NCBI RefSeq assembly: GCF_020923495.1
Contig: NZ_CP064048.1
Location: forward strand, 1,676,501 to 1,740,500
DNA from: Brevibacillus sedimenti
Lineage (GTDB): Bacteria; Bacillota; Bacilli; Brevibacillales; Brevibacillaceae
DNA: 64,000 nucleotides
Direction of reading: 5' to 3'
In this document: in pieces, positions 1 through 64,000 of the stretch
Layout: every line of letters starts with the position of its first letter
Position numbering within the stretch: the stretch's first letter is position 1
Made by a program: the position numbers and the translations under genes
The notes under the pieces: model-generated
Databases searched by the model: none
Told to the model about the DNA's origin: nothing
What the model saw: the letters and a program-made list of their open reading frames with translations, nothing else

Positions 1-484
1 GTCGAATATAGATGCGTAGGCGTTTATCCAGCCTGTTTTCCGTGTAAGCTTTTCGCAGATCTTCGATGAGTTGCGAGAGACTGACAAAGTAAACGGATAT
101 CCCTTGCGAGATGGCTTCTACAGCCAACGCCACCGCCAGATGACTTTTTCCTACTCCGGGAGGCCCTAAGAACAAGACATTCTCGTGTCGGGTTACAAAA
201 GTCATCGTGGCCAGCTCTCGAATCAACCGTTCGTCAATGCTGGGTTGGAAAGCAAAATCGAACTCCTCCAGCGTTTTTCGGTAAGGCAAGTGTGCGAGTT
301 TGGTGCGTACCTCCATATTCCGTTTTTGACGTTCCGCTATCTCTGCATCTAGAAGCATGTTGAGAAAGGACAGATAGGTGGGCTGTCCATGACTTGCCGC
401 TTCCAAATGGGCATCCAAGAGTAGAGCCGCTTGCTGAAGCCCAAGTTCCTCAAGACGTAGCCGTGCCTGTTCCAGTTCAATCAT
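1..484 (-). CDS. istB: IS21 transposition helper ATPase IstB (partial)
   Basis: This is the AAA+ helper ATPase that acts with the IstA transposase in IS21 transposition. The gene starts at the ATG complementary to 482-484 and runs off the left edge of the window, so the 3' part is missing. The visible protein begins MIELEQARLRLEELGLQQAA and contains a Walker A motif, FLGPPGVGKSHLAVALA, near residue 105-120, then VYFVSLSQLIEDL. The start codon overlaps the istA stop codon as ATGA, the usual translational coupling in this family. Nothing upstream of the cut looks broken. Family assignment is secure; whether the gene is intact cannot be judged here. Confidence 0.9.
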   Translation of the reverse strand, partial: MIELEQARLRLEELGLQQAALLLDAHLEAASHGQPTYLSFLNMLLDAEIAERQKRNMEVRTKLAHLPYRKTLEEFDFAFQPSIDERLIRELATMTFVTRHENVLFLGPPGVGKSHLAVALAVEAISQGISVYFVSLSQLIEDLRKAYTENRLDKRLRIYIR

Positions 485-1704
485 GCTCCCACCCCCGTCA
501 GCTGCTCATAGACATCCAGCGAACGCACTTCCACTTGCTGCGATGAAATCTGTCGGGCTTGCGGACGTGGATAGGCATATCCTTGAGCAGTCGTAAGACC
601 TGCATACTGGTTTTCACAAAAAACAGTTGCACGGGATCGATAGACCTTTTGGTGTCGAGCAATACATGTGCCGTCGGCCCAGATTTCCACCCACCCATTC
701 ACTTCTCGCACGGTACCCTCACGTCCACTGTACCTCCATGGAACCCCATATCGTACACCATCGTAGCTAACAAATCCGTCTCGGCTGACCTGTCTCGGTT
801 CATGCAAGTATTTTTCCCATCGTTCAGCTGAAGGGATAGGCGACAGATTTTCCTCACGGAGTCGGTCGATGGGACGTTCGCCGGTTGTTCCATGAATACG
901 GCGGTTAATCCGCTCGCACCAGTGTAGGGCTTGTTGATTGAGATCCTGTAAATCAACGAAGCGTTTGCCAGGAAGAAAGTTGTTTTTTACGTATTGAACG
1001 CCTCGTTCCACTTTTCCCTTTGTTTCGGGGCGTCGAACTTTGCATACTTTTGGAACAAGCCCAATCGCTGCAGCAAAGTCGGCAAAAAGCGGATGCCAGC
1101 GAGGTTTTCGATCATCTCCCATGCCCAGTACGACGGTTTTCATCTGGTCGGTCAGCATTACCTTTGGGATGCCCCCAAAATATTCAAAAGCATGAATCAA
1201 GCAACGAAGAAAGCTGTGAATGTCACAACGCTTAGTGAACTCTATATAGGTGGAACGAGAGTACCCCAATACCATGACAAATACCGGCACTTTTCGGACT
1301 GTACCGTCCAAATCTACGTAATCACACAGTCCCCAGTCGACCTGTGCATATTCACCAGGTTTCGTCTCGTAACGAAGAACAGCGGGAACTTGTTTGGGAG
1401 GACGGAAGTCCTTCACATAGTCTTTCAAGATGGTACGTCCCCCGGTATACCCCTTTTCTCGTAGAAGATCGAATAAAACCTCGCAGTTATAGATACCTTC
1501 TTGAAGACGTTCCTGCAGGAACGGTTTATACGGATCAAGCTTGGAACCACGAGATTTACGGGTTCCCTTTTCGGGGGAGAATTCACCCCGGAGATATCGG
1601 CGAACTGTATTTCGAGAATGCCCCGTTAGACGGGCAATTTCACGAATACTCTTGCCTTCTGCCCTCATGGTATGTAACGATATCACTATCCCACTCCTTA
1701 GCAT
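481..1704 (-). CDS. istA: IS21-family transposase IstA
   Basis: DDE transposase of 407 residues, the normal length for IstA. The N-terminus carries a helix-turn-helix (IREIARLTGHSRNTVRRYL, about residues 20-38) for binding the element ends. The integrase core follows with the catalytic acidic residues visible in YAQVDWG (about 120), LTDQMKTV (about 186) and KGKVERGVQYVKNNF (about 229). A C-terminal beta-rich domain (DGVRYGVPWRY) is also typical. It is translationally coupled to istB by a 4-bp overlap. The reading frame is intact, so the element may be active. The upstream 110 bp to 1816 holds the terminal repeats and presumably the promoter. Confidence 0.93.
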   Translation of the reverse strand: MLRSGIVISLHTMRAEGKSIREIARLTGHSRNTVRRYLRGEFSPEKGTRKSRGSKLDPYKPFLQERLQEGIYNCEVLFDLLREKGYTGGRTILKDYVKDFRPPKQVPAVLRYETKPGEYAQVDWGLCDYVDLDGTVRKVPVFVMVLGYSRSTYIEFTKRCDIHSFLRCLIHAFEYFGGIPKVMLTDQMKTVVLGMGDDRKPRWHPLFADFAAAIGLVPKVCKVRRPETKGKVERGVQYVKNNFLPGKRFVDLQDLNQQALHWCERINRRIHGTTGERPIDRLREENLSPIPSAERWEKYLHEPRQVSRDGFVSYDGVRYGVPWRYSGREGTVREVNGWVEIWADGTCIARHQKVYRSRATVFCENQYAGLTTAQGYAYPRPQARQISSQQVEVRSLDVYEQLTGVGA

Positions 1705-1828
1705 GTGTCTCCCTCCGAAGATTAACTTGGCCGTTAATTACGAAGGGGATATATTCGCTATGGGTGGGTCATTTTCTTTCCGGCGAACCTGGGTCAATTA
1801 TATCCCGGCGGTGACACAGAGGGAGAGT

Positions 1829-2056
1829 TTACCGTCCCGAATCCATCGTTGTTAGCCCTCCCCCCTGCTTATGTTGTAGAGGATTATTGCGGCGGGCGTA
1901 CTTCTCTATGCTGTGGAGGGCTATCCTTGTTTTTCCGTTTAAAGTCTTTGACTGTTCTAAATAACCGTATTGACTGAGACGCAATACTTCGGTTTCTGGT
2001 ATCACCAATAATTCTGATGCTTCTGTAAGGGAAACCGAATTACTATTAATTATCAT
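1829..2056 (-). CDS. small MerR/excisionase-like HTH protein
   Basis: 75-residue protein with a predicted winged-helix fold: VSLTEASELLVIPETEVLRLSQYGYLE resembles the helix-turn-helix of excisionase or MerR-type DNA-binding domains. It starts 5 bp after the stop of the neighbouring HTH gene at 2062, so the two are probably co-transcribed. The C-terminal tail (GGGLTTMDSGR) looks unstructured and ends only about 13 bp from the IS21 terminus. The end of the gene could therefore be altered relative to an ancestor, but no disruption is visible. It may be a remnant of a mobile element module. Function is not known. Confidence 0.5.
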   Translation of the reverse strand: MIINSNSVSLTEASELLVIPETEVLRLSQYGYLEQSKTLNGKTRIALHSIEKYARRNNPLQHKQGGGLTTMDSGR

Positions 2057-2061
2057 TCTTC

Positions 2062-2247
2062 TTACCTCCCTGTTCTGTCCTCAAGAATGAATCTTCTTAA
2101 CTCAGCTTGAGGGATACGTATAGAACCGCCAATTTTTACGGCTTTAATAGTACCGTTTTCAACCAAACGGTAAATTGTGCTTTTGGAAAGATTCAATACT
2201 TCCATTGCTTCCTTTACCGTAAACATCCTTTCCAATTCTCTCACCAT
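2062..2247 (-). CDS. excisionase-family HTH DNA-binding protein
   Basis: Small protein built almost entirely of an excisionase/HTH_17 domain: MFTVKEAMEVLNLSKSTIYR then LVENGTIKAVKIGGSIRIP, with the typical Y-R-x-V-E-x-G-x-I-x-A core and a wing ending in IP. The open frame extends to 2301, but that start has no convincing ribosome binding site. ATG at 2247 (MVRELERMF) is chosen; ATG at 2226 is an alternative. The gene lies directly upstream of the second small HTH gene. Such domains occur in excisionases, plasmid regulators and phage regulators, and the target here is unknown. It is transcribed divergently from the restriction-modification pair and could influence it, but this is only positional. 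Confidence 0.6.
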   Translation of the reverse strand: MVRELERMFTVKEAMEVLNLSKSTIYRLVENGTIKAVKIGGSIRIPQAELRRFILEDRTGR

Positions 2248-2301
2248 CCTTGTTTCGTTTGTTTTCAATATAAGTTGTTCATGGGGAGTTTTAACACACA
2301 T

Positions 2302-2780
2302 GCGTAAAGGAAGAAAAATTTAGGATCAACTAGGAAGCGAATATACATCTGTTTTTTTATTAGACTCGGACAAAATGAAACTAAGATATTTTAATGAAAA
2401 AACGGAATCATCTAAGTAAATTAAAAATAGGAGAGGATAGAGGGTAATATAAAATAGGGGAAAAAATTCAAGCATCTATGAATTAGAACTGCAAGAAGGT
2501 ATATTAACGGGGAGAGCGACTAATAATAGACGGTATCACGCTCTTTTAATACGTCCCGCCTACCAATGGTGGGGCTTTTTTGTACGTACACGTTTTTTCA
2601 CAATACTCCTCATGCTGTTAACAAGTGTAACAACCGCGATATTATTAAAAAGTCAATCACTAGGCACTGGGGCGGGGATATTTCTTTATATATTGCGGAA
2701 TAAAGCTACATAAATAGCTTGGAATAACGAAGAGCAATATGATATTATGAGCTTGAAATTCAAGAAGGAGTAATTTTGAG
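2302..2780. other. AT-rich intergenic region with an unassigned open frame
   Basis: About 480 bases separate the divergent HTH genes from the restriction gene. It contains an 86-codon stop-free frame on the plus strand (2453-2713) that reads GRATNNRRYHALLIRPAYQW and then a hydrophobic stretch FFTILLMLLTSVTTAILL. It has no ATG, GTG or TTG before codon 50, so it is either a decayed gene fragment or chance. A terminator-like hairpin lies inside it at 2555-2581, which argues against the frame being translated. The last 60 bases carry the promoter region of the restriction gene and a GAAGGAG ribosome binding site. Confidence 0.4.
2555..2581 (+). terminator. possible intrinsic terminator upstream of R-M genes
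   Basis: CCCGCC (2555-2560) pairs with GGTGGG (2568-2573) through one G-T wobble and a 7-base loop, followed by a run of six T. No annotated gene ends just before it, so it might end an unannotated short transcript or a leader RNA. Confidence 0.45.
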
Positions 2781-3443
2781 ATGAAGCCGGTATTAACGAT
2801 TTCAGATTTAATAGCTAAGGCAGAAGAGTTCTGTAAACTTGAGTCACAAAAGCAGAATCCTTCATTATATGGAATTACTGACGGAAAAGCAGTTGGTACA
2901 TATGTTGAACACTCATTTCAACAGTTTTTACAAGAATCTTTTACCATCGAAATTGGGAGTTCTGCGAGGGGAATAGACCTACCTTCGGAGTCAATAAATA
3001 CTGATATTAAGGTTACTTCAATTAAACAACCTCAATCATCTTGTCCATTTAAGTCTCCAAGAGAAAAAATCTACGGACTTGGATATAACTTATTACTTTT
3101 TGTTTATGATAAAAAGGACGACCCTTCAACCCAAACAACTACATTAGATTTTGTAAGCTGTGCTTTCATCGATAAATCTAGAACGGGTGATTATCAAACA
3201 ACTAGAGGTATACGTCAAATTCTCGAAAACGATGGTAATATTGATGATTTAATAGCCTATTTTTATGATAGAGCATTGCCAGGTGATGAAATTATTTATC
3301 AAGGGCTTGCAGAAGAAATTCTAAGTAATCCACCCGAGCAGGGTTACTTAACTATATCGAATGCCCTACAATGGCGATTGCAGTATAAACGTATAGTTGA
3401 TTTACCAAAGAATAAAGTAGATGGAATAGTGAAGATTATATGA
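2781..3443 (+). CDS. putative type II restriction endonuclease
   Basis: 220-residue protein directly upstream of a DNA adenine methyltransferase, which it overlaps by 4 bp (ATGA). It shows a PD-(D/E)XK-like arrangement: YVEHSFQQFLQ (Glu near residue 44), then RGIDLPS and TDIKVTSIK (Asp-x-Lys near residues 75-77). This supports a Mg2+-dependent nuclease fold. The length suits a type II enzyme. The recognition sequence cannot be inferred. A ribosome binding site, AAGAAGGAG, lies about 12 bases before the ATG. The gene is AT-rich compared with the rest of the window, which suggests horizontal acquisition with its methyltransferase. The nuclease call rests on the motif and the neighbour, not on a recognised close homologue. 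Confidence 0.7.
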   Translation: MKPVLTISDLIAKAEEFCKLESQKQNPSLYGITDGKAVGTYVEHSFQQFLQESFTIEIGSSARGIDLPSESINTDIKVTSIKQPQSSCPFKSPREKIYGLGYNLLLFVYDKKDDPSTQTTTLDFVSCAFIDKSRTGDYQTTRGIRQILENDGNIDDLIAYFYDRALPGDEIIYQGLAEEILSNPPEQGYLTISNALQWRLQYKRIVDLPKNKVDGIVKII

Positions 3444-5167
3444 TTCAGAACAATAATATCTTAATGGGGTATCCTACTAACATGACTATTACAGACATTA
3501 TGACTCTTAACGATATAATCTATAAAGAAACGGGTATCGTTGATTACTACACCTCAGTAGATGATATTAGTCATTATGATAATTTTGCGAACAAAGAATT
3601 GTTACAGGGTGAGAGGGAGTTTGGTGATTATCAAACCCCTCTACATTTGTCTAATCAAGTCTGTGAATACTTGGTTAAAAATTACGATTGTACCCCTACT
3701 ATTGTCATAGAACCTACTTTTGGAAAAGGTAACTTTATATATTCTGCCTTGGATTATTTTTCTAGCGTAAAAATGATTTATGGAGTTGAAATTAATAAGG
3801 GGTACGTTTGGTATTGTAAGAAAACCTTATTGGAGAAACAAAAATCTTCAAATCGAAAACCGGATATTTATTTGCATCACGATGACATTTTTAGTCATGT
3901 TTTTGATAAGAGTATTTTTAACTCTAATGAAGAGGTGTTAATAATTGGTAACCCACCATGGGTAACTAACTCTGAACTAGGTGGTCTCGATGCAAAAAAC
4001 TTACCCCATAAAAGCAATTTTAAAGAATATAAAGGGTTAGATGCATTAACAGGAAAAAGTAACTTTGATATTTGCGAGTATATTATCCTTAGGATGCTAG
4101 AGTCTTTTTCCAATGTTAATGGCACACTTGCAATGCTTTGTAAGAACTCAGTTGCAAAAAAAATTGTTCATGACCTCCCAAAAAAAAGGTTTAACATCAC
4201 TGAAATCAAGCTGCTAAATATAGATGCAAAAAAGGAGTTTAACGCAGCTACTGAAGCCTCATTATTTGTTGTAAGACTTGGAAAACCATTAAAAGATTCT
4301 GTTTGTAAAACTTATAAACTAGACGAGCCACAAAAACATATTTCTACTTTTGGATGGTATAATGATAAATTTGTATCAAACATCGATAAGTATCAACGTA
4401 CCCATCTGATCGATAATCAATGTCAATTTGAATGGCGATCTGGAATAAAACACGATTGTTCCAGTGTCATGGAATTAGAAACAAAGGGCGGTCAATTAAC
4501 TAACAAGTTAAAAGAAATTGTGGATATTGAAACGGATTTAGTATACGACTTACTTAAAAGTTCTGACCTAAAAGGAGGAATTTTATCTGATTCTGTCAGA
4601 AAAAAGATCATTGTAACTCAAAAATATATTGGAGAATGTACCGATTATATTGAGAAAGAATATCCCAAACTCTGGTCTTATTTGCTATCCCATAAAAACA
4701 AACTTGACGCGAGAAAGTCTAGTATCTATAAAGGAAAGCCTAGCTTTTCAATATTTGGGGTAGGTGACTATTCTTTCTCACCCTATAAAGTCGCTATTTC
4801 TGGGATGTATAAAAATCCAGAATTCACTTTAATATATCCAATCAATAATAGACCTGTTATGTTAGATGACACATGTTATTTCCTTGCTTTTAATGATTAC
4901 AAAACAGCAGTCTTTACCTACGCGATATTGAATAGTCAGGTTGTAAGGGATTTTCTTTCTGGAGTAGTTTTCCTCGATGAAAAACGTCCCTATACTAAGG
5001 ATTTATTGATGCGAATTGACTTGTATAGAGCTACAGAACAATTAACTCTTGATGATATCTTAATTACACTTCAACCTTTTTCTGACAAAATAAACTTAAA
5101 TGAACTTACTTCTGAGGCATACCAAGATTACATTGATTTATTAAAAAGCAAAGCCCTCCTTTTTTAG
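3440..5167 (+). CDS. type II N6-adenine DNA methyltransferase
   Basis: 575-residue DNA methyltransferase that would protect host DNA from the upstream nuclease. The SAM-binding motif I is EPTFGKGNF (about residues 95-103) and the catalytic motif IV is NPPW (about residue 173), diagnostic for N6-adenine methylation. Order of motifs I then IV, and a long C-terminal region with a TaqI-like recognition part (NRPVMLDDTCYFLAF), fit a gamma-class enzyme. DYQTPLHLSNQVCEYLV before motif I is the motif X-like region. It is coupled to the nuclease by an ATGA overlap and ends in a strong terminator. The frame is intact, so the system is likely functional. Confidence 0.88.
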   Translation: MIQNNNILMGYPTNMTITDIMTLNDIIYKETGIVDYYTSVDDISHYDNFANKELLQGEREFGDYQTPLHLSNQVCEYLVKNYDCTPTIVIEPTFGKGNFIYSALDYFSSVKMIYGVEINKGYVWYCKKTLLEKQKSSNRKPDIYLHHDDIFSHVFDKSIFNSNEEVLIIGNPPWVTNSELGGLDAKNLPHKSNFKEYKGLDALTGKSNFDICEYIILRMLESFSNVNGTLAMLCKNSVAKKIVHDLPKKRFNITEIKLLNIDAKKEFNAATEASLFVVRLGKPLKDSVCKTYKLDEPQKHISTFGWYNDKFVSNIDKYQRTHLIDNQCQFEWRSGIKHDCSSVMELETKGGQLTNKLKEIVDIETDLVYDLLKSSDLKGGILSDSVRKKIIVTQKYIGECTDYIEKEYPKLWSYLLSHKNKLDARKSSIYKGKPSFSIFGVGDYSFSPYKVAISGMYKNPEFTLIYPINNRPVMLDDTCYFLAFNDYKTAVFTYAILNSQVVRDFLSGVVFLDEKRPYTKDLLMRIDLYRATEQLTLDDILITLQPFSDKINLNELTSEAYQDYIDLLKSKALLF

Positions 5168-5181
5168 GAGAGGCTTTTTTT
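5151..5181 (+). terminator. intrinsic terminator of the R-M operon
   Basis: AAGCCCTCCT (5151-5160) pairs with AGGAGAGGCTT (5166-5176) with one bulged A, followed by a T run to 5181. The left arm lies inside the last codons of the methyltransferase. Confidence 0.85.
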
Positions 5182-5271
5182 GTTAGAGCAAATGCCATTC
5201 CTTCGGTTTGTTTGTACTGTCACCTCAACACATGTGGAGAGTGTGGCGCTGCTGACCCTGAAATAGAGCAG

Positions 5272-5304
5272 AAAACCCTTGTGTATCAAGGGTTTTTATT
5301 TTTT
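5272..5304 (+). terminator. second intrinsic terminator
   Basis: AAAACCCTT (5272-5280) pairs with AAGGGTTTT (5288-5296) around a 7-base loop and is followed by a T-rich tail. It closes the AT-rich island just before the base composition changes. Confidence 0.75.
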
Positions 5305-5435
5305 ATCTCTAAAATGGTTGTGTGTGTTGCAGACAAAACCAGCGGGCTTTAAAATTATAGGGACTTCATTATCTGAATAGTCAATCTTCTGTCTTGTAGC
5401 ATTACTGGGGAGATCATCACATTACTACTGGATGC

Positions 5436-5549
5436 ACGGTGCTTTTTCACCGAGGTCGCGTCTTCCGTGGACATTGCAGTATGAACGGCAAGACCGTTGC
5501 CCACGCCAGCCTGACCATCGCCAAGGCGAAGCTGGACAAAAAATGTTGA
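5436..5549 (+). pseudogene. C-terminal remnant of a FabZ-like dehydratase
   Basis: In one plus-strand frame the sequence reads TVLFHRGRVFRGHCSMNGKT then VAHASLTIAKAKLDKKC and a TGA at 5547-5549. The HRGRVF...G..V..A.L pattern matches the C-terminal strands of FabZ-type 3-hydroxyacyl-ACP dehydratases. The rest of the hotdog domain is missing: upstream of about 5430 the sequence is AT-rich and unrelated. I infer a truncated gene brought in together with the adjacent enoyl-CoA hydratase. A perfect GTCCCC/GGGGAC hairpin (5551-5567) follows the stop. Confidence 0.5.
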
Positions 5550-5585
5550 TGTCCCCTTGCAGGGGACGCCGGGAGGTACATCCTT

Positions 5586-6356
5586 ATGAGCAATGTTCTC
5601 TATGAAAAAAGCAATGGCATCGCCTATGTCACCCTCAACCGCCCCGAGGCGATGAATGCCATTGACGAGGCCACCAACGCAGAACTGGCGGAAGTGTGGC
5701 GGGATTTCGCCGCCGACGATGCCGTGGATGTGGCCATTCTCACCGGCAGTGGGCGGGCTTTTTGCGCCGGCGCCGATCTGAAGACCTTTATCCCCAAGTG
5801 GGAGGGGGCCAACATGTTGGATATCCGCAAGAATATCCCCCATGGCCTCGGCGGTGGGCTGACTCGTGGGCAGCACCGTATCTACAAGCCTATCATTGCT
5901 GCGATCAACGGCTATGCCGTCGGCGCCGGGCTGGAAATCGCCCTGGCCTGTGATATCCGCATCGCTTCCGAACAGGCCAAATTTGGCGTCTTCGAGGTGC
6001 GCTATGGCCTGCACCAAGGTGATGGCGGCCTTGTCCGCCTGGTGGCGGTAGCCGGAATCGGCGTGGCGCTTGATCTCACCCTGACAGGACGGGAGGTCTC
6101 GGCCCAGGAGGCGCTCGCGCTAAGACTGGTCACCCGCGTCGTGCCGCCTGAAGAACTGATGAAGACCGCCGAGGAGACGGCGCACATGATACGGCGCAAC
6201 AGCCGCAATGCCGTTCGTTCCGCCAAGGAGACCATCCTTGAACTGATCGGACGCCCATTGGACGACGCACTGAGACTGGAGACGCTATACGGCTATTCGA
6301 GTCTAGGGGACTTTGCCGATGCCCGTGCAAGGCTCTCACAGTTTGGAAAGAAATAG
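5586..6356 (+). CDS. enoyl-CoA hydratase/isomerase (crotonase) family protein
   Basis: 256-residue crotonase-fold enzyme acting on acyl-CoA thioesters. The first oxyanion-hole element is AFCAGADLK (about residues 59-67). The second is YAVGAGLEIALACD (about 104-117). Both glutamates that catalyse hydration in classical enoyl-CoA hydratases have counterparts here (GAGLE and FGVFEVRYG), so hydratase chemistry is plausible. The start at 5586 is preceded by GGGAGGTACATCCTT. Base and codon use are more GC-rich than the flanking genes, and a FabZ-like remnant sits just upstream. I infer a transferred fragment of a fatty-acid or polyketide-type gene set. The precise substrate is unknown. Confidence 0.85.
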   Translation: MSNVLYEKSNGIAYVTLNRPEAMNAIDEATNAELAEVWRDFAADDAVDVAILTGSGRAFCAGADLKTFIPKWEGANMLDIRKNIPHGLGGGLTRGQHRIYKPIIAAINGYAVGAGLEIALACDIRIASEQAKFGVFEVRYGLHQGDGGLVRLVAVAGIGVALDLTLTGREVSAQEALALRLVTRVVPPEELMKTAEETAHMIRRNSRNAVRSAKETILELIGRPLDDALRLETLYGYSSLGDFADARARLSQFGKK

Positions 6357-6523
6357 GCACTGTACCAGCAGAATGGGATGATGCCATCTATGCAGTAAAG
6401 CTGCATCTGGGTTCGTAATGAGATTTGGACTGACGATCCTATATGTAACGTTATACTTGAACGAAACAGTTTCTTGCCAACCATCATAACCCTGAATGAA
6501 ACGATAGAAAGGGAAGTATATTA

Positions 6524-6985
6524 ATGATTCAAACAGAGAGACTGAACATTTATCCGCTTTCTGATGAAGAAATGCGTGACGTGATTCAAAACGAATCAAA
6601 CGAAGCGCTGAAAGCCGCCTATTCAGAAATGCTTGCCGGTTGCCTGGAGAATCCGGAGCAGCGCATTTGGCATGCGCTGTGGGTGTTGCAGCTGAACGAT
6701 GGAAGCGGGAAAATTATTGGCAGTTTGTCGTTCAAAGGACTGAACGACAATGGAATGGTTGAAATCGGCTACGGAATAAATCCGGAATACGAAGGAAAAG
6801 GGTTGATGACGGAAGCAGTATCCGCAGCGGTTCGCTGGGCATCGAAACAGCCAGGCGTGTTATCCATAGAAGCCGAGACAGAGCCGGACAATATTGCCTC
6901 CCAAAGAGTGCTTGAAAAAGCGGGGTTTATACCGAGCGGAGTGATTGGAGCTGAGGGGCCGAGGTACATCTGGAAAAACGGATAA
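6524..6985 (+). CDS. GNAT-family N-acetyltransferase
   Basis: 153-residue RimJ/RimL-type acetyltransferase that would move an acetyl group from acetyl-CoA to an amine. The N-terminus MIQTERLNIYPLSDEEM is the usual beta-1 entry of this subfamily. YGINPEYEGKGLMTEAVSA (about residues 85-103) contains the acetyl-CoA pyrophosphate loop. NIASQRVLEKAGFIPSG (about 122-138) is the conserved C-terminal element. The ribosome binding site GAAAGGGAAG lies 8-10 bases before the ATG. It appears to be a single-gene unit. The substrate, protein N-terminus or small molecule, cannot be deduced. Confidence 0.88.
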   Translation: MIQTERLNIYPLSDEEMRDVIQNESNEALKAAYSEMLAGCLENPEQRIWHALWVLQLNDGSGKIIGSLSFKGLNDNGMVEIGYGINPEYEGKGLMTEAVSAAVRWASKQPGVLSIEAETEPDNIASQRVLEKAGFIPSGVIGAEGPRYIWKNG

Positions 6986-7198
6986 CGGCAATCCGCCCAT
7001 CCCGCTGCAAAAGTCCGCGCCGGTCTGCACAACGCAATTACCACTTATGCGGGAAAGAGGCTTACAATCGCGTGTTCCTGCAGCGTTATGCGAAAAAATC
7101 AACGAAAAGGGGATATTATCAGAAAAACCTTTGCTGATGTATAATCATTGATGCAAGTTCGTTATCTCAATCTGTTCAGAATAGCAGTGGTGAGAGAT

Positions 7199-7852
7199 AT
7201 GAGCGATGAGATTTCCATCTTGCCGATTCAATCGTTCTACTCCCTCAATGATTGCGTCGTAGCGGCAGAGCTCCTCAACAAAGTGCCGTTGGTCATGCGG
7301 TTTGAACCGGTGCTGAGTGACGACGAATGCCAGCAGTTGATTGAGGCAGCCGCCTCCCGTCTAAAAGAATCCAGACTTGTCAACAAGGTGGTCAGCCAGA
7401 TTCGCTCGAGCCGCGGGATGTTTTTTGAAGAAGAGGAAAACCCGTTGATTCGGCGCATTGAAAGGCGAATTTCCGAATTGATGAACGTGCCGATCGAACA
7501 CGCAGAAGGATTACAAGTGCTTCACTACGCTCCCGGTCAAGAATACAAGGCTCATCATGACTTTTTCCGTCCAAATACTCCTTCGGCCAAGAATAATCGG
7601 ATCAGCACGCTGGTCATCTATTTGAACGATGTGGAAGAAGGGGGAGAGACAGTCTTTCCGTTACTGCGGTTATCGGTGAAACCAAAACGCGGCTCTGCGG
7701 TGTACTTTGAATATTTTTACCGCGACCAAGCCTTGAACGACTTGACCTTGCACAGCAGCGTTCCCGTTGTTCGAGGGGAAAAATGGGTCGCAACGCAGTG
7801 GATGCGCAGACAGCGGGTCCGCAGCCTTGGACTCATTCCGAATCCAGCATAG
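7199..7852 (+). CDS. prolyl 4-hydroxylase-like 2OG-Fe(II) oxygenase
   Basis: 217-residue member of the prolyl-4-hydroxylase alpha-subunit family (non-haem iron and 2-oxoglutarate). The metal triad is visible as the His-x-Asp in YKAHHDFF (about residues 118-125) and the distal His in DLTLHSSVPV. The Lys in VRGEKWVATQW would bind 2-oxoglutarate. GGETVFP is a conserved strand. The open frame extends to TTG 7148, but the ATG at 7199 has GGTGAGAG just upstream and gives the expected N-terminus. Related enzymes in Bacillus hydroxylate proline in collagen-like or elongation-factor peptides; the target here is unknown. Confidence 0.85.
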   Translation: MSDEISILPIQSFYSLNDCVVAAELLNKVPLVMRFEPVLSDDECQQLIEAAASRLKESRLVNKVVSQIRSSRGMFFEEEENPLIRRIERRISELMNVPIEHAEGLQVLHYAPGQEYKAHHDFFRPNTPSAKNNRISTLVIYLNDVEEGGETVFPLLRLSVKPKRGSAVYFEYFYRDQALNDLTLHSSVPVVRGEKWVATQWMRRQRVRSLGLIPNPA

Positions 7853-8076
7853 CCGGATGCGTTACATAAATCTTCAATATAATATCCGCACTTACGCGAC
7901 AACTCGAAGCACGTGCAGGGGGATTTCCCCGTGAGTGTCTTCTGGTTGTCTTTTTTGGGTTTGAATAGGTGATCTGCACCCAAGGAAAGGATTCAAAAGC
8001 AAATCATGCTGACATTAATCCATAACGAATGCTTCTGGTTGATTACATGTACTGTATTTTTTTAACCGTATTAAAA

Positions 8077-8126
8077 TTGCAATTGTTCTACATTTCGTAT
8101 ACAGTAACAGTATCGAAACGTTTTCG
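8077..8126 (+). promoter_or_regulatory. lacI-type gene promoter with autoregulatory operator
   Basis: A modest promoter (TTGCAA 8077-8082, TATACA 8098-8103) is followed by the LacI-family half-palindrome CGAAACGTTTTCG at 8114-8126. It shares the CGAAACG core with the two perfect operators in front of the downstream catabolic operon, which suggests autorepression. Confidence 0.6.
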
Positions 8127-8138
8127 TGGAGGGTTCAC

Positions 8139-9149
8139 ATGGCTACGATGAAGGACATTTCCAAGAGAGCGAAAGTGTCACTTTCGACCGTTTCGGCCGT
8201 CATTAATCAATCCGCATATGTGAGTCCGGAACTGACGAAGCGAGTGATGCAGGCGATTGAGGAACTGAATTATCGGCCAAATGCAGTAGCGCGGAGCCTG
8301 AAAAAGAAGTCCACGAATACCATTGGCTTCATCGTGACAGATATCTTAAATCCCTTTTACCCGCCGATGATCAAAGGCATTGAAGATGTGGCGTTTGACC
8401 ATAACATCAACGTAATTTTATGCAATATCTCTAATGACCGAAATCGCATTCAGGCATATTTGGAGCTGATGGTCGAAAAACAGGTCGACGGCATTCTTCT
8501 GGCGAATATTGCTACAGCAAAGGATTTAAACGAAATTGAAAAAACAGGGTTAAAGTATGTGTTAATCAACCGAAAGCCGCCCGGGTATGATAAAAATTTC
8601 GTCGGAATCAACAATCCGCTCAGCTCTGAATTAGCCGTAAATCACCTGGTTTCACTGGGGTACAAACGAATTGCCTATTTTGGCGGCAATTTGGAAATCA
8701 ACACGGCACGGGAGAGAAAAGACGGATTTATCGCATGTATGGCTCAACACGGATTAGAGGTAGACCCCATGCTTTTGTATGACGGGGAATACTCCATGGA
8801 ATCGGGGTACCGGAATGTAAAAAAGATGCTCGAACAGGTGAAGGAATTGCCCGAGGCAATCTGTGCGGTGAGCGATATTGTCGCGTTCGGGGTGATCAAG
8901 GGGCTGAGAGAAGCGGGTATTCGCGTACCCGAGGATATTGCCGTTATCGGCAATGATAACAGCTCCTTTTCGGAAAATTTCCTGGTCCCCCTGTCCAGCG
9001 TCGATCACTCCACGTATGAGATGGGGAAACTATCGATGGAATTGCTGCTGCAGATGATACAGGAAAAGGAACAGATGGTGGCGCGGCAAATTATCCTCAC
9101 GCCATCCCTGGTCATCCGTGAAAGCTGCGGCGCACAAAAAAGAAAATGA
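8139..9149 (+). CDS. LacI-family transcriptional repressor
   Basis: 336-residue LacI/GalR regulator. The DNA-binding headpiece is ATMKDISKRAKVSLSTVSAV (residues 2-21), followed by the hinge helix (NAVARSLKKKST). A periplasmic-binding-like effector domain follows, beginning NTIGFIVTDILNPFYPPMIK. A start at ATG 8139 with GGAGGG upstream is clear. It precedes the BKACE operon in the same direction, separated by repeat copy A. Three operator-like palindromes with CGAAACGTTT cores lie at its own promoter and before the operon. I infer that it represses the operon until a pathway substrate or CoA ester binds. The effector is unknown. Confidence 0.92.
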   Translation: MATMKDISKRAKVSLSTVSAVINQSAYVSPELTKRVMQAIEELNYRPNAVARSLKKKSTNTIGFIVTDILNPFYPPMIKGIEDVAFDHNINVILCNISNDRNRIQAYLELMVEKQVDGILLANIATAKDLNEIEKTGLKYVLINRKPPGYDKNFVGINNPLSSELAVNHLVSLGYKRIAYFGGNLEINTARERKDGFIACMAQHGLEVDPMLLYDGEYSMESGYRNVKKMLEQVKELPEAICAVSDIVAFGVIKGLREAGIRVPEDIAVIGNDNSSFSENFLVPLSSVDHSTYEMGKLSMELLLQMIQEKEQMVARQIILTPSLVIRESCGAQKRK

Positions 9150-9156
9150 GCTGAAT

Positions 9157-9531
9157 AACCATTTTCCTTTCTTTATGAAAGAAAAATGGTCAGTGTGTAG
9201 ACAAAGTAGCCGTAGCGGGGAGAACACGTTTCCGTCATCCGCTCCGTGCTTTACCCACCGAACACAAGCTAACGCTCGCGTTCGGCGGGGCCCGTGCTCG
9301 CCCAGCAGGGAAGCCAGGCGGCACGCTACGCATCGATTTGCGGGGGATCGCCAAAGCCGCATTGCTACGCCGTCTATTCAAAGGTGGCGCTCCTTTTTCC
9401 CGCAAATCGCTGCTCCGCTCGGTAGGGCTCACAAGTCGCTCTGCCTGGAAACGTGATTCTCCTTCGAACAATCTGTGTGTCTTCAGTCTTAACCATTTTC
9501 CTTTCTTGGTGAAAGTGAAAATGGTTTTTTT
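9157..9531. repeat. terminator-flanked structured repeat, copy A
   Basis: The element proper is about 9191-9489, starting CAGTGTGTAGACAAAGT and ending GTGTGTCTTCAGTC. It is bracketed by two copies of the same terminator stem, 9157-9190 and 9491-9525, both beginning AACCATTTTCCTTTCTT. Only the right copy keeps a T run. Relative to copies C and D it is inverted. Internal inverted repeats include CACGTTTCC/GGAAACGTG and CGATTTGCGGG/CCCGCAAATCG. Open frames across it are short and differ between copies, so it is treated as non-coding. The outer hairpin terminates the lacI-type gene. Confidence 0.8.
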
Positions 9532-9572
9532 GTGGTTGTAGTAGAAATTATAAAAATTTTCTGCAAAAAATA

Positions 9573-9601
9573 TTGATTTTATACATAGTGGTCATTATAA
9601 T
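9573..9601 (+). promoter_or_regulatory. sigma-A promoter of the BKACE operon
   Basis: TTGATT (9573-9578) and a perfect TATAAT (9596-9601) are separated by 17 bp. The transcription start would fall near 9608, directly in front of operator O1, so a bound repressor would block initiation or escape. Confidence 0.8.
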
Positions 9602-9614
9602 CAGAATCACAAGC

Positions 9615-9630
9615 AGCGAAACGTTTCGCT
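9615..9630. promoter_or_regulatory. LacI-family operator O1
   Basis: Perfect 16-bp palindrome AGCGAAACGTTTCGCT lying just downstream of the predicted transcription start. Shares the GCGAAACGTTTCGC type core with O2 and with the site at the repressor gene. Confidence 0.8.
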
Positions 9631-9767
9631 AGAAGTGTAGTGTCTGTCCGTCGATGAGGATTGCTGAAAACAGTGAAAAAGAGAAGTAAACATCCATGTT
9701 TTTGCTTTGTTCACAAACATGTGAGCCTGAAAATCACAGAGGTTCCACGTCTTTTTTTACGCTTTCT

Positions 9768-9783
9768 ATCGAAACGTTTCGAT
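9768..9783. promoter_or_regulatory. LacI-family operator O2
   Basis: Perfect 16-bp palindrome ATCGAAACGTTTCGAT, centre 153 bp from the centre of O1. Two strong sites at this spacing would allow DNA looping; this is inference from geometry. Confidence 0.8.
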
Positions 9784-9833
9784 GAGGCTTTTTGGCGAGC
9801 AAGCATTCAAAAACGATGCGAGGAGGAATTGCG

Positions 9834-10670
9834 ATGGAAAAATTGATTATCACCGTTGCTCCCACAGGTTCTCAGACGACTCGTGAGCATACGCCCTATC
9901 TGCCGCTTACTCCGAAAGAAATCGCCGATTCCGTTTATGAGGCTTGGCAAGCGGGCGCATCAATCGCACATATTCATGTGAAAGATGAAAACGGAAACAA
10001 TACCTTGGATTTGGATACGTACAGGGAAGTCGTCGCTCGCATTCAGGACAAGTGCGATATCATTATCAACTTAACGACGGCTGGCGGTTTGTTTATGAAC
10101 GATGAAGACAGGCTGAAGGTTTGTGAATTGGAACCGGAGATGGCGACCTTTGATGCCGGTACGATGAATTTTGGCTCGCATGTCTTTTATAACACTCCAC
10201 AGTTTCTGGAGCGGTTGGCGTTAAAAATGAAAGAACATCAGATCAAGCCGGAAATTGAAATATTTGAAGTCGGCATGCTGGAGAATACGTTGAGGTTGGC
10301 GGAAAAAGGTCTGATTGATTTGCCCGCACATTTTCAATTTGTCCTGGGCATACAGGGAGGAATGCGGGCTACCCCGAGAAATCTGATGTTTTTGGTTGAA
10401 AGCCTTCCCCCTGGTTCCACGTGGTCAGCAATCGGGGCCAGCAAAGATCAACTGACGATCAATACCATGAGCATTCTGTTGGGGGGACATGTCCGCGTGG
10501 GCATGGAGGACAGTGTTTATTTCCGGAAGGGTGAACTGGCAAAGACGAATGCGCAATTTGTGGAACGAATCGTTCAATTATCAAACATGCTGGGGAGAGA
10601 CGTTGCAACACCCAATGAAGCGAGAGAGATTTTGGGCTTGAAGCAATCGAAACGTGCAGCAAAACACTAA
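9834..10670 (+). CDS. beta-keto acid cleavage enzyme (BKACE, DUF849)
   Basis: 278-residue BKACE-family (beta/alpha)8 barrel protein related to 3-keto-5-aminohexanoate cleavage enzyme (Kce). The family condenses a beta-keto acid with acetyl-CoA and splits it into acetoacetate and a new CoA ester. SIAHIHVKDENG (about residues 43-54) supplies the zinc-binding His pair. IIINLTTAGG, FDAGTMNFG and VRVGMEDSVYFRKGE are further family blocks. The start at 9834 is set by AGGAGGA at 9821-9827, although the frame opens at 9792. It is first in an operon with a PanE-like reductase, a GntP permease and an SDR. BKACE substrates are diverse, so the keto acid here is open. Confidence 0.88.
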   Translation: MEKLIITVAPTGSQTTREHTPYLPLTPKEIADSVYEAWQAGASIAHIHVKDENGNNTLDLDTYREVVARIQDKCDIIINLTTAGGLFMNDEDRLKVCELEPEMATFDAGTMNFGSHVFYNTPQFLERLALKMKEHQIKPEIEIFEVGMLENTLRLAEKGLIDLPAHFQFVLGIQGGMRATPRNLMFLVESLPPGSTWSAIGASKDQLTINTMSILLGGHVRVGMEDSVYFRKGELAKTNAQFVERIVQLSNMLGRDVATPNEAREILGLKQSKRAAKH

Positions 10671-10709
10671 CAGCGAGCACGTTATGAGAACGATCTTACA
10701 CGAAAAAAA

Positions 10710-10723
10710 TGTAAGCGATTTCA
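10710..10723. promoter_or_regulatory. cre box (CcpA site) inside the operon
   Basis: TGTAAGCGATTTCA matches the catabolite-responsive element consensus TGWAANCGNTNWCA at every position. It lies between the BKACE gene and the PanE-like gene, so CcpA could act as a roadblock to transcription when preferred sugars are present. Confidence 0.65.
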
Positions 10724-10783
10724 CATCGGACCAGACTTCACACCAGACCAATGAAGAGAATCAGCGAGTGAGGAGGAGAACAG

Positions 10784-11806
10784 ATGAGAATGGCAATTAT
10801 GGGTGCGGGTTCGTTGGGGACGATCATCGGAGCGCTGATTACGAAAGGGGGGCGAGAGATAGAGTTAATCGATATTAACAAGGAGCATGTGGACGCACTC
10901 AACAATTCAGGAGCAAGAATTACCGGCTTTTTGGATCTGTGTGTACCCGTAAAAGCGATTGTGCCGAGCGAAATGACAGGTACGTATGATTTGGTTTTTC
11001 TGCTGACCAAGCAGGTTTATAACAAGACGACGCTGGCACAACTGCTCCCCCATCTGTCTGAGGACAGCATCGTGTGTACGCTGCAAAATGGTGTGCCTGA
11101 AGATTATGTCTCGTCCGTGATCGGGCGCGAAAGAACGATCGGAGGCGTGGTCGGGTTCGGGGCGACATGGTTGGGACCTGGGATTTCAGAGCTGGCGACG
11201 GAAGTACATACGATGCAAAACTATGCGTTTGACATTGGAGAACTGGACGGATCGATAACGCCTCGCATCCAGGAAGTAAAGAAGGTGCTGGATCTCGTTG
11301 GGCATTGTCATATTTCAGCCAACATTCAGGGAATCAAGTGGGCAAAACTCTTGATGAATGCCACATTTAGCGGAATGTCGGCGGCATTGGGCTGCCGTTT
11401 CGGTGACATTTTGAGGAATGAGGCAGCGATGTTTCATTTGGCCCATATCGCCGATGAAACGATCAAGGTGGCACATGCGCACGGAATCCGCCTGGAGCCG
11501 ATGCAGGGAAAAGACATGGAATTCCTTGAGCTGCGGGATCTCGATGACGTCCCTAATAAAATGAGCTTTTACCGGGAAGTATGGGGACCGCACAGCAATA
11601 CAAAAGCCAGCATGCTGCAAGATTTGGAGAAACAGAGACCGACAGAAATTGATTACATCAACGGCTTCGTCAGCAAAAAAGGAAGGGAGGCAGGGCTTAA
11701 AACGCCGTACAACGATTTGGTCGTTCAGTTGGTGAAAGAAGCGGAGAAAAAGGGCAGACCTCCGAAATTCGAAGACAATATTGTCTATTTTGGTTCGCGT
11801 CTATAG
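10784..11806 (+). CDS. ketopantoate reductase-like (ApbA/PanE) dehydrogenase
   Basis: 340-residue NAD(P)-dependent dehydrogenase of the ketopantoate reductase family. The Rossmann nucleotide-binding motif is IMGAGSLGTIIG (residues 5-16). The C-terminal helical domain has the family Lys (GIKWAKLLMN) and the substrate-binding TEIDYINGFV and AGLKTPYND segments. The gene has GAGGAGGAG before ATG. It lies second in the LacI-controlled operon. A role in pantothenate synthesis is unlikely in this setting; oxidation or reduction of a 2-hydroxy/2-keto acid in a catabolic route is more plausible. This functional reading is inference. Confidence 0.85.
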   Translation: MRMAIMGAGSLGTIIGALITKGGREIELIDINKEHVDALNNSGARITGFLDLCVPVKAIVPSEMTGTYDLVFLLTKQVYNKTTLAQLLPHLSEDSIVCTLQNGVPEDYVSSVIGRERTIGGVVGFGATWLGPGISELATEVHTMQNYAFDIGELDGSITPRIQEVKKVLDLVGHCHISANIQGIKWAKLLMNATFSGMSAALGCRFGDILRNEAAMFHLAHIADETIKVAHAHGIRLEPMQGKDMEFLELRDLDDVPNKMSFYREVWGPHSNTKASMLQDLEKQRPTEIDYINGFVSKKGREAGLKTPYNDLVVQLVKEAEKKGRPPKFEDNIVYFGSRL

Positions 11807-11864
11807 GAAAGCGGGAAAAGCCCCTGATGTTGAAATCCTCGAAAATGGAAAGGAGTGTACGGGT

Positions 11865-13187
11865 ATGCCGCTTGTCGCATTGTTTTTAGGGATTGTCCTG
11901 TTGTTTCTGCTCGTTATCGTATGCAAGTTCAATGCGTTTTTATCGCTCATGTTGTCCGCAATCTTCGTCGGACTTTTCCTGGGAATGGAGCCGTTAGCGA
12001 TCGTAAAATCCATTGAAGCGGGACTTGGCGGTACGCTGGGGCATCTGGCGATTATTATTGGATTGGGAGCGGTTTTTGGAAAAATCATCTCGGAAGGCGG
12101 CGGAGCGAACCGAATTGCTTCTACCTTGATTGAGATTTTCGGGGAAAAACGGGTGGATTGGGCGATTTGTATCGCATCATTTGTGTTGGGGGTAATCTTG
12201 TTTTATGAAGTCAGTTACATTTTGCTGATTCCCATCGTGTATACAATCGCCAATGAAGCAAAAGTGAAGTTGATGAAGGTGGGCATGCCCTTTCTGGCTG
12301 CAATCTCCATTACCCACGTCTTCTTGCCGCCGCATCCGGGACCAACCGCAATCTCCGCTGCGTTAGGGGCGAATTTGGGTGTTGTGTTGGGATACGGATT
12401 TTTGCTGGCCATCCCCGCTACGGTGATTTTTGGTCCGTTGATTGCCAAGCTGTATCGGAATTGGGAGATCAACATCCCCAATCATTTGGTCACCAAGAAA
12501 GAATTTAACATGGCTGAGGTCCCATCCTTTGCAACGTCAGTATTCACGACGTTGTTACCCGTTATCTTGATCTTGATCGGGGTGATTGCAGAGTTCGCAT
12601 TTCCGAAAGAGTCGATCATCAATCAAACCCTGACCTTTATCGGGAATGCGGATATCGCCCTGCTTGTTTCCCTGCTTGTCGCCGTATACGTGTTTGGGCT
12701 GCGTAAAAAGAGAAAGACGATGGTTGAAATCATGAAAATTGCCGAGGGTGCACTGATCTCCATGGGAGGGATCATTTTCATCCTCGGTGGCGGCGGCGCC
12801 TTCAAGCAAGTAATTCTTGACAGCGGCATGGCACAATACATTGCCGATGTCACAAACGGATGGGATATCTCTCCCTTTATCCTGGCATGGTTGATTGCGC
12901 TGATCATTCGGTTGGCTGTAGGATCGGCAACCGTAACGGTGTTAACGACAGCAGGAATTATGCTGCCCATCGTCCAAGAAACAGGTGTGAGCCCTGAATT
13001 GATGGTACTTGCCATCGGAAGTGCTTCCATTGCCTGGGCTCCGCCGAGCGATGTCTCGTTCTGGATGACAAAGGAGTATTTTAATTTGACGATTGGACAA
13101 ACCATCAAATCTGTATGTTTCATGTACACCCTTGTCGCGATTTACGGCATACTCGGCGTTTTGGCATTGGACATGATGTTCGGATAA
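11865..13187 (+). CDS. GntP-family H+ symporter
   Basis: Integral membrane protein of 440 residues with about 12 hydrophobic segments, starting PLVALFLGIVLLFLLVIV. ITHVFLPPHPGPTAIS (about residues 147-162) is the GntP family signature. The related C-terminal motif is ASIAWAPPSDVSFWM. Family members import gluconate and other short sugar acids or hydroxy acids with protons. The true start is ATG 11865, preceded by GGAAAGGAG; the longer open frame from 11781 overlaps the upstream gene. Its presence suggests that the operon substrate is a small hydroxylated carboxylate. Confidence 0.92.
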   Translation: MPLVALFLGIVLLFLLVIVCKFNAFLSLMLSAIFVGLFLGMEPLAIVKSIEAGLGGTLGHLAIIIGLGAVFGKIISEGGGANRIASTLIEIFGEKRVDWAICIASFVLGVILFYEVSYILLIPIVYTIANEAKVKLMKVGMPFLAAISITHVFLPPHPGPTAISAALGANLGVVLGYGFLLAIPATVIFGPLIAKLYRNWEINIPNHLVTKKEFNMAEVPSFATSVFTTLLPVILILIGVIAEFAFPKESIINQTLTFIGNADIALLVSLLVAVYVFGLRKKRKTMVEIMKIAEGALISMGGIIFILGGGGAFKQVILDSGMAQYIADVTNGWDISPFILAWLIALIIRLAVGSATVTVLTTAGIMLPIVQETGVSPELMVLAIGSASIAWAPPSDVSFWMTKEYFNLTIGQTIKSVCFMYTLVAIYGILGVLALDMMFG

Positions 13188-13250
13188 TTTTGACAAATTG
13201 ATTGCAACTCATAAGGAATGGATTCAAAAATGTGATGAGGAGTGTCGTGC

Positions 13251-13976
13251 ATGAAACTGGCAGGGAAAGTTGTCATCATTACGGGAGGAGCAGGAGGAAT
13301 AGGCAAAGAAGCGAGTGTAATATTTGCAAACGAAGGGGCACATGTTGTTGTCGTTGACCGTGATCCGCAGCAGGTGGATAAAGTGGCAAACGAGGTGAAT
13401 GGCCTCGGACTGGCCGTTGACGTATCCAACCGCGAGCAAGTGGATTGGATGGTCAGTGAAGTAATCAACCGCTATGGAAAGATTGATGTCTTGATCAATA
13501 ATGCCGGAATCACCATGGACGCTACGCTCGTAAAGATGACGCAGGAACAGTGGGACCGCGTGATTTCCATTAACCAGACCGGTGTCTTTCACTGCACGCA
13601 AGCGGTGGTACCCCATATGATCAGGGAAGGCGCCGGCAGAATCATCAATACCAGCAGCATTGTGGGGAGGATGGGGAATTTCGGACAAACGAATTATGCC
13701 GCATCGAAAGCAGCGGTGATCGCCATGACCCAAACGTGGGCAAAAGAGCTTGGCAGGAAGGGAATTCTCGTGAACGCTGTGGCTCCCGGCTTTATCGTGA
13801 CCCCGATGACAGACAAAATGCCGGAATCTGTACTTCAAGGCATGAAGGAGAAAATCGCTCTCCGACGGCTGGGACAACCAAGGGATGTCGCGAATGTGTA
13901 TGTATTCCTGGCCAGTGATGAGGCCAGCTATATCAATGGCGCTGTCATACCTGTCGATGGCGGTCTGTCAATTTAG
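13251..13976 (+). CDS. SDR-family oxidoreductase (FabG-like)
   Basis: 241-residue classical short-chain dehydrogenase. The cofactor motif is TGGAGGIG (about residues 12-19), NNAG is near residue 87, and the catalytic Ser-Tyr-Lys set is visible as NTSS and NYAASKAA. An Asp after beta-2 (VVVVDRD) favours NAD(H) rather than NADP(H). The start ATG 13251 has GAGGAG 8 bases upstream. It is the last gene of the LacI-controlled operon and is followed by a terminator. It probably oxidises a 3-hydroxy acid to the beta-keto acid consumed by BKACE; this is an inference from the operon. Confidence 0.88.
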   Translation: MKLAGKVVIITGGAGGIGKEASVIFANEGAHVVVVDRDPQQVDKVANEVNGLGLAVDVSNREQVDWMVSEVINRYGKIDVLINNAGITMDATLVKMTQEQWDRVISINQTGVFHCTQAVVPHMIREGAGRIINTSSIVGRMGNFGQTNYAASKAAVIAMTQTWAKELGRKGILVNAVAPGFIVTPMTDKMPESVLQGMKEKIALRRLGQPRDVANVYVFLASDEASYINGAVIPVDGGLSI

Positions 13977-13992
13977 ATGAAAAGCTATGAGG

Positions 13993-14030
13993 GGATTGAA
14001 CTTTGCCTCGGGCGAAGCTCAATCCTTTTC
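13993..14030 (+). terminator. intrinsic terminator of the BKACE operon
   Basis: GGATTGA (13993-13999) pairs with TCAATCC (14019-14025), with inner CTT/AAG and GCC/GGC pairs extending the stem, followed by TTTT. Confidence 0.85.
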
Positions 14031-14170
14031 TCGTTGGGCTGATTTTGCTCTCCGAGGTCCTAGTTGTTAGAAGATTATCTCATTTCCGACAGAAAAATAA
14101 CATGTTAGACTGACGGAAAGGATGAAACTAACGGACAATAGTGATCAAACATTGAAAAGGGGTGTACTTC

Positions 14171-14764
14171 ATGACCAGCAGCAGCATGAATCCGAAAGTC
14201 GATGAATTTATCAGGAACGCGACGAAATGGAAGGCAGAATTTGAGGCGCTGCGCAATATCGTTCTAGACTGCGGCCTGACCGAAGATTTTAAGTGGATGC
14301 ATCCTTGTTACACGTATGAGAACAAAAACGTAGTTCTCATACATGGATTTAAAGAATACTGTGCGCTGCTGTTTCACAAAGGAGCATTGCTGCAGGATAC
14401 TCACGGCATTCTCATCCGACAAACGGAACATGTACAGGCGGCGCGCCAGATTCGCTTCACCAATGTGCAAGAAATCATCGAGATGGAACCCATCTTGAAA
14501 GCCTATATTCATGAAGCGATTGAAGTGGAAAAAGCCGGCTTGAAAGTGGATGGCAGCAAGAAGGCAGAACTCACCATTCCTGAGGAACTGCAAAAGAAAT
14601 TTGCTGAAATGCCTGCCTTGAAAACTGCCTTTGAAGCATTGACGCCGGGACGGCAAAGAGCATACATTCTTTATTTTTCCAAACCCAAACAATCCAAAAC
14701 GCGTGAGTCAAGGATTGAAAAATACGTGCCGCATATTCTCAACGGTAAGGGATTGCATGATTAA
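14171..14764 (+). CDS. YdeI/DUF1801-family protein
   Basis: 197-residue cytosolic protein of the YdeI/YdhG (DUF1801) type. DEFIRNATKWKAEFEALRNI followed by EDFKWMHPCYTYENKNVVLI is the core of the domain, and the C-terminus ALTPGRQRAYILYFSKPKQS is the YdeI extension. The family has been linked to iron or frataxin-like functions, but biochemical roles are poorly established. ATG 14171 is preferred because AAAGGGGTG precedes it. A second DUF1801 protein lies at 15862. There is no clear operon partner. Confidence 0.82.
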   Translation: MTSSSMNPKVDEFIRNATKWKAEFEALRNIVLDCGLTEDFKWMHPCYTYENKNVVLIHGFKEYCALLFHKGALLQDTHGILIRQTEHVQAARQIRFTNVQEIIEMEPILKAYIHEAIEVEKAGLKVDGSKKAELTIPEELQKKFAEMPALKTAFEALTPGRQRAYILYFSKPKQSKTRESRIEKYVPHILNGKGLHD

Positions 14765-14962
14765 GCCTTTGAACGAACGGGAGCGTATGTAACGCAGTCT
14801 CTCATTCGCGAATTGCTTTATACAGGTAATATATGACAAAATGGGCGTATGCGACATCTATGGCGGCTGCAACTCAACAGAGGATATGGCAAGGTATCAA
14901 ATCTTGTTGCGGGGGCATCGAGCAGGAACGCCGCGCGATGGGATTATTGGGAGAGGGTAACG

Positions 14963-15679
14963 ATGAAAAAAGTGATCGCTGTTTTCATTTTAGGGTTGGT
15001 GGCCGGTGGGGTGATCGGCGCCCATCAAGTCATGTCGTTAACGCCTGAAATGGAAAGAGAAATTGTCGCCAAACTGGGGTCAAAAAACGTCATGATCATC
15101 GTGGCGATGCTGCAAACAGCAGTATTGGCGGGGATTGCCACGATCGCAGGCTTGTGGGCTTCGCCAAAAGTAGGTTTGAACAAACCGTTTGTTTATAACA
15201 GCAAAAGCCTTGCCGCGGCAGCCGCCATCGGACTTTTGTCTGCCTGCTTGATCGCCATTCCGGAAAAGCTGGTCTTTGCCGAAGCGTTGGGACTGGATGA
15301 GAAGTTTGCATTTTCCTGGCTTTATTTTTTGGGCAGCGTATTGTACGGAGGCATCATTGAAGAAATACTGCTGCGGTTCGGACTCATGACGCTCATTGTA
15401 TGGCTTGTCAGCAAAATGACGAGATCTGCAACTAGCAGCGGCATGTACATGGCGGGTATTGTCATCGCCGCGCTTCTGTTTGCTGCCGGGCATCTTCCCG
15501 CGACTGCACAAGTGCTGGGTGTAAGCATGGTAACTGTCACTCGTACGATGCTGCTCAACGTTTTGCCAGGGATTGGGTTCGGCTATTTATATTGGAAGCA
15601 TGGATTGGCATATGCGATGCTCGGACATGTCACTACGCACGTCATCAATCAAGTGATCCTGCTCCCTCTCTTGTTCTAG
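14963..15679 (+). CDS. CPBP-family intramembrane metalloprotease
   Basis: 238-residue membrane protein with about 6-7 hydrophobic segments. The Abi/CPBP motifs are present in order: GGIIEEILLRFG (Glu-Glu-x3-Arg, about residue 134), LLFAAGHLP (His), and MLGHVTTHVINQ (His-x3-His/Asn). These residues form the metal site in Rce1-like proteases. ATG 14963 follows GAGAGGGTAACG; the frame upstream lacks a membrane or signal character. In Bacillota such proteins serve in peptide maturation or immunity. No peptide gene is visible beside it. Confidence 0.85.
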   Translation: MKKVIAVFILGLVAGGVIGAHQVMSLTPEMEREIVAKLGSKNVMIIVAMLQTAVLAGIATIAGLWASPKVGLNKPFVYNSKSLAAAAAIGLLSACLIAIPEKLVFAEALGLDEKFAFSWLYFLGSVLYGGIIEEILLRFGLMTLIVWLVSKMTRSATSSGMYMAGIVIAALLFAAGHLPATAQVLGVSMVTVTRTMLLNVLPGIGFGYLYWKHGLAYAMLGHVTTHVINQVILLPLLF

Positions 15680-15861
15680 GTACCGCGAAGTGTATGCCGA
15701 TTACTAAAAAGGCGGCGTACAGCAGGCGAATGTCATCGCTGCCAGTTGGTCGACGTTTATGACGTATTTCTGCTGAACATAACGTGTGAGACTGACGGCA
15801 ATCATATCGCCAACAGGCAAGTTGGAGTACGTTGCACGACATGATGATGGGAGGCAGACGC

Positions 15862-16236
15862 ATGGAGGTTTTTGCAGCGTATTTGGCAGGCATTGATAAC
15901 CCCGACCACCGTGAGCGGACAAAGGAAGTGTTGGCGTGGGTTGCGAATACATTCCCCAATTTGGAACCGCATATCAAGTGGAATACGCCCATGTTTACCG
16001 ACCACGGCACATTTATCATCGCTTTTTCCACAGCGAAGCAGCATTTGAGCGTTTCACCGGAAGAAGCGGGCATTGCGCGGTTTGCCGATGAGATTGCACA
16101 GGCCGGCTACAGCGCTACCAAGGGATTGTTTCGAATCCCGTGGAATAAGCCGGTCCATTACGATCTGCTTGCGAAAATCATTGAATTTAACATTCGGGAT
16201 AAAGCAGACTGTTCAACGTTTTGGCGGAAATCGTAA
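15862..16236 (+). CDS. DUF1801 (YdhG-like) protein
   Basis: 124-residue protein made of one DUF1801 domain: [18 protein letters not shown] at the start, [20 protein letters not shown] in the middle, and [20 protein letters not shown] at the end. This matches the fold proposed as an iron chaperone-like domain; the function is not proven. ATG 15862 is chosen for the GGGAGGC ribosome binding site. It is a paralogue in family, not a close copy, of the protein at 14171. Confidence 0.82.
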
Positions 16237-16322
16237 AAATGTGATAGTACGTAACGGAATAAGGTCATTCAAGGAATTGATTGTCGAAAAGACGAGCAAT
16301 TAGCAGGAGTTTTGGAGGAAGC

Positions 16323-16955
16323 ATGTTTTATTCCATCTTAGCCATCTTTGTAATTGTTCTCATGATGATCTTTATTGCCGGTGCCAAACTATTTGGTTCA
16401 AAGAAGTTTTCTATTCCTGTGCAGAAGGATTTTGACCCGTTAAACATCGATATAAAAGATATTGACAAGATGACAGATGGTCATGAATTCGAACTGTATC
16501 TCTACCGCCTTTTTGTTGCGTTGGGGTATACGGGAGTCTATAAGACGGTAGGAAGCGGAGATTTTGGCGCTGACCTTGTTTTCACGGATCGTTCCGGAGT
16601 ACGAAACGTGATTCAGGCTAAGCGCCAAGATATCAATAATCCAGTTGGAATCGCTGCTGTCCAACAGGTCTATTCCTCAATGAGATATTACAAAGCAAAA
16701 AAGTCTATTGTGATTGCGTCAACCAGTTTCACAACTTCATGTGAAACGTTAGCGGGCATCAATCACGTAAAATTGTTAGATCGTCAGGATTTAATCGCAA
16801 TTATCAATGCGTTCAAGCAAGGCGATTTGGAGAAAGCCAAGGACATCATAGAAGCGGAACCAAGAATTATTTTGGAATCGTGGTCCGATTATAAGAATGC
16901 GAATCTTGAAGTGAAAAAAGATATCAAGGCTGAAAAGCTGATAAGAAACTTATAA
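16323..16955 (+). CDS. membrane-anchored Mrr-type restriction endonuclease domain protein
   Basis: 210-residue protein with one N-terminal transmembrane segment (FYSILAIFVIVLMMIFIAGA) followed by a cytosolic Mrr-catalytic-like domain. The nuclease signature is GHEFELYLYRLFVALGY then GSGDFGADLVF and VIQAKR, giving the E...D...QxK set of the PD-(D/E)XK superfamily. No methyltransferase lies nearby. Such anchored Mrr domains are found in many Bacillota and their targets are not established. ATG 16323 has TGGAGGAAG upstream. The C-terminal 50 residues are charged and may be coiled. Confidence 0.82.
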   Translation: MFYSILAIFVIVLMMIFIAGAKLFGSKKFSIPVQKDFDPLNIDIKDIDKMTDGHEFELYLYRLFVALGYTGVYKTVGSGDFGADLVFTDRSGVRNVIQAKRQDINNPVGIAAVQQVYSSMRYYKAKKSIVIASTSFTTSCETLAGINHVKLLDRQDLIAIINAFKQGDLEKAKDIIEAEPRIILESWSDYKNANLEVKKDIKAEKLIRNL

Positions 16956-17021
16956 AGCCTCATTCTGGAATTCCTGAACAAGTATAAAAGAAAGCGCGAA
17001 AAATAACGCGACTGCAAACAA

Positions 17022-17060
17022 ACCAACCCCCGTGTGACAGAATGTCGTACGGGGGTTGGT
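17022..17060. terminator. long hairpin between Mrr-like gene and regulator
   Basis: ACCAACCCCCGT (17022-17033) pairs perfectly with ACGGGGGTTGGT (17049-17060), and GAC/GTC extend the pairing inside the loop. There is no T run. The bases after it (GGTGGAGACAAG) weakly resemble the end of the dispersed repeat, which elsewhere also follows such stems. Confidence 0.55.
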
Positions 17061-17235
17061 GACGGTGGAGACAAGCTTTCCGGCTGGCGATTGGCAGGAT
17101 TTTTCAATGCTTCCCGATCCTCAAACATGCCGGAAATACTGTACCATAGGGCTAAGACCTTGATTGCGGCTGCAGGCACGGTTCACCGGTCCACGCCCGA
17201 GCCACAATCGCAGTCTAAAGCGAGGAGTGAGCGCA

Positions 17236-18429
17236 ATGAAACAGGACCCTGTACAGGCGACGTTTTCTCACCTGCTGTTGTCGGGGACGCTGGTGCACGA
17301 AGGCAGTTTTGAAGAGATGCAGGAATCGTTCGGCATCCGGGTGCACCCGCAGGTGGTGATGGTGGTCTCGATCGACCGCTATACCGATCTGGTGATCGGC
17401 AAGCCGTTTCATTGGAGCATGGAGATCGGCCAGCAGGTGGTGGAAGGCGTATGCGAGGCGATCAGCGAACCGTTTGTCTGGATGTGGGTGGCCGAGGGCG
17501 TTCTCGCAGTCCTGGTGGAACTGGCGCTGCACTCTCCTAAGGAGTCGGGATTCCGGCAGGTCACCGGCCGGATAGCCCGGCAGATTCAAGAACGGTGCAA
17601 GAAGCGCGGAGTAAACGTATCGATCGGGATCGGCAGCTATTACGACAACCCCTACCAGCTTCACTTTTCCTACGAAGAAGCGAAAGAGGCCATGGTGGAC
17701 CGGTTTTTTCAGGGCAACGCCCTCATTTTCCACTACGAAAAGAAGCAGGGACGGGAAGCCGGCTGGGACTCGCCGCTCACGCCGGCAGAGCGGGCGGAAC
17801 TGGTCGCACGCCTTCGGATCGGCGATGAAGAGGGAACGGTCGCGTCTCTGCGGGCGCTGCTGGACAAAATGGCGCAGACGTACCGCCATGACGTGAACAT
17901 GTTCAAATCGGAAGCGGTGGAATTGGTGATTACGATGTCCCGTCAGGTGCTGGATTCGGGGGCCAATGCCGCCCTCATCCTGTCGGAAAACGCCAGATTT
18001 ATTCAGGATTTGTACGTGACCATCCGGTATGACAAGTTCGTGCAAAAAGTATGCGAATACGCCCGCCGCTTGACAGCGTACATGGAGCAAAACGACCTGA
18101 GCGATGTTTCGCCGATCATTCGTCAGGCCGTCCGCTACCTGAAAGAAAACCTGCGCCGGAAGCTCACGCTGGAAGAAGTAGCACAATATTGCTGCGTCAG
18201 TGTGTATCACCTGAGCCGCCTGTTCAAGCGGGAGACAGGCATGAGCCCAATCGACTTTCTCAACAGGCTGCGGGTGGAAAAAGCCAAGTACTACCTGAGT
18301 TCGACCGACTGCACCATCCAGGAGATCGCGGCTGTTGTCGGCTTTCAGGACGCCAACTACTTTACCCGGACGTTTAAAAAGTACGCGAACTGTTCCCCCA
18401 CTGCCTACCGTCGAGCAAAATTGTGCTAA
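17236..18429 (+). CDS. AraC/YesN-type transcriptional regulator
   Basis: 397-residue regulator with a C-terminal AraC domain of two helix-turn-helix motifs: LTLEEVAQYCCVSVYHLSRL, then CTIQEIAAVVGFQDANYFTR, ending in the typical PTAYRRAK. The N-terminal 280 residues resemble the sensory part of YesN-like proteins, with a degenerate GGDEF/CdaR-like stretch (VSIGIGSYYDNPYQLHFSYE). It lacks a recognisable phosphoacceptor receiver domain. ATG 17236 follows GAGGAG. It is 125 bp upstream of the LIV-type importer and hut genes in the same direction and probably controls them. Confidence 0.88.
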   Translation: MKQDPVQATFSHLLLSGTLVHEGSFEEMQESFGIRVHPQVVMVVSIDRYTDLVIGKPFHWSMEIGQQVVEGVCEAISEPFVWMWVAEGVLAVLVELALHSPKESGFRQVTGRIARQIQERCKKRGVNVSIGIGSYYDNPYQLHFSYEEAKEAMVDRFFQGNALIFHYEKKQGREAGWDSPLTPAERAELVARLRIGDEEGTVASLRALLDKMAQTYRHDVNMFKSEAVELVITMSRQVLDSGANAALILSENARFIQDLYVTIRYDKFVQKVCEYARRLTAYMEQNDLSDVSPIIRQAVRYLKENLRRKLTLEEVAQYCCVSVYHLSRLFKRETGMSPIDFLNRLRVEKAKYYLSSTDCTIQEIAAVVGFQDANYFTRTFKKYANCSPTAYRRAKLC

Positions 18430-18553
18430 CAGTTGACAATATCGCCTAGTGGAGAGGACCAATCAATGCAGTAGAATACGAGATAACGACATCGCGTAAG
18501 ACTCAGATAATTCGCAGTAGGGCGAGTTGTCGGAAAACAATAGAGGGGGTCGC

Positions 18554-19726
18554 GTGAGTTTGAGAAAAGCTTCGTTGTTGCTGACGGGATTGGTAAGTTT
18601 GGCTCTGATTGTAAGCGCTTGCGGAGGGAACAGTTCTGGCAGTGGCGGCACAGGAGGTTCTGGCGGCGGTGGCGATACGATTAAAATCGGCTGGTTCGGC
18701 CCGCTGACCGGCCCCACAGCGACCGACGGGACGCACAGCCGTGATGCCGCGTTGCTTGCTGTGGAGCAGGTCAATGCGGCAGGCGGGATTGACGGGAAAA
18801 AGGTGGAACTGATTGCTGAAGACGATCAGGGCAAGCCGGAAGAGGCGCTCAAAGCTGTGCAAAAGTTGATCAACAGCAACAAGGTGGTGGCAATCGTCGG
18901 AGGAGCGTACAGCGGCCCCTCGAAGACGGTAGCGCCCAAGGTACAGGAAGCGAAAGTACCCATGACAGTTGCGTACGCAGTTCACCCGGAGATTACCAAC
19001 GGCGGGGATTACGTAAACCGGATCATCTACACCGGCCCGATCCAGGGGAAAGCTATGGCTGATTACGCCGTCAACGATCTGGGCAAGAAAAAGTTCGCTG
19101 TGCTGTATGTGGACATCGACTACGGCCAGTCCATCTTCGGCGCATTCAAGGAAGAGGCGAAGAAACTGGGGGCGGACATCGTCATTGACCGTCCGTTCAA
19201 GATGGGGGACAAGGACTTCAGCTCTCTTTTGACTGCGGTCAAGGCAGCCAACCCGGATGCCTTGTATATCGTCGGGTACTATAATGAGGCGGCCGCGATT
19301 GTAAAGCAGGCCAGGGAAGCGGGGATCACCGCCCAACTGCTCGGGGTGGACGGGTTTGATTCGCCCAAGTATCTGGAGCTCGGAAAAGAAAATACGGAAG
19401 ATTCGGTCTTCACGACGTCGTTCTACACCACCGACCAGCGCGAGGTCGTGCAGAAGTTTGTGAAAGCGTGGAAGGAGAAGTATCAGGGAGAACCGGACAT
19501 GCTTTCCTCGCAAAGCTACGACGCCGCCATGGTGATTCTTGAGGCGCTCAAGAAAGCGGGCCCGGACCGCGAGAAACTGGCACAAGCGATCAACGAGACG
19601 AAGGACTTTGAGGGCACGTCGGGCAAGATCTCCTTCGGCCCTGATCACGAGGTGATCAAGCCGGTCATCTTCATGACGGTGAAGGATGGCACGTTCCAGT
19701 TTGTCACATCCAAGGTGTACCACTAA
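18554..19726 (+). CDS. ABC transporter substrate-binding lipoprotein (LivK type)
   Basis: 390-residue extracellular ligand-binding lipoprotein of the branched-chain amino acid (LIV) family. The signal peptide ends in the lipobox LIVSAC with Cys 23, followed by a Gly/Ser linker. The mature part has IKIGWFGPLTGPTA, VNAAGGIDGKKVELIAEDDQ and VAIVGGAYSG, all typical of the family. A GTG start at 18554 with AGAGGGGG upstream gives a normal signal peptide; the frame opens at 18527. It heads a cluster of permease, ATPase and hutGUI genes. The ligand may be histidine, urocanate or another amino acid rather than leucine/isoleucine/valine, judging from the neighbours. Confidence 0.9.
   Translation: MSLRKASLLLTGLVSLALIVSACGGNSSGSGGTGGSGGGGDTIKIGWFGPLTGPTATDGTHSRDAALLAVEQVNAAGGIDGKKVELIAEDDQGKPEEALKAVQKLINSNKVVAIVGGAYSGPSKTVAPKVQEAKVPMTVAYAVHPEITNGGDYVNRIIYTGPIQGKAMADYAVNDLGKKKFAVLYVDIDYGQSIFGAFKEEAKKLGADIVIDRPFKMGDKDFSSLLTAVKAANPDALYIVGYYNEAAAIVKQAREAGITAQLLGVDGFDSPKYLELGKENTEDSVFTTSFYTTDQREVVQKFVKAWKEKYQGEPDMLSSQSYDAAMVILEALKKAGPDREKLAQAINETKDFEGTSGKISFGPDHEVIKPVIFMTVKDGTFQFVTSKVYH
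18610..18623. promoter_or_regulatory. possible cre box in the signal-peptide codons of livK
   Basis: TGTAAGCGCTTGCG matches the cre consensus except for the last base. It lies 55-70 bases into the livK-type gene, a position where CcpA often acts as a roadblock. Hut genes are commonly under carbon catabolite repression in Bacillales. Confidence 0.4.
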
Positions 19727-19769
19727 CTGATCGTTTTGTCTGAGTTTAGGTTTGGTGTGATATGCAGGT

Positions 19770-19798
19770 GAGGATCGCCCGGTGGTCCTCCTTTTTTT
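19770..19798 (+). terminator. attenuating terminator after the binding-protein gene
   Basis: GAGGATC pairs with GGTCCTC (one wobble) around a short loop and is followed by seven T. Its position between the binding protein and the permease genes would let part of the transcripts stop and so give excess binding protein. Confidence 0.65.
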
Positions 19799-19837
19799 CT
19801 CACAACGTTGACTCTCGCCAGGAAAGGAGTGAGACGG

Positions 19838-20719
19838 GTGCTGGCACAGCAAATTTTGAACGGAGTGGCGCTCGGCTTTATCTACATTTTGGTGTCCGTC
19901 GGGCTGACCATGGTGTACGGGGTATTGAAACTGCTCCACTTTGCTCACGGGGTCATTTACATGGTCGGCGCGTTTGCAGCGATGATTGCCATCACGTATC
20001 TGCACCTGCCGTTTATCCTTGCCATCCTGTTTGCCATGGCGGTGGCTGCCCTGGCCGGAGTGGCGGTCGAGCGCTTTGCCTACCGGCCTCTTAGGGGAGC
20101 CCATCCCATCGCCACCTTGATTAGCGGCGTAGGTGTTGCCATTTTCCTCGAAAACCTGTTCCAGGTGATCTTCACCTCCGATACCCAGGCGTTTCCCGAG
20201 ACGGGTGTCGAGGTGTCCGTCATCCCGTTAACGGAATCGGTCACGTTTACCAACGTGAAGTTGTTCATCATTCTGGCCGGATTGATCGGCCTGGGACTAT
20301 TGTACGCGTTCCTGAAGTGTACCCGGATGGGGATCGCCATCCAGGCAGCCGCTCAGGACATGCGAGCGGCGTCGCTGATGGGCGTCAACGTCAACCGCGT
20401 GGTGTCGGTAACGTTTATGATCGGATCGGCACTGGCGGCGGTCGCTGGCGTGCTGGTCGCATGGAATTTTAACTCGCTCTTTCCCACAATGGGGGCAATC
20501 CCCGGGCTGAAGGCATTCTGCGTGGTCGTCCTCGGCGGATTGGGGTCCATCCCGGGAACCATCGCCGGCGGCCTGATTTTGGGTATTGTGGAATCGCTTA
20601 GCGACGGTTTCATGACCAAAATGGTCGTCGACAAGGATGCGATCGCCTTTGTGATCCTGATTCTGATCTTGCTGTTGAGGCCGTCCGGATTGTTCGGCAA
20701 GCACGTGGAGAAAGTGTAG
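19838..20719 (+). CDS. ABC transporter permease (LivH type)
   Basis: 293-residue membrane permease of the LIV family, with about eight hydrophobic segments. ILNGVALGFIYILVSVGLTM at the start and VVLGGLGSIPGTIAGGLILG near the end (about residues 224-243) are the conserved LivH blocks; the second contains the cytoplasmic loop that contacts the ATPase. The start is GTG 19838, set by GGAAAGGAG at 19821-19829. It follows an attenuating terminator and is followed directly by the LivM-type gene. Confidence 0.92.
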   Translation: MLAQQILNGVALGFIYILVSVGLTMVYGVLKLLHFAHGVIYMVGAFAAMIAITYLHLPFILAILFAMAVAALAGVAVERFAYRPLRGAHPIATLISGVGVAIFLENLFQVIFTSDTQAFPETGVEVSVIPLTESVTFTNVKLFIILAGLIGLGLLYAFLKCTRMGIAIQAAAQDMRAASLMGVNVNRVVSVTFMIGSALAAVAGVLVAWNFNSLFPTMGAIPGLKAFCVVVLGGLGSIPGTIAGGLILGIVESLSDGFMTKMVVDKDAIAFVILILILLLRPSGLFGKHVEKV

Positions 20720-21676
20720 GTGGTGGCGATGGACGATCTCTTCAATCCCTATTACGTTGACATCGTTGTCTTTTGGATGATCTACCTGCTGCTCGGGTTG
20801 GGCCTGAATCTGATCACGGGCTACGCAGGACAGGTGTCGCTGGGGCACGCCGCGTTCTACGGCATCGGTGCCTACACCTCCGCCATCCTGTCTGTGAAGT
20901 ACGGGTGGAATGCCTGGCTTTCCATGGCAGCCGCCGTGGTCGTCACCTTCCTTATCAGCGCGCTGTTTGGGCTTCCCAGCCTGCGGGTACGGGAAGACTT
21001 TCTGGCGATCACCACGCTCGGGCTCGGGCTGATCGCTCAGTCCTTCTTCAAGAACGCGGAGATCACCGGCGGGGCCTACGGAATTGACGCGATCCCGGCG
21101 CCTTCCCTGTTCGGGACAGCGCTGAAAAACACAGGGTACCTGCTGCTGGTGACGGTTGTGCTGATTGCCGCCGTGGTCATCATGAAAAAGATGACCGGGT
21201 CGCGCATCGGCCGGGCCTGGATGACCATTCGTGAGGACGAGACGGTAGCTCAGTCAATGGGCATCAACACGACGTATTACAAGGTGCTGGTGTTTGCCAT
21301 TGGCGGGGCCTACGCGGGAGCGGCCGGGGCGCTGTTTGCTCACAAGGTGTCGTTTATCAGTGGCGAATCATTCGGCTTCACCGTTTCGGCCACGGTACTG
21401 AGCATGGTGGTGCTGGGAGGGCTTGGCAGCATCTTCGGTACCTTCTTTGGGGTAACGCTCCTGTACATGCTGCCTGAGATGTTTCGGCTCTTTGAGTTCG
21501 AACTCGTCGATCCGAAGTACCTCGACACCTACAAAATGATGCTGTACGGCATTCTCATGGTGCTGATCATGCGGTACCGGCCGAAAGGGTTATTTGGCAA
21601 AACCGGCGCAAAACTTGTGAATATTCGCCGGTCAGCGGTCAAACCCTTGGACAAAGGCGGTGATCGGGTTGCTTGA
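20720..21676 (+). CDS. ABC transporter permease (LivM type)
   Basis: 318-residue second permease of the importer. GYAGQVSLGHAAFYGIGAYT (about residues 34-53) is the LivM signature, and VVLGGLGSIFGTFFGVTLLY is the ATPase-contact loop. The start may be GTG 20720, directly after the LivH stop, or ATG 20729, which has TAGGTGG upstream. It overlaps the next ATPase gene by about 17 bp, which indicates tight co-translation. LivH and LivM form the membrane channel as a heterodimer. Confidence 0.92.
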   Translation: MVAMDDLFNPYYVDIVVFWMIYLLLGLGLNLITGYAGQVSLGHAAFYGIGAYTSAILSVKYGWNAWLSMAAAVVVTFLISALFGLPSLRVREDFLAITTLGLGLIAQSFFKNAEITGGAYGIDAIPAPSLFGTALKNTGYLLLVTVVLIAAVVIMKKMTGSRIGRAWMTIREDETVAQSMGINTTYYKVLVFAIGGAYAGAAGALFAHKVSFISGESFGFTVSATVLSMVVLGGLGSIFGTFFGVTLLYMLPEMFRLFEFELVDPKYLDTYKMMLYGILMVLIMRYRPKGLFGKTGAKLVNIRRSAVKPLDKGGDRVA

Positions 21677-22454
21677 TATGCAGGGGATCATCAAGCGGTT
21701 CGGCGGATTGACGGCGGTGGACAATGTCAGCCTCAAGGTCCGCCAGGGAGAAATCGTCGGGCTCATCGGTCCCAACGGCGCAGGGAAAACGACGTTTTTC
21801 AATATTTTGACGGGCATTTACAAGCCGGATGAAGGAACGATCGCATTCGAAGGACGGGAGATTCAAGGGCTGCGTCCCTATCGCATCGCCCGGTGCGGGA
21901 TCGCTCGAACTTTTCAAAATATCCGGCTGTTGAAGGAAGAGACAGTGCTGGACAACGTGAAGGTGGGGATGTTCCACAAAACCGGCGCCGGGCTATGGGC
22001 GTCGATCCTGGGTCTTCGTTCCGCCCGGGACGAAGAGCGGATGGTGACGGAAGAAAGCCTGCGCATGCTGGAGATAGTCGGACTGGCGGGCTGCGAGCAC
22101 GAGCAGGCGGGAAACCTGTCTTACGGCAACCAGCGGCGGGTGGAAATCGCCCGTGCGCTCGTCTCCCGGCCCAAGCTGCTTCTGCTCGATGAACCGACCG
22201 CCGGCATGAACGCCGAGGAAGTGCAGGAGATGATGGGGCTCATCCGCCTTATCCGCGAGCAGGGCACGACTGTCATCCTCATCGAGCACAACGTCTCCAT
22301 GGTTGTCGGCTTGTGCGACCGCATCGCCGTGCTGGACCACGGGGTGAAGATCGCCGACGATGTGCCGGAGGCGGTGGTCTCCCATCCGGCCGTAATCGAA
22401 GCGTACATCGGCAAGGAAGAGGGAGAGGAGGTGGACAGCGGTGCTGCACATTGA
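21660..22454 (+). CDS. ABC transporter ATPase (LivG type)
   Basis: 264-residue ATP-binding protein. Walker A is GPNGAGKTT (about residues 38-46), the ABC signature is LSYGNQRRVEIARAL and Walker B is LLLLDEPTAGMN. The long insertion after the Q-loop and the NLSYG form of the signature are typical of LivG rather than LivF. The start is within the end of the LivM gene (GTG 21660; TTG 21669 or ATG 21678 are alternatives). It overlaps the LivF-type gene by 14 bp. Confidence 0.92.
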   Translation: MIGLLDMQGIIKRFGGLTAVDNVSLKVRQGEIVGLIGPNGAGKTTFFNILTGIYKPDEGTIAFEGREIQGLRPYRIARCGIARTFQNIRLLKEETVLDNVKVGMFHKTGAGLWASILGLRSARDEERMVTEESLRMLEIVGLAGCEHEQAGNLSYGNQRRVEIARALVSRPKLLLLDEPTAGMNAEEVQEMMGLIRLIREQGTTVILIEHNVSMVVGLCDRIAVLDHGVKIADDVPEAVVSHPAVIEAYIGKEEGEEVDSGAAH

Positions 22455-23145
22455 CATGCTGAATGTCTGGTATGGGAGCATTCACGCCGTGCGCGACCTG
22501 TCGCTCTCCGTCGAGGAAGGCGAGGTGGTGACGCTGATCGGCTCCAACGGGGCGGGCAAGACCACGACGCTTAACGCGATCTGCGGGGTGCTCCCGGCCA
22601 AGGGCTCGATCCGTTATGGCGGGAACGAATTAAACGGAGTTCCCACCCACCGCATCGTGCAGGAAGGAATCGTGATGGTGCCAGAAGGACGGCGGGTCTT
22701 TCCCAGGCTGACCGTCGCCGATAACCTCATGATGGGGGCGTATTCGCGCCGGGCTTCCAAAGCAGAACTGGAGCGGGAGATGGAGAGCGTGTTCGAATTG
22801 TTTCCCCGGCTGGCCGAGCGAAAAGACCAGCTCGCCGGCACGATGAGCGGGGGCGAACAGCAGATGCTGGCGATCGGTCGGGCACTGATGGCCAAACCGC
22901 GTCTGCTCATCCTGGATGAGCCGTCTATGGGACTGGCGCCGATCGTAGTGAAAGACATCTTTCAGACGATCCGGCAGATTAAACGGCAAGGCATGACGAT
23001 CCTCCTGGTCGAGCAAAATGCGACGATGGCTCTCTCTGTTGCTGATCGCGGCTACGTCCTGGAGCACGGGGAGATCCGTTTCCACGGAACGGCTGAGGAG
23101 CTAAAGGAGCAGGGCATCGTGAAAAAAGCGTATCTCGGTGGCTAG
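22441..23145 (+). CDS. ABC transporter ATPase (LivF type)
   Basis: 234-residue partner ATPase of the LIV importer. Walker A GSNGAGKTTT is near residues 33-42, the signature is TMSGGEQQMLAIGRAL, and Walker B is LLILDEPSMGLAP. VMVPEGRRVFPRLTV is a typical LivF block. It starts at GTG 22441 within the end of the LivG-type gene. The next gene, hutG, starts 33 bp after its stop, so importer and hut enzymes appear to be one transcription unit. Confidence 0.92.
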   Translation: MLHIDMLNVWYGSIHAVRDLSLSVEEGEVVTLIGSNGAGKTTTLNAICGVLPAKGSIRYGGNELNGVPTHRIVQEGIVMVPEGRRVFPRLTVADNLMMGAYSRRASKAELEREMESVFELFPRLAERKDQLAGTMSGGEQQMLAIGRALMAKPRLLILDEPSMGLAPIVVKDIFQTIRQIKRQGMTILLVEQNATMALSVADRGYVLEHGEIRFHGTAEELKEQGIVKKAYLGG

Positions 23146-23178
23146 TGCTGGATCGTGGTGAGACAAGGAGGGGTTTTA

Positions 23179-24153
23179 TTGAAAAAGAGGATTGCTTTGA
23201 TGAATCCTCCGGAACTGGTGCGCCAGTCCAACTGGCGGGACCGCTATGAGACCAAAGTGGCCCAGTGGCTGACACCGTGGGACGGAGAGGAGCCGATTGA
23301 CGTCGGGTTTATCGGCGTGCCGCTCTCCAAGACGTCGATCAGCGTGTCGGCGGCCTCCATGACGCCCAATGCGCTGCGGGAGCTGTTTCCCACTGTGACG
23401 ACGTACAGCATCGATTACGACATCGACCTGACGGCGCTGCGGGCACGCGACCTGGGGGACGTCCAGATGCATCCTACGGATTTGTACCGATGCCACGCCA
23501 ACATCGAGCAGGCGCTGACCAATGTCTACGAAGCGCTGCCCGACCTGCTCCCGATCATCGCGGGAGGAGACCACTCCATCACCTGCCCGTCGGTCAAGGC
23601 GTTTAAGCGGCGGTTTGCCGGAAAGGTGGGCATCGTGCAAATTGACGCGCATATGGATGTACGGAATCTGGAAGACGGCGGACCGACCAACGGCACTCCG
23701 ATCCGCGGCCTACTGGAGTCGGGGACGGTGGAAGGGAAGCACATCGCCCAGGTGGGAATTCACAGCTTTGCCAACTCCAGGGCGTACAGGGAATACGCGG
23801 TTTCACAGGGCATTACCCAGTTTACCGCCCGGCAGGTGGCCCGGGAAGGGATCGAGCCGCTGATTTACAAGGCGATGGAGATTGCCGGCAGCGGCACGGA
23901 CGCCATCTACGTGACAGTGGACATGGACGTGCTGGATCAGGCGTTTGGACCGGGTGTCCCGGCCATGGTGCCGGCTGGCATGACGTCGTGGCAGCTGCTC
24001 GACGCTGTGTACCTGCTTGGCCAAAACCCGAAAGTCAAAGGATTTGACGTGGTCTGCATTGATCCCCTGCAGGACCCGCGCCGGGCGACGGTTCGTACGG
24101 CGCTGCACGTAATCCTTACGTTCATGGCAGGCGTCATGACGAGAAAACAATGA
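23179..24153 (+). CDS. hutG: formimidoylglutamase (arginase family)
   Basis: 324-residue binuclear manganese hydrolase that would convert N-formimidoyl-L-glutamate to glutamate and formamide, the last step of this histidine route. Metal ligands are visible in [10 protein letters not shown] (about residues 132-141), [10 protein letters not shown] (about 156-165) and VTVDMDVLD (about 244-252). The best start is TTG 23179, which follows AAGGAGGG; the frame opens at GTG 23155. Arginase-family members also include guanidinobutyrase and agmatinase, but adjacency to hutU and hutI supports HutG. It overlaps no neighbour and lies 20 bp before hutU. Confidence 0.88.
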
Positions 24154-24173
24154 GGAAAAGGAGAGAGGACCCT

Positions 24174-25838
24174 ATGGCAGAAACCAAGGCACGCATCATC
24201 CGCGCACCCCGCGGCAGCCAATTGAACGCGAAAGGATGGCAGCAGGAAGCAGCCCTGCGGATGTTGATGAACAATCTGGACCCGGAAGTGGCGGAGCGTC
24301 CGGAAGACCTCGTGGTGTACGGGGGGATCGGAAAAGCGGCGCGCAACTGGGAGTGCTTTGACAAGATCGTGGAGTGCCTGAAAAACCTGGAGGGGGATGA
24401 GACCCTGCTGGTGCAGTCGGGAAAACCGGTCGGCATTTTCAAAACGCATCCGCTCGCGCCCCGCGTGCTGATTTCCAACTCCGTGCTGGTGCCGGCGTAC
24501 GCCAACTGGGAAACGTTCCGGGAGTTGGAGCAAAAGGGGCTGATGATGTACGGCCAGATGACCGCCGGCAGCTGGATCTACATCGGCACTCAGGGCATCC
24601 TGCAGGGGACGTATGAAACCTTTGCGGAAGCGGCCCGCCAGCACCGCGGCGGCACGCTGAAAGGGACGCTCACCCTGACAGCCGGGTTGGGCGGCATGGG
24701 TGGAGCTCAGCCGCTTGCCGTTACGATGAATGAAGGGGTGGTAATTGGCGTCGACGTCGATCCGTCCCGCATTCAGCGCCGGATAGACACCCGGTATTGC
24801 GACGTGATGGTGCACGACCTGGACGAAGCGCTGAAGCTGGCCCGGGAGGCGCAGGAACAGGGCAAGCCGCTGTCCATTGGTCTCGTTGGCAATGCTGCCG
24901 ACATTTATCCCGAATTCGTGCGCCGCGGCATCGTGCCGGACTTCGTCACCGACCAGACATCCGCGCACGATCCGCTCAACGGGTACGTGCCCCGCGGCTT
25001 TACGTTGGAAGAGGCGGCCGAACTGCGCAAGAACGATCCCGACAAGTACGTCCGCCTTTCTCGCGAGTCGATGGCGGTGCACGTGCAGGCGATGCTTGAC
25101 CTGCAAAAAATGGGAGCTGTCGTATTCGACTACGGCAACAACATCCGCCAGGTGGCCTACGACGAAGGGGTGAAAGACGCGTTCAACTTCCCCGGCTTCG
25201 TCCCGGCCTACATCCGTCCCCTGTTCTGCGAAGGGAAAGGCCCGTTCCGCTGGGCAGCGCTGTCCGGCGATCCGGAAGACATCTACAAGACGGACGAACT
25301 GGTGCTCAAGTTGTTCCCGGAAAACGAGCACCTGCGCCGCTGGATTACCATGGCCCGCGAAAAAGTGGCCTTCCAGGGCCTGCCTGCGCGCATTTGCTGG
25401 CTGGGATACGGCGAGCGGGTCAAAATGGGTCTGGCCATCAACGAGATGGTGCGACGCGGAGAAATATCCGCACCGATCGTCATCGGCCGCGACCACCTCG
25501 ACTGCGGTTCGGTGGCGTCTCCCAACCGGGAAACGGAGAGCATGAAAGACGGCAGCGATGTGGTGGGCGACTGGGCGATCCTCAACGCGCTGGTCAATAC
25601 GGCAGCAGGCGCCAGCTGGGTGTCGGTGCACCACGGCGGCGGCGTGGGGATGGGCTACTCCCTGCATGCCGGCATGGTGGTAGTGGCTGACGGTTCGCAG
25701 GAAGCGGAAGAGCGGCTTTCCCGTGTGCTCACCACCGACCCGGGCATGGGGGTCATTCGACACGCCGACGCCGGGTACGACAAGGCGATCCAGACGGCCA
25801 AGGAGCGCGGTGTTCGCGTGCCGATGCTGGACATCTGA
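24174..25838 (+). CDS. hutU: urocanate hydratase
   Basis: 554-residue cytosolic urocanase, full length for the family. It converts urocanate to 4-imidazolone-5-propionate using tightly bound NAD+. The NAD-binding region contains [17 protein letters not shown] (about residues 173-189). The family signature [16 protein letters not shown] (about residues 400-415) contains the conserved Cys. [18 protein letters not shown] is another invariant block. ATG 24174 is preceded by AAGGAGAGAGG. It sits between hutG and hutI and is followed by a strong hairpin. Confidence 0.95.
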
Positions 25839-25878
25839 CCGTCTGGGGAAAGACGAGCGAAACAACGCGAAAAAAGCG

Positions 25879-25908
25879 GCATCCCGAGGGAGTTTTTCCT
25901 CGGGATGC
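25879..25908. terminator. hairpin between hutU and hutI
   Basis: GCATCCCGAGG (25879-25889) pairs perfectly with CCTCGGGATGC (25898-25908). The loop holds five T but no T run follows. It ends 3-4 bases before the hutI ribosome binding site and could act as a partial terminator, RNA-stability element or 3'-end block. Confidence 0.6.
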
Positions 25909-25928
25909 TTCCATGGAGGAGAGAAAGC

Positions 25929-27215
25929 GTGAAGCCGGAACGGATTGATCTGTTGGTACACAACATCGGTGTGCTGGTGACGATGGGCGGCAAGCATGGG
26001 CCGCGACGGGGAGTCGAGATGTCGGATGTCGGGCTCGTGACGGGCGGAGCTGTGGCGATTGCGGATGGCAAAATCGTGGCCGCCGGTGCGGAAGCGGACG
26101 TCCGGGCGGAAATCGCCGGGCTGCCCATCGAGCAGAGCCTGGATGCAAATGGGCGTCTGGTGACGCCGGGCCTGGTGGACCCGCACACCCATCTGGTGCA
26201 TGGAGGTTCCCGGGAAAACGAACTGGTGTTGAAACTAAAGGGCATGTCGTATCTGGACATCCTCGCCCAGGGCGGCGGGATTCTCAGCACGGTGCGGGCT
26301 ACACGGGCTGCGACGGAAGACGAACTGTACGAAAAGGCACGGAAGAGTCTGGATATCATGATGCTGTACGGGGCGACGACTGTAGAGGCAAAAAGCGGCT
26401 ACGGACTGACGCTGGCAGACGAGCTGAAGCAGCTTCGTGTGACCAGGCGGCTGGATGAAACGCATCCGATCGACCTGGTGTCGACGTTTATGGGGGCACA
26501 CGCCGTACCGGCGGAGTACAAGGGCCGCTCCGCCGAATACGTCAAGCTGGTGATCGAGGAGATGCTGCCGGAGGTAATGCGGCAGGGACTGGCCGAGTTT
26601 TGCGACGTTTTTTGCGAGCACGGGGTGTTTTCGGTGGACGAGTCGCGGGCGATTCTCGCCGCCGCAAAAGAGCTGGGGTTCGGGTTGAAGCTGCATGCCG
26701 ACGAGATTGAACCGCTCGGCGGGGCGCAGCTGGCCGCAGAGATGGGCTGCATTTCCGCAGAGCATCTGCTGGCCGCTACCGATGAAGGATTGAAGGCGAT
26801 GCGGGATGCGGGCGTGATCGCCGTCTGCCTGCCGGCAACGTCATTCAACCTGCGCGCCAAGTCCCACGCTCGGGCCCGAACCATGATCGAGCTGGGAGTG
26901 CCGGTTGCGCTGTCCACTGACTACAATCCGGGCAGTTCGCCCACGGAATCGCTGCAGCTGGTGATGACCCTGGCATGCCTGAATCTGAACATGTCACCGG
27001 AGGAAGTATTTACTGCCATGACGATCAACGCAGCCTATGCGATTGGCCGCGGAGACCAGGTGGGCAGTCTTGAGCCCGGAAAGCTGGCGGACCTGGTGCT
27101 GTTCAACGCCGAAAACCTGGCGTATGTGCCGTATCACTTCGGCATCAACCACGTGGACACGGTGATCAAGAAAGGGCGCGTCGTGGTGGCCGGAGGACGG
27201 CTTTTGGAGAAGTAA
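25929..27215 (+). CDS. hutI: imidazolonepropionase
   Basis: 428-residue amidohydrolase that opens imidazolone-5-propionate to N-formimidoyl-L-glutamate. The metal-binding HxH is in VDPHTHLVHGGSRENE (about residues 78-93), with further ligands in LKLHADEIEP and STDYNPGSSPTES. KGMSYLDILAQGGGILSTV is a HutI hallmark. GTG 25929 is chosen because GGAGGAGAG lies just upstream; the frame opens at 25905. The terminator of the operon, with the inserted repeat copy B, follows directly. hutH is absent here. Confidence 0.95.
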   Translation: MKPERIDLLVHNIGVLVTMGGKHGPRRGVEMSDVGLVTGGAVAIADGKIVAAGAEADVRAEIAGLPIEQSLDANGRLVTPGLVDPHTHLVHGGSRENELVLKLKGMSYLDILAQGGGILSTVRATRAATEDELYEKARKSLDIMMLYGATTVEAKSGYGLTLADELKQLRVTRRLDETHPIDLVSTFMGAHAVPAEYKGRSAEYVKLVIEEMLPEVMRQGLAEFCDVFCEHGVFSVDESRAILAAAKELGFGLKLHADEIEPLGGAQLAAEMGCISAEHLLAATDEGLKAMRDAGVIAVCLPATSFNLRAKSHARARTMIELGVPVALSTDYNPGSSPTESLQLVMTLACLNLNMSPEEVFTAMTINAAYAIGRGDQVGSLEPGKLADLVLFNAENLAYVPYHFGINHVDTVIKKGRVVVAGGRLLEK

Positions 27216-27229
27216 AAGCAGATGAAACA

Positions 27230-27630
27230 AGGCACGGAAACAGTTGCTCCGTGCCTCAGCGTGTAGACAAAGTCCGTGGCGCATGGATGATCGGGCCCGC
27301 TCGCTCGCTTGACGCCCATCATAGAAGATGGATGATGTCCGCTCCAAAACGCGACGCGGGCAGGGGACAAACATCTGGGTGTTTCGACGAAGTGAGACTT
27401 GTGTCCCCTGTTTTTCCCCGCGTCTTTCGTTTTTCCGCTGAGCCGGTCGTCAAAGGAGCTCGCTTGGCCCATCACTCCATGCGATGTACTTTTTCTCCAT
27501 CTTCGGTTGATGAATGTGCAGGCCTTTCGGCCTGACAACGATGGACAGATCGTTTCCTTGCGGAACTTCAATGAAAAAGTACAGTTTGTCTTCAGTCTGA
27601 GGCACGGAAACAGTTGCTCCGTGCCTTTTT
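27230..27630. repeat. terminator-flanked structured repeat, copy B
   Basis: The element is 27257-27599, starting CAGCGTGTAGACAAAGT and ending GTTTGTCTTCAGTCTG. It lies between two identical 27-bp terminator stems at 27230-27256 and 27600-27626, arms AGGCACGGA/TCCGTGCCT; only the right stem has a T run. Its interior is unrelated to copies A, C and D but is also rich in inverted repeats: GCGGG..AGGGGACA with TGTCCCCT..CCCGC, and GTACTTTTTC/GAAAAAGTAC. No convincing coding frame is present. The stem ends the hut operon. Confidence 0.85.
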
Positions 27631-27710
27631 TGCTGTCCAGACAGTGGTGCACATGATTCATTTTCCATAATGGGATTGACTGGAAGAGCCGCCTGTGCTA
27701 CCTTTTTAGT

Positions 27711-27729
27711 GATAATGATTCTCATTATT
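27711..27729. promoter_or_regulatory. Fur box upstream of the siderophore regulator
   Basis: GATAATGATTCTCATTATT is a close match to the classic Fur consensus and lies 26 bp before the btr-like start codon. Predicts iron-dependent repression of the regulator. Confidence 0.85.
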
Positions 27730-27754
27730 GGTGTTTGGGAGGGGGAGGCGTCTC

Positions 27755-28966
27755 ATGCGTACAGACAACGGACAGGCAGCGGACATCAGCTCGTGCAGGC
27801 CGAGACGGAATCCCAAAGCAAACCTGGCCAAAATCAAGGAATACATGGACCAGCACTACAACGAACCTCTTTCGATCAAGCAGCTTGCGCAGATGGCGAA
27901 CATCAGTCCCAAGTATTTTGTGGATCTTTTCAAAAAGACATTTGGTCAGAGCGCCATGGAATATTTGACGGATTTGCGCATCAACCGGGCGAAGCGCTAT
28001 TTGGCCGAATCCGGGGAGCGCTTGCGGGATATCGCCGCAAAAGTTGGGTATAGCGACGAGTTTTACTTTAGCCGCAAGTTTAAAAAGGAAGTGGGCGTAT
28101 CACCGTCCGATTTCGCGAAACATTTCAAGAAACGCATCGCTGCGTGCTCCGCTGCGGTTACGGGTCATCTGCTTGCGTTGAACGTGGTGCCGATTGCAGC
28201 GCCGCTGGACCCCAAGTGGACGCCCTATTACTACAACGCCTATCGCACGCAGATCAAGGCGCATTTAACGCTGACCGACCCGTACACGAGCTGGCAGTTT
28301 GAATCAAACCTGGACAAGATCATACGAATTCGACCGGACGCCATTGTCGGAACCGACCAACTGCTGCCCGCCGAGAAAGACAAATTGACGGACATGGCGT
28401 CTTCGTTTTTCGTTCCGACAGAGAAGTTGGGGTGGAGAGACCAGCTCCGCATGATCGCCCGTTTTTTGGACAGGGAGGATCAGGCGGAGATGTGGATCCG
28501 GCGATATGAACAGAGGGTTCAGTCGGCCCGGGAGCAGATTGAGGCAAAGCTGGGACACGACAGCATTCTGGTGCTGCGTATCTACGGCCAGGCGATCCAT
28601 GCCTACTGGAACCGCGGGCTGGAGGACGTGCTGCACCGGGATCTGCGGATCAGGACCGTATTTCGGCCGGAACCGTCCGAACATGCGCAGCTTACGCTGG
28701 AGCAGGTGGCGGAGCTTGATCCTGACCGGATATTGCTGGTGGTGTGTCCCGAGGCATCGTCGCGGGCGTACTGGCTGGCGCTGCAGCACAAGGCGGCCTG
28801 GCGCCAGTTGAAAGCAGTCACAAACCTGAATGTGCACCTGATCTCTGCTGATCCGTGGTTTGAGTACTCGGCGATGTCCATTCTCCGGATGCTGGATGAA
28901 GCCATGCTCCTGTTTACGGGAAAATGTCCAAATGTTCTTCTGGATAGAACCCATGGTGACGCTTGA
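27755..28966 (+). CDS. btr: AraC-type siderophore-uptake regulator with binding-protein domain
   Basis: 403-residue protein fusing an N-terminal AraC DNA-binding domain (LSIKQLAQMANISPKYFVDL at about 33-52; LRDIAAKVGYSDEFYFSRKF at about 81-100) to a C-terminal periplasmic-binding-protein-like domain. This is the architecture of Bacillus Btr (YbbB), which binds ferric bacillibactin in the cytoplasm and activates the feu uptake genes. ATG 27755 follows GGGAGGGGGAGG. It is preceded by a Fur box and followed by feuA. The symbol is assigned by architecture and context, not by close identity. Confidence 0.82.
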   Translation: MRTDNGQAADISSCRPRRNPKANLAKIKEYMDQHYNEPLSIKQLAQMANISPKYFVDLFKKTFGQSAMEYLTDLRINRAKRYLAESGERLRDIAAKVGYSDEFYFSRKFKKEVGVSPSDFAKHFKKRIAACSAAVTGHLLALNVVPIAAPLDPKWTPYYYNAYRTQIKAHLTLTDPYTSWQFESNLDKIIRIRPDAIVGTDQLLPAEKDKLTDMASSFFVPTEKLGWRDQLRMIARFLDREDQAEMWIRRYEQRVQSAREQIEAKLGHDSILVLRIYGQAIHAYWNRGLEDVLHRDLRIRTVFRPEPSEHAQLTLEQVAELDPDRILLVVCPEASSRAYWLALQHKAAWRQLKAVTNLNVHLISADPWFEYSAMSILRMLDEAMLLFTGKCPNVLLDRTHGDA

Positions 28967-28978
28967 GCGGCATCATCT

Positions 28979-29007
28979 ATAATCATTCTCGGTGAGAATG
29001 ATTATCA
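28979..29007. promoter_or_regulatory. Fur box (dyad) upstream of feuA
   Basis: ATAATCATTCTC (28979-28990) and GAGAATGATTAT (28994-29005) form a perfect dyad around GGT. It includes the 7-1-7 Fur motif TGAGAATGATTATCA at 28993-29007. It lies 17 bp before the feuA-like start. Confidence 0.88.
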
Positions 29008-29023
29008 CAAGAGGAGGAACACC

Positions 29024-30052
29024 ATGTTTCATCTGGCCAATCGGTTTGGCACTGTCTTTCGTTTTCCGTTTACCGTCTGGCTGTGCCTGGTGCTGGCAGT
29101 CAGTTTGCTGACCGGCTGCGGCTCCAATCAGGCTCAACGTGCGGAGTCGTCCGAACAGCCGCAATCGGTGTCAACTGCCGCTGATACTTCTGCAACGGGA
29201 GCAAACACTCCCGCATCGTCTGGTGAGCGAACGGTCAAGGACGAACTTGGCCATGAAATCACCGTGCCAGCGGAACCCAAGCGGGTATTTGCCCCTTATC
29301 TCGAGGATTCGCTGCTCAAGCTGGGCATCAAGCCAGTGGTCCAATGGTCCAACGGCAACATGGCACACGCGTATCTGCAAGAGGAGCTGAAGGATGTGCC
29401 GAAGCTGGACTTCTCGGGAGGACTGCCGTCTCCAGAGGTGATCATGTCCTACAATCCCGATTTGATCATCCTGCACACCGCGACGTACGCCGCCAATGGC
29501 ACCTATGAGAACTATGCCAAGATCGCACCGACCTACGTGTTTCAGAATGCGTCCGGCGACGTCGAAAAGTCGCTCGTCACGCTGGGAGAGCTGCTCGGCA
29601 AATCTGCCGAAGCCGATCAAGCGCTGAAAGCGTACCGGCAGAAAGTGCAGGAGGCCAAAGAAAAGCTGGATCAGGCGGTCGGGGGAAAAAAGGTCGCGAT
29701 TATGCGCTTTGCTGCCAAAGGCGTCAGCCTGATGGGAGCAAATTATCTGTGCGGGAATGTTGTGCACCAGCAGTTGGGGGTCGGAAAGTCCAAGCTGGTG
29801 GAGAACGCAAACAGTGCGAACGTGACGCTGGAGACGTTATCGAATCTTGACGCTGACTACATATTTGTCATCAATGCGTATGGTCAAGGGACACAGCGCA
29901 TGAAGGAGATGACGGAAAGTTCCATCTGGAAGAGCATCCCGGCGGTGAAGCAGGGGCACGTGTACGAGGTGAACGACGAGTACTGGCTTGGCAGCGGTCT
30001 GATCGCCTATGAAAAGATTATTGACGATACGGTCAAACTGCTTGCCAAATAA
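29024..30052 (+). CDS. feuA: ferric siderophore-binding lipoprotein (FeuA-like)
   Basis: 342-residue substrate-binding lipoprotein for ferric siderophore import. The signal sequence ends in the lipobox LLTGC with Cys 32, followed by a Ser/Thr/Ala/Gln-rich linker. The class III binding-protein fold is shown by RTVKDELGHEITVPAEPKRV, MSYNPDLIILHT and VYEVNDEYWLGSGLIAYEKI. The ribosome binding site is AGAGGAGG. The matching permease genes (feuBC) and ATPase are not in the window, so uptake must rely on genes elsewhere. The Fur dyad indicates iron repression. Confidence 0.88.
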   Translation: MFHLANRFGTVFRFPFTVWLCLVLAVSLLTGCGSNQAQRAESSEQPQSVSTAADTSATGANTPASSGERTVKDELGHEITVPAEPKRVFAPYLEDSLLKLGIKPVVQWSNGNMAHAYLQEELKDVPKLDFSGGLPSPEVIMSYNPDLIILHTATYAANGTYENYAKIAPTYVFQNASGDVEKSLVTLGELLGKSAEADQALKAYRQKVQEAKEKLDQAVGGKKVAIMRFAAKGVSLMGANYLCGNVVHQQLGVGKSKLVENANSANVTLETLSNLDADYIFVINAYGQGTQRMKEMTESSIWKSIPAVKQGHVYEVNDEYWLGSGLIAYEKIIDDTVKLLAK

Positions 30053-30191
30053 GCGGAAGCAAACGCATGTCTGAACGTCTCCCTGTATGGCAAACAAGTG
30101 AAACAACATCACATCGATGGGGCCACCTTGCAGCCTGGAAGGGAGATTTTCACGCCGTCCAGATGTAAATGTAAGTGAAGAAAGGTAGGAA

Positions 30192-31061
30192 ATGTCATCC
30201 ATGTCTTTCGATCATCCTGAACAGCGCGCTGTCTCGCTCGAGGAGACCGCGAGCGGCAAGGCGGAAATCCCCCGTTCCAAACGATGGATCATGCAGTCGC
30301 GCGCGGAAAACCGCAGCTATCAGATCATGGTGGCCACCCCGGCGGAAGCGCCGCCTCCCTCGGGATATCCGGTCATTTACGTGCTGGATGCCAATTCCGT
30401 TTTCGGAACGATGGTGGAGGCCGTTCGCCTGCAGAGCGGCCGCCCGGAGAAGACAGGGGTTGTACCGGCGTTGGTCGTCGGCATCGGCTATGAAACGGAC
30501 GGCCCGTTTGCCCCGGCCCGGTATTACGATCTGACGCCCATGCCCACCACGGAATTTACGCAACTTCCGAACGGGGCTGCCCTGCCTCCGCAAGGGGGAG
30601 CTGAAGCGTTCCTGCAGTTCATTGAAGAAGAGCTGAAGCCGCGGATCGCACGGGAATTCAAGATCGACCGCAGCAGACAAACGCTCTTCGGCCATTCCCT
30701 TGGCGGACTGTTCACCCTGCACGTGCTGTTTACGAAGCCGGATGCCTTTCAGTGCTATATCGCCGGCAGCCCCTCGATCCATTGGAACCGGCAGCATCTG
30801 ATGCAGGCGGAGAAGCAGTTCGCAGCCCGCCTGGAGCAGGAATCGCTGAACATCAAGGTACTGCTTGGGTTCGGAGAAATGGAAAAAGATCACGTATCCC
30901 AAAATTGCTATCATGCCCGGGAGTTGTCAGAACGTCTGTCCGCCCATGCTGCACGTGGGCTGCAGGTGGTGTTCAAAGAGTTTGAGGACGAAAACCATGT
31001 ATCGGTGCTGCCGGTCCTGATCAGCAGGGCCCTGCGTTTTGCCTTGTATCCAGAGAAATAA
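30192..31061 (+). CDS. besA: ferric bacillibactin esterase-like hydrolase
   Basis: 289-residue alpha/beta hydrolase of the esterase D/Fes/BesA group. It would hydrolyse the trilactone of imported ferric siderophore to release iron in the cytosol. The nucleophile motif is GHSLGG (about residues 167-172). YPVIYVLDANSVFGTMVEAV and GAEAFLQFIEEELKPRIARE are family blocks, and the C-terminal EDENHVSVLP supplies the His. No signal peptide is seen. It lies directly upstream of dhbA, the same order as in Bacillus. ATG 30192 or 30201 could be the start. Confidence 0.85.
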   Translation: MSSMSFDHPEQRAVSLEETASGKAEIPRSKRWIMQSRAENRSYQIMVATPAEAPPPSGYPVIYVLDANSVFGTMVEAVRLQSGRPEKTGVVPALVVGIGYETDGPFAPARYYDLTPMPTTEFTQLPNGAALPPQGGAEAFLQFIEEELKPRIAREFKIDRSRQTLFGHSLGGLFTLHVLFTKPDAFQCYIAGSPSIHWNRQHLMQAEKQFAARLEQESLNIKVLLGFGEMEKDHVSQNCYHARELSERLSAHAARGLQVVFKEFEDENHVSVLPVLISRALRFALYPEK

Positions 31062-31141
31062 CGAGGCCATGCGGCGCGTGACGAGTGGAGAGTGCGCCGC
31101 ATCATTGCAGCCCCGATGGGAGTAAGAGGAGAGAGACCTTT

Positions 31142-31927
31142 ATGGAGATTGCGGGAATTACGGGTAAAGTTGCCTTGGTCACAGGAGCCGCGCAGGGGAT
31201 CGGGAGAGCGGTAGCAGCGGCCCTGGCCGAGCGTGGAGCCTTGGTTGCGGCGGCAGACAAGCAGGCCGCAGGCGTCCAAGCACTCGTGGAAGAACTGCGT
31301 GCCGGCGGTCATCAGGCAGCAGCTTTTCCCACAGACATTCGTGACAGCGGCGCCGTCGAAGCGATGGTAGAGCGAATCGAACAGGAGCTCGGTCCGATCG
31401 ACATACTGGTCAACGTCGCCGGCGTGCTGCGCACAGGGCCAATCGAATCGCTCAGCGACGAGGATTGGGCGGCCACGTTCGCGGTGAATGCAAACGGAGT
31501 GTTCTATGTTTCCCGCGCGGTCGTCAGGCGCATGGCCTCCCGCCGATCCGGTGCGATTGTGACCGTCGCTTCAAACGCCGCTGGGGTGCCGCGCATGCAG
31601 ATGTCGGCCTACGCGGCCTCGAAGGCAGCTGCGACGATGTTCACCAAGTGCCTGGGGTTGGAGTACGCCCGGTACAATATCCGCTGCAATGTGGTATCGC
31701 CCGGCTCAACCGACACAGCCATGCAGCGGGCATTATGGGCGGATGACCATGGCGCGCAGGCTGTCATCGCCGGCAATTTGGAGCAGTACCGCCTGGGCAT
31801 ACCGCTTGGAAGGATGGCCCAGCCCTCGGACATTGCCGATGCGGTGCTGTTTCTGGTATCCGACCAGGCGCGGCATATTACGATGCACGACCTGTGCGTC
31901 GACGGCGGTGCAACCCTGGGAATGTAA
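31142..31927 (+). CDS. dhbA: 2,3-dihydro-2,3-dihydroxybenzoate dehydrogenase
   Basis: 261-residue SDR enzyme oxidising 2,3-dihydro-2,3-dihydroxybenzoate to 2,3-dihydroxybenzoate with NAD+. The cofactor motif is TGAAQGIG (about residues 14-21); Asp after beta-2 (VAAADKQ) fits NAD+. The catalytic residues are in [20 protein letters not shown] (Ser, Tyr, Lys). The C-terminus [12 protein letters not shown] is diagnostic of EntA/DhbA. ATG 31142 follows AAGAGGAGAGAG. It is the first gene of dhbACEBF. Confidence 0.93.
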
Positions 31928-31950
31928 AAATGGATGGGAGATGACGATGA

Positions 31951-33195
31951 ATGCTGAAACAAGTTGCTGGTTCCGCGGCAAGCGCCACAGCGCTGCTCGA
32001 AGCATATCAAGTGGGCTCCGCCTTCTTTTTCTCTTCGCCCAAGCGTACCCTGCTCGCAGAGGGAGAATGGGCCAGACTGCCGGAGTACGAGGGACCGGAT
32101 GCGTTGAGAAGCCTGGCCCGAAGAGTTGCCGAGCTGCTTGCCAGCGCTGAGCGGTCCGGGCACGGCACGTCGGTCGCAGTCGGCGCGGTTCCGTTTGATC
32201 ACACGAAGCCAGCCCAACTCGTCGTGCCGCAAACCCTCCAATGGGCAGGACCGCTTGAATTCACACCGGACGTTTTGGCTGAACAGAACGCTGCATCTGC
32301 CTTTGAGATTCGCGAAATACCGGCGCCGGCGGAATATGAGGAGGGCGTAAACCGGATATTGGCGCGCCTTCAACAAGGTGACATTCAGAAGGTGGTGCTG
32401 GCGAGATCGCTGCACCTGACCTCCTCTGACTCCGTGAATATCCATCAACTGCTCCGCAACCTGGCCCGGCACAACACGCGCGGCTACACATTCGCGGCAA
32501 ACCTGACGCCAAAGGGCGTGCGCAGCGCTGCGGCGGACAGCGAAGGATCGCGGACGTTGATCGGCGCCAGCCCGGAACTGCTCGTTGCCAAGACAGGACC
32601 GTACATCATGGCCAATCCCTTGGCAGGTTCTGCGGCCCGCAGTGACGATCCCCGCGAGGATGAGCGGCGCGCGGCTTCGCTGCTTGCTTCCGCCAAGGAC
32701 CGGCATGAGCATGCGGTGGTCGTCGAGGCAGTCGTCGAAGCGCTCCGTCCCTATTGCAAGCATCTGGACGTTCCCCGGGAGCCTTCGCTGGTGCAGACCA
32801 ACACCATGTGGCATCTTTCCACGGAAATAAGCGGGGAGCTGATCGATCCCTCCACCTCGTCGCTTCAGCTGGCGGCAGCGCTTCACCCGACTCCCGCTGT
32901 ATGCGGAACGCCTGTCGATCAGGCGCGTGCGGTGATTCAGGAGTTGGAGCCGTTTGATCGGGGGTTCTTTACGGGAATGGTCGGATGGTGCGATGCAAAC
33001 GGCGATGGGGAGTGGGCAGTCACCATCCGCTGCGCCGAAGTGGAGGGGCGCGTGATTCGTCTGTTTGCCGGAGCAGGTATCGTCCTCGGCTCAAATCCGG
33101 AGGCAGAACTTTTGGAAACATCTGCGAAGTTTCGCACCATGCTTCTGGCCATGGGGCTGAACCAGCCGGTGCTGGCCGGAAGAAAGGAGGGGTAA
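31951..33195 (+). CDS. dhbC: isochorismate synthase
   Basis: 414-residue chorismate-utilising enzyme making isochorismate for dihydroxybenzoate synthesis. The C-terminal catalytic part contains [37 protein letters not shown] and [12 protein letters not shown], then [16 protein letters not shown] with the Mg2+-binding Glu. The gene begins 23 bp after dhbA and ends 3 bp before dhbE. Family members also include menaquinone-linked MenF, but the cluster makes DhbC certain. Confidence 0.94.
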
Positions 33196-33198
33196 GTC

Positions 33199-34839
33199 AT
33201 GCTGTCAGGATGCCCAACGTGGCCCAAGGAATTTGCCGATCGATACCGGGCGGCAGGGTGCTGGCAGGGTGAGACGTTTGGAGAGATGCTGCGGAAGCGT
33301 GCCGCCGCTTACGGGGAACGCATCGCCATCGTCAGCGGTGACAGGCGGATCAGCTACGCGGAACTTGACGCCCGGGCCGACCGCTTGGCAGCGGGGGTTC
33401 AGAAGCTGGGAATCAAGCCGATGGACCGGGTCGTCGTGCAGCTTCCCAATATCCTGGAATTTTTTGAAGTGATTTTTGCACTGTTTCGGCTGGGGGCGCT
33501 GCCTGTGTTTGCCCTTCCCCTGCATCGAAAGAGTGAGATCACCTATTTGTGCGAGTTCACCAAAGCGGTTGCGTACGTCATCCCAGACGTTGAAGCGGGG
33601 TTTGACTACCGCGAGCTTGCCGCTCATGTCAAGGAGAGCGTTCCCACCTTGCGTCACGTGATTGTGGCGGGCGACCCGGGACAGTTTGACGCGCTGGATG
33701 AAATGCGCACAGATCCCGTCAGTCTGCCGGAAGGGCCGAGCGCCAGCGATGTGGCGTTTCTCCAGCTGTCCGGCGGCAGCACCGGACTGCCCAAGCTGAT
33801 TCCCCGGACGCACGATGATTACATCTACAGTTTGCGGGTCAGCGCCGAGATTTGCCAGCTTGATGAGAGCAGCGTGTATCTCGCGGTACTGCCTGTTGCC
33901 CACAACTTTCCGCTCAGCTCGCCCGGCGTACTCGGGACGCTGTACGCCGGCGGCAGAGTGGTTCTCGCGCGCAGCGGCAGCCCGGACGAGGCGTTTCCGC
34001 TGATCGCGCGGGAGCAGGTCACGATTACGGCCGTAGTGCCTCCGCTGGCCCTGGTCTGGCTGGATGCGGCGGCATCGCGAAGGCATGATCTGTCCAGCCT
34101 GCAGGTCCTGCAGGTGGGCGGGGCCAAGTTCGCTGCTGAGGCTGCCAGGATGGTCAAACCGACGATGGGCTGCACCCTGCAGCAGGTGTTCGGGATGGCG
34201 GAGGGACTGGTTAATTACACGCGGCTGGATGATCCCGAGGAGATCATCGTGAACACCCAGGGCAGACCCATGTCGCCGTATGATGAGATTCGCCTGGTTG
34301 ACGACAATGATCGCGAAGTCGAGCCGGGCCAGGTGGGACACCTTCTGACCCGGGGACCTTATACCATTCGCGGCTATTACAAGGCCGAGGAGCACAACGC
34401 CAAGGCGTTCACTGCTGACGGTTTTTACCGCACGGGCGATCTGGCACGGTTGACTCCAACAGGTCATCTGGTCGTAGAGGGACGTGCCAAAGACCAGATC
34501 AACCGGGGCGGAGACAAGGTGGCGGCTGAAGAAGTGGAGAACCATCTGCTCGCTCATCCCGGCGTACATGACGCCGCCGTGGTCGCCATGCCGGACGATT
34601 ATCTGGGCGAGCGCACGTGCGCCTTCGTGATTCCGCATCATCCGGCTCCCACAGCGGCCGAACTCAAAGCGTTCCTGCGGGAGCGTGGATTGGCGGCTTA
34701 CAAGATACCGGATCGAGTGGAATTTGTCGATTCGTTCCCCATGACGGCAGTCGGCAAGATCAGCAAAAAAATGCTGCGTGAACGCATCGCCCAGCAATTG
34801 CAGTCGCGTACGCACCAACACAAGCAAGGGAGGAGTTAG
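33199..34839 (+). CDS. dhbE: 2,3-dihydroxybenzoate-AMP ligase
   Basis: 546-residue stand-alone adenylation enzyme that activates 2,3-dihydroxybenzoate and loads it on the aryl-carrier domain of DhbB. The ATP-binding motif is [19 protein letters not shown] (about residues 188-206). A5 is [24 protein letters not shown] and [17 protein letters not shown] are A7-A8, and the catalytic Lys is in GKISKK near the C-terminus. Start ATG 33199 has AAAGGAGGGG upstream and dhbB starts 1 bp after its stop codon. Confidence 0.95.
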
Positions 34840-34840
34840 C

Positions 34841-35782
34841 ATGGCGATTCCCGCCATATTGCCGTATCCGATGCCTGTAGAGTCTGACCTGCCGAAGAAC
34901 AGGGTGGCGTGGACACCTGATCCGAAGCGGGCGGCTCTGCTGATTCATGACATGCAGCAGTATTTTCTGAATGCGTTCACCGTTACGGAGTCTCCGGTCG
35001 TGGAGCTTCTGGCCAATATCCAAAAGCTCAAAGCCTATTGCGCCGAGCAGGGAATCCCCGTCATCTATTCGGCGCAGCCTGGCAAACAGTCCCCAGAGCA
35101 GCGCGGACTGCTGCAGGATTTCTGGGGGCCGGGACTGACGAAGTGCCCCGATCAGCAGAAGATCGTCGATGAGCTTGCGCCGGGCGGGCAGGATCTGGTG
35201 TTGACCAAGTGGCGGTACAGCGCCTTTCAACAGACCAATTTGCTGGAGATGTTGCAGCAGCGCGGACGGGATCAGCTTATCGTGTGCGGCATCTACGCCC
35301 ATATCGGCTGCCTGATGACCGCGTGCGAAGCGTTCATGAAAGATGTGCAGCCGTTCTTCGTTGCAGATGCGGTAGCGGATTTCTCTCGGGAGAAGCACAT
35401 GATGGCGCTGACCTACGCGGCTGAGCGCTGCGCGGTCACGATCACGACGCAGCGTCTGATCGATCAGCTGAGCGGCGTGCAGGCTGAAGCGCCGGCCGCC
35501 CGTGAAAGTGACACGCAGCCGATCACGCAGGAAGCGATCCGCGCGCAAGTAGCTGATTTGCTCCAGGAACTGCCGGCAAACCTTGGGAAAAACGACGACC
35601 TGATTAACGTGTGGGGGCTTGATTCCGTCAGGATCATGTCGCTGGTGGAGAGATGGCGCCGCAGCGGTGCAGAGGTGACCTTTGTGGAACTGGCTGAGCA
35701 GCCGACACTGGCCGCCTGGTGGGCGCTGTTGTCATCACGATTGAAGCAGAGTTTGCCCAATCAGGATTACTTCGTCGTATGA
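34841..35782 (+). CDS. dhbB: isochorismatase with aryl carrier domain
   Basis: 313-residue bifunctional protein. Residues 1-210 are an isochorismatase that removes pyruvate from isochorismate: catalytic Asp in [10 protein letters not shown], Lys in [11 protein letters not shown], and [19 protein letters not shown]-type core near 150-165. Residues about 230-300 form an aryl carrier domain with the phosphopantetheine Ser in WGLDSVRIM (about residue 262). ATG 34841 follows AGGGAGGAG. It hands the dihydroxybenzoyl group to DhbF. Confidence 0.95.
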
Positions 35783-35796
35783 AAGAGGTGATGTTC

Positions 35797-38700
35797 ATGC
35801 CGGATCATCAGGATGTACGCTGGCCCTTGTCGGGTGCGCAGAATGGCATTTGGTTTGCACAAAAGCTCGACCCGGACAATCCGGTCTTCAACACCGCCGA
35901 GTGCATCGAAATCCATGGCCCCGTCGATCCTGCGCTGTTCGAGGCTGCCCTGCGCCGGGCCGTGACGGAGGCGGAAACGCTGCATCTGCGCTTCGGCGAG
36001 GATTGGTACGGTCCGTGGCAGAGCCTCTGCCCGTCTGCTGACTGGCCGCTGCATTTCGAGGACGTCAGCGGCCATGAAGATCCGCAGGAAGCGGCAGAAA
36101 CGTGGATGAAGCAGGACATGGCCCAACCGGTTGATCTGACCCGCGGTCCCCTGTTTGCACAAGCGCTGTTGAAATTGGCGCCTGACCGGTTCTTCTGGTA
36201 TCAGCGCATCCATCATATTGCGATTGATGGCTTTGGCTATTCGCTGTTGGCACAAAGGGTGGCACACATCTATACGGCACTCGTCCATGGCCGGCCGTAC
36301 GACGAGGCGGCCTTTGGGTCTGTTCACTCCATCCTGGAGGAAGAGGCAGCCTATCGCAGCTCGGAGCAAATAAAGCGGGATCGGCAGTTTTGGCTGTCAC
36401 GCTTCGCCGATGAGCCCGAGGTGGTCAGTCTGGGAGACAGGGCGGCGAGGACATCCCGCGGCTTTTTGCGTCAGTCGGCACAGCTTCCGCCAACCAGCAT
36501 GACTGCGCTAAAAGGGCTGGCAAGCCAGACGGGGACAACCTGGTCTGACGTCGTGATTGCCGCTGCGGCGGCTTATGTCCAGCGGTTGACCGGCGCAAAC
36601 GATGTAATTCTCGGCTTGCCCATGATGTGCCGACTCGGCTCTGCATCGCTGCGCGTGCCGGGAATGGTCATGAACGTGCTGCCGCTAAGGTTGACGGTGC
36701 GGCCGGACATGAGTCTGGCAGCTCTCCTGCAGCAGGTCTCGCAGGAAATCCGCGAGATCAGACGGCATCAGCGTTACCGGCATGAAGATCTGCGGCGCGA
36801 TCTGAAACTGCTGGGGGACAACCGGCGATTGTTTGGTCCGATGATCAATGTGATGCCGTTTGACTATGATGTGCGCTTTGCCGGCCATCGCGCGACAACG
36901 CGAAACCTGTCGGCCGGCCCCGTGGACGACCTGACGATAAACGTCTACGACAGATCAGACGGCAGCGGGCTGCATTTCAATTTTGACGCCAATCCGGCGA
37001 TTTACGGCGCCGACGAGCTGGCGGTTCATCAGCGGCGCTTTCTTTGTTTTCTGGACAATATGGCGTCGGCTGACCCCGGCCAACCAGTCTCGCAGATTGA
37101 CTTGCTCCTGCCGGAGGAACGCCAGAAGGTGCTGTTTGAATGGAATGAAACCGCTCATGACCTGCCGACGACCAGCGCGCACGAGCAGTTTGAGCAGCAG
37201 GCCTCCCGCACGCCTGAGGCTGTCGCCGTGGAGGTTGAAGGCGTTTCGCTCAGCTATGCCGAGCTGAACAAACGAGCCAATCAGCTTGCCCATCTGCTGA
37301 TGGCGCACGGTGTCGGACCGGAGCGTGTGGTCGCGCTTGCGCTGCCGCGTTCACCGGAGATGGTCGTCGCCATACTGGCGGTTCACAAGGCGGGAGCGGC
37401 GTACCTGCCGCTGGACCCGGACTTTCCGTCCGACCGGTTAGCCTACATGCTGGAGGACGCCAGACCCGTATGCGTCATCACATCCAGACAGGTTGCCCAT
37501 CGGCTGCCGGATTGTGGTACGGGCTCAAGACTCGTGTTTGACGAGCCGGAAACCATCGACAGGCTGATGCGGCAAGCGATTCACAATCCCGGCAATGCTG
37601 ATCGAACAAACTGCTTGTCGCCGCTTCATCCTGCCTACGTGCTGTACACCTCCGGTTCGACCGGAAGACCCAAGGGGGTCATGGTCACGTTTGGCAATCT
37701 GACCAACCTGATCCTGGCGATGCAGGATCGGTTTGCGCTGGACGAACGGGATGCGTGGCTGTCGGTTACCACGATTTCATTTGACATCTCGGTTCTGGAG
37801 CTGTACCTGCCGCTCACGAGCGGGGCCCGTGTTGTCATCGCCGCGAAGGATACGATCATGGACCCGTCGGCTCTGGCGAAAATGATTCGCGAGACCGGCA
37901 CGACGATCATGCAGGCGACGCCGACCCTGTGGCACGAGCTGGCAGCGAGCAGGCCCGACAAATTTGACGGCCTGCGCATCATTACGGGAGGCGAGGCGTT
38001 CCCCAGCGGGCTCAAACTCGCCCTGCAGGAACTGGGGTGCGATGTCCATAATCAATACGGTCCGACGGAAACCACCATTTATTCCACTGCCATGCACCTT
38101 GGCGATGAGCGAGCGGGAACACCCCCGATTGGCAGGCCGATTTGGAATACGCGGGTGTATGTGCTGGATGGCGGACTGAAGCCCGTTCCGCCGGGAGTGG
38201 TGGGAGAGCTGTACATTGCCGGTGCCGGCTTGGCTCGCGGCTACCTGGGACGGCCGGAGCTGACGGCCGAGCGATTCGTGGCCAACCCGTACGGCGCGCC
38301 GGGCTCCCGGATGTACCGCACGGGAGATCTGGTGAGATGGCTGCCGGACGGCTCCCTTGAGTACGTGGGCCGTGTCGATCACCAGGTGAAAATTCGCGGG
38401 TTCCGGATCGAACTCGGCGAGATCGAGTCGCTTCTGTCCCGGCATCCTGCGATCGCCCAGGTTGCAGTAGTCGTCCGGGAAGACCAGCCAGGGGACAAAC
38501 GGCTGGTGGCATATGTGGTCCCGCATGCATCCGCCGGCATAGACCCAGCCGAGCTGCGCCGGCATGTCTCCGCCGAACTGCCCGATTACATGATCCCGTC
38601 CGCGTTTGTCCAACTTGCCGAAATGCCGTTGACGCCGAATAAAAAAATTGACCGCAAGGCACTGCCGGCGCCTGATCTCCATACGGTTACAGGGCGCGGA

Positions 38701-41700
38701 CCGAGGACGCCGCAGGAAGAGATGTTGTGCGACCTGTTCGCCGAAGTGCTCGGCCTGGCTCATGTGGGGATAGACGAGGACTTTTTTGTATTGGGCGGTC
38801 ACTCCCTGCTTGCCGGACGGGTAATCGCCCGTATCCGCGATGTCTTCGGTGTCGAATTGAGCATTGGCAGCCTCTTTGAGTCACCCACGGTAGCAGGGCT
38901 GGTCAAGCGGCTCGATCATGCGCGGGATGTCAGACCGCCTGTGCGGCCGGTCGCGCGTCCGGAGGCAGTGCCGCTTTCGTTTGCCCAGCGCCGCTTGTGG
39001 TTCCTGTACCGACTGGATGGACCCAATCCGGCCTATAACATTCCGCTCGTGGCCCGCCTGTCCGGCGAACTGGATGTACAGGCGCTGGAGGAGGCGATTG
39101 GCGATGTCGTCGCTCGCCATGAAACCCTGCGCACCATCTTTCCCGACAAGTCGGGCGCGTCGCACCAGCTGGTTTTGGACGCAGCCGACGCTCGACCTGA
39201 GCTGATTGTGACGGAAACGAACGAGGCTGAACTGCCCGGGCTGCTTGCCGACGCCGTGCGCTACAGCTTCCAACTCTCATCGGAGCCTTCACTCCGCGCC
39301 CAATTGTTCGTACTTGGACAAAACGAGTACGTACTCTTGCTGCTGCTGCACCATATCGCCGGAGATGGCTGGTCGCTGACCCCGTTGGCCCGCGATCTCT
39401 CCACCGCTTACGCAGCCCGCTGCCGGGGCGAGCTCCCGTCATGGCCGCCGCTGCCGGTACAGTATGCGGATTACGCGGTTTGGCAGGAACAGCTTCTGGG
39501 GAGTGAGCGCGATCCCGACAGTTTGATCGCCAGACAGCTTGCGTACTGGACGCGGACACTTGCCAACCTGCCGGATCAGTTGGAACTGCCGTGCGATTAT
39601 CCAAGACCGGCAGAAGCCAGCTACCGGGGCGGTGTCATTCCGTTCCACATCAGCGAGGAACTGCACGGCCGACTGCTGGAAGTGGCCCGTGAAAACAGAG
39701 CGAGCCTGTTCATGGTCCTGCAGTCTGCCCTCGCCGCTTTGCTCACCCGCCTCGGCGCAGGCACCGATATTCCGATCGGCAGTCCGATTGCCGGGCGGAC
39801 CGACGATGCGCTGGACAGCCTGGTCGGATTGTTCATCAACACGCTGGTGCTTCGTACCGACACGTCTGGAAACCCCAGCTTCCGAGAACTGCTGGCCAGA
39901 GTCCGTGAGGTAAATCTGGCTGCGTACGAGCATCAGGACCTGCCTTTCGAGCGGCTGGTGGAGGTTATGAACCCCGTCCGCTCCCGGTCCAGACACCCGC
40001 TGTTTCAGATCATGCTGGTGCTCCAGAACACGCCTGATGCGGCGTTGGAACTTACTGGTGTGGAGAGCAGCCTGACAATTGAAAGTGCGGGCACGGCCAA
40101 ATTTGACCTGACCGTGGAGTTGAAGGAGCGCCGTTCGGCGGATGGCACTCCTGCGGGTCTGGATGGCATTCTGGAATACAGCGCCGATCTGTTCAAACGC
40201 AGTACGGCTGAAACATTGGCGGGCCGGTTCCTGCGAGTACTGGAGGCTGTGGCTGCTGATCCGGGCAAGTCGATCGGAGAACTCGATATTCTGATGCCGG
40301 AAGAGCGCCAAAGCATGCTGCAGGAATGGAGCGCGGTTGGAAACGATGTGCCGCAGACCGTGCTGCCGGAGTTGTTCGAGGCACAGGTTGTCCGAAGTCC
40401 TGAGGCTGTGGCCGTCGTCCATGAGGATGTCTCCCTGAGCTACGATGAGCTGAACACCCGGGCCAATCGGCTCGCGCATCTGCTGATTGCAGAGGGGGTC
40501 GGTCCGGAGCAGGTTGTGGCCCTGGCGCTGCAGCGGTCGTTTGAAATGGTTGTCGGCGTGCTGGCCGTGCTGAAGGCCGGAGCCGCCTACCTGCCTCTCG
40601 ATCCGGATTACCCGGCCGACCGGCTGGCATATATGCTGGAGGACGCAAGACCGGTTTCCATTATTACAAGCACGCAGGTGGTCACCAGACTGCCTGATGC
40701 TGGCGGTCTGCCCCTGATCGTGCTGGATGAACCGGAGACGCAAGAGCGGCTCAGGCAGCATTCTCCTGCCAATCCTGGTGACCGTGAACGCCGCGGACGT
40801 CTGTCTGCACACAGCCCGGCGTATATCATCTACACCTCGGGCTCCACGGGAAGGCCCAAGGGCGTCGTCATCCCGCATCAGAACGTGGTGAGATTGTTTG
40901 CTTCCACCGATCACTGGTTCCGCTTTGGCTCTGACGATGTGTGGACGCTGTTCCATTCCTATGCCTTCGACTTCTCGGTGTGGGAGATTTGGGGAGCGCT
41001 CCTGCATGGCGGACGTCTTGTAGTGGTGCCCCATGCGATCAGCAGGTCGCCGGGAGAGTTCCTCCAGCTTCTCGTGCGGGAGGGCGTGACGGTATTGAAC
41101 CAGACGCCGTCAGCGTTCTATCAATTGATGCAGGCTGATCGGGAACATCCTGACCTGGGTCAGATGCTCTCCTTGCGCTTCGTGATTTTCGGCGGCGAGG
41201 CGCTGGAATTGGGACGTCTGGCGGACTGGTATCAGCGCCATCCGGACGATGCTCCCAAGCTGATCAACATGTACGGTATCACCGAGACGACCGTGCATGT
41301 CAGCTATATCGAGCTTGACCGTCACCATGCAGCTTCCGGTGCCAACAGCCTGATCGGCCGCCCGATACCGGATCTGCGGGTGTACGTGTTGGATGATTTC
41401 CTGCAGCCTGTTCCGCCGGGAGTGACGGGGGAGATGTACGTCGCCGGTGCCGGACTGGCCCGCGGTTACGGGGGACGGCCGGATTTGACGGCGGAGCGGT
41501 TTGTTGCCGATCCGTTCGGTCCCCCCGGTACGAGGATGTATCGCACCGGCGATCTTGCCAAGCGGCTCAGCGATGGGTCTTTAGAGTATTGGGGCCGTGC
41601 CGACCAGCAGGTGAAGATTCGGGGGTTCCGCATCGAACTGGGCGAGATCGAGGCCGTGCTCGCCAGACATCCCGCTGTGGCCCAGGTGGCGGTAGTGGTG

Positions 41701-42984
41701 CGGGAGGATCAGCCGGGAGACAAACGCCTGGTGGCTTACGTCGTTCCGGCCGCGGACACAAGCGTCGAACCTGCTGTACTGCGCCGGTTTGCCGCCTCCA
41801 GTCTGCCTGATTACATGGTGCCGTCAGCGATCGTGGAAATGGATGTCCTGCCGCTCACGCCGAATGGCAAGCTGGACCGCAAGGCGCTTCCGGCGCCCGA
41901 TTTCTCCCTGACTTCAGGCGGGCGCGGCCCCAGAACGCCGCAGGAAGAGGTCTTGTGCAATTTGTTTGCCGAGGTGCTGGGTTTGCAGCGTGTAAGTATT
42001 GATGACAGCTTTTTCGAGCTGGGGGGCCATTCGCTGCTGGCCGTTCGCCTGATGAGCCGCATCCGCGAGACCATGGGCCGGGACATCGGCATCGGCGTGC
42101 TGTTTGAGGCGCCTACTGTTGCCGGGCTTGCTGAACGGCTTGACATGGACACGGGAAAAAGCGCGCTCCAGGTGCTGCTGCCGCTCCGCGCCCACGGCGA
42201 GCAGCTCCCGCTGTTCTGCGTACATCCTGCAGGCGGACTCAGCTGGTGCTATGCCGGGCTGATGAAACATCTCGGCACGGAATATCCGATCTACGGCCTG
42301 CAGGCCCGAGGCATTGCCCGGACCGAGGAGTTTCCGAAAACGCTGGGAGAAATGACGGCCGATTACCTTCAACATGTTCGTTCCGTTCAGCCTGCCGGTC
42401 CGTATCGGCTGCTGGGCTGGTCGTTTGGCGGCAATGTAGCGCATGCGATGGCCGTGCAGCTTCAGAAAGAGGGAGAAGAAGTCTCGTTCCTGGCCATGCT
42501 CGATTCGTACCCCAGCCACCTCCTGCCGCTTCGCGGAGAACCGGATGAAGAGGAGGCCCTGATCGCGCTGCTCGCCTTGGGCGGCTATGATCCGGACAGC
42601 CTGGGTGGCGGCCCGCTCACCATGGCCAGCGCGCTCGAAATCCTCCGCAGCGACGCCAGCGCACTGGCCAGCCTGGATGAATCGACCATCATGAATCTGA
42701 AACAAACGTATGTGAACTCGGTCCGCATTCTGGGAGCGTATGTACCGGAGCGATACGAGGGAGACCTGCTGTTTTTCCGCTCCACGATCATCCCGGACTG
42801 GTTTGATCCGATTGAACCGGATATGTGGATTCCCTATGTAAGCGGACGGATCGAACGGCATGACATCGCGTGCCGGCACAAGGATTTGTGTCAGCCCGGC
42901 CCGCTTGCCGAAATCGGCCAGATACTGGCGGCCAAGCTGAAGGCCTTGGACCGTCCGGCATCCGGACACTCGAGGAGGGAATGA
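35797..42984 (+). CDS. dhbF: dimodular NRPS for bacillibactin-type siderophore
   Basis: 2395-residue synthetase, domain order C-A-T-C-A-T-TE. C1 has HHIAIDG (about 139); A1 spans about 460-960; T1 carries GGHSLL (about 1000). C2 has HHIAGDG (about 1184); A2 spans about 1520-2030; T2 carries GGHSLL (about 2076); TE has GWSFGG (about 2207). The A2 pocket reads D-F-W-N-I-G-M-V-H-K, the threonine code. The A1 pocket reads D-I-L-Q-I-G-Q-I-Y-K, close to but not equal to the glycine code D-I-L-Q-L-G-L-I-W-K. The TE would trimerise and cyclise three DHB-X-Thr units. ATG 35797 with AGAGGTGA upstream is the start; the longer frame overlaps dhbB. Confidence 0.95.
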
Positions 42985-42988
42985 TTCG

Positions 42989-43216
42989 ATGACCAATCCT
43001 TTTGAAAAAGCGGATGGCACCTTTCTGGTGCTGATCAATCACGAGGGGCAGTATTCCCTGTGGCCGGCATTCATCGCAGTGCCTGAAGGCTGGACTGTTG
43101 TGCTGGGGCCGCAGACGCGTCAGGAATGCCTGGACTACATCCGCTCACAATGGACCGACCTGCGGCCCCGCAGCCTGCAAGCCGGGTCAGGGGCTGTTGT
43201 CGGACAAGGACAATGA
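42989..43216 (+). CDS. mbtH: MbtH-like NRPS accessory protein
   Basis: 75-residue MbtH-family protein that binds adenylation domains of NRPSs and supports their activity. The family pattern is clear: [31 protein letters not shown] and [14 protein letters not shown]. It starts 4 bp after dhbF. The last residues ([11 protein letters not shown]) do not look like the family, and the stop codon lies at the left edge of repeat copy C-prime. The original C-terminus may have been replaced by the insertion; the core domain ends before this point and is intact. Confidence 0.93.
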
Positions 43217-43422
43217 AGGCACGTCTGAACCCGAAAGCAGTCGTGTGCGTCATATACGTGGCGGGCTGGCACCAACCCGTGGCTGATTCGCACGCTGTTG
43301 TTCGGCGTCGGCGTTTTCCCGGGCCATACGGTCGGAGCGGTGCAGATCGCCGCCTTCGCCAACATTCCTCCGGCTTCCATGGGGCGCGCCTCCACCGCGC
43401 CACGGACTTCGTCTACACACTG
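43201..43422. repeat. terminator-associated repeat, copy C-prime
   Basis: The right end is CGTCTACACACTG at 43410-43422, directly before the duplicated dhb terminator. Its reverse complement begins CAGTGTGTAGACGAAGTCCG and continues GTGGCGCG, matching the left part of copy B, so it belongs to the B-type interior. The left end near 43201 (CGGACAAGGACAATG) is a degenerate match to CAGACTGAAGACAAAC. The expected third hairpin on its left is seen only as a reduced AGCCGG...GGCTGT sequence. Confidence 0.55.
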
Positions 43423-43735
43423 ACAGCCGGTTGCCAAGGCAATCCGGCTGTCAGACTGAAGACAAACCGATTGTACCGAAGGAGAATCACGTTTCCAGGC
43501 AGAGCGACTTGTGAGCCCTACTGAGCGGAGCAGCGATTTGCGGGAAAAGGGAGCGCCACCGTTGAACAGGCTGCGTAGCCATGCGGCTTTGGCGATCCCC
43601 CGCAAATCGATGCGAAGCGTGCAGTTTGGGCTTTCCTGCTGGGCGAGCACGGAGCGGCTGACGGAAACGTGTTCTCCTCGCAACAGCTACATTATCTACA
43701 CACTGAGCCGGTTGCCAAGGCAATCCGGCTGTTTT
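43423..43735. repeat. terminator-flanked structured repeat, copy C
   Basis: The element is 43452-43705, starting CAGACTGAAGACAAACC and ending ATCTACACACTG. A 25-bp terminator stem with arms AGCCGG/CCGGCT occurs identically at 43425-43449 and 43706-43730; only the right one is followed by a short T run. The interior is of the A/D type but lacks about 50 bp present in A and D. Inverted repeats CACGTTTCC/GGAAACGTG and CGATTTGCGGG/CCCGCAAATCG are kept. The stem ends the dhb operon. Confidence 0.85.
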
Positions 43736-43743
43736 GCATTTCC

Positions 43744-44430
43744 CTACAGGAGGGTTTCGTACAAGGACGATAGGGAGACGTGCTGGACGTGATCAGGGAG
43801 CGCAGCCTTGCACGAGCAGGCCGACAGGATGTGCTCCTCGTCCAAGCTGATGCTTGTAAAATGGAAACCGTCCGCCTCCGGGGAATACCACGTCTGTTCT
43901 TCCGTACACACCACGGAAAACGAATCAAGCGGAATGGACAAGCCTTTGCCGACGGCTTTCACATAGCTTTCCTTCAACGTCCATACGCGATAGAAATACT
44001 CCAACCGGGCATCTCCCGTTTTGGAGGCAAGCATCCGGTTTTCTTGCGGGGTAAAGAGGTGTTCGGCGATGTGCAGATCCATGCGCACGATCCGCTCCAC
44101 ATCAATACCCGGGCAACAAGAGCTGTCGCCCCAGATCATGGCAATCCAGTTCCCGGAGTGGGAGAGATTGAAGCCCACATCCGGGTTGTTTTGCAAAAAC
44201 GGCTTTCCATAGGGATTGTAGACAAATTGAAGCGCATCGGGCCTCACACCGGTATGCTCGGAGAGGGTTGAGCGGACCAGCACCTCGCCCAGCAAGGAGC
44301 GGTAAGCGTCCTCCTTGCGAACAAACCGGGCGATTTTCTGCCTTCGTTCTGCGGATACCCTGGACAGGAACAGATCCACGTAGTCCGGCGGCAGATTGGC
44401 CGGCATGCGTACGACCCGAATCGACAGCAT
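43744..44430 (-). CDS. sfp: Sfp-type 4'-phosphopantetheinyl transferase
   Basis: 228-residue enzyme that attaches phosphopantetheine to carrier domains, here most likely those of DhbB and DhbF. Motifs: NPYGKPFL, FNLSHSGNWIAMIW, the Mg2+-binding GIDVERI (about residues 107-113) and WTLKESYVKAVGKGL (about 149-163). The length and motif order match Sfp rather than the shorter AcpS. It is convergent with the dhb operon, separated only by the terminator region. Sfp-type enzymes can serve several carrier proteins. Confidence 0.93.
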   Translation of the reverse strand: MLSIRVVRMPANLPPDYVDLFLSRVSAERRQKIARFVRKEDAYRSLLGEVLVRSTLSEHTGVRPDALQFVYNPYGKPFLQNNPDVGFNLSHSGNWIAMIWGDSSCCPGIDVERIVRMDLHIAEHLFTPQENRMLASKTGDARLEYFYRVWTLKESYVKAVGKGLSIPLDSFSVVCTEEQTWYSPEADGFHFTSISLDEEHILSACSCKAALPDHVQHVSLSSLYETLL

Positions 44431-44592
44431 GATTGATCACCTGAACTTTCTGTGTCCGGCGGATGATGAGTTTCATTATAACCAAGCCCGTTCCATGCGT
44501 ACATAGAGGATGTCATACGCGCTGCTCGTCGATGGAAAATTATGATAAAATTTAATCAGAAATACATACGTTTCGGAACAGGTGAATGTGAA

Positions 44593-45735
44593 ATGAAAAT
44601 AGGGAAATGGCTAATATCCATCGTGTTGCTCGTCGCGCTTGCCTTGCCGGCTCATCTGGCCGCGCAGGGAGCGGCACAGGATGTATCCAAAAGTGTGATG
44701 GCGGGCAGCAAAAAGGTTTCCACGTCTGCCGGAAGCAGAACCGTCCAGTTCGTCACGATCAATCTGAACGATCCCCGGCTGGAAGTCCGTCCGGTACTGG
44801 CGCGGGACGAGCTGGGCCGGACGGAAAGCCTGGCGGGGATGGCAAAACGAACGGGAGCACTGGCTGCGATTAACGGAACGTTTTTCATGGCCTACAACAA
44901 GGGGGATTACAAGCCGCCCTGGGGATTGATCGTCATCGACTACGAGAAGAAACACGACGGCGTCAGCGGGTCGTCCATCGGATTCAACGGAAACGCCCTG
45001 CCGGTGATCGACCGTACCTCCCGGTTTAATGCAGATTCGTTTCAACACGTCACCAGTGCGGGCCCCACTTTGGTAAAGGACGGGAAAATCGTCGTCAATC
45101 CGGTCGCAGAGGGAATGAATGATCCCAAGCTGACCAAGGCAAGCGGGCAGCGCTCGTTTATTGGCTACACGGCGAACAATCAACTGATGATGGGAACGGT
45201 CCCCAATGTCACCCTGGCCCAATTGGCCGGCATCTGCCAGTCGATGGGGCTGGTGGCGGCGATGAACCTGGACGGCGGAGCGTCATCCGGCCTTTACGCG
45301 CATGGCAAGCTGCTGACGGCGCCGGGCAGGGAATTGAGCAACGCCCTGGTGGTCGTCCCCCGCATAGTCGCTCCCATCCAGGTCATGCGGCAGTCGGAGA
45401 AGATTTCCTTCCTCACGCCGCCCGTACTGATCCGCGGGAGCATCTACGTTCCGACTATGGAGGCCTTTGAGAAACTGGGGGCGGCCGTTCACATAGACCA
45501 GCAGGACGGCGCACTGGTGGCAGCCATAGAGGGCACGGTCATCCGGATCACAAAACAGGGCAAGGTGTTTCGCGATGGAAAGGCGCTGCCCCTGTCGGCG
45601 GATAAGCGGACAATTGCCGGTACGGAAATGGTCCCGCTCCGGCTGGTGGCGGAACTGCTGGATGGGAAAATCGAGTGGGATCAGCAGAAACGAACCGCCA
45701 CCATTCAGTTGAAAGCAAGCGCGCCTGAGCGCTGA
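44593..45735 (+). CDS. secreted phosphodiester glycosidase-domain protein
   Basis: 380-residue exported protein. A signal peptide (MKIGKWLISIVLLVALALPA) is followed by a phosphodiester glycosidase (NAGPA-like) domain: LAAINGTFFMAYNKGD (about residues 92-107), VTSAGPTLVKDGK, and MNLDGGASSGLYAHG (about 224-238). The C-terminal 110 residues form a copper-amine-oxidase-N-like domain with IRGSIYVPTMEAFEKLG and TEMVPLRLVAELLDGKIEWD. Proteins of this type act on cell-wall-associated sugar phosphodiesters in Bacillota. ATG 44593 with AGGTGA upstream is preferred to 44542. It ends in a strong hairpin. Confidence 0.85.
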   Translation: MKIGKWLISIVLLVALALPAHLAAQGAAQDVSKSVMAGSKKVSTSAGSRTVQFVTINLNDPRLEVRPVLARDELGRTESLAGMAKRTGALAAINGTFFMAYNKGDYKPPWGLIVIDYEKKHDGVSGSSIGFNGNALPVIDRTSRFNADSFQHVTSAGPTLVKDGKIVVNPVAEGMNDPKLTKASGQRSFIGYTANNQLMMGTVPNVTLAQLAGICQSMGLVAAMNLDGGASSGLYAHGKLLTAPGRELSNALVVVPRIVAPIQVMRQSEKISFLTPPVLIRGSIYVPTMEAFEKLGAAVHIDQQDGALVAAIEGTVIRITKQGKVFRDGKALPLSADKRTIAGTEMVPLRLVAELLDGKIEWDQQKRTATIQLKASAPER

Positions 45736-45766
45736 TACGACAAACCGGCATCGCCCGGAAAACAAG

Positions 45767-45805
45767 GAGGCTGACATCTCCGGATGCACGGAGGATGTCA
45801 GCCTC
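45767..45805. terminator. hairpin between convergent genes
   Basis: GAGGCTGACATC (45767-45778) and GATGTCAGCCTC (45794-45805) form a perfect 12-bp stem. T runs are weak on both sides. It probably ends the glycosidase transcript. Confidence 0.7.
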
Positions 45806-45891
45806 ATATTCTCTCGTGGCTCATTTATATCCGTTCGCGGCGAGCTTGTCCCAGGGCCCGTCGCCGCAGGCTCGCGGGTGGAAGCGTCCCG

Positions 45892-47289
45892 TCACTTGAT
45901 TGAATGGACGTTGTCGGAAACGCTCGGGGCGGTTGTGTACGACATGCCGATCATGACGGCCAAACTGACGGCGATGCCGTACATGATCGGATTCGTCGAG
46001 CTGAGACCTTCGATCGCCAATCCGGCCAGCACGACGACGGTGCCGGCAATGATCGAGGAAAAGGCCGCCTTCGCTGTCGCCCGCTTCCAAAAGTATCCGA
46101 CCACGAGCGGAACGAATATCGCACCGGATAAAATGGCGTACGCCACGTCAAGCGCGACCAGCACGTCCTGAATCCAGATTGAAAAGACAATGGCGAGCGC
46201 GCCGATGAACAGCGTCGTTACCCTGGACAGCCGCAGCAGCTGCCGATCGTCCATGTCCCGAAACCAGTACGGCTTCATGATGTCGTGAGTAAGCAATGTG
46301 GAGGAGGCGAGCAGCGTCCCGGAGGCGGTCGACATCAGCGCCGAGCAGACGCTGGCCAGCACGAGGCCCAGCACGCCATTGGGCAGAATGGAAATGGCCA
46401 TGGTGGTGAACGCATTTTGCGGGTTTTCCAGTTGAGGGAAGGCGACGAATGCGCACATTCCGACGATGGTCAATGAAACCGCATACAACATGCTGTAGAC
46501 ACCGGCCAAAACGGAACCGGTACGGGAAATCTGCATCGTGCGGGCGGTAAAGACGCGCTGCCAAATATCCTGGGAGACCACCATGCCGAGCGCGTACAGC
46601 AGGAAATATTGAAAAATTTGCTCGCCGCCGATGGAAGTCAGATCAAAATGGGCGGCCGGCAGTCTGGATGCCAGTTGATCCCACCCGCCGACATGCGACA
46701 GGCTCATCGGCAGCATGACCAGGAAAACGCCCACGGTCATGACGATGAATTGGATGATGTCCGTCATCGTTACGCTCCACATGCCGCCCAAAATCGTATA
46801 GAACAGCACGATTCCGCCGCCGACAACCATCGAGAGAGTCATGTCCCACCCCAGCAGCACGTTGATGATGGTGCCCATCCCGATCACCTGCGTCACGGCT
46901 ACCATTAGCGTGTAAATTGCCGCAACCAGGGCGCTCACGAGCCGGGTTTCGGCATTGTAACGCTTGCCCAAAAACTCGCTGATCGTCGTCACGTTGGACT
47001 GGGAGATCCGCTTGATGAACAAGGCGCCCAGGAGCATGATGCCAGCACCAATCATGGTGACAAACCAGATGCCGGAAATGCCGTATGTGTAGCCCAGCTT
47101 CGCCGTGCCGATGGTGGAAGCTCCGCCCAAAATGACGGCGGACAAACAGCCGAGAAACATGAACATGCCCAGATTGCGTCCCGCCAATGCGTACTCTTCC
47201 GATGTCCGGGCGCGCCTGGAGCCGATGACACCCACCGCAATCAGCAGCGCGAAATACAGCAGAATGACGATCGTATCGATGCTGTTCAT
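45892..47289 (-). CDS. sodium:solute symporter (SSS family)
   Basis: 465-residue integral membrane protein with about 13 hydrophobic helices. SSEYALAGRNLGMFMFLGCLSA-type entry and GGASTIGTAKLGYTYGISG (about residues 53-71) mark the SSS fold; the Na+ site region is CSALMSTASGTLLASSTLL (about 315-333). Substrates in the family include proline, pantothenate, urea and sugars. Here it is the last gene of a sigma-54 operon with an aminotransferase and a ureohydrolase. I infer import of a guanidino compound, polyamine or amino acid used by those enzymes. It starts 3 bp after the ureohydrolase stop. Confidence 0.88.
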   Translation of the reverse strand: MNSIDTIVILLYFALLIAVGVIGSRRARTSEEYALAGRNLGMFMFLGCLSAVILGGASTIGTAKLGYTYGISGIWFVTMIGAGIMLLGALFIKRISQSNVTTISEFLGKRYNAETRLVSALVAAIYTLMVAVTQVIGMGTIINVLLGWDMTLSMVVGGGIVLFYTILGGMWSVTMTDIIQFIVMTVGVFLVMLPMSLSHVGGWDQLASRLPAAHFDLTSIGGEQIFQYFLLYALGMVVSQDIWQRVFTARTMQISRTGSVLAGVYSMLYAVSLTIVGMCAFVAFPQLENPQNAFTTMAISILPNGVLGLVLASVCSALMSTASGTLLASSTLLTHDIMKPYWFRDMDDRQLLRLSRVTTLFIGALAIVFSIWIQDVLVALDVAYAILSGAIFVPLVVGYFWKRATAKAAFSSIIAGTVVVLAGLAIEGLSSTNPIMYGIAVSLAVMIGMSYTTAPSVSDNVHSIK

Positions 47290-47292
47290 CCA

Positions 47293-48258
47293 TTATCCCT
47301 CCTGATGTACCTGTTTACGGCGGTGCTTCCACGCGATCAGACTGATCATTTCGTAGGCTACGGCCGCGGCCAGTCCGGCTGTAATTTCGCCAGGGTCGTG
47401 CGACGGCAGGACTTCGACCAGGTCAAACCCGACCAGCTGAAGCTTGTCCAGCCCTCTCACCAGTTGAATCGCTTCGTAGCTGGTAGGCCCGCAGACTTCC
47501 GGGGTTCCCGTGCCCGGCGCGTACGCGGGATCGACAAAATCAATGTCAAATGACACGTACGCCGGCCGATTTCCCACCCGCTGATGAATGCGGCGGATTG
47601 CCTGTTCACCGCCGATGGCGCGCAGTTCGCTCATCGGCATCACTTCAAAGCCAAGCGCCCGGGCGTCGTTGATGTCTTCCGGTCCGTAGAGCGGTCCACG
47701 CATCCCGATCTGGATGGAATGGGACGTATCGATCAATCCTTCTTCCACCGCCCGGCGGAACGGCGTTCCATGTGTGTACTTTTCGCCAAAATAGCTGTCC
47801 CATGTGTCTCCGTGGGAGTCGAAGTGAATCAGGGCGACTGGACCGAATTTTCTGGCAAATGCGCGCAGGCTGCCGAGCGAGATGGAGTGATCCCCGCCCA
47901 AAATGATCGGGGTCACGTCGTTGGCGATGAGCGAAAACAGCTCCCGCTCCATGTTGTCGTACGTCTTGTGAATGTTGAATGGAACCACGTCGATATCGCC
48001 GTAATCAACACCGGAGCAGTATTCAAAGATATGGATGTCTTGATCGGGATTGTACGGGCGAAGCAGCACCGAAGCGTTCCGGATATGCTGCGGGCCGTAC
48101 CGCTGACCGGTTCGGTTGGACGCCCCCGTGTCAAAAGGGACGCCCACCACCGCAAAGTCGACACCGTCCGTCGTCCGCACCTGTTCCAACCGCATGAACG
48201 TGCGCACGCCGCAAAAGCGGGGGGATTGGGATGAATCCTTGGGTTTGTACCTTACCAT
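47293..48258 (-). CDS. agmatinase/guanidinobutyrase-family ureohydrolase
   Basis: 321-residue arginase-superfamily enzyme releasing urea from a guanidino compound. Metal ligands: ILGGDHSISLG (about 126-136), IHFDSHGDTWD (about 151-161) and SFDIDFVDPAYAPGTGTPE (about 237-255). The DSHGD variant and the GTGTPE block are typical of agmatinase and guanidinobutyrase rather than arginase or HutG. ATG 48258 follows AGGAGGAGG; a longer frame runs to 48309. In this operon the product would be putrescine or 4-aminobutyrate for the aminotransferase. The substrate is not certain. Confidence 0.85.
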   Translation of the reverse strand: MVRYKPKDSSQSPRFCGVRTFMRLEQVRTTDGVDFAVVGVPFDTGASNRTGQRYGPQHIRNASVLLRPYNPDQDIHIFEYCSGVDYGDIDVVPFNIHKTYDNMERELFSLIANDVTPIILGGDHSISLGSLRAFARKFGPVALIHFDSHGDTWDSYFGEKYTHGTPFRRAVEEGLIDTSHSIQIGMRGPLYGPEDINDARALGFEVMPMSELRAIGGEQAIRRIHQRVGNRPAYVSFDIDFVDPAYAPGTGTPEVCGPTSYEAIQLVRGLDKLQLVGFDLVEVLPSHDPGEITAGLAAAVAYEMISLIAWKHRRKQVHQEG

Positions 48259-48284
48259 AGACGGCCTCCTCCTGTGAAAGTTGG

Positions 48285-49616
48285 TTACACGGCACTGCTG
48301 CCGATGCACAGTATTTCCTGTTCGTATTCCGTAATGGCTTCGTCCAGCATGCGCAGGCCAACGTCGATTTGCTCCTTGGTCACCGTGAGCGGAGGAATCA
48401 TGCGGATGACTTCACCGCGGTTCCCGCACAGGTAGAACAACACGCCTTTGCTCAGGCACTTGTTCAGGATGGTCAGCAATCCCTCTCCATTGGGAGCCTT
48501 CGTGCGCGGATCGACAATTTCGATGCCGATCATCAGTCCGACGGCGCGAATGCTGCCAATCGTCGGGTGTTTCTGCTGCAGGCGGCAAAGCTGTTCCTGA
48601 GCGTAGCTGCCCATCACGCGCGCGTTTTCCACCAGGTTCTCTTCTTTCATCACTTCCAGCGTGGCCAGAGCTGCCGCACAGGCGATCGGATTGCCGCCAA
48701 ACGTGGTGCCGTGGCTGCCCAGCGGCCACTGCTTCATCAGCTCCTGGGAAGCGACCGTGGCACTGAGCGGCAGGCCGGACGCAATCCCCTTGGCGATCGC
48801 CATGATGTCAGGGGTAACTTCAAAGGTTTGGGCGGCAAACCAGTTGCCGGTGCGGCCAAAACCGGTCTGCACCTCGTCGAAAATCAACAGGATTCCGTGC
48901 CGGTCGCAGATCTCCCTCAGCTTTTTCAGCCAGCCCTTGGGCGGGACAATATAGCCGCCTTCGCCCAGAACCGGCTCGACGATTGCGCAGGCCACTTCTT
49001 CGGGCGTCACCTGATGGGCGAACAGTGTCGCCACATCCTTTTCCAGTTGTTCGGCGCAATATACGTCAGGATCGGCCCCTGGCGGAACTTCATCCACTCT
49101 GGCGTAGGGGAGCTGGTAGGACAAGCCGCTGGGCTGCAGAAATTTTCGGTACTTGCTTTTCGATGTCGTCACACTAAGGGAACCCATCGAACGCCCGTGA
49201 AAGCAGCCGAGAAACGAGAGGACGTAGGGGCGCCTCGTCACGTGCTTGGCCAGCTTGATGGCCCCTTCGATCGCTTCCGTGCCGGAATTGGCAAAGAAAA
49301 AGCAGTCCAGTCCAGCCGGGAGCACGGTGGTCAATTCCTTGGCCAGCCGCAGGATCGACTCGTACATGATCACGCCGGACGGACCGTGCACCAGTTGGTC
49401 CGCCGCCTGCTTGATTGCCTTCACTACTTTCGGATGGCGATGACCGGTATTGGCGACGGCAATGCCGGATGTAAAGTCCAGGTAGGTCTTGCCGTCCAAT
49501 CCGTAGTAGTAGACGCCTTCCGCCTTGACTACCGGCAGATTCGGGTGGTCTTTGGCCATGCTTGGCGCCAGCAAGGTATGCATCTGACCAACCAAATGAC
49601 TCCAATCGCTTGACAT
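48285..49616 (-). CDS. class III aminotransferase (GabT-like)
   Basis: 443-residue PLP enzyme of the omega-aminotransferase group. [19 protein letters not shown] is the N-terminal substrate loop, [19 protein letters not shown] binds the cofactor phosphate, [15 protein letters not shown] holds the PLP-contacting Asp, and the catalytic Lys is in [17 protein letters not shown] (about residue 277). The TTFGGNP block follows. It is the first gene of the operon and probably removes the amino group of 4-aminobutyrate, putrescine or a related omega-amine. A sigma-54 promoter lies directly upstream. Confidence 0.9.
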
Positions 49617-49652
49617 GCAGCAACCCTCCTCGTTTGTCTGCCGGGAGTGAAC

Positions 49653-49669
49653 TGCAAGTTTCGTTCCAA
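49653..49669 (-). promoter_or_regulatory. sigma-54 (-24/-12) promoter
   Basis: On the minus strand TTGGAACGAAACTTGCA has GG and GC separated by exactly 10 bases, close to the consensus TGGCAC-N5-TTGC. It lies between the RocR-like regulator stop and the aminotransferase start, giving a leader of about 26 nt with a GAGGAGG ribosome binding site. Confidence 0.8.
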
Positions 49670-49673
49670 CCCC

Positions 49674-51050
49674 TTACGTGATTCCGTGTTTTTTTAATTT
49701 CCGCACCACGGACGGCTGGCTGATCCCCAGCGCCTGCGCCATTTTCACCGTGGTCTTGTGCGTTCGTTTCGCCTTTAGCAGGACCTGCCGTTCGACCTGA
49801 TCCAGGATGTCCTGCAGCGGCCGATTTTCATGCACATCGAACAGCGGCTGATCGTATCGCCGATTGAGGTACGCCGGCAGCAGATCGACCGTCACCACCG
49901 GGGAGGAAGAGGTGACGACCAGTCGCTCGATGACGTTGATCAGTTCCCGCACGTTTCCTTTCCACTCGTAGTAGATCAGGCGGTGGATCACGGCTTCGTC
50001 CAGCGTCCGTTTTCGCTTGTACTTTTGCTCAAACTGCCGCAAAAAGTGCTGGATCAGCGGCAGGATGTCCTCCGTTCTCCGGCGCAGCGGCGGAATGGTT
50101 ATTGGCACGACATTGAGGCGAAAGTAGAGGTCTTCGCGAAACGTCTTTTCGCTCACGGCCGCTTCCAGGTCCCTGTTGGTGGCGGCAATCAGGCGGAAAT
50201 CCGCCTCCCGTTCCTTGGTGCCGCCCAGCCGGAAGAACCGACGCTCCTGAATCAATTTCAGCAGTTTGACCTGGTTGATCAGCGACAGTTCGCCTACTTC
50301 GTCGAGAAACAGGGTCCCGCCGGAAGCCAGCTCGGCCAGCCCCAGCTTTCCTTTCGGATTGGCCCCGGTAAAGGCGCCGCTCTCGTAGCCAAACAGTTCC
50401 GCCTCAAACAGCGCATCGGGGATCGCTCCGCAGTTTACTTCGATGAACGGTCCCTTGGCGCGTCCGCTGTGATTGTGAATAAACTTGGCGACATGCGATT
50501 TGCCCACCCCGGATTCACCGAGCAGCAGGATGGTGGCGTCCACTTCGGCCACCCTGAGCGCCGTGTCGATCACGGTTTTCATTTCCTCGCTGTTGGCGAT
50601 GATTCCGTCCGCATGCAGATGCTTGTTGCGCAGCATGTCCAGCTCGCTTTTCACGCGCTCGATGTCTTCTTCCAGCACCTGCAGGTAGTGCTGCAGGTTG
50701 ATCAGCTCGGTCACGTCGTGGGAGTAGCTGACGATAAAGATCAGTTCGCCGTTGGGATCAAACACCGGAATGCCCGTGACCAGCAGCTTTTTCCGCTTGT
50801 TTGTCGTCTGTATCACGGTGACTTTTCTGCGTTCCTTGATGACCATCGGCGTGACAATCGGCGTAAACAGCCCTTCCTTCTCCAGGTCGTACACCGACTT
50901 GCCGATCAAATCTTTCGTGTCCACACCGTAAATCTCCCCGGTTTTTTCCGTGGCCCGCACGATGATGCCATCCGTATTCGTGACCAGCAGATCGTCCTTG
51001 AGCGACTGCAGGATGGCCAAATCTTCGCTCCACGTGTGTTGGTCATTCAC
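49674..51050 (-). CDS. sigma-54-dependent transcriptional activator (RocR-like)
   Basis: 458-residue enhancer-binding protein with PAS, AAA+ and Fis-type domains. The PAS domain covers about residues 15-130 ([20 protein letters not shown]). The AAA+ domain has Walker A GESGVGKS (about 176), the sigma-54 contact GAFTGA (about 229) and Walker [13 protein letters not shown]. The C-terminal HTH is [20 protein letters not shown]. It likely senses a pathway amine or guanidino ligand and activates the operon downstream. GTG 51050 follows AAAGGGGG; ATG 51083 has no good ribosome binding site. Confidence 0.92.
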
Positions 51051-51081
51051 GTCGCTGTCCCCCTTTGCCCTGTCCCTATCC

Positions 51082-51428
51082 ATTCTTGAATAGATGCCGA
51101 TGGTGTGCGCTCATCAGGCGCTGAGCTTGCCGTATGATTCACTGTTATGCGTTTTTGTATAATTATTCAGGAATGAATCGCACTCGTCAATTTGTTGCTG
51201 ATACGCTTTTCACACATGCGCGAAAAACGCCTGTTCTCAGGGGAGAGGGCTTTTTTTTTTCGCCGCCGGGCAGAGATTCCTTCTTTTTTGCAGCCAGGGT
51301 TGTATTTTCGTCCCTGTTCCTGCCTATGGAGATGAAACGAAATTCAACAGAGCGGCTTGGGGTGGGGCCGCTTAAGTTGAACACCCCTTCGTTTCTTTCA
51401 AATCCAAAACATGAAAGGGGTATCAGAC
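51082..51428 (+). promoter_or_regulatory. leader and promoter region of the SleB-like gene
   Basis: About 345 bases without a gene. TATAAT occurs at 51158-51163 with a poor -35 match. Two sites with ATTC-N2-GAAT arms (51082-51091 and 51165-51174) might bind a regulator. A weak GCC/GGC plus CTC/GAG stem with a T tract lies near 51228-51260. GGGGTG (51359-51364) can pair with CACCCC (51382-51387), while CCCCTT (51384-51389) can instead pair with AAGGGG (51415-51420), the ribosome binding site of the next gene. Confidence 0.35.
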
Positions 51429-51932
51429 ATGGCGTATCCGTATGGTGAACCGTTGACGAATATCGGCAGTGATCCGTGGGATCTCACTGAAATGAAAGGG
51501 CGCGACAGCGTTGATTTGCTCGCCCGCATGGTATATGCCGAGGCGCGTGGGGAATCGCTTGAAGGAAAGCGCGGTTGTGCGCACGTGGCCAAAAACCGAA
51601 AAGCCAAAAACCTTTCCGAGTTTGGCGGGAATACGTACGAGGGGGTGCTGCTGAAGAAGTATCAGTTTGAGGGAATGACGACGGAAGCGGCTCGGAAGCC
51701 GGATCTGTCCTCGCAGGCCTGGAAGGATTCCTTGAATATCGCCATGAACATGTCCACGACGCCCAATCCGATCGGCAACTGCCTGTGGTTTGTGACCAAC
51801 TCGTACTATGCGACAAGGGTGTCATACAATAACGGTGTCGAATACTTCACCTTCCCTGGTTCCACTGCAAGGAAGGTCGTGGAGAAAAAAGTGATTGGCA
51901 ACCACACCTTCTTCCGGGTGGAGGGCTATTAA
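51429..51932 (+). CDS. SleB/CwlJ-type cell wall hydrolase
   Basis: 167-residue protein containing a Hydrolase_2 (SleB/CwlJ) domain. The catalytic Glu is in DLLARMVYAEARGE (about residues 27-40), followed by GKRGCAHVAKNRKA and LWFVTNSYYATRV. Family members are cortex-lytic enzymes in spore germination. There is no signal peptide, as in CwlJ and unlike SleB. It lacks a peptidoglycan-binding domain. ATG 51429 is preceded by GAAAGGGG, which may be base-paired in the leader. A role in spore cortex degradation is likely but not proven. Confidence 0.88.
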   Translation: MAYPYGEPLTNIGSDPWDLTEMKGRDSVDLLARMVYAEARGESLEGKRGCAHVAKNRKAKNLSEFGGNTYEGVLLKKYQFEGMTTEAARKPDLSSQAWKDSLNIAMNMSTTPNPIGNCLWFVTNSYYATRVSYNNGVEYFTFPGSTARKVVEKKVIGNHTFFRVEGY

Positions 51933-51941
51933 AAAAACCAA

Positions 51942-52010
51942 AACCGGGCAGCAAAACGCTGTCCGGTTCAGTCTGTAAACAAAGTCTGTGGTGTCATGGG
52001 TGATGTTGTC
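51942..52010. repeat. single end of the terminator-associated repeat, copy E
   Basis: The terminator stem of the SleB-like gene (AACCGGGCAG/CTGTCCGGTT, 51942-51968) is followed not by a T run but by CAGTCTGTAAACAAAGTC, then TGTGGTGTCATGGGTGATG. This matches the start of copy B. The remainder and the second hairpin are missing, so it is a truncated copy. Confidence 0.7.
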
Positions 52011-52045
52011 CTCTAGCACTTCTTCTTTAACTTCGTTTGACCAGG

Positions 52046-52885
52046 CTAGTCCTGCACGAATTCGATAGTCTTTACCTGGAATTGATCCTTGGCAAACTGA
52101 TAGGTGATGTGAAACTGGCCCACGACATGCGCCGGTGACAACTGGGCGGGAACACGGGCGAGCAGCGCGTCTCCCTGCGTTTCATAGGTCACGATGCCGC
52201 CGATTCCAAGAGACGAAAACCAGCTGGATGGTTCCGCAGGGATTTTGTCTGCGGGGATCACCGTTGTCTTTCCGTCAATTGAAATCTCGACGTGGTCCTT
52301 GGTGACCTTGCTCGTCATGTGTTGCTTCAGCGTCTCGACCGGATCAGGCACCTTTCGTTCCTCCCATGTGTCCGGTTGGAGGACGTGGACGTCCTGGGTC
52401 AGTGCCCCGGTTCCATATCCGGTCGTCAGAATGAAGATCAGCTCGTCTTTTCCGTCACCCGTCAGGTCTTTGGATTGGATCGTTGGCGCGTAGCTGGGGT
52501 TTGTTACGTTTTTCCAGTCAAACAGCTTGAATTGGCCCTGGTGTTCTGCCAGCAGCGGAGTATACAGGTCATCTTTTTGTTTCAGGGCATAGAGCGTGGT
52601 CTGCTCATGCGGCAAACGGGCGATCGGTGTTGGCCCCTCCGGTTTGCTGACGATCACCGACCTCTGTTTGCTGTCCCAGTTCACTTCAGCGCCCATCGCC
52701 TCCGACACCGCGCGAACGGGAACCATGACGCGTCCGTTGATAATCTGCGGGGCCACATCCGTTTCTACTTTTTTGCCGTTGACGATCAATGCGATGGTAT
52801 CCGAGCTTTTCGCAAGTGCCCAACCGCCGACAGATGCCAGTGAGGCGCACAATGCAGCCGCTACCCATTTTTTCATCGGAATCAA
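52046..52885 (-). CDS. secreted copper amine oxidase-like domain protein
   Basis: About 279-residue exported protein of unknown function. A signal peptide (MKKWVAAALCASLASVGGWA) is followed by a copper-amine-oxidase-N-like domain: IALIVNGKKVETDVAPQIIN and GRVMVPVRAVSEAMGAEVNW. The remaining 180 residues include an FG-GAP/EF-hand-like segment (SKDLTGDGKDELIFILTTG). Such stalk-like domains are abundant in envelope proteins of Paenibacillaceae. The start is TTG 52885 or ATG 52876; GAGAGG lies 4 bases before the former. It is transcribed toward the repeat end. Confidence 0.78.
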   Translation of the reverse strand: MIPMKKWVAAALCASLASVGGWALAKSSDTIALIVNGKKVETDVAPQIINGRVMVPVRAVSEAMGAEVNWDSKQRSVIVSKPEGPTPIARLPHEQTTLYALKQKDDLYTPLLAEHQGQFKLFDWKNVTNPSYAPTIQSKDLTGDGKDELIFILTTGYGTGALTQDVHVLQPDTWEERKVPDPVETLKQHMTSKVTKDHVEISIDGKTTVIPADKIPAEPSSWFSSLGIGGIVTYETQGDALLARVPAQLSPAHVVGQFHITYQFAKDQFQVKTIEFVQD

Positions 52886-53151
52886 TCATCCTCTCGCTTG
52901 GTTTGCACAAACAAACAATCCCTATTATAGCTATCAATCCCTTCTATTTCCAGATCGCGAGCGGCGTCGTAACGCAGTGGGTGTCAAGTCTCATGCTGCT
53001 GAAAAAGAACCTGTCCGCGTGAAGCAGGGGCGAACAAGAGTCCCTGTACGCGACTTCAGGAGGCGGCATGTGACTGCACGGCCAAAATTCCGCGTTTCTC
53101 CGATCACGTTTGTCCGTTTCGGAAGATAGAAAGATAGCATTATATAGCAGT

Positions 53152-53169
53152 GTGAAAGGATCCTTTCAC
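53152..53169. promoter_or_regulatory. 18-bp perfect palindrome before the DUF4183 genes
   Basis: GTGAAAGGATCCTTTCAC is a perfect palindrome about 23 bp before the DUF4183 start codon and after CATTATATA, a possible late sporulation -10-like element. It could be an operator or a short hairpin in the leader. The 306 bases from 52886 to 53191 hold no gene. Confidence 0.5.
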
Positions 53170-53191
53170 GATCAAAAAAGGGGGTGACACC

Positions 53192-53476
53192 ATGCCGATC
53201 ATCAAGCCGTTTATGACCTCGCTGCGGTTTACGTCCACGATTGGAGCCGGAACGGGTACGGGGGCCACGTTTGCGATTGCCGCAACCGCCTTCAACGACG
53301 ACACGGGCGCAGCCGCCACGGCGTTTCCGAGTTCGTTTGCTTTCTACAACCTCTACATCAACGGCGTGCTTCAGCCGGGGAATACCTCGACCGTCACCAC
53401 GACATCCATCACCATTCCGGATGGCGATGCAGAAAACCCCGCTACGCCGGTTATTGTTGAGTTTGTGGTAAACTAG
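53192..53476 (+). CDS. DUF4183 protein
   Basis: 94-residue protein consisting of one DUF4183 domain, rich in Thr, Ala and Gly. FAFYNLYINGVLQPGNTSTV (about residues 50-69) is the conserved core and VIVEFVVN ends the domain. DUF4183 proteins are found in spore-forming Bacillota, often in tandem, and are thought to be spore-surface structural components; the function is not established. The ribosome binding site AAAAAAGGGGGTG is strong. A second DUF4183 protein follows. Confidence 0.82.
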   Translation: MPIIKPFMTSLRFTSTIGAGTGTGATFAIAATAFNDDTGAAATAFPSSFAFYNLYINGVLQPGNTSTVTTTSITIPDGDAENPATPVIVEFVVN

Positions 53477-53630
53477 GCACGGGTTGGGGGAAACAGGGCT
53501 TGCCCGAAGGCTGGATTGCTGGGGTCAGGCCCTTTTCTCCTGTTTCAGAAAGGATCAACTCTCAAAGTTCCAGCCTGCCGACAAGCGGGAAAGAGAACAG
53601 CAGGGTCATGTTGGAAAAGGAGGTTCACCC

Positions 53631-54035
53631 ATGCATAATCGGGTCAGACATTATGTGGTCACAAGGGACATCAACCCCAAAAATCAGGCGGGGTGCAGTC
53701 CGCTGGCGTTGATGGGGCCGTTGGGCTGCCCGCTAATCTTTCCGCGCCAGCCGTCTGCTCCGCAGAGTCCGACGCTGCTGAGAGGCGAAACGTTTCAATA
53801 TACGGCGATTGCTGACGGTGTAAAAAACGTGTATACCAGCGGAGATGCGGTGCTCCAATTCAGTACATCCGGCATTCTTGATCCCGGCACGTTCACGTTC
53901 GCCAGTCTATTTATCAATGGCATCCTCCAGCCGCCCAACTCCTATGTGATTCAGCCGGGAATCCTGATCCTGAGCGACGTTCCGGTACAAGGCGCTCCGA
54001 TTATCATTCAATTTGTGAGAATCATCTCTCAATAA
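53631..54035 (+). CDS. DUF4183 protein
   Basis: 134-residue protein with a C-terminal DUF4183 domain: TFTFASLFINGILQPPNSYV, then VPVQGAPIIIQFVRIISQ. The N-terminal 45 residues are basic then Pro-rich (GPLGCPLIFPRQPSAPQSP). ATG 53631 follows AAAGGAGG; the frame opens upstream at 53484 without a matching signal. The tandem arrangement with the protein at 53192 suggests a shared sporulation-time role, which is inference. Confidence 0.8.
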   Translation: MHNRVRHYVVTRDINPKNQAGCSPLALMGPLGCPLIFPRQPSAPQSPTLLRGETFQYTAIADGVKNVYTSGDAVLQFSTSGILDPGTFTFASLFINGILQPPNSYVIQPGILILSDVPVQGAPIIIQFVRIISQ

Positions 54036-54111
54036 TTTCTCCTTTGCCGGGATTGAATCGTAAGCGGAGAGGGCAGGGGAACTTCGTCCTTTCTTTCGCT
54101 TTTGGAAATAC

Positions 54112-54148
54112 TTGACAACTGCGTATCACAGCACTACAATCTGTAGTG
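54112..54148 (+). promoter_or_regulatory. blaI promoter with overlapping BlaI operator
   Basis: TTGACA (54112-54117), 17 bp, TACAAT (54135-54140). The -10 lies inside the dyad CACTACA-ATC-TGTAGTG (54132-54148), which matches BlaI/MecI operators (TACA..TGTA core). Predicts autorepression. Confidence 0.88.
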
Positions 54149-54163
54149 GGAGGTTGTACCATC

Positions 54164-54577
54164 ATGAAAATTCTCACCTTCAAATGTCATGAGAGGGGGC
54201 TGAACCGGTTCTTCGGACCGCTGGAAGCAAAGGTGATGGATGTGCTGTGGAGCGGTTCGGAAATGAGCATAAAGGACGTCCAGAAAAAGCTGGAGCGGGA
54301 GAAACACCTGAATTTCAACACCGTCATGACCGTCATCAACCGTTTGGTGGAGAAGGGGGTCCTGGTGAAGCGAACGGAGGGAAGAACTTCCCTGTACCGT
54401 CCGGTGCTGTCGCGGGAGGAATTCATGGAGACGCAATCCAGGGAATTGACGCATGAGCTGATGGATGAGTTTGGTCCGCTGGTGGTCAACCACATGCTCG
54501 ACGCCTTGGATGAAGTGGATCAGGAACTTCTGGACAAGCTGGAAGAAAAACTGAAGCAGTGGAAAAAGGAAACGTAA
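54164..54577 (+). CDS. blaI: BlaI/MecI-family repressor
   Basis: 137-residue winged-helix repressor of the BlaI/MecI/CopY family. LNRFFGPLEAKVMDVLWSGS, then FNTVMTVINRLVEKGVLVKR is the DNA-binding domain; the C-terminal helices (LDALDEVDQELLDKLEEKLK) dimerise. In known systems the repressor is inactivated when a BlaR/MecR protease is triggered. ATG 54164 has GGGAGG upstream. Operators lie at its own promoter and before the DoxX gene. No beta-lactamase gene is present, so the regulated trait is open. Confidence 0.9.
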   Translation: MKILTFKCHERGLNRFFGPLEAKVMDVLWSGSEMSIKDVQKKLEREKHLNFNTVMTVINRLVEKGVLVKRTEGRTSLYRPVLSREEFMETQSRELTHELMDEFGPLVVNHMLDALDEVDQELLDKLEEKLKQWKKET

Positions 54578-54580
54578 GCG

Positions 54581-55432
54581 ATGTGGGAAAAGCGATCAAA
54601 GGTGATGTTTGGCTCGTCGGTTCTGATTGCAGGTGTCCTGCTCGTTCAAATGGGGTTGTACGCGATGAAGGTGCTGGCCGGGTGGGACCTGCATTTCAAC
54701 CTGGTGGACGTATGCTCCGCGTTGATTCGGACGTACTTTATTCCTGAACTCGCCTACGTCCTCGACGCTTTGGTCTTTTATACGCTGTTCTTCCTGGTCG
54801 CTGCGCTCGTCAGGCAGATCGTCCTCTCCGCGAGAACCTATAAGCGATTGCGGCATCTTCGGCATGAAGGGCACTGCACCGCGCTCAATCAAGCGTTTTG
54901 CGGCAGCAGGGGGGAAGAGGCGATTCTGGTGGTGGAACACCCGGCACCGGTTGCCTTTACGATGGGCATGTGGAAGCCCCGCATAATCCTCTCCACCGGG
55001 TTGGTGAAGCTGCTTGACCACAACGAGCTGAAAGCGGTCATCTATCACGAAATGTTTCATCAAAAGCATCGGGACCCGGTCAAAACGTTCGTCTTGTCCC
55101 TGGTCGCTGCGGTGATGTGGTACCTGCCGATCCTCAAATGGTTCAGACATCACTACAACATCGCCAGGGAAGTGCTGGCGGACCATTACGCGGTGAACCG
55201 GCTGGGATCGGGGCAGGACCTGGGAGGCGCCCTGGTCAAAATGCTGAAATACGGACGAACGGCTCCGGTGCAGGCTGCCGTCTCCTTTTCCGACACGTCG
55301 ATTAACTACCGGATCCTGCGGCTGCTCGACCCGGACATGGACATTCCGTTGAGGCTGCCGTTTGCGCCGACGATGATTTCGGTGCAGGTGCTGCTTTTGC
55401 TGTGTTCCCTGTTTCTGATCGAATTCTCCTGA
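54581..55432 (+). CDS. BlaR1-type M56 membrane metalloprotease
   Basis: 283-residue membrane protein with about four hydrophobic helices and an M56 peptidase domain. The zinc motif is AVIYHEMFHQKHRDPVK (HExxH, about residues 165-181), and AREVLADHYAVNRLG carries the third ligand. The extracytoplasmic penicillin-binding sensor of true BlaR1 is absent: the protein ends just after the last membrane segment. It starts 4 bp after blaI. It may sense another envelope signal, or act with a separate sensor. Confidence 0.88.
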   Translation: MWEKRSKVMFGSSVLIAGVLLVQMGLYAMKVLAGWDLHFNLVDVCSALIRTYFIPELAYVLDALVFYTLFFLVAALVRQIVLSARTYKRLRHLRHEGHCTALNQAFCGSRGEEAILVVEHPAPVAFTMGMWKPRIILSTGLVKLLDHNELKAVIYHEMFHQKHRDPVKTFVLSLVAAVMWYLPILKWFRHHYNIAREVLADHYAVNRLGSGQDLGGALVKMLKYGRTAPVQAAVSFSDTSINYRILRLLDPDMDIPLRLPFAPTMISVQVLLLLCSLFLIEFS

Positions 55433-55450
55433 ATTTTTTTGACCGCTTAC

Positions 55451-55465
55451 ACTACAGGTTGTAGT
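55451..55465. promoter_or_regulatory. BlaI operator at the DoxX promoter
   Basis: ACTACA-GGT-TGTAGT is the same dyad type as at blaI. A -35-like TTGACC (55439-55444) precedes it, so a promoter here would be covered by BlaI. Confidence 0.75.
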
Positions 55466-55490
55466 TAGAAAATCATGGGAGGAAATGGCG

Positions 55491-55898
55491 ATGATTCAAC
55501 AAAACGGATTCGGCTCTTTCATTGTTCGCGTGGTGCTGGGGGTGATCTTTTTTGCGCATGGCCTGCAGAAGTTTCAAGGCGGCCTCGACAAGACGGCAGG
55601 GTTCTTTGAAAGCGTCGGCATCCCCGGCTTTCTGGCCTATGTCGTGGCGTTTCTCGAAGGGATCGGCGGCATCTGCCTGGTGCTTGGCCTGGGCACGCGG
55701 ATCATCGCCGGGGCTTTCGTCGTCATCATGCTGGGCGCGATTGTTACCGTAAAGCTGAAAGGCGGATTTCTCGGCGGGTACGAATTGGACGTGGCCCTGA
55801 TGGCGATGGGGCTGCACCTGCTGATCAGCGGCAGCCCGGCGCTTGCGCTGGACAACCTGTTCCTTGGGCGGTCCAAGGAAGCGGAGCAGCGGGCGTAG
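55491..55898 (+). CDS. DoxX-family membrane protein
   Basis: 135-residue protein with four hydrophobic helices. GFGSFIVRVVLGVIFFAHGL, GLDKTAGFFESVGIPGFLAY and AFLEGIGGICLVLGLGTRII are the DoxX family blocks. Family members are implicated in redox or sulfur stress and in envelope integrity, with poorly known chemistry. A BlaI operator directly upstream places it in the BlaI regulon. Start is ATG 55491 (GGGAGG 8 bases upstream) or 55485. Its terminator carries repeat copy D. Confidence 0.88.
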   Translation: MIQQNGFGSFIVRVVLGVIFFAHGLQKFQGGLDKTAGFFESVGIPGFLAYVVAFLEGIGGICLVLGLGTRIIAGAFVVIMLGAIVTVKLKGGFLGGYELDVALMAMGLHLLISGSPALALDNLFLGRSKEAEQRA

Positions 55899-55923
55899 CG
55901 ATTGCACCGGTGAGACCATGAAT

Positions 55924-56271
55924 GGAGGGGCATCCCCCTCTTCAGACTGTAGGCAAACCGATTGTATCGAAGGAGAAGCATGTTTCCAGGCAGAGCGACT
56001 TGTGAGCCCAACCGAGCGGAGCAGCGATTTGCGGGAAAAAGGAGCGCCACCTCTGAATGGGCTGCAAAGCGATGCGGCTTTGGCGATCCCCCGCAAATCG
56101 GTGCGGAGCGGGCAGTCTCTGCTTCCCGGCTGGGCGTTGACTGGGCCCCGCCGAACGCGAGCGTTAGCTTGTGTTCGGTGGGTAAAGCACGGAGCGGATG
56201 CCGGAAATGTGCTTCTCCCCCCAGCAGTCACTTTGTCTACACACTGAGGAGGGGGGATGCCCCTCCTTTTT
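55924..56271. repeat. terminator-flanked structured repeat, copy D
   Basis: The element is 55943-56246, starting CAGACTGTAGGCAAACC and ending TTTGTCTACACACTG. The right flank is the terminator AGGAGGGGGGATGCCCCTCC with a T run. The left flank GGAGGGGCATCCCCCTC (55924-55940) is its reverse complement with one base lost, unlike the direct duplications at copies A-C. Internal stems GCATGTTTCC/GGAAATGTGC and CGATTTGCGGG/CCCGCAAATCG are present. It separates convergent doxX and MBL genes. Confidence 0.82.
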
Positions 56272-56282
56272 CTTGCGCGGCT

Positions 56283-56948
56283 TTACCCGTACATGCGCAT
56301 ATACTCCGCCACCTGCTCTCCGGCCGCAAACACCGGTCCGCCGTGACATACTTCCAGCCGCCTGGGCATCAGCTCCCGCACGATGGCGCTGCTTTTCACC
56401 GCTTCCGCCATGTCCGCCGTGAACATCGGCATTGGTCGGCGGAGCTGTCCGTTTTTGGAGGTAAACAGGTCGCCGGCGAGCAGCACGCGGTCCTGCTCAT
56501 GATAGTAGACGACGTGACCGGGGGAGTGGCCGGGGGTCAGATACGGCTTCAGGCCGGCGATGGGTTGGAGCTGTCCGTCCGCGCTTTCGGCGAGCGGTGC
56601 CGCCAGTCCTGCGGCAACGTTGCGCTCCGGTTTCTTGCGGCGGGGATACGGCAGCGCTCCTTCCATGTAGGGAATCTCGATGCGGTGTGCGTATACGGGA
56701 ACGGCGTATTTGTCCAGAATCCCCCTGATCGCCCCGACGTGGTCGGAATGGCCGTGCGTGAGCAGGATGCGCCGCAGCGGACCGGCGTTCAACCTGTCGA
56801 TAAACCGCAAAATGCCGGCGGTCATGAACGGCAGGCCGGCGTCGACAAGCGTGACGCCGTCGTCAGCGGTAACGACCCAGACGCGCACGGGGATCAGCAG
56901 CCACGCCTTGAGGCTCCAAATGTGCTCGGAGATTTGTTCCGCCTTCAT
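56283..56948 (-). CDS. MBL-fold metallo-hydrolase
   Basis: 221-residue metallo-beta-lactamase-fold hydrolase. The metal-binding HxHxDH motif is LTHGHSDHVG (about residues 59-68), further ligands are in LTPGHSPGHVVYYH (about 137-150) and LLAGDLF. The fold covers glyoxalase II-like hydrolases, RNases and lactonases; nothing here sets the substrate. Its start directly abuts the stop of the TetR gene upstream, so the two are one operon and TetR probably controls it. No signal peptide. Confidence 0.88.
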   Translation of the reverse strand: MKAEQISEHIWSLKAWLLIPVRVWVVTADDGVTLVDAGLPFMTAGILRFIDRLNAGPLRRILLTHGHSDHVGAIRGILDKYAVPVYAHRIEIPYMEGALPYPRRKKPERNVAAGLAAPLAESADGQLQPIAGLKPYLTPGHSPGHVVYYHEQDRVLLAGDLFTSKNGQLRRPMPMFTADMAEAVKSSAIVRELMPRRLEVCHGGPVFAAGEQVAEYMRMYG

Positions 56949-57587
56949 CTACGCACCACTTCCTTTTGTCGCGGTATGGTGAAATCCGGCCAGCAGGACG
57001 TCCCAGGCGAGGTCAAACGTGGGTTCCAGCCGCTTCAGCAGGTGGTCGAGCGGCTCGGCGGAGTGGGTGTACGTTCCGATGATTCCATGCAGGGTAAAGA
57101 AATAGATGCGGGTGTAGGCCAGCACCCGATCGTCCGGCGTATCCGGCGGCAGACACGCCCGGACCGCCTGCCTGAGCAGGCCGAACAACCGGTTCCGAAT
57201 CTGCTGGACCTCCAGCGCCGGCGTCTCTTCGTCAACGCGGGACGCTTTTGCCATGAAAAAAATCGTGTACATGTTCCGGTTCGCCAGACAAAAGCGGACG
57301 AATGTCCGGGTGACTGCCTGCAGGCTGTCTGCGGGAGCGAGCGTTTGGTCGCGCAGGAAGGCCTCCATCTGCTGGTGCAGGGATTGCAGCGGTTCCATGG
57401 AGAGATGGTGAAGGAGCGCCTCTTTGTCCTTGAAGTACAGGTAGATGGTCGTGTGGGAGCATCCAGCCTGTTTGGCGATCTCCCGCATGGTCACGGCGTC
57501 AAAACCGCGTTCGGCAAACAGCGTTCCGGCTGCTGCCAATATCGCCCGTCGCGTCTCCTCGGAACGGATTTCCTGTCTGTTCGGCAT
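56949..57587 (-). CDS. TetR-family transcriptional regulator
   Basis: 212-residue TetR regulator with the N-terminal HTH FDAVTMREIAKQAGCSHTTI followed by YLYFKDKEALLHHLS (about residues 28-62). The C-terminal ligand domain is not assignable. ATG 57587 is chosen because AAAGGAGC lies upstream; the open frame extends to 57620. Three half-sites of AACC-N-NGGTT type lie 38-84 bp upstream. It probably represses itself and the following MBL-hydrolase gene. Confidence 0.88.
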   Translation of the reverse strand: MPNRQEIRSEETRRAILAAAGTLFAERGFDAVTMREIAKQAGCSHTTIYLYFKDKEALLHHLSMEPLQSLHQQMEAFLRDQTLAPADSLQAVTRTFVRFCLANRNMYTIFFMAKASRVDEETPALEVQQIRNRLFGLLRQAVRACLPPDTPDDRVLAYTRIYFFTLHGIIGTYTHSAEPLDHLLKRLEPTFDLAWDVLLAGFHHTATKGSGA

Positions 57588-57624
57588 GGGAATTCTCGCT
57601 CCTTTCATGTGATTGGACATATGA

Positions 57625-57671
57625 TAACCAATGGTTAGTAACCGTTGGTTATAAAATAACCGATGGTAACC
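57625..57671. promoter_or_regulatory. TetR operator region
   Basis: TAACCAATGGTTA (57625-57637) and TAACCGTTGGTTA (57639-57651) are two adjacent 13-bp dyads separated by one base; a third related site TAACCGATGGTAACC follows at 57657-57671. The array lies directly upstream of the TetR gene and about 80 bp from the tcyP promoter. Confidence 0.75.
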
Positions 57672-57753
57672 TTGGCTGTCAATCTGGTATGTGCCAGATG
57701 AGATAGTGACATAGGCGTCTGGTGTTGCGTATGTATGTAAGTGTAAATCCTAC

Positions 57754-57782
57754 TTGACCTATCGGTTTTTGTATCATATAAA
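57754..57782 (+). promoter_or_regulatory. sigma-A promoter of the tcyP-like gene
   Basis: TTGACC (57754-57759), 17 bp, TATAAA (57777-57782). The leader of about 55 nt contains a small CCGC/GCGG hairpin and no riboswitch I can recognise. Confidence 0.7.
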
Positions 57783-57843
57783 TGTATTGTTCCGCATCGG
57801 AGCGGAATCAGGAAGTCATGCCGGACAATCGGAGGGAATTATC

Positions 57844-59232
57844 ATGCTGACGTTGTTGTCCATTGTAAACATTGTGTTCATGCTGCTTCTGATGGCCGGA
57901 TTGTATGCCATGCAGAAGAAGCATGTGTCGTTTTCCAAACGCGTCTTTGCCGCTCTGGGGGCAGGGATCGTTTTCGGTCTGATCCTGCAGGCTGTATACG
58001 GCATCAAGTCGGACGTACTGCAGACGTCGATCGACTGGTTCAACATTGTGGGGAAAGGCTACGTCAAACTGCTGCAAATGATTGTCATGCCGCTGGTCTT
58101 TCTCTCCATTTTGGCTGCCTTTACCAAAATGAAGCTGTCCGCGAACATCGGGAGGATCAGCACGCTGATTCTCGTCATCCTGGTGGGCACGACCGCAGTG
58201 GCCGCAGCCATCGGGATTGGCTTCACATTCGCGTTTGACCTGGACGGCGTGCAGCTGCAGCAGGGAGCAGCGGAGACTGCGCGCATCGAGCAGGTGGAGC
58301 AGAAGCTGGGCGAGCTGCAAACGATGACGCTGCCGCAAAAAATCCTGGAGCTGCTGCCGGCCAACCCGTTCCAGGATTTCACGGGAGCACGCCCGACGTC
58401 GACGATCGCCGTCGTCATCTTTGCCGCCATCATTGGCCTGGCGTTTTTGGGAGTGAAGCGGAAGCATCCTGACCATGCCGAACAATTCGCCGGCATCGTC
58501 GACACGTTTTACACGGTCTTGATGAGGGTGGTGACGCTCATCTTGCGTCTGACACCCTACGGCGTGCTGGCGATCATGACACGGGTGACCGCCACCAGTG
58601 ACTACGAAGCCATCTGGAACCTGGGCAAATTTGTCGTGGCGTCGTATGCGGCCCTGCTCGTCATGTTTGCCGTTCATTTGCTGCTGCTGGCTCTGGCGGG
58701 ATTAAATCCCCTCACCTTTGTGAGAAAGGCGTTCCCTGTGCTGACTTTCGCCTTTACATCCAGGACCAGCGCGGGTACGCTGCCGCTTAACGTCAAGACG
58801 CAGACGGACGAACTGGGAGTGCCGGAGGGCATTGCCAACTTCGCCGGGTCGTTTGGTCTGTCCATCGGCCAAAACGGCTGCGCGGGAATCTATCCGGCGA
58901 TGCTGGCCGTAATGGCGGCTCCTGTTGCCGGCGTCGATCCGCTTTCGCCGTCGTTCATTCTGACGCTGATTCTCGTCGTTGCGCTCAGTTCGTTCGGCGT
59001 AGCGGGCGTGGGCGGCGGTGCGACATTTGCCGCTCTGATGGTGCTGTCGACGATGAATCTGCCGGTGGCGATCGTCGGGCTGCTGATCTCCGTCGAGCCG
59101 CTCATCGACATGGGCCGGACGGCTCTCAACGTAAGCGGCAGCATGACGGCCGGCCTGCTTACCAGCAGAGTGACCGGTGAGCTGGATTATGACGTGTACA
59201 ACGAAACGAAACAGCTGCCGGCTGAGGCGTGA
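57844..59232 (+). CDS. tcyP: L-cystine:cation symporter (TcyP-like)
   Basis: 462-residue dicarboxylate/amino acid:cation symporter (DAACS) family protein. VKLLQMIVMPLVFLSILAAF (about residues 77-96), LTFAFTSRTSAGTLPLNVKT (Ser-rich re-entrant loop) and FGLSIGQNGCAGIYPAMLAV are conserved. GQNGCAGIYPA rather than the NMDGTA of glutamate/dicarboxylate carriers is the cystine-type form. ATG 57844 has CGGAGGG upstream; the longer frame has no signal. metA lies next downstream, so both may serve sulfur amino acid supply. Confidence 0.85.
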   Translation: MLTLLSIVNIVFMLLLMAGLYAMQKKHVSFSKRVFAALGAGIVFGLILQAVYGIKSDVLQTSIDWFNIVGKGYVKLLQMIVMPLVFLSILAAFTKMKLSANIGRISTLILVILVGTTAVAAAIGIGFTFAFDLDGVQLQQGAAETARIEQVEQKLGELQTMTLPQKILELLPANPFQDFTGARPTSTIAVVIFAAIIGLAFLGVKRKHPDHAEQFAGIVDTFYTVLMRVVTLILRLTPYGVLAIMTRVTATSDYEAIWNLGKFVVASYAALLVMFAVHLLLLALAGLNPLTFVRKAFPVLTFAFTSRTSAGTLPLNVKTQTDELGVPEGIANFAGSFGLSIGQNGCAGIYPAMLAVMAAPVAGVDPLSPSFILTLILVVALSSFGVAGVGGGATFAALMVLSTMNLPVAIVGLLISVEPLIDMGRTALNVSGSMTAGLLTSRVTGELDYDVYNETKQLPAEA

Positions 59233-59293
59233 GGCACGCAGGCCGGCCGCACAGAGACAAGGAACCCGCGATTGCACACGAACATGGCATCTG

Positions 59294-59324
59294 CCCCTGA
59301 CCCGCTGGTGGTTGGGGGTTTTTG
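59294..59324 (+). terminator. possible terminator after tcyP
   Basis: CCCC and ACC pair with GGT and GGGG around a short loop and are followed by five T. The stem is imperfect. Confidence 0.5.
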
Positions 59325-59451
59325 CTGCACAAATTGTCATCATTTTCTTTCCTTGAACCTATTCTGGAAGCAGGAAAGAAAAGTATACTTGTCGAATTTG
59401 TCGGATTACTGTCTTGCGGACATCACTGCGACGGATGGAAGGGGGAGAACC

Positions 59452-60369
59452 ATGCCAATCAAATTACCTGACGAACTGCCGGCAACAGAGATATTGGCAA
59501 GAGAAAACATTTTTGTCATGAAGGAAAGCAGGGCCTTTACGCAGGACATTCGGCCGCTGCGCATCGTCATCCTGAATCTGATGCCGGTCAAACAGACGAC
59601 GGAAACCCAGCTGCTCCGCCTTTTGGGGAACACGCCGCTGCAGGTGGAAATCGTTTTGCTCCATCCCGGCAGCCACACCTCCAAAAACACCCCGGCTGAG
59701 CACCTGTCCACGTTTTACAAGACTTTTGAAGAGATCAAGGACGAAAAGTTTGACGGCATGATCATCACCGGCGCGCCGGTTGAACAACTGCCGTTTCACG
59801 AGGTCACCTACTGGAAGGAACTGCAGCAGATTCTCGACTGGAAGCTGACCAACGTCACCTCCACGCTGCATATCTGTTGGGGGGCGCAGGCGGGGTTGTA
59901 CCATCATTTTGGCGTGCCCAAGCACCCGCTGCCCGAGAAGCTGTTCGGCGTCTTTGCGCACACGGTAAACAAGCCAAACGTCAAGCTGTGCCGGGGATTT
60001 GACAGCGTGTTCTACATCCCCCACTCGCGCCATACGGAAAACCGGCGGGAGGACATCGAAAAGGTGGCCGAGCTGGAGATCCTTTCCGAATCGGAAGAAG
60101 CGGGCGTTTACATCGTGGCCACCAAGGACGGCCGGCAGATCTTCGTCACCGGCCACTCGGAATACGATCAGGGGACGCTGCGTGACGAGTACGAGCGCGA
60201 CCGCAGCAAGGGCCTGGACATCGCCATTCCCAAAAACTATTTCCCCAACGACGATCCCAGCCAGCCGCCGGTGGTAAACTGGCGTGCCCATGCCAATCTG
60301 CTGTTTTCCAACTGGCTCAACTACTACGTCTACCAGGAGACGCCATACGACTGGAACGCCATCCGCTAG
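59452..60369 (+). CDS. metA: homoserine O-acetyltransferase (MetA type)
   Basis: 305-residue MetA-family enzyme that acylates homoserine in methionine synthesis. The nucleophile is Cys 142 in [15 protein letters not shown]; the catalytic His and Glu are in IPHSRHTE and VTGHSEYD. Residue 111 is Glu (TGAPVE). Published work on MetA links Glu at this position to acetyl-CoA use and Gly to succinyl-CoA, so acetylation is predicted even though many records say succinyltransferase. ATG 59452 with AAGGGGGAG upstream is the start; the track upstream to 59272 is not coding-like. Confidence 0.93.
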
Positions 60370-60383
60370 CGCCGGAAGACGCC

Positions 60384-60414
60384 AACCATCCGGACTGCGG
60401 GTGGTTTCTTTTTT
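60384..60414 (+). terminator. intrinsic terminator of metA
   Basis: AACCATCC (60384-60391) pairs with GGGTGGTT (60399-60406) with one wobble, followed by a T-rich tail. Confidence 0.7.
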
Positions 60415-60552
60415 GGGGGCGTGGACAGATCGCGACAGTTCCCCGGGAAATCGGATGCGGACCTGGAGGCGGGAGCGGGAGGATTTCTGCGCGCGCTGAC
60501 ATGTGTGGTAAGCTGGAAGGACAGACAAGCTGCGCGAAGAGGGGGCAGAGCG

Positions 60553-61437
60553 ATGGACATCAGGCAGCTTCAGTATTTTGCCGAAGTGGTGAAACAGCGG
60601 AGCTTTACGCGGGCGGCGGAGGTCCTGCACGTCTCCCAGCCGTCCATCAGCAAGGTGATCAAAAGTCTGGAAGCGGAGCTCGGGGTGACGCTTCTGGAGC
60701 GAAGCGACCGGAAGATGAAACTGACCGATGCAGGCGAATTGGTGTACGAGCATGCGACCAAAATGCTTCAGCTGATGGAGAGCCTCTATGCCTCTGTGGC
60801 CGAAATGAGAAACCTGCAGCGGGGCAGGGTCAAAATCGGCATGATGCCGACGGTCGGATCGCTGCTGCTGCCCCAGGTGATTGCTCGGTTCAAACAGGAA
60901 TACCCCGGCATCGACCTGGAGATGAGGGAGTACAGCGCCAAGCGGCTGGAGGTGCAGGTGGAGCAGGGGCACATCGACGTCGGGCTGACGGTGCTTCCGG
61001 TCAACACGCAATCATTTGTCGCCGTTCCGCTCGCGGCGGAGGACCTGGTTGCCATCGTTCACCGGGAGCATTGGCTTTCCGCCAGGGAGTCGGTCAGTCT
61101 GGCGGAATTGAAGGACGAGTCGTTTATCCTGTTCACCGAGGAGTACGCCCTGCACGATGTGGTTCGGCAGGCGTGCAGGCGCTCCGGGTTTGAACCGCAG
61201 GTCGCCTACATGAGTTCGCTCTGGGATTTCGTCGAGGAAATGGTCGCGACCCGACTGGGCATCTCACTGGTTCCCCGCTCCGTAGCCAGACGGCTCAACA
61301 ACAGTCTTTTGAAAATGGTCCGCATCTCTTCGCCGCCGATCGACTGGCATTACGCGCTGATCTACCGCAAGGACGGCTATTTGTCGCGCGCGGCACGGGC
61401 GTTTGTCGCCTTTGTTCAACAGCACCTTGCATCATAA
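60553..61437 (+). CDS. cidR: LysR-family regulator (CidR-like)
   Basis: 294-residue LysR regulator. The HTH is MDIRQLQYFAEVVKQRSFTR, then AAEVLHVSQPSISKVIKSLE (residues 1-40). The effector domain covers about 90-290. It lies 102 bp upstream of cidA-cidB in the same direction, the arrangement seen for CidR, which in Staphylococcus and Bacillus induces cidAB in response to acetate-related signals. The start ATG 60553 has GAGGGGGC upstream. The symbol is assigned from context. Confidence 0.85.
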   Translation: MDIRQLQYFAEVVKQRSFTRAAEVLHVSQPSISKVIKSLEAELGVTLLERSDRKMKLTDAGELVYEHATKMLQLMESLYASVAEMRNLQRGRVKIGMMPTVGSLLLPQVIARFKQEYPGIDLEMREYSAKRLEVQVEQGHIDVGLTVLPVNTQSFVAVPLAAEDLVAIVHREHWLSARESVSLAELKDESFILFTEEYALHDVVRQACRRSGFEPQVAYMSSLWDFVEEMVATRLGISLVPRSVARRLNNSLLKMVRISSPPIDWHYALIYRKDGYLSRAARAFVAFVQQHLAS

Positions 61438-61539
61438 CCACAAGGCATGGAGTTGATGACAATTATGTATTGTACGAATGAAATCGGGACGGCGTAGAAT
61501 GAACGTAACAATGTGGCATGTCCGTAGGAGGCGGTCCCG

Positions 61540-61929
61540 ATGAAAAAATGGCTGCAAGCAATCCCGCAGATGCTGCTTCTGCTCCTGTTTTCCTGGTTGG
61601 GAAAGGCGGTCGCGGCGGTATTTCACCTGCACGTGCCCGGCTCCCTGATCGGGATGATGCTGCTGTTTGTTGCCCTGCAGGCGGGATGGGTGCGGCTCAC
61701 GTGGGTGGAAGCGGGAGCGGCGCTGCTCTTTGGCGAGATGATCCTGTTCTTTGTGCCGACGATCGTCGGGATTGTGCAGGTCCCGTGGCTGTTGGGGACA
61801 AAGGGATTGTTGGTGCTGCTCGTCGTGTTGAGCGGAACCGCACTGGTGATGGTTTCCACCGGTGTCATAGCGGAACGGCTGCACCGGATGAGGGAGGGGA
61901 AGCGGCGTGATTGCGTGGAGCGTGTGTAG
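61540..61929 (+). CDS. cidA: holin-like protein CidA
   Basis: 129-residue membrane protein with four hydrophobic helices of the CidA/LrgA family. LLLLLFSWLGKAVAAVFHLH, VPGSLIGMMLLFVAL (about 32-46) and LFFVPTIVGIV (about 70-80) are the hallmark segments. Family members act as holin-like pores linked to autolysis, cell death or pyruvate transport. AGGAGGCGG precedes ATG 61540. It overlaps cidB by 23 bp, indicating co-translation. Confidence 0.9.
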   Translation: MKKWLQAIPQMLLLLLFSWLGKAVAAVFHLHVPGSLIGMMLLFVALQAGWVRLTWVEAGAALLFGEMILFFVPTIVGIVQVPWLLGTKGLLVLLVVLSGTALVMVSTGVIAERLHRMREGKRRDCVERV

Positions 61930-62602
61930 TTTGCCGCTGACTGTTCTCTTTTATTGGCTCAGCAAGCGGATAAATCGACGCAGACCGGGCCTGCTGTTTT
62001 CTCCCGCCGTGCTGACTCCGGCGGCGGTGATCGGGGTGCTGGCTGTCTCCGGTCTTCCTTACGAGGTGTACATTGAAAACGCTTCCATTTTACACGAAAT
62101 GCTGGGTGTCGTGACAGTGGCGTTTGCCGTCCCTCTGTACCGGAATTGGCCGATTCTTGCCGCCAACTGGCAGATCATCATATTGAGTCTGGCTGCCGGA
62201 TCGCTGGTGTCCATCATCGCGGGTGTCTCGACGACGATGCTCGTGGGCCTGGGGGAAACGGCGGCCATCAGCGTGATCCCCCGTTCCGTCACCATGCCGA
62301 TCGCCGTCGGCTTGTCGCAGGCGATCGGCGGAGTGCCGTCGCTGACAGCCGTGTTTTGCATGCTGACCAGTTATGCGGGCGTCTTTATGGCACCGGTGAT
62401 CATCAAACGCTGCGCGCTTAACCGGCCCGAGTCGATCGGGCTGATGTACGGCATGGGGGCACATGTGCTGGGCATGGTCAAGGCGTTTGAGCGGGGGGAT
62501 CTGGCGGGAAGCTCCTCGACGCTGGCCGTAATCGCCGGCGCGCTCATCTCGGTCGTGTGGGTATTTCTCCTGCTGCCGGCCATTCAGATGTGGCTCGCCT
62601 AG
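61907..62602 (+). CDS. cidB: LrgB/CidB-family membrane protein
   Basis: 231-residue integral membrane protein that partners CidA. Conserved blocks: LGVVTVAFAVPLYRNWPIL (about residues 66-84), SVIPRSVTMPIAVGLSQAIG (about 121-140) and YGMGAHVLGMVKAFE. About seven hydrophobic helices. It starts at GTG 61907 inside cidA. Recent work on LrgAB homologues supports pyruvate transport as an alternative to a lytic role. Confidence 0.92.
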   Translation: MIAWSVCSLPLTVLFYWLSKRINRRRPGLLFSPAVLTPAAVIGVLAVSGLPYEVYIENASILHEMLGVVTVAFAVPLYRNWPILAANWQIIILSLAAGSLVSIIAGVSTTMLVGLGETAAISVIPRSVTMPIAVGLSQAIGGVPSLTAVFCMLTSYAGVFMAPVIIKRCALNRPESIGLMYGMGAHVLGMVKAFERGDLAGSSSTLAVIAGALISVVWVFLLLPAIQMWLA

Positions 62603-62707
62603 CGAGAATGCACTCCTCGACTTGTGATCCGCAGCAGAGATGGGGGTGATATTCACCGTCTCGTTGCATAGACATTTACAAGGATCCGGTAAGAGAGGGG
62701 TGATCGC

Positions 62708-63538
62708 ATGATTACAATCGCAGGTTCGCCGGTCGATCCGTCCGAGTTACTGGGAGCGTGGTCGTTATCCGGGGGACAGCGGGAAGTGGTGACGGCCATG
62801 GCGCGCAGCCGGGACGTATACGCCTATCCCTCTGCCCAGGTCTTGCGGTTTGAACTGAAGTTGCGCGAGCGGTTGGTGAAATCAGCAGTGGCACTTGCCC
62901 ACAGCGGACTGGCATTCGCCACTTTCGAACGGACGAGGTGCAACGAGGAGTTTTGGATCAAAACCGAGTACGGCGGGTGCCTGCTCCGGGAAAACGTGCC
63001 GCCGTCCGTCGCCATCGAGGATATTTTCCGCCGCGGCCGGGCCTACGCGCTGGAATGCGCCACGGCGATGGTGGTCATAATCTACTACGCCGTGCTGCAA
63101 TCGATACGGCGGTCCGACTTTGACCGGCTGTTTTCCGGGTTGCTTCTGTACGATTGGCGGTATGACCAGGACCTGCGGTTGACAACGGTTCGGACGAGGT
63201 CCTTCCTGCCGGGAGACATTGTGTATTTTGAAAATCCCGACTTCGATCCGTCCACACCGGAGTGGCAGGGAGAGAATGCAGTGGTGCTGGGAGGAGGGGA
63301 GTACTACGGTCACGGCATCGGCATCGGTCCCGCCGAGATGTTCATTCGCCATCTCAACCGGCAGCGGAGACCGGGCGCCACCCGGTCGGCCTTCCTGTCT
63401 GATCTGGTGACGCGGCCCGGGTTTGCGTACCTGTCCCAGTTTGAGGGCAGCTCGTTCGCCCAGGCTTCACATGCAGAGCCGCTGCCGGCATGGGAGCTGG
63501 TTATCGCTCGGATCGGCTCGTCCGTTTGGGAGGTGTAG
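62708..63538 (+). CDS. tgl: protein-glutamine gamma-glutamyltransferase (spore coat)
   Basis: 276-residue spore-coat transglutaminase that crosslinks coat proteins such as GerQ through glutamyl-lysine bonds. The family pattern includes SGLAFATFERTRCNEEFW, then RAYALECATAMVVIIYYAVL with the catalytic Cys (about residue 119), and LPGDIVYFENPDFDP and GIGIGPAEMFI with the His/Glu partners. Length suits Tgl (about 245-280). ATG 62708 has AGAGGGGTG upstream. The gene indicates an endospore former. Its stop codon abuts a single end of the dispersed repeat. Confidence 0.92.
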   Translation: MITIAGSPVDPSELLGAWSLSGGQREVVTAMARSRDVYAYPSAQVLRFELKLRERLVKSAVALAHSGLAFATFERTRCNEEFWIKTEYGGCLLRENVPPSVAIEDIFRRGRAYALECATAMVVIIYYAVLQSIRRSDFDRLFSGLLLYDWRYDQDLRLTTVRTRSFLPGDIVYFENPDFDPSTPEWQGENAVVLGGGEYYGHGIGIGPAEMFIRHLNRQRRPGATRSAFLSDLVTRPGFAYLSQFEGSSFAQASHAEPLPAWELVIARIGSSVWEV

Positions 63539-63539
63539 C

Positions 63540-63585
63540 TGTCTGCACGCTGAGCCTCGCCCCTGACTTGGGCGAGGCTGTTTGC
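63540..63585. repeat. single end of the terminator-associated repeat, copy F
   Basis: TGTCTGCACGCTG (63540-63552) matches the end TGTCTACACACTG of copies C and D. It is followed, as there, by A and a terminator stem: AGCCTCGCCC/GGGCGAGGCT (63553-63579) and a short T run. The rest of the element is missing, possibly lost by deletion up to the tgl stop codon. Confidence 0.6.
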
Positions 63586-63596
63586 GTGCAATTTGT

Positions 63597-64000
63597 TCAG
63601 AAGCGGGTCACTCGAAACAGGGACAGGTCGATCTCTGATGTTCCCCGGGTGATCAACTGGCTGGCTGCTTCTCCCACGGCGCTGGCGAATTTAAAGCCGT
63701 GACCGGAAAAACCGGCGGCGATGACGATATGGGGATATTCGGGATGACGATCTATGATGAAGTGTTCGTCAGGCGTATAGGTGTACAGGCAGACCTTGCC
63801 CTGGCGAAGCGGTCCGGCAGCCTGGGGCATATACCGTTCCAGGAACGACCGCGTATCCGCTTCGTCCGAGGGATAAAGGCCAAAGGTCCGGTCCAGCTGG
63901 TCCGGGTCGGCCGGCTGCCCGCCGTCGTGCCGCCCTATCTTGACCCCCGCGCCGTCCAGGCTGGGAAAACCGTAAAACATCGAATCGGCCAGCGTGAAAA
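63597..64000 (-). CDS. sarcosine oxidase/N-methyltryptophan oxidase-like flavoprotein (partial)
   Basis: C-terminal 134 residues of an FAD-dependent amine oxidase of the monomeric sarcosine oxidase (MSOX/SolA) family; the start lies beyond the right edge. GAGVKIGRHDGG, CLYTYTPDEHFIIDRHPEYP and IVIAAGFSGHGFKFASAVGE are conserved, and the Cys in the second block is the site of covalent FAD attachment in family members. It would oxidise an N-methyl amino acid to aldehyde, amine and peroxide. It is convergent with tgl. Confidence 0.88.
   Translation of the reverse strand, partial: FTLADSMFYGFPSLDGAGVKIGRHDGGQPADPDQLDRTFGLYPSDEADTRSFLERYMPQAAGPLRQGKVCLYTYTPDEHFIIDRHPEYPHIVIAAGFSGHGFKFASAVGEAASQLITRGTSEIDLSLFRVTRF

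What the first reader, a model, noticed from the sequence alone, without database searches (positions are those of the whole stretch)
27230..27630. Structured repeat flanked by a perfect 27-bp duplication of the hut terminator
The hutI terminator stem occurs twice, base for base, at 27230-27256 and 27600-27626, with a 343-bp non-coding element between. The element begins right after the first stem and ends right before the second; only the second keeps the T run. A target duplication made of a whole terminator hairpin is not typical of common IS or MITE families. It suggests a mobile element that recognises or copies terminator hairpins.
Basis: seen in the sequence. Interest (0 to 1): 0.85.

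Follow-up and report, generated by a model that had tools for sequence, protein, structure and literature searches.

The report
Mobile element that duplicates terminator hairpins
A short gene-less mobile DNA element, present in about fifty copies in this bacterium, lands on the hairpins that end transcription and duplicates the whole hairpin as it inserts, so that a hairpin with its stop signal remains beyond it.

Summary
The 343 bp at 27257-27599 is a non-autonomous element (MITE) with ends CAGCGTGTAGACAAA.../...TTTGTCTTCAGTCTG. Capped searches found it at about 50 places in the genome. Of 44 copies examined, 32 have a flush flanking repeat (control 0 of 220); in 26 of these 32 the repeat is one hairpin from end to end (19-38 bp), and all 26 differ in sequence. 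In a sister species, four orthologous sites lack the element and carry one hairpin. Full-length IS1182-family elements in other genera share the terminal 15-22 bp and also stand between duplicated hairpins. In a capped scan, 56 of 71 usable IS1182 loci show this, in 32 of 35 genomes. IS1272, of the same family, replaces the hairpin instead (PMC5678879). The likely mechanism is transposase attack at both 5' feet of an extruded cruciform, so that hairpin size sets the duplication length. This is inferred; PMC5678879 drew it as an alternative pathway. Only a broken IS1182 transposase was found in the window's genome. Verdict: new variant of a known kind.

The parts
25905..27215 (+). hutI (imidazolonepropionase) gene whose intrinsic terminator was the target
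27230..27256 (+). first copy of the duplicated terminator stem-loop (no T run after it)
27257..27599 (+). 343-bp non-autonomous IS1182-type element (MITE)
   Evidence: about 50 places in the genome; ends shared with full-length IS1182 elements
27257..27271 (+). left terminal inverted repeat CAGCGTGTAGACAAA
   Evidence: first 15-22 bp match the left ends of IS1182 elements L126, L129 and L136
27585..27599 (-). right terminal inverted repeat (reverse complement CAGACTGAAGACAAA)
   Evidence: last 17 bp match the right ends of L129 (88%) and of the transposase relic L076 (94%)
27361..27415 (+). internal hairpin followed by five T, terminator-like; the hairpin is conserved among copies, the T run varies
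   Evidence: arms; alignment; not flagged by the scan
27600..27626 (+). second copy of the duplicated terminator stem-loop
27627..27631 (+). T run of the original terminator, now after the second stem

Best explanation
The element is a MITE moved in trans by an IS1182-family DDE transposase. The transposase recognises a terminator hairpin by its shape, probably as a cruciform extruded from double-stranded DNA, and joins the two 3' ends of the element to the 5' foot of each of the two stem-loops. Repair of the resulting long stagger copies the entire stem-loop, so each side of the element ends up with one hairpin. The length of the duplication (about 18-42 bp) follows the hairpin rather than a fixed reach of the enzyme. 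The upstream gene keeps a hairpin with its T run beyond the element, so termination is probably spared. SHOWN: dispersal, target type, whole-hairpin duplication, empty sites, ends shared with IS1182 elements. INFERRED: mobilisation in trans, the cruciform, attack at the 5' feet, spared termination.
For: 32 of 44 copies have a flush repeat (score at least 15, within 0-1 nt of the element end), 35 of 44 at 11 or more; 0 of 220 cross-copy controls reach 15, maximum 8. In 26 of the 32 a stem of at least 6 bp reaches within 3 nt of both repeat ends, with 26 different sequences; 63 of 320 random windows of the same lengths do so. Four empty sites carry one hairpin. Two copies identical at 326 of 327 bp sit in different hairpins. 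IS1182 transposases L129 and L126 score 492 and 375 bits against a cut-off of 270. The ends of L126, L129 and L136 match those of the element over 15-22 bp. Long hairpin repeats flank 8 of 14 loci in G050, 3 of 4 in G044 and 4 of 4 fetched in G014 and G019. Capped scan: 57 of 71 usable loci (35 genomes) have a repeat of 15 bp or more, 56 of them an end-to-end hairpin, against 64 of 570 random windows. Repeat ends lie 0-4 nt outside the G:C-bounded hairpin core on both sides at 47 of 56 IS and 22 of 24 MITE sites, against 0.515 and 0.671 when lengths are swapped between sites. An A or T run lies beside the repeat at 51 of 56 IS and 17 of 24 MITE sites.
Against: 12 of 44 copies fall short of score 15 and 9 show no clear flush repeat; two of the 9 (L002, L016) have partial hairpin-like repeats. 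6 of the 32 repeats are not one hairpin from end to end; three of these run into a neighbouring element. Perfect pairing of at least 5 bp from the very ends holds at only 43 of 56 IS and 12 of 24 MITE sites. Repeat and hairpin lengths correlate only moderately (Pearson 0.44 IS, 0.46 MITE), and a first definition of the core put its ends outside the repeat at about half of IS and most MITE sites. IS-site repeats begin with A (51 of 56) and end with T (50 of 56), so a sequence preference at the foot is possible. The end matches to full-length ISs are short (E 0.001 to 0.65). No intact IS1182 transposase was found in the window's genome. No transposition was observed.
Confidence: 0.85

Rival explanations
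1. The transposase has a long but sequence-guided reach: it binds the A-tract and T-tract that flank terminators on linear duplex DNA, and the hairpin between is duplicated incidentally.
For: At IS sites repeats start with A in 51 of 56 and end with T in 50 of 56, and 51 of 56 have an A or T run beside the repeat. Length correlation with the hairpin is only moderate.
Against: Hairpin repeats range from 18 to 42 bp, which a fixed protein arrangement on linear DNA would not give; repeat ends track the hairpin core better than swapped lengths do; 7 of 24 MITE sites lack such a run.
Confidence: 0.15
2. The element inserts by replacing the hairpin, as IS1272 does, and the two hairpins are something else, such as hairpins carried by the element or an older tandem terminator.
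For: IS1272, of the same family, replaces hairpins (PMC5678879, PMC4923244, passages read). IS1182 loci of G008 (3 copies) and G011 (2 copies) and two plasmid loci show no long repeat.
Against: The hairpin differs in sequence from site to site, so the element does not carry it; four empty sites have exactly one hairpin.
Confidence: 0.03
3. The structure is a conserved regulatory or structural RNA downstream of hutI, not a mobile element.
For: Strong predicted fold, z -5.9.
Against: About 50 dispersed places in different terminators; 1 of 81 pairs compensatory; no Rfam match at gathering score; absent at the hutI orthologue of G022.
Confidence: 0.01

Closest known systems
IS1182 family of insertion sequences (NF033551), Bacillota branch with ends CAG..TGTAGACAAA
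   Same: Terminal 15-22 bp, insertion into hairpins, whole-hairpin repeats
   Different: The element has no transposase, and no interior match to L076, L126, L129 or L136 beyond weak short ones was found
IS1272 / TnSha1 (IS1182 family, Staphylococcus; PMC5678879 and PMC4923244, passages read)
   Same: Targets terminator or other hairpins without common primary sequence
   Different: IS1272 removes or truncates the hairpin and makes no target duplication; here the hairpin is duplicated. PMC5678879 Fig. 13 pathway b (legend and passage read) draws whole stem-loop duplication as an alternative
MITEPye1 (IS1182-type MITE of Paracoccus yeei; PMC11578231, passages read)
   Same: Short non-coding element with IS1182-like ends, intergenic
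   Different: 4-bp direct repeats and 1-3 copies per chromosome, against hairpin-long repeats and about 50 places here
ISPse1 (IS1182 family, Paracoccus seriniphilus; PMC3281130, passages read)
   Same: Same family by name
   Different: Listed with a 4-bp repeat, so hairpin duplication is not a rule for the whole IS1182 family

Membership tests
IS1182-type MITE | Terminal inverted repeats shared with an autonomous IS1182-family element | tested here: met
   (short matches, 15-22 bp); transposase identity
IS1182-type MITE | No transposase gene, short, many similar copies | tested here: met
IS1182-type MITE | Target-site duplication at insertion | tested here: met
IS1182-type MITE | Intact cognate transposase in the same genome (usual, not required) | tested here: not met
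   Only a broken relic at G000:C1:1369145-1369677 was found
IS1182-type MITE | Moves when the transposase is supplied in trans | not testable with these tools
   Needs a transposition assay
IS1272-type hairpin replacement | Target hairpin removed, no target duplication | tested here: not met
MITEPye1-type element | 4-bp direct repeats | tested here: not met
   End-to-end hairpin repeats here are 19-38 bp

The most novel reading that the evidence does not exclude
A widespread branch of IS1182 transposases in Bacillota reads the shape of DNA: it attacks both 5' feet of an extruded terminator cruciform, so that the target duplication is measured by the hairpin and not by the protein. Intrinsic terminators would then be reusable and largely harmless landing sites, while the IS1272 branch uses the opposite polarity and destroys the site.
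Probability: 0.55. Interest if true: 0.72.

Novelty: new variant of a known kind. Interest (0 to 1): 0.56.

Why it matters
It gives a natural case of target-site duplication whose length is set by a DNA structure rather than by the transposase. A pathway that PMC5678879 drew as an alternative is supported here by long repeats at 103 loci (32 MITE copies, 15 IS loci, 56 IS loci; not all independent, since several come from one genome). It suggests how an element can spread through gene 3' ends without obviously breaking termination, and it warns annotators that doubled terminators around a short spacer can mark IS1182-type insertions.

Tried and rejected
Rejected: a known structured RNA (no Rfam match at gathering score; almost no covariation); spread by plasmids (no match in the plasmid collection); a hairpin belonging to the element (it differs from site to site).

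Weak, dropped or leading nowhere: the hutI orthologue in G022 is not a clean empty site because only the upstream flank aligns. At L055 both flanks matched G022 but about 1.9 kb apart, so it was not counted. A first definition of the hairpin core put the core ends outside the repeat at about half of IS and most MITE sites (Pearson 0.44 and 0.42); it was replaced by a stricter one, and both are told. In one search, 9 of 80 loci were left out for short flanks or runs of N. In one search one IS locus (L216) was skipped and 80 of 87 sites were kept (7 MITE sites had no flush repeat under that rule). The G009 copies gave no usable ends. The tree separates 32 hairpin-duplicating from 4 non-duplicating transposases, but the loci were chosen by similarity to the query and long branches meet, so it does not prove one origin. 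In G053, 3 of 10 fetched copies have a flush repeat of score 15 or more; three more score 11-14, one of them 4 nt off the element end. A first G053 script with a strict end pattern matched one locus only.

Literature: Siguier et al. 2015, cited by others for palindrome targeting by IS1182, is not held, nor is the 2014 review asked for. That ISfinder lists long repeats for this family is recalled, not checked. In the ten paper searches I saw listings, and passages of six papers; none of what I saw reports whole-hairpin duplication by IS1182 elements other than as the drawn alternative in PMC5678879.

Full report
Observation. The two 27-bp stems and the 343 bp between them are exactly as described; chance does not explain them. 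Only the second stem has the T run. The first stem folds as a 9-bp hairpin at -15.5 kcal/mol. The simple terminator scan flagged only stem 1, on the minus strand, which is no more than shuffles give.

Copies in the genome. A search of the window's own genome (one contig, 3.93 Mb) with the element and its stems gave 43 matches. A search with a 327-bp subfamily copy gave 43, seven of them at places not in the first list (near 940.8, 1289.4, 1521.7, 1609.1, 1903.5, 2033.1 and 3292.5 kb). One more copy lies in locus L021. That makes about 51 places, some partial. The tool scored 40 of 114 and 40 of 113 candidates, so this is a lower bound. Decayed copies with one recognisable end and shorter copies also exist (a 170-bp one in L068). 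Two copies identical at 326 of 327 bp lie in different hairpins, which points to recent movement.

Targets. For 44 distinct copies I measured the repeat that ends flush with the element. 32 of 44 score 15 or more and 35 of 44 score 11 or more; of 220 pairings of one copy's left flank with another copy's right side none reaches 15 (maximum 8). In 26 of the 32 the repeat is a hairpin from end to end, 19-38 bp long, and the 26 sequences all differ; 63 of 320 random windows of equal length meet the same rule. The other six also contain a stem that stops short of one end; three of them run into a neighbouring element. Tandem copies share hairpins (L053, L011). Nine copies have no clear flush repeat; two of these keep partial hairpin-like repeats.

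Empty sites. Sister genome G022 matches the hutI 3' end at 92%. I compared the flanks of the 44 copies with 600 kb of G022, parts of contigs C6 and C7. At four sites both flanks matched next to each other (copies near 715, 811, 1743 and 1770 kb); all four lack the element and carry one hairpin. At hutI, G022 has no element and a degenerate single stem before a T run, but the downstream side does not align.

Source of movement. Searches for IS1182-type transposase models found only a broken gene in the window's genome. A matching broken gene lies in G022, and both have a right end like that of the element. In G050, of another genus in the same family, IS1182 elements of about 1.55 kb have ends CAGCCTGTAGACAAAG and CAGATTGCAGACAAAC and stand between duplicated hairpins. 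Transposases from G050 and G044 are IS1182 by NCBIfam (492 and 375 bits, cut-off 270) and carry DUF772 and DDE domains. Of 48 loci examined, 15 have a long hairpin repeat: 8 of 14 in G050, 3 of 4 in G044, and 4 of 4 fetched in G014 and G019. The last two groups have somewhat different ends (CAGGCTGTCGAGAAAG) and were assigned by Pfam PF13751 only. The other 33 loci include other IS1182 subgroups, more distant proteins and relics. The element matches the ISs only over its terminal 15-22 bp (individually weak, E 0.001 to 0.65), so it is not a simple internal deletion of one of the ISs compared.

Generality. Of these, 71 from 35 genomes had usable flanks. 57 of 71 have a repeat of at least 15 bp, and in 56 a hairpin reaches within 3 nt of both repeat ends, against 64 of 570 random windows; 1 of 213 cross-locus pairs reached 15 bp. 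The 56 lie in 32 of the 35 genomes (my count from the tables). Their lengths run from 18 to 42 bp. Of the 14 loci with shorter repeats, 13 still show a hairpin next to at least one end when read by eye. Hosts include Bacillus, Enterococcus, Exiguobacterium, Oscillibacter and Lysinibacillus. Other IS1182 loci, with ends such as GGGGCTGTCC or GAGGGTGTCC (G008, G011, two plasmid loci), show no long repeat, in line with the replacement mode reported for IS1272 (PMC5678879, PMC4923244, passages read). ISPse1 of the same family is listed with a 4-bp repeat (PMC3281130, passages read). Hairpin duplication is thus a habit of one branch, not of the whole family.

Mechanism. A fixed stagger would not give duplications of 18 to 42 bp. 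The repeat ends sit 0-4 nt outside the G:C-bounded hairpin core on both sides at 47 of 56 IS and 22 of 24 MITE sites, against 0.515 and 0.671 when lengths are exchanged between sites. The length correlation is moderate (Pearson 0.44 and 0.46), and an earlier core definition did not show the coincidence. In a cruciform the two 5' feet lie together whatever the stem length, so joining there gives a stagger as long as the hairpin. PMC5678879 drew this as pathway b beside the replacement pathway it proposed for IS1272. The A...T preference at the repeat ends leaves room for a sequence contribution. That termination is spared follows from the position of the T run and is not tested.

Novelty. IS1182 elements are known to target palindromes (as said in PMC4923244 and PMC5678879), and an IS1182-type MITE with 4-bp repeats is published (PMC11578231, passages read). 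PMC12056078 (passages read) says that IS1182-related transposases act with or without duplication and may recognise a DNA structure. What I saw in ten searches of the held library reports no whole-hairpin duplication beyond that drawn alternative, but the key review is not held. I therefore call it a new variant of a known kind.

Noticed in passing
27711-27729: A Fur-box-like palindrome (gataatgattctcattatt) stands upstream of an AraC-type regulator gene and genes that look like a catechol siderophore cluster (recalled motif and gene names, not tested).
   Followed up: no
L053 (G000:C1:656315-657346) and L011 (G000:C1:891135-891832): Tandem arrays of three and two elements in which neighbours share the hairpin between them.
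   Followed up: partly
L076 (G000:C1:1369145-1369677) and G022:C11:11013-11539: Broken IS1182 transposase found in both species; in L076 an IS21-like transposase gene (Mu-transpos_C_2 and rve domains) lies beside it.
   Followed up: partly
L119/L130 and L135/L137 (G050): Pairs of IS1182 copies a few kb apart that carry each other's hairpins, as if recombination had exchanged or removed the DNA between them.
   Followed up: no
L138 (G050): An IS1182 element with a 23-bp hairpin repeat but 2.76 kb long, about 1.2 kb more than its relatives.
   Followed up: no
L139-L156 (G053): A related element, about 80-83% identical over some 200-240 bp, in at least 18 copies in another genus of the family; some have flush hairpin repeats.
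   Followed up: partly
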